DNA of 34,224 bases, taken from Gloeobacterales cyanobacterium ES-bin-313. Its GTDB lineage: Bacteria > Cyanobacteriota > Cyanobacteriia > Gloeobacterales > Gloeobacteraceae. The notes below the pieces were generated by a model that ran no database searches, was not told the DNA's origin, and worked only from the letters and a program-made list of their open reading frames with translations. Positions 1 through 34,224 of this stretch are shown piece by piece. Within the stretch, counting starts at the first letter, position 1; each line of letters starts with the position of its first letter. Position numbers and translations under genes: made by a program. The stretch is from contig JACMLN010000148.1 in assembly GCA_014379585.1 (NCBI GenBank), forward strand, positions 1 through 34,224. Direction: 5' to 3'.

Positions 1-65
1 CTGCGCATCCGCTAAAAAGGCTTCCTGAAATTTTTATTTAGCCCTATTACCAAGAGAGAAATCCA
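1..65 (+). repeat. Leader of rfbF, duplicated upstream of the rfbF remnant
   Basis: The 65 bases before rfbF resemble 4714-4783, the leader of the rfbF remnant. Shared pieces in the same order are a GCATCCG followed by C/T and TAAA (5 and 4714), a TTTATT-type stretch, and ATTACC followed by an AGAGAG-type ribosome-binding region directly before the ATG. Similarity therefore extends beyond the coding part, so the duplication copied both the leader and the gene. No complete gene is visible here. The preceding gene lies outside the window. Confidence 0.6.
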
Positions 66-839
66 ATGAAAGCAGTACTGCTAGCGGGCGGGTTGGGCAC
101 TCGCCTCAGTGAGGAAACTCAGATCAAGCCCAAGCCCATGGTTGAAATCGGCAGCCGGCCAATCTTGTGGCACATCATGAAGATCTATTCCGCCCACGGG
201 ATCAACGACTTTGTGATCTGCTGCGGTTACAAAGGCTACGTGATCAAGGAGTACTTTGCCAACTACTTCCTGCACATGTCAGATGTCACCTTCGACATGC
301 GCTTTAACCAAATGAATGTCCACGTGGGTAACGCCGAACCTTGGCGAGTGACCCTCGTAGACACAGGCGAGAACACGATGACTGGTGGGCGTCTGGGGCG
401 CGTACGCGAACATGTGGGGAATGAAACGTTCTGCTTTACCTACGGAGACGGAGTCGCAGACGTGAACATCAGCAAACTGGTGGCTTTTCATCACGAACAA
501 AAAACCCTGGCAACGTTGACCGCTACTCGACCACCGGGGCGCTTTGGCGCTGTCTGTTTGGGCGAGGCGGAGACGAAGATTACGACCTTCCAGGAAAAAC
601 CAGAAGGCGACGGTGCCTGGATCAATGGTGGCTTTTTTGTGCTGGAGCCAGAGGCGATCGATTTTGTTACGGATGACAACACGGTCTGGGAGAAAGAACC
701 TTTGGAGAAGTTAGCCCACTTGGATCAACTCAGTGCTTACAAGCACAGTGGCTTCTGGCAACCCATGGATACTCTGCGCGACAAGCAGTATCTCGAACAA
801 TTGTGGAAAGAAAACCGCGCCCCCTGGAAGGTGTGGTAG
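66..839 (+). CDS. rfbF: Glucose-1-phosphate cytidylyltransferase (RfbF/DdhA)
   Basis: This enzyme makes CDP-glucose from CTP and glucose-1-phosphate, the first step to CDP-linked deoxysugars for cell-surface polysaccharides. It acts in the cytoplasm. The 257-residue length is normal for the family. Visible signatures are the N-terminal nucleotidyltransferase loop AGGLGTRL at residues 7-14, the KPKPMVEIG segment at about 22-30, YGDG with the metal-binding Asp at residue 128, and the family-typical end WKVW. The ATG at 66 follows an AGAGAGAAA purine tract. Codons and length look intact. It starts a run of sugar-precursor genes (rfbC-like, SAF oxidoreductase, lhgO, SDR). A decayed second copy lies at 4784-4927. 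The usual partner, CDP-glucose 4,6-dehydratase (rfbG), is not in the window and may lie upstream. Confidence 0.93.
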   Translation: MKAVLLAGGLGTRLSEETQIKPKPMVEIGSRPILWHIMKIYSAHGINDFVICCGYKGYVIKEYFANYFLHMSDVTFDMRFNQMNVHVGNAEPWRVTLVDTGENTMTGGRLGRVREHVGNETFCFTYGDGVADVNISKLVAFHHEQKTLATLTATRPPGRFGAVCLGEAETKITTFQEKPEGDGAWINGGFFVLEPEAIDFVTDDNTVWEKEPLEKLAHLDQLSAYKHSGFWQPMDTLRDKQYLEQLWKENRAPWKVW

Positions 840-928
840 TCAGAATCCTACTGAAAAACGCCGACACAGTGCGCTAAACACTGGTCACGACCCTGGCCTA
901 ATGATTTCACTTCTATTTTGGAGCCTCT

Positions 929-1480
929 ATGATCTTCACTGAGACAAAACTGCCGGGTGCTTTCATCATCGATCTCGAAATGCGCGAAGACGAGCGCGGT
1001 TCCTTCGCACGTACCTGGTGCCAGCGAGAGTTTGCCGATCACGGATTGAAGGCAGATCTCGTTCAGTGCAACCTTTCCTTTAATTACCATGCGGGCACCT
1101 TGCGCGGGATGCACTACCAGCTCGCTCCAGCCGCTGAGACAAAGCTGGTGCGCTGTACCCAAGGCGCAATTTACGACACGATTATCGACCTGCGCCCCGA
1201 CTCGCCCACCTATACCCAGCACTTCGGCATTGAGTTGAGTGCGAAAAATCGACGAGCGCTCTATGTGCCTGAATTGTTTGCCCACGGTTACCAAGCGCTC
1301 ACGGACGAAGCCGAGGTGACTTACCAGGTGGGAGAATTCTATACTCCCGGTGCCGAGCGCGGCCTGCGCTACGACGACCCGGCTTTCGGTATCACCTGGC
1401 CTCTGCCTGTGAGTCTGCTCTCTGTCAAGGACGCAAACTGGCCACGTTTCACATCTATCTTCCAAGGAGTTCGGGCATGA
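929..1480 (+). CDS. rfbC: dTDP-4-dehydrorhamnose 3,5-epimerase family protein
   Basis: This 183-residue cupin-fold sugar epimerase is of the RmlC/RfbC type. Family members epimerise C3 and/or C5 of NDP-4-keto-6-deoxysugars. Visible motifs are GTLRGMHYQ with the catalytic His at residue 62, and a C-terminal GEFYTPGAERGLRYDDP segment carrying the Tyr expected of the catalytic pair. The window has rfbF but no rmlA/rmlB, so the substrate may be a CDP-sugar rather than dTDP-4-keto-rhamnose (inference). A TTGGAG ribosome-binding site precedes the ATG. The 3' end overlaps the next gene by four bases (ATGA at 1477-1480), indicating translational coupling. The symbol is given by family, not by proven substrate. 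Confidence 0.85.
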   Translation: MIFTETKLPGAFIIDLEMREDERGSFARTWCQREFADHGLKADLVQCNLSFNYHAGTLRGMHYQLAPAAETKLVRCTQGAIYDTIIDLRPDSPTYTQHFGIELSAKNRRALYVPELFAHGYQALTDEAEVTYQVGEFYTPGAERGLRYDDPAFGITWPLPVSLLSVKDANWPRFTSIFQGVRA

Positions 1481-2787
1481 TCATCGTCGATACAGCACTG
1501 CAAGCTCGAGCTGAGGCACATCACCCAATCAAAGTTGGCTTGATCGGGGCAGGATTCATGGGTAGGGGCATCGCCAACCAAATCATCAATTCGGTGCCAG
1601 GTATGGCGCTGGTGGCCGTTTCCAACCGCAACCGAGCAGGAGCCGAACGCGCCTACACAGAAGCAGGGATCACCGACTTTCGGACAGTCACCAGTGTAGA
1701 GGCTCTCGAAGCAAGCATCTATCGCAGCCAGCCCGCAGTCACCGAAGATGCCCTGCTCCTCTGCCGCGCTGAGGGTATCGATGTTTTGATCGAAGCGACT
1801 GGGGACGTTGAATTCGGTGCCCAGGTGGTCATGGAAGCGATTGCTTACGGCAAGCACATCGTCTCGATGAACGCCGAACTAGACGGCACCGTCGGGCCCA
1901 TTCTCAAGTTGTACGCAGATCGCGCCGGGGTGATCCTCACCGCCTGTGACGGCGACCAGCCGGGGGTGCAGATGAACCTGTACCGCTATGTGAAGAGCAT
2001 CGGTCTCACGCCCTTGCTTTGCGGCAACATCAAGGGGCTACAGGATCCTTATCGCAATCCAACCACGCAAGAAGCTTTTGCTAAACGCTGGGGTCAGAAG
2101 CCGCACATGGTAACGAGCTTCGCTGACGGCAGCAAGATTTCCTTCGAGCAGGCGATTGTGGCCAACGCCACAGGCATGACTGTAGCAAAGCGCGGGATGT
2201 TGGGCTATGACCACAGCGGCCACATCGACGAACTGACTGGTCGCTACGATGTCGATGTGCTGCGCTCCCTGGGGGGCATCGTCGATTACGTGGTCGGCAG
2301 CAAGCCTGGTCCAGGGGTGTTCGTCTTCGCGACCCACGATGATCCCAAACAGCAACACTACCTCAACCTCTACAAGCTGGGAGAAGGTCCACTCTACAGC
2401 TTCTACACCCCGTACCACCTTTGTCACTTCGAGGTACCCCTCTCAGCTGCTCGGGTCGTCCTCTTCGGCGACGTGGTCATGGCGCCGCTGGGTGCTCCCA
2501 AAGTCGATGTGGTGGCCACAGCGAAGATCGACTTGCCCGCCGGAGCGACTCTCGATGGTATCGGCTTCTACATGACCTACGGCCAATGCGAAAAGGCTGA
2601 GGTGACCGCCGCCCAGGATCTTTTGCCCATGGGGGTGGCGGTGGGCTGTCGCCTAAAGCGAGCCGTCCCCAAAGATCAAGTACTCACCTACGCAGACGTA
2701 GAGTTGCCCCCAGGTCGGCTTGTGGATCGCTTGCGTGCCGAGCAAAATGCCCACTTCGCTCCAGCTAGGATTCCCGCCGCTGTCTAA
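1477..2787 (+). CDS. NAD(P)-dependent oxidoreductase with C-terminal SAF domain
   Basis: The protein has 436 residues. An N-terminal Rossmann fold is marked by VGLIGAGFMGRG at about residues 19-30, followed by a homoserine-dehydrogenase-like NAD(P)-binding domain. The last ~90 residues resemble a SAF (antifreeze/sialate-synthase-like) domain. Proteins of this architecture are often found beside rfbF and rfbC in surface-polysaccharide clusters, where they probably reduce or oxidise an activated sugar or a small carbon donor. The exact reaction is not established from sequence. The start is an ATG inside the rfbC stop (ATGA overlap) with AAGGAG about 8 bases upstream. It is part of the same transcription unit as rfbF-rfbC and shows no truncation. 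Confidence 0.82.
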   Translation: MIIVDTALQARAEAHHPIKVGLIGAGFMGRGIANQIINSVPGMALVAVSNRNRAGAERAYTEAGITDFRTVTSVEALEASIYRSQPAVTEDALLLCRAEGIDVLIEATGDVEFGAQVVMEAIAYGKHIVSMNAELDGTVGPILKLYADRAGVILTACDGDQPGVQMNLYRYVKSIGLTPLLCGNIKGLQDPYRNPTTQEAFAKRWGQKPHMVTSFADGSKISFEQAIVANATGMTVAKRGMLGYDHSGHIDELTGRYDVDVLRSLGGIVDYVVGSKPGPGVFVFATHDDPKQQHYLNLYKLGEGPLYSFYTPYHLCHFEVPLSAARVVLFGDVVMAPLGAPKVDVVATAKIDLPAGATLDGIGFYMTYGQCEKAEVTAAQDLLPMGVAVGCRLKRAVPKDQVLTYADVELPPGRLVDRLRAEQNAHFAPARIPAAV

Positions 2788-2813
2788 CTACCCCAGTTAG
2801 GATTTTCATCACC

Positions 2814-4703
2814 ATGAAAAAGATTGAAGGTAGGTGTCTAGAGCAGTCTCAATCGACTAGTCCCATGGGATCTGTTCGTTCTGCAGAAGAAAGGCTTTTG
2901 ACGATCGTCATCCCGACCTTCAATCGTTCAACGCAGTTGGATAAGCAACTCAACTGGCTGGCACGGGCGATTAAGGGCTTCGAGGATCAATGTGAGATCC
3001 TCATTTCTGACAATTGCTCCACTGACGACACCCAGAGCGTGATTGCCCGATGGCAATCGGTCTTTACCGAGCTGCCGTTCCGGTCAAACCGCAACGACCA
3101 AAACCTAGGGATTCTGGGGAATATCGCTTATTGCATTCAGGCAACCCGAACCCCCTATCTCTGGACGATTGGCGACGATGATTCTGTCGAAGAAAAAGCC
3201 TTGCCCTACGTCCTCAATAATCTCAAGGCACGTCCGCAATTGACCCTGCTTTTCTTGAATTTTTTGGGGCGCGACAAACATACAGGCCAAGTGATGGGAG
3301 AGCGCTGGTTAGATGTCGAGGAAGAAACCGAAGCGACCCAAGGCAAAACCCTCTTTCAGCACTGCCTAAAACACAATCTCGGCGGAGTGATTTTCCTAAC
3401 TGCCACGATCCTGCACACAGAACTAGCCCAAACGGCTCTCAAGCAGTGGCCTGCCAGCATCAACAATTGGGCTGGGATGGCTTACTGGTCAGGATACTGT
3501 GCTTCTCAAGGAAGCATGTTGGTTTCTGGCGAAATATTCATCGAGTGCCTCCTCAATGCCGGTTCTTGGCAGGCAGACACAAAGTGGAAGTTCATGAATG
3601 GCTTTAAGCACATTCCTGAACTCTTTCTCAAGCTACAGCAGCTAGATTATCCCCGCTGGTTCTGCCGACGCATGGTCTTGAGTACAGTTAAGCAGAATCT
3701 CGCTAACCTCCGTGGGGAATTTTCCAGTTCGCCTTTGGCACCAGTTTCGGTTTTGGTGGTCTACTGGTGGTGGGTGACACGGGCGGCGCTGGAACTGTTT
3801 TTGTTTAATTTCTTGGAAATCCAACGCTGGTTGCCCTGGCTCTGGGCTGAGTTGTTGTACAGAATTGACCGCCTCAAACATGCTACCCAGTTGCCAAAAC
3901 TGCAACCGAAGGATCAGCACATTGTCAATGCTTGCAACAAAGAAGGGGCTTTTGTGACTTCACTGAGCGCTCTCTCTCTTGCCACGACTCCAGCCCTGAT
4001 TGAGGCTGCCAAGGCTGAACTGCTTGAGTTGGAGCGCCGCGCACAGCTCAGTGCTGACTTGACGCACGCAACCTCGACCCATCCTCAAATCCTCACCGTC
4101 ACACATTTACCCGTCTTCACCAACTGGGCGGGTGATCAGAGACTACTCGACATCGCCGAGAACTATATCGGTCTACCCGCCAAATTCCAGGGTGTACATC
4201 TGCGCCGCGATTTCGCCCATGATCGACCGGCCACTACGGAGTTATGGCACTGTGACCGCGAAGACCGCCGGATGTTGAAACTGATTGTCTATCTCGAAGA
4301 CTGCAGCGAGAGCAATGGCCCATTTGAGTACATTCCTAAGACAAAGCCTCGATCTCCCCGATTGCCTCTGTACATCAAGTTCAATGCGCTGAAAACCTCG
4401 CTGATGGGCCTCGACAACGACCAAATGCAGAAGTTCATACCGAAATCCAACTGGCAGCTATGCCCTGGAACGGCGGGGACAGTGATCTTTGTCGATACCG
4501 CCAATACTTATCATCACGGCAAGCTGCGCAGCAAGGAACGGGCTGCACTCTTCTTTGTGTACACAGCCCAGCAGCCAGAAAAGCCCGAATTCTGTACTCA
4601 GTACTCGGATCAGACCTACACAGGCCAAGCAAGCGTGCAGCATCATTCCAATTCTGATAGAGATGCAATTCCCAGGCCTGATGCTAATCAGCAGCACATC
4701 TAA
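2814..4703 (+). CDS. Fusion: GT2 glycosyltransferase + Fe(II)/2-oxoglutarate (PhyH-like) oxygenase
   Basis: This 629-residue protein appears to join two enzymes. The N-terminal part (about 27-270) is a family 2 glycosyltransferase, with IVIPTFNR at 31-38, SDNCSTDD at 65-72 and the metal/nucleotide motif GDDD at 120-123. A middle stretch (about 300-420) is hydrophobic in part and not recognised. The C-terminal part (about 440-610) looks like a phytanoyl-CoA-dioxygenase-type oxygenase. It has WHCDRED with the HxD iron ligands His479 and Asp481, a distal His at 567/568 in TYHHGK, and Arg576 spaced as expected for 2-oxoglutarate binding. The likely role is to add a sugar and hydroxylate or oxidise a glycan or sugar substrate (inference). 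The start is the ATG at 2814; a second in-frame ATG at 2865 would still keep both domains. It is followed by the rfbF remnant and lhgO. Confidence 0.8.
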   Translation: MKKIEGRCLEQSQSTSPMGSVRSAEERLLTIVIPTFNRSTQLDKQLNWLARAIKGFEDQCEILISDNCSTDDTQSVIARWQSVFTELPFRSNRNDQNLGILGNIAYCIQATRTPYLWTIGDDDSVEEKALPYVLNNLKARPQLTLLFLNFLGRDKHTGQVMGERWLDVEEETEATQGKTLFQHCLKHNLGGVIFLTATILHTELAQTALKQWPASINNWAGMAYWSGYCASQGSMLVSGEIFIECLLNAGSWQADTKWKFMNGFKHIPELFLKLQQLDYPRWFCRRMVLSTVKQNLANLRGEFSSSPLAPVSVLVVYWWWVTRAALELFLFNFLEIQRWLPWLWAELLYRIDRLKHATQLPKLQPKDQHIVNACNKEGAFVTSLSALSLATTPALIEAAKAELLELERRAQLSADLTHATSTHPQILTVTHLPVFTNWAGDQRLLDIAENYIGLPAKFQGVHLRRDFAHDRPATTELWHCDREDRRMLKLIVYLEDCSESNGPFEYIPKTKPRSPRLPLYIKFNALKTSLMGLDNDQMQKFIPKSNWQLCPGTAGTVIFVDTANTYHHGKLRSKERAALFFVYTAQQPEKPEFCTQYSDQTYTGQASVQHHSNSDRDAIPRPDANQQHI

Positions 4704-4783
4704 AGTGTGCAGGGCATCCGTTAAAGGAATGAATTGCAATTGTTATGAACGTTTATTCAGCACATTACCGAGAGAGGAATCTG

Positions 4784-4927
4784 ATGAAAGCAGTGTTGCA
4801 TACGCGCGGTTCGAGCACTCGCCTTATCGCGGAAACCAAGATCAAGCCTAAGTCTGTGGTGACTCGGCAAGTCGAAAAATTGCTCGAAGCGCTGTGGAAT
4901 TCTGGCAAACCCACCTGGAAGGTGTAG
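4784..4927 (+). pseudogene. Internally deleted rfbF copy (first and last parts only)
   Basis: This 47-codon reading frame starts MKAVLHTRGSSTRL and continues with an AETKIKPKSVV segment, matching the first ~26 residues of the intact RfbF at 66-839. It then jumps to a tail with ALWNSGKPTWKV, matching the RfbF C-terminus (QLWKENRAPWKVW). About 200 codons between are missing. The nucleotide-binding loop has changed from AGGLGTRL to HTRGSSTRL, so no activity is expected. The leader (4714-4783) is also related to positions 1-65. The frame has stayed open, either by chance, because the loss is recent, or because a small peptide is made. It ends 4 bases before lhgO and may now only serve to couple translation. 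Confidence 0.85.
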
Positions 4928-4931
4928 AGAA

Positions 4932-6152
4932 ATGACAAGCTACGACTTCACCATCATCGGCGGCGGTATCGTCGGACTCTCGGTCGCTATGGCGCTTACC
5001 GAACGCTATCCCAGCACCCGTCTGCTGGTGATCGAAAAAGAATCGTCATGGGCCGCACACCAAACTGGTCACAATAGTGGCGTTATCCACTCAGGGGTTT
5101 ATTACAAGCCCGGCAGCCTCAAAGCACGCTTCGCCAGGGAAGGCAACCAAGCCGTAGTCGATTTTTGCCAGCGCCACAACATCGCCTACGACATCTGCGG
5201 CAAGGTAATCGTCGCCACCGAGAGCCACGAATTGCCGTTGCTGGACAACTTGCTTTTGCGCGGCCAAGCCAATGGCATTCCCGTTGAGCGCATCGGCGCT
5301 GAACAATTGCATGACATTGAACCCCACGTGCGCGGACTTGCCGCTCTACGCGTGCCGACAGCAGGCATTGTCCACTATGGACAGATGGCTGCCGCCTATG
5401 CGCGCATCGTGGCCGAACGTGGCGGCGATTTGCAACTCGGCACTCGGGTCTTGAATCTAGCCACCACCCCCGAAGGCATGGCAATTGAAACGGACAAAGG
5501 CAGCTTCTTCAGTCGCTATCTGGTCAACTGTGCAGGACTATTTTCTGACCGGGTAGCCCAGTCCTGCGGTCTGAAGACTGAGGCGAAGATCGTTCCGTTT
5601 CGCGGAGAGTACTACACCTTGATCCCTGAAAAGCAACACCTTTGTAAGCACCTGATCTACCCTGTTCCCAATCCCGACTTTCCATTTTTGGGCGTGCATT
5701 TCACGCGCATGATCGATGGCAGCGTCCACGCCGGCCCCAACGCGGTACTCGCCCTCTCACGGGAGGGTTATTCCTGGGGACAGATCAACCTTGGTGATAC
5801 TGCCGAGGTACTCAGCTATGGCGGTTTTTGGAAACTGGCCGCCCGCCACGCAGATGAAGGAGTGAAAGAAATGGTTCGCTCGCTCTCGAAGGCCGCTTTT
5901 GTGCGCTCCTTACAAAAGCTCATCCCGGAGGTGCGACCCGAGGATGTTGTACCAGCGGGAAGCGGAGTGAGAGCGCAAGCCCTCACCCAAGCAGGCAAGC
6001 TTGTGGACGACTTTTTGTTCGCCACAGGCACCAACTCTTTGCACGTGCTCAATGCACCTTCTCCGGCTGCAACGGCCTCAATCCCGATCGGCAAAGCGGT
6101 CATTGAACGCATTCCCGAATCGGTGACGAGTCAACTCACCCTGAAACGATAG
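4932..6152 (+). CDS. lhgO: L-2-hydroxyglutarate oxidase (LhgO/YgaF family)
   Basis: This FAD-dependent enzyme oxidises L-2-hydroxyglutarate to 2-oxoglutarate, passing electrons to the membrane quinone pool or oxygen. The 406-residue length is typical. Visible features are the FAD-binding Rossmann motif IIGGGIVGLSVA at residues 8-19, the family block HNSGVIHSGVYY near 47-58, and the C-terminal GSGVRAQ block near 341-347 before the second FAD contact region. It starts 4 bases after the rfbF remnant and ends 14 bases before the SDR gene, so it is inside the polysaccharide operon. It lies near the GT2-oxygenase fusion, which is expected to use 2-oxoglutarate. It could supply that cosubstrate or act on a related 2-hydroxyacid (inference). 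LhgO homologues in surface-glycan clusters are known, but their role is not settled. Confidence 0.88.
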   Translation: MTSYDFTIIGGGIVGLSVAMALTERYPSTRLLVIEKESSWAAHQTGHNSGVIHSGVYYKPGSLKARFAREGNQAVVDFCQRHNIAYDICGKVIVATESHELPLLDNLLLRGQANGIPVERIGAEQLHDIEPHVRGLAALRVPTAGIVHYGQMAAAYARIVAERGGDLQLGTRVLNLATTPEGMAIETDKGSFFSRYLVNCAGLFSDRVAQSCGLKTEAKIVPFRGEYYTLIPEKQHLCKHLIYPVPNPDFPFLGVHFTRMIDGSVHAGPNAVLALSREGYSWGQINLGDTAEVLSYGGFWKLAARHADEGVKEMVRSLSKAAFVRSLQKLIPEVRPEDVVPAGSGVRAQALTQAGKLVDDFLFATGTNSLHVLNAPSPAATASIPIGKAVIERIPESVTSQLTLKR

Positions 6153-6166
6153 GAACTTTACCTGCT

Positions 6167-7252
6167 ATGAAAATTCTTGCAACCGGTACGGAAGGGTACA
6201 TCGGCACCCTGCTTGGCGGCGTTCTGCTTGAGCGCGGACACGAAGTCACTGGCCTCGACACTGGCTTTCATAAAGTGGGCTGGCTCTACAACGGTGTGCG
6301 CCAAGCCCCCTTGCATTTGCGCAAGGACATCCGCATGCTCACAGAGGAAGATCTCTGGGGGTACGATGCCATTGTTCACCTAGCAGAACTCTCCAACGAT
6401 CCAGTCGGCGAACTCAACCCGACGATCACCTACGACATCAACCACATCGGCACCATCGAGTTGGCCAAAATGGCCAAGCGTGCTGGAGTGAGCCGATTTA
6501 TCTACATGTCCAGTTGCAGCGTCTACGGTACGGGTGACGAGTCCTACAGCACCGAGTCCTCCGAACTCAATCCCCAGACGGCTTACGCCCACTGCAAAGT
6601 GCTCGTCGAGCGGGATTTGACCGCCATGGCTGACGAGAACTTCTCTCCCACATTCATGCGCAACGCCACAGCCTACGGCCCATCACCGCGTATGCGTTTC
6701 GACCTCGTCGTCAATTCATTGGCAGGTTTTGCCTGGACAACCAAAGAAATTCGCATGGAAAGCGATGGAACACCTTGGCGACCTCTAGTGCATGTCCTAG
6801 ATATCTGTCAGGCGATTTACTGTGCAATAGAGGCACCACGAGATGTTGTACACAACCAAGTGTTTAACGTTGGTGACAACGACGAGAACTACCAAGTGAA
6901 GGATGTTGCACGCATCATTGCTGAGACTTTTCCAGGCTGCAGGCTCGTCTTAGGTTCAAGCTCCAACGACAAGCGCAACTACAAAGTGAACTTCGACAAA
7001 ATCAGCACCCAGCTGCCGAACTTCAGATGCCGCCGCAATGTCGCTTTGGGCGCTCGGCAACTCTTGGAGATCTTCTCGAAGATCCAATTGGACAAGGAGC
7101 TTTTTGAGTTTCGTGGCCACACACGTCTCAAGCAGATCAAATACTTGCTTGAGACTGGCCAGATCGACAATGACTTGTTCTGGTCGGAGTACATTGCCAC
7201 CGAACAGGATAAAACAGCACTCAATCCGCAAGTTCTGACTGCGGCGGAGTAA
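6167..7252 (+). CDS. NAD-dependent epimerase/dehydratase (extended SDR)
   Basis: This 361-residue extended short-chain dehydrogenase acts on nucleotide sugars. The N-terminal NAD-binding motif is GTEGYIG (residues 7-13), a variant of the usual GGxGxxG. MSSCSVYG carries the catalytic Ser region, and Tyr140/Lys144 in YAHCK form the YxxxK pair. A GDNDENYQVKDVA segment in the C-terminal half is typical of sugar-specific members. The substrate cannot be read from the sequence. Given the rfbF/rfbC neighbours it probably dehydrates, epimerises or reduces a CDP- or dTDP-linked sugar. AGGAA about 13 bases upstream could serve as ribosome-binding site. A strong hairpin follows 21 bases after the stop. 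Confidence 0.85.
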   Translation: MKILATGTEGYIGTLLGGVLLERGHEVTGLDTGFHKVGWLYNGVRQAPLHLRKDIRMLTEEDLWGYDAIVHLAELSNDPVGELNPTITYDINHIGTIELAKMAKRAGVSRFIYMSSCSVYGTGDESYSTESSELNPQTAYAHCKVLVERDLTAMADENFSPTFMRNATAYGPSPRMRFDLVVNSLAGFAWTTKEIRMESDGTPWRPLVHVLDICQAIYCAIEAPRDVVHNQVFNVGDNDENYQVKDVARIIAETFPGCRLVLGSSSNDKRNYKVNFDKISTQLPNFRCRRNVALGARQLLEIFSKIQLDKELFEFRGHTRLKQIKYLLETGQIDNDLFWSEYIATEQDKTALNPQVLTAAE

Positions 7253-7273
7253 ATGCCCGTGCTGAAAATCTTC

Positions 7274-7298
7274 TAGCCATCGGTGAGACCGATGGCTA
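7274..7298. terminator. Perfect 11-bp hairpin after the SDR gene
   Basis: TAGCCATCGGT and ACCGATGGCTA form an 11-bp perfect inverted repeat around a GAG loop, 21 bases after the stop of the SDR gene. No T-run follows on the + strand, so it is not a classical Rho-independent terminator. It could pause or partly stop transcription, stabilise the mRNA end, or bind a protein. It separates the sugar-precursor block from the Wzc/Wza block. Confidence 0.45.
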
Positions 7299-7478
7299 CC
7301 ATCTTCGACACGATATCCCCAAGGATCAGGCAATTCCTTTTCGGATGAGGAGTTGCCTGCAAGTCGGTTCAGTAAGCAACTCGACAACGAGCAAATCGCT
7401 GCTCTCGCTGTTCGGCGCAAACTGCAACATGCCGAATAGCTCAAGGATGATCAACCAGAACTTTTCGATGTAATTACC

Positions 7479-9575
7479 ATGAATACTCTCTTAATGCTCC
7501 TTGCGGCCTTTCGTCGCCACCTTTCCTGGGTTGTCATCGCCTTTTGTACCATCGTCGCTACGGCGATGGCGGTCGGCTTTTTCACCACGCCAGTCTATAA
7601 GTCCCAGATGCGGGTTCTCTTTTTGGACAACTCCCCGCGCATCAAGTTTCTCGAAGGTTTCGCCGAGGGTGCTCCAGTGACGACGAGCAGCGATCCCCTG
7701 GAAAACAAGATGGCACTGATCAAAACCGACGCCATCTTAGGTACGGCGATCGCCAAGTTTAATTTACGAAACCCTCTGACGAGTAAAGCCTTCACCTCCG
7801 AAGAGTTGCGTTCAGGAATCGCCATTGAGGGCATCCTAGGCACCGATATGGTCGATATTGCCTTCACCAACTCCGATCCAAAGATTGCCAGCCATGTCGT
7901 CACTTCCCTTGCCCAGACGCTTATTGACGACACCATCGCTAGCAATCGCGCACGGGCTACGTCGGTACGAGAATTTATTGAAAAGAAACTGCCCGATGTT
8001 GAACGCAAGCTCAAATACACTGAGCAGAAACGCCAGCAGTACCAGAAGCAATCAGGTTCGATAGAAATTACCGCCGAAACCCAGGGGGCAGTAAGAGAAC
8101 TTGGTGAACTAGAAGCATCCAGTCGTCGATTGCAGGCGACCAACAATGCCCTCAGCTCACAAATCAGCCAGCTTCGGCAGCAGTTGGGGGGTAAATCAAC
8201 TCAGCAAGCAGTGATCGACGTGGCGGTGAGTGCCGACCCCGATCTACAGGCCAATCGGCGTGCCCTTGCGGATCTCGATGCCGAGATTGCCAAACAGAGT
8301 GCGCAATTAGGTGAGCGCCATCCCCTGATGATGAACTATCGTGAGCAGCAAAAAGAGCTTAAGCGGTTGATCTCCAACCGAGCCAAGGCACTGGGCAGCA
8401 CACGTACCGGTGCAGTTGATCCAGTTTCACAGACGATCACCGGTCAATTGGCAGACCTTGAAGCGCGTCTAAGCGGTGGTCGGCAGGAACTAGCCAGTAT
8501 CCAAGCTTCTATGAAGAACTCCCGAAGTCACTTGGCAACGCTGCCAGAGCGACAAGTGACCCTGGCGCAACTAGATCGCCAAGTGCTCCTTGAAACGACC
8601 TCCTACAACCTGCTCGCCAGCCGACTGGAGGAAGCCAAGATCGCTGAAGCACAGAGCTTCGCCAACGTCCGAGTCGTCGATCCAGCCAGCCAGCCGAAAA
8701 ATCCGTTTTGGCCTAATTTTCCGCTGCTGGCAGTTGCTGGCAGCGTGCTGGGCATCGGAGCTGCTTCTGGCCTCGTAGCGCTATTGGAATCTGGACGCCG
8801 GAGTATCGATTCTCAAGCAATGCAAGAACTGTTGCAGGTACCAGTGCTCGCCTCTTTACCCCTGCTGGAATCTTCTTCAGGGAAGACCATCCAGGCATGG
8901 AGTCAAGAAAGCTACCGGATGCTCTGTACAAATTTGCGTTTTTTGGTGCCCATCAATTCCCACAAAGCCTCTGTGTTTGTCGTCAGCTCGCCTGTACCCA
9001 ATGAAGGTAAGTCCACCGTTGCTACCAACCTAGCTCGGGCAATTGCCCGTTCTGGGCGGCGTACCTTGCTTATCGATGGCGATCTGGTGCGACCTAGCCT
9101 GAGCGAAACCTTTGATCTAGATGATGAAGGAGGGCTGGCACTCTGGCTATTTCAGCGTCCCAGCAGTGATGACATTAGAGATTATGTACAACATACCCAG
9201 TTGAATAATCTAGACGTGTTAGGGGCTGGCAACGTGCAACTGGCTGACTCCGGCAGTCTGCTCGATGAAGTGACCGTCGATGCCCTGATCAGTTCCCTTG
9301 AGCGCCACTACGATCAGATCATCATCGACACACCACCCTTGGCGGGTTATGCCCACGGCTTCAGCTTTGCAGCTCGCTCCAATGGGGTGCTATTGGTGCT
9401 TAGGCCAGGCCACGCAGACATCGACGATATTAAGCACATCAAGCAGGCTCTCGACCGCAACGGCATTCCCCTACTTGGTACTGTTTTTAACGGCATTGAC
9501 ACTGAGAGCCTATCGGTGAGCCACTACTATGACCGTCCCAGCAAGCCCAAAAAACAACTGCTACTTCCTGAATGA
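7479..9575 (+). CDS. Wzc-like polysaccharide co-polymerase with BY-kinase domain
   Basis: This 698-residue inner-membrane protein controls chain length and export. The N-terminal Wzz domain contains a first membrane segment at about residues 15-35. It is followed by a long periplasmic coiled-coil region (about 150-400) and a second membrane segment at about 410-440. The cytoplasmic bacterial tyrosine kinase domain then runs to the end. Walker A is PVPNEGKST with Lys511, Walker A' is LLIDGDLVRP near 530, and Walker B is IIIDTPP near 616. The fused Wzz-kinase order is as in proteobacterial Wzc. The C-terminal tail has only a Tyr pair in SHYYDRP, not the usual Tyr-rich cluster. The next gene is the Wza-like export protein, its normal partner. 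Confidence 0.92.
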   Translation: MNTLLMLLAAFRRHLSWVVIAFCTIVATAMAVGFFTTPVYKSQMRVLFLDNSPRIKFLEGFAEGAPVTTSSDPLENKMALIKTDAILGTAIAKFNLRNPLTSKAFTSEELRSGIAIEGILGTDMVDIAFTNSDPKIASHVVTSLAQTLIDDTIASNRARATSVREFIEKKLPDVERKLKYTEQKRQQYQKQSGSIEITAETQGAVRELGELEASSRRLQATNNALSSQISQLRQQLGGKSTQQAVIDVAVSADPDLQANRRALADLDAEIAKQSAQLGERHPLMMNYREQQKELKRLISNRAKALGSTRTGAVDPVSQTITGQLADLEARLSGGRQELASIQASMKNSRSHLATLPERQVTLAQLDRQVLLETTSYNLLASRLEEAKIAEAQSFANVRVVDPASQPKNPFWPNFPLLAVAGSVLGIGAASGLVALLESGRRSIDSQAMQELLQVPVLASLPLLESSSGKTIQAWSQESYRMLCTNLRFLVPINSHKASVFVVSSPVPNEGKSTVATNLARAIARSGRRTLLIDGDLVRPSLSETFDLDDEGGLALWLFQRPSSDDIRDYVQHTQLNNLDVLGAGNVQLADSGSLLDEVTVDALISSLERHYDQIIIDTPPLAGYAHGFSFAARSNGVLLVLRPGHADIDDIKHIKQALDRNGIPLLGTVFNGIDTESLSVSHYYDRPSKPKKQLLLPE

Positions 9576-9582
9576 GTGTGCT

Positions 9583-10647
9583 ATGAAAAGAATTTTTTGG
9601 TTGTCCCTATGCCTTGCCTGCACCAGCTCCATGGGTGAGGTTCTAGGTGCCCCAACCCAGCAAGCTGCAGCTCCAAGCTTCAACGTATCGGTCATCAGCC
9701 AGGGCTATCGCCTGCGACCAGGCGACAAGATCCGCATCGATGTACTGGGTTTCACGGATCTCTCCCGTGAGCAGACGATCCTGCCTGACGGCACGATCAA
9801 CATCATGTACCTGGGAGCCGTCGGAGCCGCAGGGCGTACCCCGGATCAGTTGTCGGATCGTCTGCGCAGCCAGTTCACTGGCATTCTCAAAAAACCGATA
9901 ATTGCCGTTTCGGTCGTGGAAACGCGTCCGCTACAAGTCAATGTCGTTGGCGAGGTACAGCGCCCAGGGCCGCAGGTTTTTATTCCCCAGAACACGGCTT
10001 TCGGAGGTGCCCAGGGTAGAGCCAATCAGCGGTTTGGCACGGAGCGAATCTCCAACGCCCTGTCTCTAGCAGGGGGTGTTACTTCCCGTGCCGATGTGCG
10101 CAAAGTCACCCTGACTCGCCAGCTCACGGATGGCAGCAAACGCACCGAGACGATCAATCTTTGGGAAGCCCTACAAAACGGGAATTTCGAGGGTGATTTG
10201 CCCCTTACGGATGGAGACACCATACAGGTAGCGGCTTTGCCTGTAAGCGATCCGTTAAGCGATGAGATGTCCCAAAAAGTAGCGACTTCTTCCCTGGCTC
10301 CCTTAACGATCAATTTGCAGGTAGCTGGCGAAGTGAAGCGACCTGGGAGCATCGACATCGACCCGCGCTCAAATTTGCTCAATGCCATCTACGCAGCAGG
10401 TGGCCCGTCCAATGAGGCCAATCTCGAAGACGTATCGATTGCTCGCATGCTCCCCAGTGGAAAAATCGAGCGCGTTGCCCTCAACCTCAATAAAGTCTCC
10501 GATGGCAGCCAAAAAGTCCAAGTGCGCAACGGTGATGTCGTCTTCGTTGGGCGCGGTGGCAACTTTACAGCCTCGGATCAGAGCCGCTCATTCCTAGGAC
10601 CATTGGGCGACATACTGCGAATATTCTTTCCATTCCGCATTTTCTAG
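9583..10647 (+). CDS. Wza-like polysaccharide export protein with SLBB domains
   Basis: This is an outer-membrane polysaccharide secretin-like protein, 354 residues from the ATG at 9583. A longer open frame reaches back to 9529 but overlaps wzc, and the 9583 start gives a clean signal peptide (MKRIFWLSLCLAC..., likely cut near residue 23). A lipoprotein cysteine at residue 13 is possible but the lipobox is poor. The polysaccharide-export domain begins at YRLRPGDKIRIDV (about 42-54). One SLBB domain begins near residue 117 (VNVVGEVQRPG), with a large insertion, and a second begins near 243 (LQVAGEVKRPGSI). The hydrophobic end LGDILRIFFPFRIF may be the outer-membrane-spanning helix. It starts 7 bases after wzc and probably works with it as the export channel. 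Confidence 0.9.
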   Translation: MKRIFWLSLCLACTSSMGEVLGAPTQQAAAPSFNVSVISQGYRLRPGDKIRIDVLGFTDLSREQTILPDGTINIMYLGAVGAAGRTPDQLSDRLRSQFTGILKKPIIAVSVVETRPLQVNVVGEVQRPGPQVFIPQNTAFGGAQGRANQRFGTERISNALSLAGGVTSRADVRKVTLTRQLTDGSKRTETINLWEALQNGNFEGDLPLTDGDTIQVAALPVSDPLSDEMSQKVATSSLAPLTINLQVAGEVKRPGSIDIDPRSNLLNAIYAAGGPSNEANLEDVSIARMLPSGKIERVALNLNKVSDGSQKVQVRNGDVVFVGRGGNFTASDQSRSFLGPLGDILRIFFPFRIF

Positions 10648-10652
10648 GATTT

Positions 10653-10671
10653 GAGCCAGAATCTCTGGTTC
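10653..10671. promoter_or_regulatory. 8-bp inverted repeat, related to one at 19960-19976
   Basis: GAGCCAGA and TCTGGTTC can pair (one G-T) around an ATC loop, 5 bases after the stop of the Wza-like gene. Its core, AGCCAGAATCTCTGGTT, matches 14 of 17 positions with AGCCAGAACGTCTGGCT in the leader of the secreted-protein gene at 20018. It could be an operator half-site pair or an RNA hairpin. No T-run follows. Confidence 0.35.
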
Positions 10672-10722
10672 TGACCAGTTTGTGTACTGCTTAACAACTG
10701 TATTAAAAGGGATGAAAACCTG

Positions 10723-11697
10723 ATGAAAGCATTTATTTTGGCGGCAGGTAGAGGAACACGCCTACACCCGCTCACAAATTTGATTCCTAAGCCACTTATT
10801 CCAGTTCTCAATCGGCCTGTAATGGGCCACATGCTCGATTTGTGTCGCGATCACGGCTTTTGTGAAGCGATGGCCAATTTGCACTATAAGGGTGAGATGA
10901 TCGAACGCGCCTTCGATGATGGCCGCCATTACGGTGTGAATCTGCGCTACTCCTACGAGACCCAACTTTTGGGCACGGCAGGTGGAGTGCGCCGACAAGC
11001 AGATTTTTTTCAGGGCGGCACCTTCATAGTCGCCTCTGCAGACGTAGTTACAGATCTTGATCTTACCGAACTACTTGCCTTTCACCGCTCCCATGGTGCG
11101 CTCGCTACCATCGCCACTAAGGTCGTGAGCGACCCATCGCGCTTTGGCGTAGTGGTTTGTGACTCAAACAGCCGCGTGCGATCCTTTCAAGAAAAACCCG
11201 CCCCCGGAACCGCCCGCTCAAACTTGGTGAATATGGGCATTTACATCCTTGAACCGGAGATCTTTGACTATATTCCAGCTGAAGTCGAATTCGACTTCGG
11301 TTCGCAACTGTTTCCGTTGTTGGTTGCAAAGGGTGCACCTGTCTTTGCCATGCAGGCAAAAGCCTACTGGTCCGATATCGGCACGCTCAGCCAATATCTC
11401 CATACCCACTGGGATTTGTTGAGCCAATTGGGAATGCAGCAGCCACGCATTGGTCGTCACACCGTCGTCGAGCCAGGAGCAAGCATCTCGCCAACAGCCT
11501 TGATCGGGGATCACTGCTACATTCATGCCTCTGCGGTGATTGAGGGTAACTCCTGCATTGGTGACGGTACCATCCTCGATCATGGTGCCCGTGTCCTTGA
11601 CTCAGTAGTCTGGTCCGCTGAAGCACTTCGCTTCAGCGTTGCTGAAACCGTCGTACGCTCTGTGCGCGCTGATGATTGCTGCATCGCCATTAGTTAG
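10723..11697 (+). CDS. NDP-sugar pyrophosphorylase with left-handed beta-helix tail
   Basis: This 324-residue nucleotidyltransferase makes an activated sugar for the polysaccharide. The N-terminal GT-A-like domain starts LAAGRGTRLHPLT (6-18) with a KPLIPVLNRP segment, has SADVVTDLDL in place of the usual GD metal motif, and YWSDIGT near 217-223. After residue ~240 come isoleucine-patch hexapeptide repeats of a left-handed beta-helix (RIGRHTVVEPG... IGDHCYI... CIGDGTI). Mannose-1-phosphate guanylyltransferase and glucose-1-phosphate thymidylyltransferase-like members share this layout, so the base and sugar remain open. The start is the ATG at 10723 after an AAAAGGG tract. A cysteine-rich end (DDCCIAIS) is unusual. 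Confidence 0.85.
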   Translation: MKAFILAAGRGTRLHPLTNLIPKPLIPVLNRPVMGHMLDLCRDHGFCEAMANLHYKGEMIERAFDDGRHYGVNLRYSYETQLLGTAGGVRRQADFFQGGTFIVASADVVTDLDLTELLAFHRSHGALATIATKVVSDPSRFGVVVCDSNSRVRSFQEKPAPGTARSNLVNMGIYILEPEIFDYIPAEVEFDFGSQLFPLLVAKGAPVFAMQAKAYWSDIGTLSQYLHTHWDLLSQLGMQQPRIGRHTVVEPGASISPTALIGDHCYIHASAVIEGNSCIGDGTILDHGARVLDSVVWSAEALRFSVAETVVRSVRADDCCIAIS

Positions 11698-11706
11698 GAC
11701 GACGTT

Positions 11707-13110
11707 ATGCAACAGATTCTACTCAAACCCTCAGGCGGTTGGTTCGCCTTCTTCACGATCGCTGGTTGCGTCTTGGCTGGAGCCGCTCTGGCCAAATCAC
11801 CCTTGCTGGTCGGATCTGCGGCTTTAGTCGCCCTGGGGGTAGTATGTTTGATTCTTAAATTTGAAGCAACCGTAATTACGCTTTTGGTACTACGTTCAAG
11901 CCTCGACCCATTCGGCAGTTACGGCCTGACGGGTGCTCTGGCCTTGCTGATTGATGCGGTGACAATTATTTTCCTGTTCACTCGACTGATTGCTCGCAAA
12001 CCAATCCAAGGTGATTGGTTGTGGGGAGTATTAGCACTCTTTATCGGTCTAATGGCCTTCTGGCCCATCGCTATGTTTCAGGGCTGGCTTGGGTTCCGTG
12101 CCGATGCTGGGCTCCTTGGTTTATCAACGTTGGGTGCGAATTGTTGGCGCGAATGGATTCGTATTCTCTCCTTTCCGATGATCTACGGACTCGTCATGCA
12201 GCTAAAAGGCCGTATTGCTCCCGAACGGCTATTGAGTCTTGTAATGCTCTCGCTCATCGTGCCATTGACTGTTGCTTTCTTGCAAATGTTCGCTAATGGC
12301 GCTCTGCCGATGCTTTTGCAGACGATACAGGAGGGCCGCGCCTATGGTACCGTCAGTCACCCCGATGCTTTCGTTCTTTACTTGCTGATGATGATGGGGA
12401 TGTCTTGGTGGAAATTCCGCCTCTCTGGTCACTGGCGATGGCTTGTGTTGATGGCGGTGTTGGTTATCCCCTATACGGGAACCAAAACGCTTGGTGGATT
12501 GGGTATGGCGGCGATCTTTCTAGCGGTGCTGATTCTGCCACGGCTCAATGCAAAGACGCTCATCGGTGCATCCATTGCAGTGGTATTAGTGATCGGTTCT
12601 TTTGCTGCCTCCCCAGCAGGGCAGGAGCGACTGGAGTCGCTGCGCCAGACACCCATCCTAAATGGCCAACTTGACATAAATAATGTTGTACATTTAGCAA
12701 GTGTAACAAATAACTCGTTTGTCTGGCGATTGGCACAGTGGACTTACTTGCTCGATGCCTGGAAAGCCTCTCCTGTCTTTGGTTACGGACTTGAAACTTC
12801 AAGTGCACTTTCCCCGTTGCATAACGGTGCCCACAACGACTACGTGCGTGCTCTAGCAGAGACAGGCATCGTTGGGCTAGGGCTTTACCTAGGATTATGG
12901 GCTGCGGTGCTTACCCGGTTGATGAAGCTGTGGCGCGACTCACGTCTGAACTCGAGCACCCGCGAGTTGCATCTATCGCTCGTTGCAATCTGTATATCGT
13001 TACTATTTGCTGGGCTCACAAATCACATGTGGGGCACAACGACGTTCTTTTTTTATTGGTGGACAGCTCTGGCAGTTGCAGGCTGGGATTTTGAGGAGAA
13101 AACTTCATGA
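11707..13110 (+). CDS. O-antigen ligase/polymerase-family membrane protein (Wzy-like)
   Basis: This 467-residue integral membrane protein has about 10-12 hydrophobic segments. The large periplasmic loop near residues 300-385 holds the family signature: a RLAQWTYLLDAWKASPVFGYG segment, then AHNDYVRALAETGIVG with the conserved His near 376. Family members polymerise lipid-linked repeat units (Wzy) or ligate glycans (WaaL). With Wzc/Wza encoded just upstream, polymerase is the better guess. It lies 9 bases after the pyrophosphorylase and overlaps the next GT2 gene by ATGA (13107-13110). It is the only polymerase candidate in the window. Confidence 0.87.
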   Translation: MQQILLKPSGGWFAFFTIAGCVLAGAALAKSPLLVGSAALVALGVVCLILKFEATVITLLVLRSSLDPFGSYGLTGALALLIDAVTIIFLFTRLIARKPIQGDWLWGVLALFIGLMAFWPIAMFQGWLGFRADAGLLGLSTLGANCWREWIRILSFPMIYGLVMQLKGRIAPERLLSLVMLSLIVPLTVAFLQMFANGALPMLLQTIQEGRAYGTVSHPDAFVLYLLMMMGMSWWKFRLSGHWRWLVLMAVLVIPYTGTKTLGGLGMAAIFLAVLILPRLNAKTLIGASIAVVLVIGSFAASPAGQERLESLRQTPILNGQLDINNVVHLASVTNNSFVWRLAQWTYLLDAWKASPVFGYGLETSSALSPLHNGAHNDYVRALAETGIVGLGLYLGLWAAVLTRLMKLWRDSRLNSSTRELHLSLVAICISLLFAGLTNHMWGTTTFFFYWWTALAVAGWDFEEKTS

Positions 13111-13955
13111 CCCGCATCTATGGACTCTGCTTGGTTCGCAATGAAGGCGATGTCATTGCCCAAACACTACTGCACGCAAGCCGCTTCTGCCATCGTATTT
13201 ACGTGTGGGATAACGGCAGTACCGACGACACTTGGGAGCGGATTCATTCGCTTGCTCACCCATCTATCGAGTTGTTCAGCCGCGAGGCTACACCTTTTCA
13301 CGATGGGTTGAGGGCAAAGATTTTTAATGCCATGCGGCACGAATGCGCACCAGGAGACTGGCTGTATATCCTTGATGGAGACGAATTTTTGGTTGGCCAT
13401 CCGAATCGAGCCATTGCAGTCGCAGAGAAGGAAGGAGCAAATCAGATTAATACTTTGCAATATAACTTTCATTTTTCTGATCGCGATTGGGAACAGTACA
13501 AAACCGGAAAGGACGACCGCAAGTTGCCGATTGCAGAGCGGCGGCGCTACTATCGCTTCGCGAATATCGAGCAGCGCTTTTTCCGCTTTGATCCGAACAT
13601 ACAGTGGCCAGAGCATACCACCGAGCGTTATCCACGCGGTTTTGCGATTCCGCCAAAACTAAAGCGTTGCTCCTATCGCTTACCCAACTGCCATTATCAG
13701 TACCGCGATCCTGAGCAGATCCAGCTGCGCCTCGAAACGCGTCTGGCGGCAAGACAGGCTAACCATAACAACTTTCTGCACTACAGCGCACTCGATGAAG
13801 AGATCAATTGGCAACGCTTTATCGTTCCAAGTCACGATCTGCATCATTACAACAACGATGGCCAATTCAAATTTAATCTCAACGAACGGTTCCAGCTTTT
13901 TCGGCGCGACCTGGGTCGTCGCGATTTCTTCAGATTCGATTTTCTAGCTGGTTGA
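13107..13955 (+). CDS. Family 2-type glycosyltransferase (GT2 superfamily)
   Basis: The protein has 282 residues. It opens IYGLCLVRNEGDVI, followed by VWDNGSTDDTWE and a metal-binding YILDGDEF near residues 88-94. This is the pattern of the Glyco_tranf_2_4 type of GT-A enzyme. These proteins add sugars to lipid-linked or protein acceptors in the cytoplasm. No membrane segment is seen, so it is probably peripheral. Translation is coupled to the Wzy-like gene through a 4-base overlap. The 3' end (TTGA at 13952-13955) overlaps a possible upstream start of the following GT4 gene. Confidence 0.85.
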   Translation: MTRIYGLCLVRNEGDVIAQTLLHASRFCHRIYVWDNGSTDDTWERIHSLAHPSIELFSREATPFHDGLRAKIFNAMRHECAPGDWLYILDGDEFLVGHPNRAIAVAEKEGANQINTLQYNFHFSDRDWEQYKTGKDDRKLPIAERRRYYRFANIEQRFFRFDPNIQWPEHTTERYPRGFAIPPKLKRCSYRLPNCHYQYRDPEQIQLRLETRLAARQANHNNFLHYSALDEEINWQRFIVPSHDLHHYNNDGQFKFNLNERFQLFRRDLGRRDFFRFDFLAG

Positions 13956-14056
13956 AGAACGTTGGCATTCTTTTCAGATCATCGATTCTAGGCAGGACTG
14001 CACCAACAAGCGGGCCTGCATTCACTACAGCCACCCAAATAATGGCGGGAAATTTT

Positions 14057-15178
14057 ATGAAGAAACACGTTGGCATCTTCCGAATGCTTTATCCTGCCCC
14101 CTCCGAGGCATTTATTACGGAGCAAGTGAGTCACTTAAAGGATTTCGAGCCGACCATTGTTGCTACTCGGACAATTGGTAAAAGCAGCTTTCCAACCGTT
14201 GTTGTCAGTCCCGATCATCATTCTAATTTCGATACACAACTGTACGCCTTCAGCCGAAAACCAGAGTTGTTCAAGCAGGCAAAAAGCCTCAAGAGCCTTG
14301 ACCTATTACACGCCCACTTTGGGCCGGATGGTGTCTACGCTATGCCCTTAGCAAAGCAACTAGATGTCCCACTGATCGTCACTTACCACGGATTCGAAAC
14401 AGTTGCCTCGCGCCTTGCAATGTGGCTGTCCCGAGACTTGATGAATTACCAGTTCTTGCTCCATGAAGCAGGTTTGAAGCGTCAGGCAGCAGCAATCATT
14501 GCGGTCTCTAAATTTATCGAAAGGCGTCTTATCGAAAAGGGGTATCCCAAAGAGAAGATTATCCGACACTATATCGGTGTTGACACAGAGAAATTCACTC
14601 CTGCTCTCACTCCTGCTTCGGAACGATACATCCTTTGCGTTGGCAGGCACACCCGACGCAAGGGCATCGATACTTTGCTACGTGCCTTTGCCCGCATTGC
14701 CCATAAGCACCCAGACGTTTCGCTGTTGCAGGTGGGTGCTGGTCCCTTGACTGTTGGGTTGAAAGGATTGGCAGTGGAGCTAGGCATTGAGGGACGGGTA
14801 CGCTTCGCCGGATCTCAGCCCCATGACCAAGTTGTCAGCTTGATGCGAGGCGCTGAGATCTTCGCCCTACCGAGTCGCACCTCTGGCAGTGGGGACAGTG
14901 AGGCGTTGGGCATTGTCTTCAATGAAGCTTCTGCTTGCGCTGTTCCTGTGGTTTCTACCCATCACGGTGGTATTCCTGAAGCTGTCCGCCACGGTGAGAC
15001 AGGTCTATTGGCTCCCGAAAACAACGATCAGCAGTTAGCCCAACATCTCGATGCCCTTTTGGGAGATCGGGCTACGGCTCGGCGGATGGGAGTGCTTGGC
15101 CGAGAGTTCACCTGCGAAATGTTTGATATTCGCAAACAAACCGCCAAACTTGAGGCGATTTATTGTCAGTTCTGCTAA
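14057..15178 (+). CDS. Family 4 glycosyltransferase (GT4)
   Basis: This 373-residue GT-B enzyme is counted from the ATG at 14057, which has GGCGGG about 8 bases upstream. An open frame from a TTG at 13952 would add 35 residues that do not look like a GT4 start. The N-terminal half has LLHAHFGPDG and VTYHGFE. The C-terminal nucleotide-sugar domain has YILCVGRHTRRKGIDTLLRAF, and the donor-binding SEALGIVFNEASACAVPVV carries the ExxxxxxxE pair. The family retains the anomeric configuration of the donor sugar and works in repeat-unit assembly. It sits between a GT2 gene and the ABC exporter. The sugar specificity cannot be told. Confidence 0.87.
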   Translation: MKKHVGIFRMLYPAPSEAFITEQVSHLKDFEPTIVATRTIGKSSFPTVVVSPDHHSNFDTQLYAFSRKPELFKQAKSLKSLDLLHAHFGPDGVYAMPLAKQLDVPLIVTYHGFETVASRLAMWLSRDLMNYQFLLHEAGLKRQAAAIIAVSKFIERRLIEKGYPKEKIIRHYIGVDTEKFTPALTPASERYILCVGRHTRRKGIDTLLRAFARIAHKHPDVSLLQVGAGPLTVGLKGLAVELGIEGRVRFAGSQPHDQVVSLMRGAEIFALPSRTSGSGDSEALGIVFNEASACAVPVVSTHHGGIPEAVRHGETGLLAPENNDQQLAQHLDALLGDRATARRMGVLGREFTCEMFDIRKQTAKLEAIYCQFC

Positions 15179-15253
15179 TCGACCACACCAGAAAAAACCG
15201 ACTGGCCAGTGATCGGCAATGATCTCGTATTGTCTAGCAAAAAGGATCTGTTT

Positions 15254-17071
15254 GTGAATGTTCTAAAGAATCTGAAGTGGCAACGTCTAGTGACACCTCG
15301 TTTGTTATTTGGTGGAGTGAATCGCTGGCCGCTGTACCTCGGTATTGGTTCGATGGTGCTCTCTTCGTTGTTTGATGGGATTGGCATCGCCCTGATGATT
15401 CCGTTTTTAAAGCTGGTGTTAAGTGAGAGTAGTACGCTAACCTTGCCAAATGTTGGCTTGCTCCAAGGGTTGAGTGTTTGGTTGCAGTTGCAGAGCAAGG
15501 ATATATTGGTGGGCTTATGTACTCTGGTACTTTTGACTTCCTTATGTTTAAAGGCATTCTTCTTCTTTACAGCTTCTAAGCAGACTACAGAATTTGAAGA
15601 GTCAGTGACAGACTCTTTACGTCAAAGGCTGTTTGCTAACTACCTGGGCGCGCCAAGCCGTTTTTACGATACTTCAAAGCTGGGGACAATTACCAATAAC
15701 CTTCAAGTAGAAGTGAGCAGTGTTGGGATTACCCTGAGTTGGCTTGCTTCTTCCTTGACCAATCTGCTGACCTTAGCAGCCTATATCGTGACTTTGTTAG
15801 TCGTCTCCTGGAAACTCACCCTGGTCATCGTCGCACTGATTGTATTTGTCGGTTACGCAATGACCTATTACCTGCGCTCAATCGAGAAGTCCGGCGATCT
15901 CGTCACTGACCTTGCGCGAAGCCTGAGCGTGCGTATTCTCGAAACGCTCTCCGGCATCCGCGTCGTCAAAGTATTTGGAACTGAAAAACATGAGCAAGAG
16001 CGATTCTCGAAGCTTTCAGAAGACTACAGAGATGCTAATACCAAGTTACGTTCCTTGCAACACGTCATCGAACCGCTTACGGAGCTTATCACCCTAGGCA
16101 GCGGTATGCTCATCCTGGCAGTAGCCTATATTACTCTTATTCAACAGGGAGTGCTCGGTGCCGCTGAATTAATGCTTTTCATGCTGGTACTGATCCGCAG
16201 TGTTCCAGTTCTGCGTCGCATTAACCATGCCCGTTGTTACATCCTCGGAAATCTCTCTGGTATTCAAAAAGTAGCTGAGGGATTGTTGCTCTCGACGCAA
16301 TACCCAGCCCCAAATGGCAGGTTGCCCGTCAATGGTTTGAAAAGCGAGATCTGCTTCAACAAGGTTGGTTTCTCCTACGATGGTCAATCCAAAGTATTGA
16401 ATGGATTCGATCTAGAAGTCCTCAAGGGAGAGACTGTAGCGCTCATCGGCACTTCGGGAGCTGGCAAATCGACGGTGGCTGCTTTGCTACCGCGATTTTA
16501 CGAAGTCACCAGCGGATCGATCACACTTGACGGGATCGACATCCGCGAACTTGACCCCGTTTCCCTGCGGCAACACATCGGTATCGTCAGTCAAGACACT
16601 TATATCTTCAACGCGACTATTTTCGAGAACATCGCGTATGGCCTGCCGAACGCCACGCCAGAACAAGTACGCGAAGCAGCACTTCTAGCCAATGCCCACG
16701 AATATATCCAGCAGTTGCCAGAAGGTTATCAGACCTTTGTTGGCGACCGAGGGGTGCAATTATCCGGTGGTCAGCGACAGCGCCTCTCGATTGCCAGAAC
16801 ACTGCTACGCAATCCAGAAATTTTGATCCTTGATGAGGCAACTTCAGCCCTCGACTCACAGTCGGAAGCACTCGTGCAGGAGGCTATAGAGCGGCTGCGT
16901 TGCAACCGTACAGTCATTGTGATTGCCCACCGCCTTTCGACGGTTCGCAACGCCGACAAGATTGTTGTCATGGAAAAAGGCAAGATCGTGGAGGTGGGTG
17001 AGCATACACAATTGCTTGCCAATGAAGGTGCCTACTGGTCTTTCCACAATTTGCAGACTATCGCTCGATAA
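15254..17071 (+). CDS. ABC exporter, MsbA/PglK-like (possible lipid-linked glycan flippase)
   Basis: This half-transporter is fused in the order TMD-NBD, 605 residues from a GTG at 15254 with AAAGGA 7 bases upstream. An alternative GTG at 15209 would add 15 residues without a good ribosome-binding site. Six membrane helices lie in the first ~300 residues. The ATPase has Walker A GTSGAGKST near 399, signature LSGGQ near 503, Walker B ILILDEATSALD near 524 and an IAHRLST switch His near 559. It would act as a homodimer in the inner membrane. No Wzx-type flippase is in the window, so it is the best candidate for moving the lipid-linked repeat unit, as PglK does. It could instead export lipid or peptide. 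Confidence 0.88.
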   Translation: MNVLKNLKWQRLVTPRLLFGGVNRWPLYLGIGSMVLSSLFDGIGIALMIPFLKLVLSESSTLTLPNVGLLQGLSVWLQLQSKDILVGLCTLVLLTSLCLKAFFFFTASKQTTEFEESVTDSLRQRLFANYLGAPSRFYDTSKLGTITNNLQVEVSSVGITLSWLASSLTNLLTLAAYIVTLLVVSWKLTLVIVALIVFVGYAMTYYLRSIEKSGDLVTDLARSLSVRILETLSGIRVVKVFGTEKHEQERFSKLSEDYRDANTKLRSLQHVIEPLTELITLGSGMLILAVAYITLIQQGVLGAAELMLFMLVLIRSVPVLRRINHARCYILGNLSGIQKVAEGLLLSTQYPAPNGRLPVNGLKSEICFNKVGFSYDGQSKVLNGFDLEVLKGETVALIGTSGAGKSTVAALLPRFYEVTSGSITLDGIDIRELDPVSLRQHIGIVSQDTYIFNATIFENIAYGLPNATPEQVREAALLANAHEYIQQLPEGYQTFVGDRGVQLSGGQRQRLSIARTLLRNPEILILDEATSALDSQSEALVQEAIERLRCNRTVIVIAHRLSTVRNADKIVVMEKGKIVEVGEHTQLLANEGAYWSFHNLQTIAR

Positions 17072-17088
17072 ACCGCCTTGGAAAATCA

Positions 17089-18306
17089 ATGATGAGACGA
17101 CCTGTCTGGACTATTTTTTATCAGTTCGATCCATGGGGCACAAGCATCGGCGGAATCCAAACGGCCATTCGCGCCTGCATCCGTTACGCTCCTGAGGTGT
17201 TCGACCTAAGATTCGTAGGCACTGCTAGCGACAGAAGTCATCCGATTGGCCAGTGGCGCAACGACGAACTCGATGGTCGCAAATTGCGGTTTTTGCCCCT
17301 ATTTGTGAGCGGTAACGACAACGTGCGAGCCAAAATCCCGACGACACTCACCTATACCGCTGCTTTGCTAGGTAAACGCATTGAGAGTGACTTTCACCAC
17401 TTTCACCGCTTAGAGCCTGCTTTGGCCGCCCGTGGTTGGAGCGGCGAAAAAACCTACTTTGTCCACAACGACGTGCGCGCCCAGATGCTTACTAGTGCGC
17501 GGAAGGATGCCTTACTTTGGCAACGTTTTCCAAGTGGCTACTTCGCTCTTGAACAGCGTATTTTAGGGAATTTCGACCAAGTTCTCTCCTGCAATAGTCA
17601 GTCCACAGCTTTCTACCAAGAGCGCTACCCACGGCTTGCTGATCGCATCCACAACTTTCGTCTCATGCTAGATACTTCGCTGTACTACCCTGTAACACCC
17701 GCAGCCGTTGAACTTGAACGACAGAAGTTGGCCAACCAGTTGGGTCTAGATCCCGATACACGCTTTTTGCTGTTCGCTGGCCGCCTCCACGCCCAAAAAG
17801 ACCCGCTACTGCTCTTACGGGCACTGCGAGAACTAGATGAACCAGGGGTGCACCTGCTTATGGCGGGTGCGGGGGAGTTGGAAAATGAGATCCGCCAGGC
17901 GATTGTTCAACTGAAGGTAACAGCCAAGGTAAGTTTGCTTGGTGCTGTGTCCCGCGAACGTATGGCGGTTTTGCATCGGGCATGCACGCTGGTGGTTCTT
18001 TCAAGCGTTTATGAAGGTTTACCGCTAGTGGTGTTAGAAGCGCTTTCTTCAGGCAAACCCGTGGTGAGTACCGACAGCGGTGACACACCCAGGATTCTTG
18101 CCTCTGGCAGTGGCCTGATTAGCCAGGATCGCACACCTGTTGCTCTTGCTAAAGCTATGCGTACTGTCTTACAAAATCCGAATGCATTCTCAGCGGAGTG
18201 TTGTCTAGAGGCGGCTAAACCCTATCAAGCACGGACTGTCGTAGGCGCGATGGCAGACGCGATGCTTGAACGTTTTGAAGTATCCCACGCTTTCGATGTT
18301 GCGTAA
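17089..18306 (+). CDS. Family 4 glycosyltransferase (GT4)
   Basis: The protein has 405 residues. The N-terminus, PVWTIFYQFDPWGTSIGGIQT, carries the glycine-rich loop that contacts donor and acceptor. The second domain has LLFAGRLHAQKDPLLLLRAL and the donor-site VYEGLPLVVLEALSSGKPVV with the paired Glu residues, followed by STDSGDTP. It lies 17 bases after the ABC exporter. The first Met at 17089 is directly followed by a second one at 17092, and either may be used. It is likely a repeat-unit assembly enzyme in the cytoplasm. Its donor and acceptor are unknown. Confidence 0.87.
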   Translation: MMRRPVWTIFYQFDPWGTSIGGIQTAIRACIRYAPEVFDLRFVGTASDRSHPIGQWRNDELDGRKLRFLPLFVSGNDNVRAKIPTTLTYTAALLGKRIESDFHHFHRLEPALAARGWSGEKTYFVHNDVRAQMLTSARKDALLWQRFPSGYFALEQRILGNFDQVLSCNSQSTAFYQERYPRLADRIHNFRLMLDTSLYYPVTPAAVELERQKLANQLGLDPDTRFLLFAGRLHAQKDPLLLLRALRELDEPGVHLLMAGAGELENEIRQAIVQLKVTAKVSLLGAVSRERMAVLHRACTLVVLSSVYEGLPLVVLEALSSGKPVVSTDSGDTPRILASGSGLISQDRTPVALAKAMRTVLQNPNAFSAECCLEAAKPYQARTVVGAMADAMLERFEVSHAFDVA

Positions 18307-18332
18307 TTTCCACTTCACCTATTTGCTACCTC

Positions 18333-19493
18333 ATGAAAATTGCTGTTATCGGTTCGAAGGGTCTACCTGCGACTCAAGGTGGGATCGAGCGCCACTGCGA
18401 AGAGATCTATACCCGGCTAGTGCGTCTTGGGCACTCGGTAGATCTCTTCGCCCGTTCTACTTACACCCGTCCAGCAACTGCTGGTAGCTATGAATACCAG
18501 GGGGTGAGGGTCTTGCCTTTGCCTGGGGTTAACGTTAAAGGGTTTGATGCCCTGCTCACTTCGGCAGTAGGCACACTGCTTGCATGTCTAAACCAATACG
18601 ATATTATCCACTTCCATGCCATCGGGCCCGCACTATTTAGTGGCTTGCCTCGCTTGCTCTCATCGGCGCGGGTGGTGTTCACCTGCCATGGTCTTGACTG
18701 GCAACGCTCTAAGTGGAACCGCGCGGCTAGCGCCTTACTCCGCCAAGGAGAACGCTGTGGCGTGCACTATTCCCACCAATTAATTTCTGTCTCTCAAGAG
18801 TTGCAGTCGTACTTTGCAACGACCTACGCTCGAAAGTCGGTCTACATCCCTAATGCTGCTGCAAGCATCTCCAATTCCGATCCTGAGTTTTCTTTTGTCA
18901 CATCGCTAGGTTTATGCCCTGGGCGTTACTTACTTTTTGTAGGCCGACTCGTACCCGAAAAACGACCCGATTTGCTGATTGATGCCTTTAAATCTCTTCA
19001 GCCAGAGGGTTGGAAACTGGTAATTGTGGGTGGAAGTAGCGACACTGGCACCTACACCGCTGAACTTGCTCGCCTAGGTGAGGGTGGCGGAGTGCATTTT
19101 TGTGGTCAGCTTGGGGGTTCAAATCTGGCGGAGATGATTCGTGGGGCAGGGCTATTTGTGGTTCCTTCTGATTTAGAAGGGTTGCCACTGGTAATGCTTG
19201 AAGCGATGCAGGAGTGTGTTCCTGTTGTTGCGAGTGACTTGCCGGTTCATCAGCAACTCACCTATGGCGATCGGGGTCTGCTTTTTGAAGCAGGAAACAT
19301 CGAGGATTGCCGCAAAAGCTTGAAGTGGGCAATTGAGCATCCCCATGAACTAGCCGCCATGGCTCGCAATGCTCGAAATTATGTACAAATTCATCACGAC
19401 TGGGATCGCATTACTGAGCAGACAATGCAGGTTTATCGGACTTTATTAGAGCAGGCGCAACCTGCCTACTCACGGGCACCACGTAGTGTCTAA
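18333..19493 (+). CDS. Family 4 glycosyltransferase (GT4)
   Basis: The protein has 386 residues. The N-terminal GSKGLPATQGGIERHCEEI is a well-known start for GT4 enzymes of rhamnosyl/mannosyl type. IIHFHAIGP and FTCHGLDWQR follow. The C-terminal half has YLLFVGRLVPEKRPDLLIDAF and SDLEGLPLVMLEAM, the donor-binding Glu pair. This is the last gene before a roughly 524-bp gene-free gap, so it may close a transcription unit. The sugar specificity cannot be settled by reading. Members with this start often transfer rhamnose or mannose (family knowledge, not proof). Confidence 0.88.
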   Translation: MKIAVIGSKGLPATQGGIERHCEEIYTRLVRLGHSVDLFARSTYTRPATAGSYEYQGVRVLPLPGVNVKGFDALLTSAVGTLLACLNQYDIIHFHAIGPALFSGLPRLLSSARVVFTCHGLDWQRSKWNRAASALLRQGERCGVHYSHQLISVSQELQSYFATTYARKSVYIPNAAASISNSDPEFSFVTSLGLCPGRYLLFVGRLVPEKRPDLLIDAFKSLQPEGWKLVIVGGSSDTGTYTAELARLGEGGGVHFCGQLGGSNLAEMIRGAGLFVVPSDLEGLPLVMLEAMQECVPVVASDLPVHQQLTYGDRGLLFEAGNIEDCRKSLKWAIEHPHELAAMARNARNYVQIHHDWDRITEQTMQVYRTLLEQAQPAYSRAPRSV

Positions 19494-19635
19494 AAAACCT
19501 TGCTTTTGACAGTTGTTTTTTGAACTCCAAACGAAAGTCTCAAGAGGCTCTTCCTTGTTTATAACAAGCTAGAGACCCCTGCAAAAAGATAGTCCCTAAC
19601 GATGAGAGAACACATGTCAAAGTTTCAGTATTTTT

Positions 19636-19668
19636 ACTGAGGCTCCGTCATTTTTTACGGAGTCCAGT
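19636..19668 (+). terminator. Hairpin with T-rich loop after the GT4 gene
   Basis: ACTGAGGCTCCGT and ACGGAGTCCAGT can pair with one mismatch or bulge around CATTTTTT, about 140 bases after the GT4 stop. The T-run is in the loop rather than after the stem, so it is not a standard terminator. It could end or attenuate the upstream transcript. Confidence 0.3.
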
Positions 19669-19959
19669 TCACTTTTGCTGGAGAAATTTCGCTGGTAAAC
19701 GGATCTTCTGGTCTGGTGAATTGGGCTTTTTCCCGCATTGTCTTCGTGCTACGTACAGTGCAATAATCTTGGCGTAATCCAAAAGACTGATACATATTGC
19801 TTCGAGAGTTGTCCTTCACAGGTGGCATCGAATCAGATCCGGGTTGGCTTGACGGTTCCAGTAATCTCAGCCTCTCGAACGCAACCTCTCGTAGTGAGAG
19901 GCCGAAGTGAGCAGTCGAGAATCTTGCCCTGTCACAGCTTCCCCAAACAGTTTTGATCA

Positions 19960-19976
19960 AGCCAGAACGTCTGGCT
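19960..19976. promoter_or_regulatory. 7-bp perfect inverted repeat in the leader of the secreted-protein gene
   Basis: AGCCAGA and TCTGGCT pair perfectly around ACG, 41 bases upstream of the start at 20018. It closely resembles the repeat at 10653-10671 (14 of 17 core positions). Its place near the start suggests an operator or an RNA element controlling this gene. Confidence 0.4.
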
Positions 19977-20017
19977 AGTTGGTCACATCGGTTAACTCTC
20001 ACATGGAGCCAACCAAA

Positions 20018-21409
20018 ATGCGCAAAGAAATAGCTGGGGCGGTGATCGCGACGGCGAGCTTCATCGCGGCTGGAGCCTACGCCCAGAAAATTATGGTTGC
20101 CAATCCACAGCTCAAAATCATCGAACCTGCTCCAGAAAAGACCAGCTTTTCAGCAGAACTGAGCGCTTACCCCGTACAACCAACTTCCCGTACCCGCTCA
20201 ACGCCGGAAATCTTTGAGCGCACCAGACCAACTTTCCCCATCGACTCCGAGATCGCCAACGCCAGACTGCAAATTATCCAGTTTTATAAAGACAACGGCT
20301 TCGACATCAGTCTCACCAGCGACGAGACGAACTCGATGCTGCCCCAAAACTGGAGCAAACGGACTCCAGAGCCACTAACGGGGGATTATCGGATGCCTTA
20401 CTCGGTCGATAGCCCTTTTTACCAACGCATTCCTAAAGACTGGAAAAAGCTGGAATTTCCGGTCAAAGGCTACTTTCAAAGTAGCAATATCTCAACCTTG
20501 GGAGCAGCAGGCGATGGCTCCGATGGATTCGGTATCGGCCTCGTGATTGGCCGTGCCAAAGACCCGGTTCGCAAGCTACAGCAGCGCTACATGGAGAAAG
20601 ATCCGAAAATCAGTCTTGAAAAAGATCAAGCCAACGGTCGGCTTTTGGGGCTGGAATGTCCAGTTCTCCAACGCGATGGAAGCTTCACCACCACGCGCAT
20701 TCCCGATGCTGAGAATTTTCGACTTGTCGGCAACCAGGTGGCTGGTGTTGTTGCCTACGGCGTACCGCGCAACGCCTTCGACCGCGCCGTGATCTGGATC
20801 GATGATGCCACCAAAAAAGCAGCCACCACCTGGCGCTCCTTCGAGCAGTGCAACGATCCGGCCATGGGGACTCAGGCAGGGAACTGGACGGGGGACTATA
20901 TCGTTTCTGAACAGTTGCCGAGTCTCGGGGATCGTGGTGGTGTCAATGCTGCCAACATGGCGGATCTGCCCAGGCTGATTCGCGCCGGGGAGTTGACAAA
21001 TCCCAATCAACCGATCCGCCATGTTGTCAGTGGACCATCCCGTGCGAGTGGCCAGAAGTTGTGGAAGGCGGCCATCTACCCTGGCCGCAATTGGGACAAC
21101 ACCATCGACGGATTCAACGGTGGATTGCTCCCCTACGGCATGTTATTACAGCTCGACCCAAACGTTGATCTCCAAAAAATGTATCGCGAAAAGAAACTAT
21201 CATTGCCAGCATATCGCCTGCTAGAAGCGATGCAGAACTACGGGTGGATGTGCGACGACTCAGGTGTGCGCGACATGGATTTTAAAGGTCACTTCAGTAA
21301 TCGGGAACTAGAACCCTACAAAGGCAGTTGGGCTGTAGCTGAAGAAGTGATGAGCGTCGTTAAAAACGCCAAGCTCTACATTGTCGCACCACTGGTTAAG
21401 CGCGGCTAG
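20018..21409 (+). CDS. Secreted protein of unknown function
   Basis: I do not recognise this protein with confidence. From the ATG at 20018 (GGAG 9 bases upstream) it has 463 residues. It starts with a clear Sec signal peptide, MRKEIAGAVIATASFIAAGAYAQ, cut after AYA. Upstream in-frame ATGs (for example 20003) would weaken the signal peptide. The mature part is rich in Trp, Pro and Gly. It contains blocks such as GVVAYGVPRNAFDRAVIW, a PIRHVVSGPS stretch followed by a KLWKAAIYPGR block, GLLPYGMLLQL and LEAMQNYGWMCDDSG. The last blocks recall a pattern I associate with uncharacterised secreted proteins carrying HALR...WPA...PPMG...ALKxYGMxxADNG motifs, but this is tentative. Its place between glycosyltransferases suggests a periplasmic or extracellular role with the polysaccharide, such as binding or modification. 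Confidence 0.75.
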   Translation: MRKEIAGAVIATASFIAAGAYAQKIMVANPQLKIIEPAPEKTSFSAELSAYPVQPTSRTRSTPEIFERTRPTFPIDSEIANARLQIIQFYKDNGFDISLTSDETNSMLPQNWSKRTPEPLTGDYRMPYSVDSPFYQRIPKDWKKLEFPVKGYFQSSNISTLGAAGDGSDGFGIGLVIGRAKDPVRKLQQRYMEKDPKISLEKDQANGRLLGLECPVLQRDGSFTTTRIPDAENFRLVGNQVAGVVAYGVPRNAFDRAVIWIDDATKKAATTWRSFEQCNDPAMGTQAGNWTGDYIVSEQLPSLGDRGGVNAANMADLPRLIRAGELTNPNQPIRHVVSGPSRASGQKLWKAAIYPGRNWDNTIDGFNGGLLPYGMLLQLDPNVDLQKMYREKKLSLPAYRLLEAMQNYGWMCDDSGVRDMDFKGHFSNRELEPYKGSWAVAEEVMSVVKNAKLYIVAPLVKRG

Positions 21410-21485
21410 TCAGAACCTTCTTAATTGCGATGAATGTGATGCTCATTGAATTGTTTTGATGTATTGCTCTAGGAGACTTGAATTT

Positions 21486-22328
21486 GTGAAACATACTACA
21501 GATGTTGTTGTGAATGTGTTGCTATTTGCCCGCGACCGACCGCACTATTTGCCCTATACCCTGGAGTCGATTGATCGCCAAACAGAGCAGCGTTGGCGGT
21601 TGACAGTGTCCGACAACTCCAGCGATCCCAACTGCGCGAGGGCGAATGCAGAGTTAGTTCAGCAATTCGCCGATGCCCATCCGGAGCATGAAGTTGTTTA
21701 CACCCGTCGAAGCGGTGAGCTCTTGCTGATGGAGCACTTTACGACAGCACTGCAAGAGGTGGATACCCCTTTTGTCGCAGTACACAACGATGACGACATC
21801 TGGATGCCCCACCACCTGCAGCAGGCCGTCAACTGGTTGGAGGGTGGGTCAGATCGGGGTATGACTGCAAGTGATGCGATTGTGATCGACGTTGACGGTC
21901 GTGAAAAAGGCGAATTCCTGAACTGGGTCAAGGCTCCCGATCAAAAAGATTGGTGGAACTGGATTGCCATTTGGCTCTCATCCTACCCATCGCACTATGG
22001 AAACTGGCCTGGTTTTGTCCTGCGAACGCAGATTATCCGCGCGTTGCCGCCCATCGACAACAAACTCACCGACGCAGCCACGATCATCTGGTTTGCTTTG
22101 CATGGTTACCGGATCAAAGGTTTCGATGTGCCCTCGTACCATTACCGCGTCCATACCAAGTCTGTTACCCAGACCGGCACCCATCTACTAATTGAGAAGC
22201 ACAGGCTGATCCTCTGGTTTGCCAAACACTATTTTTTGAAGTTGACCCAGCTATACAGCTTGTTCCCGATGCTCACCATCAAGGCCGCTTTGGCCCTGAA
22301 GCTCAAATACAAACGCGCCCTTGCTTGA
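21486..22328 (+). CDS. Family 2 glycosyltransferase (GT2)
   Basis: The protein has 280 residues from a GTG at 21486, chosen because AGGAGA lies 9 bases upstream. A TTG/ATG pair at 21456/21459 is also in frame but lacks a ribosome-binding site. Motifs are VNVLLFARDRPHYLPYTLESI at the N-terminus, LTVSDNSSDPN, and the metal-binding HNDDDIW at residues 100-106. The C-terminal ~30 residues are hydrophobic and basic (FPMLTIKAALALKLKYKRALA region), possibly lying on the membrane. It is followed 12 bases later by another GT2 gene. The substrate is unknown. Confidence 0.85.
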   Translation: MKHTTDVVVNVLLFARDRPHYLPYTLESIDRQTEQRWRLTVSDNSSDPNCARANAELVQQFADAHPEHEVVYTRRSGELLLMEHFTTALQEVDTPFVAVHNDDDIWMPHHLQQAVNWLEGGSDRGMTASDAIVIDVDGREKGEFLNWVKAPDQKDWWNWIAIWLSSYPSHYGNWPGFVLRTQIIRALPPIDNKLTDAATIIWFALHGYRIKGFDVPSYHYRVHTKSVTQTGTHLLIEKHRLILWFAKHYFLKLTQLYSLFPMLTIKAALALKLKYKRALA

Positions 22329-22340
22329 GGAGATAGAACA

Positions 22341-23282
22341 ATGCCGCAAGTTTCCGTTATCATCCCCGCTTACAATGCCCTGAAGTACCTGCCCGAAACG
22401 ATTAACAGTGTTTTGGCACAATCCTTCGTCGATTATGAGATTATCGTCGTCGATGACGAGAGTACTGATGGTACAGCCGAGTGGCTACGTTCACGAGCCA
22501 GCGGCTATTTGCACTTTTACGAACAAAAAAATCAGGGAGCGGCTGCCGCCCGCAACACTGCCATTCGTCATGCTCGTGGCAAATACATTGCTTTCCTGGA
22601 CGCTGACGATCTATGGGAACCCACAATGCTCGAACAGCAAGTCGCCTGCCTTGAGGAGCATCCAGAGGCAGGTTTAGTCTATACCTGGATGCGGGTCATC
22701 GACGAGAATGGCAAGCCCACCGGCAACCTTTGCCGTCCCAAGGATGAGGGTTTCATCTGGGAGCAACTGGTGCGAACCAACAATATCTATCCTAGCGCCA
22801 CCATGGTGCGAAGGGGTTGCTTTGACACTGTCGGACTTTTTGATCCAGAACTACCTAACGTCGAAGATTGGGACATGTGGCTGCGGATTGCCAACAGATA
22901 CCCTGTTGTTGTGTTGCGCGAACCCCTGATGCTTTATAGACGCCATCCCAATTGCAATTCCAAAAAAACTTCCGAGCGTGTCTTGCTGCGATTGCTGGAC
23001 AAAATTTTCGATCATGCCCCTGAGCATCTGCTCGCCCTCAAAGCTGAATGTTTTGGACGGAATTACTTATATCTTGCATGGAAAGCTTTGGAGCGCGGTG
23101 ACATCGCAGAAGCCTGGGACTGGCGTAGACAGGCACTAGCTAAGTATCCGCCTTTGTTGTGGTATCCCTCCGGTCTACGGTTTGTTGCGGCCATGGCAGT
23201 ACGCCAGTACTTATCCGCTGACATCTACCGTGAATTTGCTATCGTTGCCCGAAAACTGCGTTCCATCCTTACTCTCAACTGA
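22341..23282 (+). CDS. Family 2 glycosyltransferase (GT2)
   Basis: The protein has 313 residues with a classical GT-A start, VSVIIPAYNALKYLPETI (4-21), then IIVVDDESTDGT, RNTAIRHARGKYIAF and the metal motif DADD at 87-90. VEDWDMWLRI near 173-182 matches the ED-W acceptor and catalytic-base region of this family. A GAGGAG ribosome-binding site lies about 10 bases before the ATG. It ends 6 bases before the priming phosphoglycosyltransferase, so the two are almost certainly cotranscribed. The sugar cannot be told. Confidence 0.9.
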   Translation: MPQVSVIIPAYNALKYLPETINSVLAQSFVDYEIIVVDDESTDGTAEWLRSRASGYLHFYEQKNQGAAAARNTAIRHARGKYIAFLDADDLWEPTMLEQQVACLEEHPEAGLVYTWMRVIDENGKPTGNLCRPKDEGFIWEQLVRTNNIYPSATMVRRGCFDTVGLFDPELPNVEDWDMWLRIANRYPVVVLREPLMLYRRHPNCNSKKTSERVLLRLLDKIFDHAPEHLLALKAECFGRNYLYLAWKALERGDIAEAWDWRRQALAKYPPLLWYPSGLRFVAAMAVRQYLSADIYREFAIVARKLRSILTLN

Positions 23283-23288
23283 ACCACT

Positions 23289-23954
23289 ATGAAAAACCCT
23301 GTAATTGCAGTTCAAGACAGGAGTCAGCAGCGTCCGCATTGGCAGTTTCTTGCCAAGCGGGTACTGGATTATGGCGGTGTTGGGCTTGGCTTACTCCTCC
23401 TCGCTCCAGTACTGCTCATTATTTCTCTGCTTATCTATATCGATTCCCCTGGTCCCGTATTTTTCCGTCAGGAGCGAAAGGGGCTGAGCGGGCGCACTTT
23501 CCGGCTTTGGAAATTTCGCACGATGGAAGTAAATGCAGAAGCGCGGCTTCACGAACTCGAAGCACTCAATGAATGTGAAGGCGGCGTACTATTCAAGCTC
23601 AAATCCGATCCGCGTGTCACACGGATCGGGCGGATCTTGCGTTCGACGAGTCTTGATGAGTTGCCACAACTTTTCAACGTGTTGCAAGGCCAAATGAGTT
23701 TGGTGGGTCCTCGACCGCTACAATTGCGTGACTGTGAGCGAGCATTCAAGTTCGACCACCAAGCCTTCGAGCAACGACTGACCGTTCTGCCTGGTATCAC
23801 TGGTCCATGGCAGATTGCTGGGCGCAGCAACCTGAACTTTGAGCAGATGTTGAAGCTTGACTGCGATTACATCGAGCAGTGGTCATTACCCCTCGACCTG
23901 ACTATCTTGCTGAACACGCTACCCGCGGTTCTTAAGCGTAGCGGCGCGTACTAA
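23289..23954 (+). CDS. Priming sugar-phosphate transferase (polyprenol phosphate phosphoglycosyltransferase)
   Basis: This 221-residue monotopic phosphoglycosyltransferase puts the first sugar-1-phosphate on undecaprenyl phosphate and so starts repeat-unit assembly. A membrane re-entrant helix lies at about 28-50. Family blocks follow: [22 protein letters not shown] (58-79), a [15 protein letters not shown] block, [23 protein letters not shown] near 119-141, and [14 protein letters not shown] near 160-173. The short form lacks the N-terminal four-helix and CoA-binding-like domain of WcaJ/WbaP and is the minimal PglC-like core plus the usual tail. It is the only priming enzyme in the window, which supports a lipid-linked pathway. 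The sugar may be glucose, galactose or a derivative. Confidence 0.93.
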
Positions 23955-23994
23955 GTGGATATATTGACTTTGACCCACTGTAGGAGACTAAATC

Positions 23995-24396
23995 ATGGAA
24001 GAGTTGCAGATTGATTTTGGGGGCGAAGAAAGTGCCTCTAGCCATCCAGAAATTGGCTTAGGTTCACTGATCGACGCAACTGCGCGTCTGTCTGCGCAAA
24101 GCTATATCGGTAGCAACTGCCGCATTGGGCCGGGGGTGATCCTCGAAGGTTACGTGTTGATCGCCAATGACTGTACGGTTGGTGCTGATGCCTATCTGCG
24201 GGACACTGTTTTGTCAGGTTCGGTGCGCGTGGGCATCCAGGCCAGTTTGATCGGTTGTTACGTCGCGACTGGTGCCACCATCGGGCGAGGAGCACACTTG
24301 AGCAGCAGTTTGGTACTCCGCAAGCGTGTCGTTATTCCACCGGGCTCTGCAGTAGCGGGAGGAAACCCATTTCTGCCAAAATCCAAAGTTCAATAA
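23995..24396 (+). CDS. Free-standing left-handed beta-helix (hexapeptide repeat) protein
   Basis: This 133-residue protein is almost wholly hexapeptide repeats (SYIGSNCRIGPGVILEG, CTVGADAYLRDTVLSG, GATIGRGAHLSSSLVL), which build a left-handed beta-helix. There is no nucleotidyltransferase domain. The repeat layout resembles the C-terminal domain of sugar pyrophosphorylases, including the one at 10723-11697, more than a typical acetyltransferase, and no clear catalytic His was picked out. Possible roles are an acyl/acetyltransferase for the glycan or a regulatory partner of a pyrophosphorylase. It has a TAGGAG ribosome-binding site and follows the priming enzyme by 40 bases. Confidence 0.75.
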   Translation: MEELQIDFGGEESASSHPEIGLGSLIDATARLSAQSYIGSNCRIGPGVILEGYVLIANDCTVGADAYLRDTVLSGSVRVGIQASLIGCYVATGATIGRGAHLSSSLVLRKRVVIPPGSAVAGGNPFLPKSKVQ

Positions 24397-24476
24397 ACTT
24401 CCACCAAGTGTGGCAAGTTTTCATTCCTTATTCCCATGCCTGTTTCTGTTCTGCTCAAAGACTTGAATCTTTAACT

Positions 24477-24857
24477 ATGTTTACAAATTACGCAGTCTTA
24501 AAGTACTTGGCGAAGCAGCAGAAATCCACACTGACCTCGGCGCAAAATCTTTGTTTTTCATGGCACAGCCAATATCAAGGTCATGCTTCCCACCATTTTT
24601 TACTTCGCTATATGCAACCTTCAATCTTTGACGCCTGGCCACAGATAGGCGAAAGCCTTGCTCACTACATCTACCGAAGTCGTAAGAAACTTGGTCTGAG
24701 TCGGGCTAAACTAGCTTGCAAAGCAGCTTTGCACCCAAAGACCCTCAGTAGAATCGAGCATGGTCATACGCTTCATCTCAGTCCACGCATCAAAAAAAGT
24801 TTGGCAATCGCCCTCGAAATTCCAGTTGAACACCTCGAAGCCTTGAATGAAGGCTGA
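24477..24857 (+). CDS. XRE-family helix-turn-helix protein
   Basis: The protein has 126 residues from the ATG at 24477. The open frame extends back to 24255 inside the beta-helix gene, which I reject as a start. The N-terminal ~55 residues are unrecognised and rich in aromatic and His residues. The C-terminal part (about 58-123) is a lambda-repressor-like helix-turn-helix: LAHYIYRSRKKLGLSRAKLA, then LHPKTLSRIEHG and the IALEIPVEHLEAL helix. It could regulate the polysaccharide locus or the following AT-rich block, but no operator can be assigned. No strong ribosome-binding site is visible. Confidence 0.7.
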   Translation: MFTNYAVLKYLAKQQKSTLTSAQNLCFSWHSQYQGHASHHFLLRYMQPSIFDAWPQIGESLAHYIYRSRKKLGLSRAKLACKAALHPKTLSRIEHGHTLHLSPRIKKSLAIALEIPVEHLEALNEG

Positions 24858-24981
24858 TGCTTTTGAATGGTCAATATTGAAGATCCCATTCCACTTCATC
24901 TTCTTCGTCTTCCATGAAATTGCGGATCATTGCCCTGCTCCAGATTACCAAAACAACTGTCAAGCAACATGAGTACGAACG

Positions 24982-26124
24982 ATGGGTAAAAAGTTTGCGA
25001 GTGCACCTACTACCCCCAAGGTGTCAGGATCAGCTAATTCGCTTTTTAAGCGAAAGATTTTAATTTCATCCTATCGATTCCATCCCAACGTTGGTGGTAT
25101 CGAGACGGTTGCTTTGATTTTGGCCGAAGAGCTTACCAAGCAGGGATACATCATCAAAGTCATTACCCAGGCCCTCGCCGACCAAAATCATCGAACTGAT
25201 TTTCCTTTTGAAGTTATCCGTCGTCCAAGCCCTTTACAGACCCTTCACTTAGTTCACTGGTGTGATCTTTATCTCATCAACAACAGCAATAGCCTACGAG
25301 CTACTTGGCCTCTACTAGCAATAGACAAGCCTGCTATTATCGTTCACCATGGTCAACACGTTCCAAGTAAAGGCTTGCTTTTCTGGCAGGAACCCCTCAA
25401 GAACCGTGTACTCTACCGCATACAAAATATCTCCGTGAGTTATGCCCTAGCAAAGCAAATAGATACTTCCTGTACCGTGATATCCAACCCTTACCAGGAT
25501 GAATTGTTTGTTGAGAAACCTGAAGTGCAACGTAAGCATGAACTTGTTTTTCTGGGTCGCTTGGATCATCAAAAAGGGCTGGATTTGTTGCTCAAAGCTT
25601 TAAATCTTCTTCGTGAACAAGCCTTAGCCCCTCGTCTCACCATTGTTGGTAACGGCATTGAGAAAAAAAATCTACAACGTATGACTCAAGATTTGGGGCT
25701 CACTTCTCAGGTTCGTTTTGTTGGGGAAAAAACAGGTCAGGAACTTGTCTCCCTTCTGAATGCTCATCACATTATGGTGGTTCCTTCTCGTCCCTTTGAA
25801 GCTTTTGGAATTGTTGCTCTTGAAGGGATTGCCTGTGGTTGTGTGGTGTTAGGTTCTGCACAGGGAGGGTTGCCAGAAGCCATCGGCCCTTGTGGAGAAA
25901 CTTTTATTAGTGAAGATGTACAGGATTTAGCCAAACAGTTGTCTTTTTTATTGCAAGATTCAGAGCATTTGGACATGTATCGTGCCAATGCAAAAGAGCA
26001 TCTCAGCCACTTTCATCGCAACCAGGTTGTCTCCTCCTATGTAGCAGTGGTTGAACGGGTCCTGAATTCTGTCGTGCTGCATAAAAAGGAGGGTGCATTC
26101 CTTGAAAAAATTACTGGGGTTTAG
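24982..26124 (+). CDS. Family 4 glycosyltransferase (GT4)
   Basis: The protein has 380 residues. The N-terminal SSYRFHPNVGGIETVALILAEEL carries the GT4 glycine loop, and IIVHHGQHV follows. The donor domain has LVFLGRLDHQKGLDLLLKAL and PSRPFEAFGIVALEGIACG with the Glu pair. The first ~25 residues (SAPTTPKVSGSANS) look disordered; a Lys/Arg stretch starts the fold. Base composition is visibly more AT-rich than in the glycosyltransferase genes upstream, suggesting separate acquisition. It overlaps the PIG-L gene by about 23 bases, so the two are translationally linked. It may form or extend a glycan whose amino sugar is deacetylated by that partner. Confidence 0.88.
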   Translation: MGKKFASAPTTPKVSGSANSLFKRKILISSYRFHPNVGGIETVALILAEELTKQGYIIKVITQALADQNHRTDFPFEVIRRPSPLQTLHLVHWCDLYLINNSNSLRATWPLLAIDKPAIIVHHGQHVPSKGLLFWQEPLKNRVLYRIQNISVSYALAKQIDTSCTVISNPYQDELFVEKPEVQRKHELVFLGRLDHQKGLDLLLKALNLLREQALAPRLTIVGNGIEKKNLQRMTQDLGLTSQVRFVGEKTGQELVSLLNAHHIMVVPSRPFEAFGIVALEGIACGCVVLGSAQGGLPEAIGPCGETFISEDVQDLAKQLSFLLQDSEHLDMYRANAKEHLSHFHRNQVVSSYVAVVERVLNSVVLHKKEGAFLEKITGV

Positions 26125-26821
26125 TGCTCGAACAATCTATAGCAACTTGCTCTTTAAGGGGTTATTGCTTAGCAGTAAATCGCTTACATTAAACCAGAAG
26201 CCAGCGATGATCTTTTCTCCTCATCAGGACGATGAGACGTTAGGTTGTGCTGGAGTTATTGCTTTAAAGCGGGATGCAAATATTCCAGTTACTGTCGTAT
26301 TTTTGACGAATGGGGCTAAATCACCTGTTGATGATGCTGCGGCTGTCCGAAGACGTGAGGCTGCTGTAGCATTGGACGCTCTGGGGGTTGCCTCTGCCGA
26401 TACTTATTTCTTAGACCAACCCGATGGCGGTCTGAGTGTGCTAGAAGAGGGGCATAAAAAAGCGTTGATTCGCCACTTAACACAATTGATTCTGACCCAT
26501 AAACCCCAAGAAATTTATGTCCCTCACCGCCAAGACCGTCACCATGGGGGTGATCATGAAGCGACCTATGAACTGGTGAAAACGGCAATTGAAGCAACAG
26601 ATTTAAAAATTGATCTGCTCCAATATCCGATTTGGATCTTGTGGCATGCCTTACCCTTTATTGATCTCAAACCAAAAGAGTTGGCTGGAGGCTATCGACT
26701 CTTCATTGGTGCGGCTCAAGCCCGAAAGCAAAAAGCAATTTCGGCCTACGTTTCACAAACCTTTCCACAGGGGTTTTTAGACCGTTTTCGAGCATCCTAT
26801 GAGATCTTTTTCAAAGAGTGA
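26102..26821 (+). CDS. PIG-L family deacetylase (zinc N-deacetylase)
   Basis: The protein has 239 residues from a TTG at 26102, chosen because AGGAGG lies 9 bases upstream. A GTG at 26093 directly abuts that site. The LmbE/PIG-L fold is shown by the zinc motif SPHQDDE (His41, Asp44) and by HHGGDH (147-152) giving the third ligand. Asp43 is the expected catalytic base. Family members remove N-acetyl from GlcNAc-type substrates, for example in GPI precursors, mycothiol and bacillithiol, or from glycans. A hydrophobic stretch near residues 8-25 (FSARTIYSNLLFKGLLL) may touch the membrane. It overlaps the upstream GT4 gene, so deacetylation of that enzyme's product is a reasonable inference. Confidence 0.88.
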   Translation: MKKLLGFSARTIYSNLLFKGLLLSSKSLTLNQKPAMIFSPHQDDETLGCAGVIALKRDANIPVTVVFLTNGAKSPVDDAAAVRRREAAVALDALGVASADTYFLDQPDGGLSVLEEGHKKALIRHLTQLILTHKPQEIYVPHRQDRHHGGDHEATYELVKTAIEATDLKIDLLQYPIWILWHALPFIDLKPKELAGGYRLFIGAAQARKQKAISAYVSQTFPQGFLDRFRASYEIFFKE

Positions 26822-26937
26822 TCTCGTATAGTAAATGGCTTGTTAGGGTTGGGCTATCTACGCCTATTTGCAGGACTTCACCTAAACCTTGTTGGTCGAA
26901 CTCGATCCTTTCTAGACTAACTGACACAAGCACTGCA

Positions 26938-27031
26938 CCCCTTTTCTTTCTTTGATTGAAATCGGGATTGGTGGGAAGTCACCTATTTTCAAATCAGGGT
27001 TTATCGAGACTTACAATTTCTTCAGAATTCA
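26938..27031 (-). pseudogene. Decayed copy of the 3' end of the TPMT-like methyltransferase gene
   Basis: The strand shown is the former coding strand. This stretch aligns with 28113-28204, the 3' part of the intact methyltransferase gene (28066-28722). An 18-base identity (CCCCTTTTCTTTCTTTGA) sits at one end, GAAATCGG follows, and AATTTCTTCAGAAT is shared at the other end. The bases between are diverged with small indels. Read on the minus strand, the SEEI residues are still visible, then stops appear. It lies in a 239-bp gap before the SAM methyltransferase gene at 27061, so that gene is bracketed by a decayed and an intact copy. Confidence 0.8.
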
Positions 27032-27060
27032 CTTCAAAGTTCGATAAAGGAAGATAAATA

Positions 27061-27954
27061 ATGATTTCAAAAAATAGTTTTTTCTACCTACTCGGTATAG
27101 CTTTTTTGGCATTGGCAAAAGCGAAGAACATCATGAAAGGATATACGTCACCAAAACCGTTCGACATCTCAGAGAGCGAACGATGTATTGAATACGACAT
27201 TCATGTTGTCGAACACTGGTTATCTCATCTCCAAAAATATTCACACGCGGGTCAAACCCTGAGCGGGAAAAATGTTCTTGAACTAGGGCCTGGTTCTGAC
27301 TTGGGAGTTGGCATTTATCTGCTGTCAAAGGGGTGTTTACAGTACAACGCTTGCGACGTTAATGATCTTATGAAATATACACCTGATAGCTTTTACCTGA
27401 AGTTTTTAGAAAAGTTGAAGCTCGCAAAAAATGATCAAACAAACATCAATTTTTTAGCAGAACAGTTAGAGAAAGCAAAAAATGGAGATCCTTCATGCCT
27501 AAACTATGTAGTGCGCAATGACTTTGATATAGTTTCTGCTTTTGGAAAGGGCACGATTGACTTGGTGTTCAGTCAAGCGGCCTTCGAACATTTCGACGAT
27601 ATCAATACAACTATTTCACGACTCAGTACAGTATGCAAGCCTGGCTCGATATTGGTCGTAGAAATAGATCTAAAAACTCACTCTCGATGGATCTGTGATA
27701 AAGATCCGAACAATATATATAGATACCCAACTTGGCTGTATAGTCTGTTTTGGTTTCGTGGTATCCCAAATAGGGTTCGTCCATTCCAATACAAAGAGGC
27801 TTTTGAACGCTCTGGATGGACGGATATTTCCATTACTCCTCTCGAAAAAGTTGATGCTTATGATCGGAGCAACTCCGGGATGAATAAAATCTTTACAGAT
27901 GACAAAAATCAGATGGAATTTTTATCGATTATGCTTTGTGCAAGAAAAGCATAA
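27061..27954 (+). CDS. Class I SAM-dependent methyltransferase
   Basis: The protein has 297 residues. The SAM-binding motif I is VLELGPGSDLG at 72-82, with an acidic AsnAlaCysAspVal motif II region about 20 residues later. LVFSQAAFEHFDD near 166-178 matches motif IV, and a PGSILVVEIDL strand is near 195-205. The N-terminal ~20 residues are hydrophobic (FFYLLGIAFLALAKA) and may anchor it to the membrane. The AT-rich codon use contrasts sharply with the housekeeping genes to the right and is similar to the two genes before it. AAAGGAAG about 8 bases before the ATG is a good ribosome-binding site. It probably methylates a glycan or sugar. The acceptor is not known. Confidence 0.83.
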   Translation: MISKNSFFYLLGIAFLALAKAKNIMKGYTSPKPFDISESERCIEYDIHVVEHWLSHLQKYSHAGQTLSGKNVLELGPGSDLGVGIYLLSKGCLQYNACDVNDLMKYTPDSFYLKFLEKLKLAKNDQTNINFLAEQLEKAKNGDPSCLNYVVRNDFDIVSAFGKGTIDLVFSQAAFEHFDDINTTISRLSTVCKPGSILVVEIDLKTHSRWICDKDPNNIYRYPTWLYSLFWFRGIPNRVRPFQYKEAFERSGWTDISITPLEKVDAYDRSNSGMNKIFTDDKNQMEFLSIMLCARKA

Positions 27955-28065
27955 ATACTTTAAACATCAGCTCAGCTCAGACCGTACTTTCAAGCGGGCT
28001 GAGATGCACTCTACCCTTTAGATGGCTCTATATTTCCACCTATTTATTTCGATCCGAATCCGCCA

Positions 28066-28722
28066 TTAAGAAGCTAGTATTTCACGTTTTATCAGGCGGC
28101 CAAACAACTCCTCCCCTTTTCTTTCTTTGACTGAAATCGGAATGGGGGCGAGTTGCCGGATCTCGAAGTAGGGTTCGAAAAGGCGAAAAATTTCTTCAGA
28201 ATCCGTCCGAAATGGCGGACCGCCTGACCGTGGATGGGCAAAGAAGACGGCAATCAACTCGCCACCGGGCTTGAGCAATCGATGGACAATCTGAACATAC
28301 TCTTCACGACGAGCCGGATCGATGGCACAAAAACAGGTGTGTTCGATGACGTAGTCCCAGGACTCCACGTAGCTGAGTGGCAAAGCGAATAAGTCCTGCT
28401 GGACGAACGTCACTTGAATATTTTTGCGCAGGGCGATCAGCGTTGCTTCAGCAATCGCCTCTGGAGCAAAGTCAAAGCCTAAAACGCTGTAACCACGATG
28501 GGCAAACAGCATTGCGTCATGGCCACGCCCACACCCTGGCACGATGATCTTGCCTTGGCGTGGAGCAACAGTACTATTCAGCAAAGCCACAAAGGCAGGG
28601 GATGGTTGCCCTAAATCCCAACGGTCAGTACCTTCGCGGTAGCGACTACCCCAATAGCTCGGTTCACTGGTAGGCTCAGGCATCATTGGGGGATTTGCTA
28701 CGGGTTTGCAAATTTGTAGCAT
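28066..28722 (-). CDS. Thiopurine-methyltransferase-like SAM methyltransferase
   Basis: The protein has 218 residues. PSYWGSRYREGTDRWDLGQPSP (21-42) is the TPMT-family N-terminal signature, VPGCGRGHDA (61-70) is SAM motif I, and LGFDFAPEAI follows. EHTCFCAIDPARR near 130-142 is also typical of the family. Members methylate thiol, thiopurine, selenium or halide compounds, and which one applies cannot be read here. Starts at residues 13/14 (Met-Met) are also possible. Nucleotide composition matches the housekeeping region. Its 3' end exists in a second, decayed copy at 26938-27031. It marks the edge of the polysaccharide region. Confidence 0.87.
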   Translation of the reverse strand: MLQICKPVANPPMMPEPTSEPSYWGSRYREGTDRWDLGQPSPAFVALLNSTVAPRQGKIIVPGCGRGHDAMLFAHRGYSVLGFDFAPEAIAEATLIALRKNIQVTFVQQDLFALPLSYVESWDYVIEHTCFCAIDPARREEYVQIVHRLLKPGGELIAVFFAHPRSGGPPFRTDSEEIFRLFEPYFEIRQLAPIPISVKERKGEELFGRLIKREILAS

Positions 28723-28767
28723 ATTTCATTGGTTGTAGCGAGCCGATTTAGGAAGATGTCAAGAGAC

Positions 28768-28786
28768 CCAGTTTTTAAAAAACTGG
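28768..28786. terminator. Palindrome after the flavoprotein gene
   Basis: CCAGTTTTT and AAAAACTGG flank a single A, giving a stem of at least 7 bp with an AT-rich top. It lies 16 bases after the stop of the minus-strand flavoprotein gene and upstream of the TPMT-like gene. It lacks a T-run after the stem on the minus strand. It may be a terminator for the flavoprotein gene. Confidence 0.35.
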
Positions 28787-28801
28787 AAACGAAACCTGCC
28801 A

Positions 28802-29548
28802 TTAGAACGAACAAAAACGCTCGGTGCGCACGGATTCAGAGTTGAAGCCGTAGGCCAGCAGTGCCTCTTTGATCTCATCGACACGGCTTTCCACAGCGCA
28901 GATATCGAGAAGCAGGGAGTCTGTTTTTTTGATAAATTCGCGCACTGCTTGTTCGGGGCGGCCTTGCTCAAATTCTTCTCCGGCGCGAGCCATGACAAGG
29001 GGAATGTAGCGAAATTTCAAGTTGTGAGAAGCGAGGTCTTTCCAGAGGGCATGATAGGCGATCTCGCTAGGATCTTCGCCGCCGTAAAAGAGCCAAACAT
29101 TCGGCGGATTCTCTTGCTGGAAGAGCCACTCGATATGGCTCTTGATTGGGGCGATTCCTGAACCCTCGGCGACATAGACGATGTCCTGCTTCGGAACGGC
29201 ATCGAGGGTCATCATCCCGTAGGAACCACGCAGATCGATGGTGTCCCCTGGCTTCAAGTCGCACATGTAATTTGAAGACCAGCCTACTCGCGAAATGCAC
29301 AGCTCAATTTCCGGACAGAGAGACGGACAAGAAGCGATGGAGTAGATCTTCGTAAAGACTTGCCCGTCGCGCTCAAACCGTGGCCACACAGATTGACCGG
29401 GTAAAAAATTAAATTCTTTCTCTCCTTCAAGGACGAGATGAATAGACCAGATCGTCGGTGTCATCTGGAGTGTACAGAGTACGGTTGCACGGTAGTCGGC
29501 AGGGGCTAGGTCGATGAAACCATCGGATCGCGTTGACAGGAGGGTCAT
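28802..29548 (-). CDS. FAD/NAD(P)-binding oxidoreductase, ferredoxin-NADP reductase superfamily
   Basis: The protein has 248 residues from the ATG at 29548. The open frame reaches a TTG at 29575, three bases from the tRNA gene, which I consider less likely. The FAD-binding domain has KIYS at 67-70 followed by IAS, a variant of the usual RxYSxxS with Lys for Arg. GSYG at 108-111 and AEGSGIAP at 127-134 open the NAD(P)-binding half, and WLFYGGEDPSEIAYH follows. The C-terminus is RTERFCSF. It lacks the N-terminal phycobilisome-linker-like domain and the terminal Tyr of photosynthetic PetH, so it is not the main photosynthetic FNR. It probably transfers electrons between NAD(P)H and a small carrier. 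Confidence 0.8.
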   Translation of the reverse strand: MTLLSTRSDGFIDLAPADYRATVLCTLQMTPTIWSIHLVLEGEKEFNFLPGQSVWPRFERDGQVFTKIYSIASCPSLCPEIELCISRVGWSSNYMCDLKPGDTIDLRGSYGMMTLDAVPKQDIVYVAEGSGIAPIKSHIEWLFQQENPPNVWLFYGGEDPSEIAYHALWKDLASHNLKFRYIPLVMARAGEEFEQGRPEQAVREFIKKTDSLLLDICAVESRVDEIKEALLAYGFNSESVRTERFCSF

Positions 29549-29577
29549 GGATGTGTGAGGATTAAGTTTGCGCAAAT

Positions 29578-29650
29578 GGGGCCATAGCTCAGTTGGTAGA
29601 GCGCTGCAATGGCATTGCAGAGGTCAGCGGTTCGAACCCGCTTGGCTCCA
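29578..29650 (+). tRNA. tRNA-Ala (anticodon GGC)
   Basis: This is a 73-base cloverleaf. The acceptor stem GGGGCCA pairs with TGGCTCC, with one G-T. The D arm GCTCAGTTGGTAGAGC, the anticodon stem CTGCA/TGCAG with loop ATGGCAT, and the T arm AGCGG-TTCGAAC-CCGCT are all present. The discriminator is A and the CCA end is not encoded. Anticodon GGC reads GCC/GCT alanine codons. It lies alone on the + strand between two minus-strand genes. No integrase or attachment repeat was seen beside it. Confidence 0.97.
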
Positions 29651-29660
29651 TAGATATACA

Positions 29661-30647
29661 TTAGCTGACCGGTGAAACGGAGAGTAGCTTGTTGGCAGCT
29701 TGCACAATGCTGTCTACCGGGATGCGATCCACTTGGGTTCTCTCTGGGGAGACCAAGGCGATAAAGCGTGGATCCACAGGCAAAAGCTTCCCTGGCAGTG
29801 TAGGCCCAAACAGGGCAACCAGGGGCGTTCCGGTGCCAACTCCGAGATGCATCGGGGCACTATCGACGCAGAGCAGAAGCCGCGACAGACTGATCAGAGC
29901 AGCCAGTTTGCCAATATCGGGGGGTTGAACAAAGGTGACTTTCTCACCAATACTTTGTTTGAGCTGGGTGACCAGGGCTTGATCGTCTGGTCCTTGGGCG
30001 ACTGTAAACACCAAATCTGGCTGCTTTTGGGAAAGTTTCTGGATCACTTGCACCCAGCTTTCCGCAGGGTAGAGTTTGCGAATTCCTTTTTGCTCGGCGA
30101 GCTTGCTCGCCCCAGGATGGAGGATAATTGGCTTTTTGGCACCAATTTGATCGAGATATTGATTGGCCCACTTGATATCGTCAGGTCTGACTTCAACTTT
30201 GGGGACGATATTGCCCTGCTCGATATCGAAACCTGTGAGCAGATCAGCGTACATTGCTGCTGCGTACTGATTGCGATCAAGAACGACTGAACGGGTCAAG
30301 AATCGTTCTGTCAGCCATGCTCCATAACCGACCCGCGTCGGGATACCTGTCATCCACAACAACAAAGAAATGGCTGGAGAGCTACCCACAGAGAGAACAG
30401 CGTCGTAGTGCCGATCCCGGATAATGCCGACTAGATTCATCCAGTCCGCCAAACTCGGATCGGCCTTGAAATCGAAAAGGAGTGTTTCATCCACCCAGGG
30501 ACAAATGCGATAGGCTCCCTGGGAACGAGGTTCAACGATAACTTCAATGCGGGAGCGACTAAAACGATCTCGCAATCCCTGAAGCGTAGGGAAGAAGAGA
30601 ATCTGGTCACCGATGCCGCCGGGATTGAGAGCGAGGATGCGACTCAT
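29661..30647 (-). CDS. Family 9 glycosyltransferase (heptosyltransferase-like)
   Basis: The protein has 328 residues. I use the ATG at 30647 because it gives the family start MSRILALNPGGIGDQILFFP. The longer frame from 30740 would add 31 unrelated residues. The second GT-B domain has ILHPGAS near 185-190 and CVDSAPMHLGVGTGTPLVALFGPT near 267-290, the donor-site region of GT9 enzymes. In proteobacteria GT9 members add heptose to lipopolysaccharide core. In cyanobacteria the sugar may differ. It sits 31 bases downstream of the 2TM-protein gene, so dnaJ-2TM-GT9 is probably one transcript. It lies outside the main polysaccharide locus. Confidence 0.88.
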   Translation of the reverse strand: MSRILALNPGGIGDQILFFPTLQGLRDRFSRSRIEVIVEPRSQGAYRICPWVDETLLFDFKADPSLADWMNLVGIIRDRHYDAVLSVGSSPAISLLLWMTGIPTRVGYGAWLTERFLTRSVVLDRNQYAAAMYADLLTGFDIEQGNIVPKVEVRPDDIKWANQYLDQIGAKKPIILHPGASKLAEQKGIRKLYPAESWVQVIQKLSQKQPDLVFTVAQGPDDQALVTQLKQSIGEKVTFVQPPDIGKLAALISLSRLLLCVDSAPMHLGVGTGTPLVALFGPTLPGKLLPVDPRFIALVSPERTQVDRIPVDSIVQAANKLLSVSPVS

Positions 30648-30678
30648 GGAAATAGTGTGACCTGTTGATAAAACAGCA

Positions 30679-30924
30679 TTAAATCGGCTCACTGTAGCGA
30701 GCCAGGGCAAAAACATAAATACCATGAACTGCCAGCCCAAGGAACCAAAGAATCCCTAACCAACCTTGCCAAGGCCAATCAGCCTGATGTAATCGCTGAA
30801 AAAAAGCGATCCCCGAGTTGGTTGCAGCAAACAGAGCGACGTGGAGGGCAAAGTTGATCTTGTCGCGCAACTCGCGGTATTCCGGGGATCGTGGATCCGG
30901 GGGTGAGGAGAGTTTCGGAGGCAT
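30679..30924 (-). CDS. Small 2TM-domain membrane protein
   Basis: The protein has 81 residues with two membrane helices, about 26-43 (ALHVALFAATNSGIAFF) and 53-73 (WLGILWFLGLAVHGIYVFAL). It begins with a Pro/Ser-rich cytoplasmic stretch and RDKINFALH, the 2TM-domain signature. The function is unknown. The start codon overlaps the dnaJ stop (TGATG), so translation is coupled to that gene. The small size and strong hydrophobicity fit the family. Confidence 0.75.
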   Translation of the reverse strand: MPPKLSSPPDPRSPEYRELRDKINFALHVALFAATNSGIAFFQRLHQADWPWQGWLGILWFLGLAVHGIYVFALARYSEPI

Positions 30925-31868
30925 CAGCGTTCTTCCATGCGGGTGCGTGGTTTGAAGGTCTCAAGGCTCCGGAGTTGTTCGTAAAGACCCCGTTCTTGCT
31001 CGCTGAGGGTGGCTGGCACCTCGATGCGCACTTTGATGCGTTGGTCACCCCGTCCACCTCCCTTTGCTCTGGGTAAACCACGGCCAGCAAGGCGCAGAGT
31101 TCGGCCTGTGGAGGAGCCAGGCGGAATCGTCACGAAGACCCGACCTTCGAGAGTAGGTACTTCGATCTTAGCGCCTAAAACCGCCTCAGTCGGGGTGAGG
31201 GGCACCTCACAGAGCAGATCTTCGCCTTCAACTGTATAAAAATTGTGGGCTTTGAACTTGATCGCTAACACGAGGTCGCTGGGACGGCCAGTCCCATTGC
31301 CCCCTTCCCCAGCAATCCGGAGCTTACTCCCTTCATGCACCCCTGCCGGGACATTCACCTCAACAGACTTACCAGAGGGAGTGCGGATACGCTTGCGAGC
31401 GCCCTTGATGCCCTCTTCGAGGGAGATCTCCAGCTCCATTTGGCTCGGCACTGTCGTTTCGGTCGTTGTTGAGGGGCGACGCGGATTCTTAGCGGCTCCA
31501 CTATCACCCCGCAGGTTGCCCATCAAAGACTCGATAAAGTCGTCGAAACTACTAAAACGGCTAAAGTCAAAGCCATCGAAACCCTCAAAGCCACTACCAC
31601 TGCCGCCAGCTGTCGGTGTGCGGTTCGGAGCAGAAGAACGGGACTGTTGATAGTAGCGTCCGTATTGGTCGTAGCGGGTGCGCTTTTCGGAGTCCGAGAG
31701 CACTTCGTAGGCTTCTGAAACCGTTTTGAACTTTTCTTCGGACTTTTTGTCCCCTGGATTGAGGTCGGGATGGTACTGACGCGCTAACTTGCGATAGGCG
31801 GTCTTGATCTGCTGTTCGTCAGCAGACCGAGGGACCCCTAGGATCTCGTAATAGTCCCGAAATTCCAT
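30924..31868 (-). CDS. DnaJ/CbpA-type co-chaperone without zinc finger
   Basis: The protein has 314 residues from the ATG at 31868, which places the J domain at the very start ([21 protein letters not shown], about 5-25, with the HPD motif following in [10 protein letters not shown]). The frame extends back to 31943 but the extra 25 residues look non-coding. A Gly/Phe/Ser-rich linker covers about 85-115. There is no CxxCxGxG zinc-finger region, so it is a type II (CbpA-like) J protein, with C-terminal beta-barrel domains carrying the substrate-binding site. It stimulates DnaK ATPase in the cytoplasm. It is the first gene of a probable minus-strand operon with the 2TM protein and the GT9 enzyme. 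Confidence 0.9.
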
Positions 31869-31905
31869 ATTTTGCTCTGTGCGGTGGGAAAAAACGGCTT
31901 CCTTT

Positions 31906-31911
31906 ATTGTA
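31906..31911 (-). promoter_or_regulatory. Possible -10 box for dnaJ
   Basis: TACAAT on the minus strand lies 38 bases upstream of the dnaJ start in the divergent region shared with the TPR gene. The expected -35 position has only a weak match (TCCACC), so this is tentative. Confidence 0.25.
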
Positions 31912-31964
31912 GAGCTTGCGCTGCTTGTGGTGGAGAATGACAACCAGAGCAGGACTGAGAAACA

Positions 31965-32759
31965 ATGGAAGAGATTTTAGAGGCCGATGCATACTTTAAT
32001 CGTGGTGTTGCGCATTACGAAAATGGCAAAAATGAAGCCGCACTTGCTGATTTTTCTCAAGTGATTGCACTGCGCCCAACCGATGGTAAGGCATTCTATA
32101 ACCGTGCTGTGGTTCGCGAAGCAGAAGGGAATCTTGCAGAAGCGATCAAAGACTACAGTGCAGCTATAGTTAATGATCCCCAAGATACCGATGCCTTACT
32201 CAATCGCGGATTACTGCGCATTCAACTAGGTGAGACCACAGAGGCACTCCTCGACTTCGATACACTTTTGACTCTAGATCCGGCTGATAGTCGTGGGTAC
32301 TACAGTCGTGGCGACTTGCGCCTTGCCTTAGGTGATCTCGAAGGAGCAATTACTGATTTTGTCGCTACACTTAGCCTCAATCCTGAAGATGCTTTTGCTT
32401 GGAATTGCACTGGAGTTGCTTATTTGAGATCAGAAGATCTCGATGAAGCTTTGGCAAATTTTAATCGGGCTATTGAAGTTGATCCGAAATATTCCGAAGC
32501 ATACTTTAATCGCGGTGGCACCTTCTATCTTAAAGGGGACAAAGAATTGGCTTTGGCTGATTTTGAGCGTGCTATCGCGATTACGCCTGAGTACGCAGAA
32601 GTCTACGCCAATCGCAGCGTTGTCCGCTTTGAACTCGGCTACGAACATGGTGCTATTCAAGATCTTGAAATGGCAGCAGCCCTCTACCAAAAACAGGGTA
32701 ACTTGAATGCCTACTTTAAGATGCTTGATATCCTAGATGACGCTTTAGGTGAAGGTTAG
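31965..32759 (+). CDS. Tetratricopeptide repeat (TPR) protein
   Basis: The protein has 264 residues made almost entirely of seven 34-residue TPR units. Each has the pattern AYFNRGxxxxxxGxxxxALADFxxxIxLxP, for example near 8-41, 42-75 and 178-211, followed by a capping helix. There is no signal peptide or other domain, so it is a cytoplasmic protein-protein interaction scaffold. Its partner is unknown. It is transcribed away from dnaJ through a 96-base divergent region. It converges on rimM. Confidence 0.9.
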
Positions 32760-32803
32760 ATCATTGGCCTTGGGTGAGGGTAAAACAGCCAAGCCATGGC
32801 GGA

Positions 32804-33355
32804 TTAGCTCTCCGCTTCGTCGGGGTCAAGCAGACCAGGAATTGGGTTGACCACCACTTTTTTTGCTTCTAGATCGACAGTCGGTACCAAATCAGGAACA
32901 AAAGGAATGTAGATCTGCTTGCCATTGATTAATTCCACCACCAACAGATCATTCCCAGAACGCACAAGATCCCGAATCTCACCGATCTTCTCGTCAGTGT
33001 CTTGACGATGGACTGCTAGTCCTTGGAGATCCGGAAGCCAAAACTCACCTTCAGCCAATTGTGGACGGGTCGTGCCCTGGATATAAATTGTCGATCCAAT
33101 CCAAGGGTCTACAGCCGTGCGATCTGCAATCTCGGCAAACTGACAAATAAACAAACTTTTCCCCGGGACCAGTCGTCCACTGCTCAAAGAAACTTCCAAA
33201 GTCTGGCCTTTGGGAGCAACAAGGCGGCGCTTCCCTTTCTCTGTAAGCCGCTCTGGGAAGTCGGTTAGCGGTTTAACGCGCAGTTCTCCCCGTAGACCTT
33301 GCGCTGCCACAACGATGCCAATTTCTAACCAATCCACTGAATCCCCCGGATGCAT
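32804..33355 (-). CDS. rimM: Ribosome maturation factor RimM
   Basis: This factor binds ribosomal protein S19 and helps process 16S rRNA during assembly of the 30S head. From the ATG at 33355 it has 183 residues. A TTG at 33373 would add six, so the ATG is preferred. The N-terminal barrel begins WLEIGIVVAAQGLRGELRV with TDFPERL. The segment SGRLVPGKSLFICQFAEIADRTA is characteristic of cyanobacterial members. The C-terminal PRC-barrel domain (about 98-172) contains FWLPDLQGLAV and ends with VVNPIPGLL. It converges on the TPR gene. The cyanobacterial character is an inference from remembered family patterns. Confidence 0.93.
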   Translation of the reverse strand: MHPGDSVDWLEIGIVVAAQGLRGELRVKPLTDFPERLTEKGKRRLVAPKGQTLEVSLSSGRLVPGKSLFICQFAEIADRTAVDPWIGSTIYIQGTTRPQLAEGEFWLPDLQGLAVHRQDTDEKIGEIRDLVRSGNDLLVVELINGKQIYIPFVPDLVPTVDLEAKKVVVNPIPGLLDPDEAES

Positions 33356-33403
33356 TGCTCCGGTCTGGAGCAACAGCTTCCCATTATCTCCTGATTGGGG
33401 GAC

Positions 33404-34024
33404 TTAGGTCTTAGAGGCCACAGCATCTGCATTAATGGCTGATTTTGCTTGCTGCTGGGTGCGAAGCACAAGGAAGCCATTGGCGCCACCGTAGAGGAAG
33501 ATACCAATCGCCCAGACCCACCAGGGAGCATCTTTCAGAAAATCCCCCGCACCAGTGGCAATCATGGTCATCGGCAAGGAGGCAATGCCCGTTGCTAGCA
33601 TGAAACTACCAAAAGACATAGGGCTGACACCAACGACATAGCTAAATGGCCCCATCGGAACAATAGGGGTCGTTCGGGCGAGAAAAACGGCGGCAAATCC
33701 CCGTTGGCGCACCCAAACTTCTAACTTCTGCCAACGTTCTCCTCGCAACCAGCTGTAAACCACTGATTTCCCAAGGGTACGGGCGATGGTAAAACCGATG
33801 CCACAGCCAAGACAAGTACCAGCCCAGCCTAGCAGCGATCCAAACCAGAATCCAAATACCGCTCCAAGGACAATATTGATCGGAAGGAAGAGCGGGAAAG
33901 GAAGGCTAGGCCGCACCGCAGAGAGGGCGAAACCCAAGAATGGTGCCCAAAATCCCATACTGCGCAGGGCATCTTTAAGATGCTCTTGATCCCAAAGGCT
34001 TAAGAAACTTTGTACATCCATCAT
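33404..34024 (-). CDS. TVP38/TMEM64 (DedA/SNARE-associated) family membrane protein
   Basis: This 206-residue inner-membrane protein has about five hydrophobic segments. The family core is visible: LPFPLFLPINIVLGAVFGFWFG (about 41-63), GTCLGCGIGFTIARTLGKS, and FLARTTPIVPMGPFSYVVG near 113-131 with the conserved Arg and Pro residues. GIASLPMTMIATGAGDFL follows. Related proteins are implicated in lipid flipping and membrane homeostasis. Either of two adjacent ATGs (34024, 34021) may start it. It ends 48 bases upstream of the rimM start, on the same strand, possibly in one transcript. Confidence 0.87.
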   Translation of the reverse strand: MMDVQSFLSLWDQEHLKDALRSMGFWAPFLGFALSAVRPSLPFPLFLPINIVLGAVFGFWFGSLLGWAGTCLGCGIGFTIARTLGKSVVYSWLRGERWQKLEVWVRQRGFAAVFLARTTPIVPMGPFSYVVGVSPMSFGSFMLATGIASLPMTMIATGAGDFLKDAPWWVWAIGIFLYGGANGFLVLRTQQQAKSAINADAVASKT

Positions 34025-34224
34025 CTAAGTACAGTGTGAATAACTCGAAAAATACTGTAACAGTCTGTCCGAAAACAAGGAAGTGACAAAGCGCACTGTT
34101 TTAGAGAGTTCCCGTTTGCGGAATCGATTCAACCTCTCGGCCTCAAGACCCTAAGAATTACTCCAAAGAAAACTGACGGCACAGCATTCTTAACGATATA
34201 ATTGCCGTAGTCGAACGCTAGCCA
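34025..34224. other. Gene-free end of window
   Basis: These 200 bases lie upstream of the minus-strand TVP38-like gene and probably contain its promoter. I see no RNA gene and no convincing reading frame. AT-rich runs such as AAAAATACTGT are present but no clear promoter boxes could be chosen. Confidence 0.4.

Follow-up and report, generated by a model that had tools for sequence, protein, structure and literature searches.

In this study, we observed a single open reading frame of 629 amino acids (positions 2814..4703, ATG start) that joins a glycosyltransferase (GT2) to a PhyH-like Fe(II)/2-oxoglutarate (2OG) oxygenase in Gloeobacterales cyanobacterium ES-bin-313. The window, that is the whole stretch of DNA that was analysed, comprises 34,224 nucleotides of contig JACMLN010000148.1, and all features described here lie on its forward strand. 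With a probability of roughly 55%, we read this frame as the product of a natural gene fusion that joined, in frame, a GT2 and a glycan- or sugar-oxidising PhyH enzyme of a CDP-sugar module, which are elsewhere encoded by separate adjacent genes; the fusion lies within a Wzy/Wzc exopolysaccharide cluster. This reading builds on the two domains, their predicted folds, an invariant active site, the conserved pairing of the two families and the gene context observed here.

A preliminary description, made from the sequence alone, had placed a GT2 and a PhyH-like domain in one open frame; the frame was found again, and both domains score above their Pfam gathering scores. Glycos_transf_2 (PF00535) covers residues 30-141 (E 3.3e-16, 60.1 bits vs a gathering score of 23.3). 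PhyH (PF05721) covers residues 443-562 with a weak match that is still above the gathering score (E 3.5e-5, 24.6 bits vs 22), and a close PhyH homologue (locus L032) gave no PF05721 match at E 0.001. The GT2 half with its GT-A fold (about residues 26-330, 2889..3803) carries IVIPTFNR at residues 31-38, DNCS from residue 66 and GDDD at residue 120. Residues D66, D122 and D123, which belong to the conserved nucleotide Asp and DxD motifs, are invariant in an alignment of 17 sequences. This half is 39-48% identical to stand-alone GT2 homologues and is the counterpart of the gene at the alr2828 position of the heterocyst envelope polysaccharide (HEP) island. The oxygenase half (about residues 331-599, 3804..4610) shares 42-52% identity with the separate oxygenases encoded next to GT2 genes. 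The frame of 629 residues is not a chance ORF, since each half can be aligned along its length, at about 40-52% identity, with one of two separate families. Neither half stands out from its family, GT2 or PhyH, in sequence or in predicted fold.

The search for homologues of each half covered a fixed set of 390 genomes from the class. A scan of the genome contigs with a single protein as query recovered nothing; an alignment-based scan recovered the loci. None of the homologues of either half recovered from these 390 genomes was fused to the other half. The PhyH homologues are stand-alone frames, mostly of 270-375 amino acids, and the strong GT2 homologues are stand-alone frames of about 300-380 amino acids. 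Oxygenase loci from named cyanobacteria numbered 80; in 71 of them a GT2 gene lies directly upstream of the PhyH gene as a separate ORF, and none has the fusion. About 65 of the 80 carry the pair within a HEP island, in the order cytidylyltransferase, L-2-hydroxyglutarate-oxidase-like protein, epimerase, GT2, PhyH, a further gene, DRL, GT4 and Wzc; the further gene between PhyH and DRL is RmlC in those loci that were read. Tandem copies of PhyH (two or three) and also of GT2 occur in some HEP islands (L149, L150, L182 and others). In Stenomitos and Lyngbya sp. HA4199-MV5 (f17 genomes), GT2 is directly followed by a PhyH gene of the same clade as the window protein, but there the pair consists of separate genes outside a HEP-type cluster, and DRL is found elsewhere in the genome.

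The two families also co-occur across genomes. A GT2 homologue was present in 25 of 25 genomes with a close PhyH relative (GT2 overall: 34/389) and a DRL homologue in 33 of the 34 GT2 genomes (DRL overall: 118/389); with the heterocystous family left out, the same counts were 5/5 and 12/13, and p-values for them are indicative only because the genomes share kinship.

In the window, eight HEP-type homologues (cytidylyltransferase, FAD oxidoreductase, epimerase, GT2, PhyH, RmlC, DRL and Wzc) lie within 9.6 kb, in a rearranged order. Ahead of the fusion gene are a glucose-1-phosphate cytidylyltransferase of the RfbF type (66..839, alr2825 position; TIGR02623, 460.7 bits vs 300; 77-82% identical to HEP-island genes), an RmlC-type dTDP-sugar 3,5-epimerase (929..1480, alr2830 position; TIGR01221 above the cut-off) and a DRL-type NAD(P) oxidoreductase with SAF domain (1477..2787, alr2831 position; PF21135, E 8e-54). 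The latter keeps 73-81% identity elsewhere in the class, across very distant cyanobacteria and far beyond the genomes that carry the GT2-PhyH pair; 119 of the 390 genomes have it, and Gloeobacter violaceus has two copies. Behind the fusion gene follow an L-2-hydroxyglutarate-oxidase-like FAD oxidoreductase (4932..6152, alr2826 position; NF008726, 586 bits vs 299; 60-63% identical to the HEP-island gene), an NAD-dependent epimerase/dehydratase (6167..7252, alr2827 position; PF01370; 62-65% identical to the HEP-island gene) and, assigned by domain matches, a Wzc-type chain-length regulator/tyrosine kinase (7479..9575). The remainder of the cluster encodes a Wza-type export protein (9529..10647; PF02563 and SLBB domains), a Wzy-type polymerase/ligase (11707..13110; PF04932), a HepA/MsbA-like ABC transporter (15209..17071; best NCBIfam model NF045513, HepA family, 545 bits, below the cut-off of 725), a polyprenyl-phosphate sugar transferase (23289..23954; PF02397; HepC model NF045514, 96 bits, below the cut-off of 140), a nucleotidyltransferase and further glycosyltransferases. 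A frame of 476 amino acids in the middle of the cluster (19979-21409) matched neither a Pfam nor an NCBIfam model at the thresholds applied, and between 24000 and 28000 the GC content falls to about 0.42-0.46 across genes for a GT4, a PIG-L deacetylase and a methyltransferase. The polysaccharide operon of the preliminary description is thus borne out, whereas the status of the pair as a conserved two-gene unit of HEP islands had escaped it.

The gene context makes a sugar or a lipid-linked glycan a plausible substrate of the oxygenase. We infer the activity, the order of the steps, the donor sugar and the site and kind of oxidation as follows. The GT2 half would work on the cytoplasmic side of the inner membrane and transfer a sugar to the growing polyprenyl-linked repeat unit; this sugar is probably the product of the adjoining cytidylyltransferase, epimerase/dehydratase, RmlC and DRL enzymes. 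The PhyH half would modify this sugar or its direct acceptor, by hydroxylation or another oxidation that draws on Fe(II), O2 and 2-oxoglutarate. The repeat unit would then be flipped, polymerised and exported via the Wzy-, Wzc- and Wza-type proteins of the cluster.

Variants of the module bear on the sugar. In Chrysosporum bergii (L153, 6817-7950) and in genome G089 (L033, 8124-9236), a CDP-glucose 4,6-dehydratase gene replaces the L-2-hydroxyglutarate-oxidase-like and epimerase genes, and GT2 adjoins cytidylyltransferase, this dehydratase, RmlC and DRL. From this substitution, the shared product of these modules would seem to be a sugar derived from CDP-glucose, and the two replaced enzymes would appear to serve the sugar pathway and not 2OG supply. 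Indeed, the L-2-hydroxyglutarate-oxidase-like neighbour as a supplier of 2OG to PhyH was considered and is weakened: Chrysosporum replaces it together with the epimerase and keeps PhyH, and in G089 both neighbours are replaced and no PhyH gene lies beside GT2. Since G089 carries GT2 without an adjoining PhyH, GT2 does not need the oxygenase, which speaks against our main reading. In the window genome, no CDP-glucose 4,6-dehydratase scored above the cut-off.

Alternatively, the oxygenase might act before the transfer, on the nucleotide sugar or a small precursor, and the fusion might only keep the two proteins equal in amount or hold them jointly at the membrane. Some members of the PhyH family act on small molecules that have little to do with glycans, a point against our main reading. 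Many PhyH enzymes take small substrates (e.g., proline or ectoine), the neighbouring genes make a nucleotide sugar, and some HEP islands combine two or three tandem PhyH genes with only one or two GT2 genes, all of which would suit an action ahead of the transferase. However, the close PhyH clade tracks GT2 more tightly than it tracks the sugar-making genes, and DRL is found in many genomes without either. We consider this alternative possible, yet rather unlikely.

GT2 end and PhyH start meet without a linker at about residues 323-340 (3780..3833): in the alignments, the GT2 half stops where shorter GT2 homologues stop, and the PhyH half starts at the usual PhyH start. In-frame TTG codons are present at residues 330, 334 and 340 of the junction, so that a separate translation of the PhyH half may occur. 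In 78 measured GT2-PhyH pairs, the intergenic distance is -1 to 167 bp, mostly about 50 bp, and the separate genes are therefore near enough to fuse. In a few relatives the genes abut or overlap by one base, where one base change could join them, and the fusion was seen in one draft assembly only (198 contigs); both points would fit two adjacent genes read as one through an assembly or base-calling artefact. The junction is clean: neither a stop codon nor intergenic sequence is left behind and the frame stays the same, and in the full-length model a continuous helix over residues 309-359 spans it unbroken, which makes such an artefact very improbable. The fusion appears to be an event of one lineage, a point that the preliminary description had also missed. 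In the trees, the window protein forms a long single branch for both halves, and the trees are therefore compatible with transfer as well as with vertical descent.

Both folds are predicted with good confidence. The AlphaFold2 model of the PhyH half (pLDDT 84.6, pTM 0.83) is a double-stranded beta-helix, the fold on which the preliminary description had staked its oxygenase assignment, and Foldseek matched it with probability 1.00 to PhyH enzymes at a query TM of about 0.42-0.53. The best PDB matches were the PhyH-type 2OG enzymes proline hydroxylase ProH H11, EvdO2, EctD, GriE, HygX and SnoN. The full-length model (pLDDT 86.4, pTM 0.67) places a GT-A fold, a helical stretch and the beta-helix in succession and matches GT-A enzymes, e.g., TarP, SpsA and WrtF; with its modest pTM, the mutual placement of the two domains is not firm.

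The active site is complete, with the residues at the positions that had been proposed (H479-x-D481, H567/H568 and R576). The HxD motif H479-C480-D481 (4248..4256) provides two predicted metal ligands, H567 (4512..4514) is the predicted distal metal ligand, and R576 (4539..4541) is predicted to bind the 2-oxoglutarate carboxylate. In a sequence profile, the WHxD, distal His and Arg of the oxygenase half align with those conserved in the ectoine hydroxylase EctD. All 115 aligned sequences, the window protein included, have H479, D481, H567 and R576 unchanged, so that the triad is retained throughout the homologues; neither of the two outcomes that would have refuted the preliminary description thus came about. 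H568 is replaced by R or K in five of the 115 sequences, and H567 is therefore the likely metal ligand of the two. Although its PhyH Pfam score is barely above the cut-off, a PhyH half reduced to a catalytically dead remnant that only scaffolds GT2 deserves hardly any credence, as this invariance would not be expected of a dead domain.

The joining of a glycosyltransferase and a 2OG oxygenase is not without precedent, even if this GT2-PhyH fusion was found only here. The human collagen lysyl hydroxylase LH3 (PLOD3) is a single chain that begins with a GT-A-like glycosyltransferase and ends with an Fe(II)/2OG oxygenase bearing the HxD...H motif (PMC6082870). LH3 differs from the window fusion in that its domains belong to other families, a middle domain is added and the substrate is a protein; superposition of the full-length fusion model on LH3 was poor (TM about 0.25). 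The view that no characterised enzyme has this domain pair thus holds for the exact families, but not for GT-A and 2OG hydroxylase in general. In another cyanobacterium, one frame of about 1,900 amino acids (L213; genome G598, C1 5707000-5714000) is arranged as PhyH-PhyH-GT4-GT2 and represents a second kind of PhyH-glycosyltransferase fusion. Like the window protein, it has PhyH and GT2 in one frame, but PhyH comes first and in two copies, and a GT4 is added. Searches that started from the window protein did not retrieve it, and it is hence regarded as an independent architecture. Of ten long PhyH frames that were examined, the L213 frame among them, most combine PhyH with a kinase, methyltransferase, UbiA/TPR, short-chain dehydrogenase or acyl-CoA-binding/carrier domain. 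At locus L211 (genome G142, C1 1000000-1005000), tandem PhyH genes occur, one of them fused to a methyltransferase domain. The literature that was searched contained no paper on a PhyH-glycosyltransferase fusion. EvdO2, HygX and SnoN act on sugars or sugar-bearing antibiotics. They share fold and catalytic set with the window PhyH half, but are stand-alone enzymes of actinobacterial secondary metabolism with 12-18% identity to it.

The host belongs to the same family as Gloeobacter (Gloeobacteraceae), but to a different genus. The GC content of the window (51-52%) seems odd next to 60-62% in Gloeobacter, but is typical of this host genome (0.51 for the window contig vs 0.49-0.53 in other contigs). 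The DnaJ encoded on the window contig has its best matches in Gloeobacteraceae (63-68%), nearest to Gloeobacter, and its identity declines with kinship. Since both DnaJ and GC fit the host, the contig is unlikely to be foreign and contamination of the bin is unlikely; tetranucleotide correlations added little to this check. In the host genome (96% complete), no HetR_C match was found, while the same search gave matches in four relatives, and no nifH scored above the cut-off. By these searches, the genome shows neither the HetR nor the nitrogenase expected of a heterocyst-forming host.

In Anabaena sp. PCC 7120, the HEP island runs from alr2825 (glucose-1-P cytidylyltransferase) over alr2826 (hypothetical), alr2827 (epimerase/dehydratase) and alr2828 and alr2829 (each given as "unknown protein") to alr2830 (rfbC), alr2831 (NAD(P) oxidoreductase), alr2832 (glycosyltransferase), alr2833, alr2834 (hepC) and alr2835 (hepA), according to an expression study (PMC4390870). 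In a second, independent table, alr2828 is entered under GT2 (PMC2211374). The order seen in about 65 of the loci is that of this island; by this order, the GT2-PhyH pair matches alr2828 and alr2829, and alr2829 is assigned as PhyH. HepC is next in line at locus L107 (355 bits, above the curated cut-off). The HEP islands of Anabaena PCC 7120 (by gene order), Nostoc, Scytonema, Cylindrospermum and further heterocystous genomes have the same two families in the same order as the window, and they share with it the adjoining genes for cytidylyltransferase, L-2-hydroxyglutarate-oxidase-like protein, epimerase, RmlC and DRL. In these islands, however, GT2 and PhyH are separate, whereas they are fused in the window, which also differs in gene order, transporter and sugar transferase. 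With its HepA and HepC scores below the cut-offs and a host without HetR, the window cluster resembles the HEP module, with which it has the CDP-sugar genes in common, but is not classed as a HEP island.

The Gloeobacter family comprises thylakoid-less cyanobacteria. Much of the HEP sugar module is present in a Gloeobacteraceae genome. That GT2 and PhyH are fused in a cyanobacterium which is distant and has no HetR independently supports joint action of the two. The separate, neighbouring GT2 and PhyH genes within the HEP cluster of many heterocyst-forming cyanobacteria suggest that an oxygen-dependent step helps to build the oxygen-barrier polysaccharide of heterocysts. It may even be that hydroxylation by the PhyH at the alr2829 position, with O2 and 2OG, is needed for this polysaccharide, that its maturation is gated by O2 and by 2-oxoglutarate, the metabolite of nitrogen starvation, that what the neighbouring GT2 makes is the direct substrate of the oxygenase, as the fusion would show, and that the chemistry is not bound to heterocysts; this wider scheme is speculative and we hold it to be doubtful as a whole. 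In summary, concrete functions can now be predicted for alr2828 and alr2829, and one of the two would depend on O2, within the very cluster for the O2 barrier.
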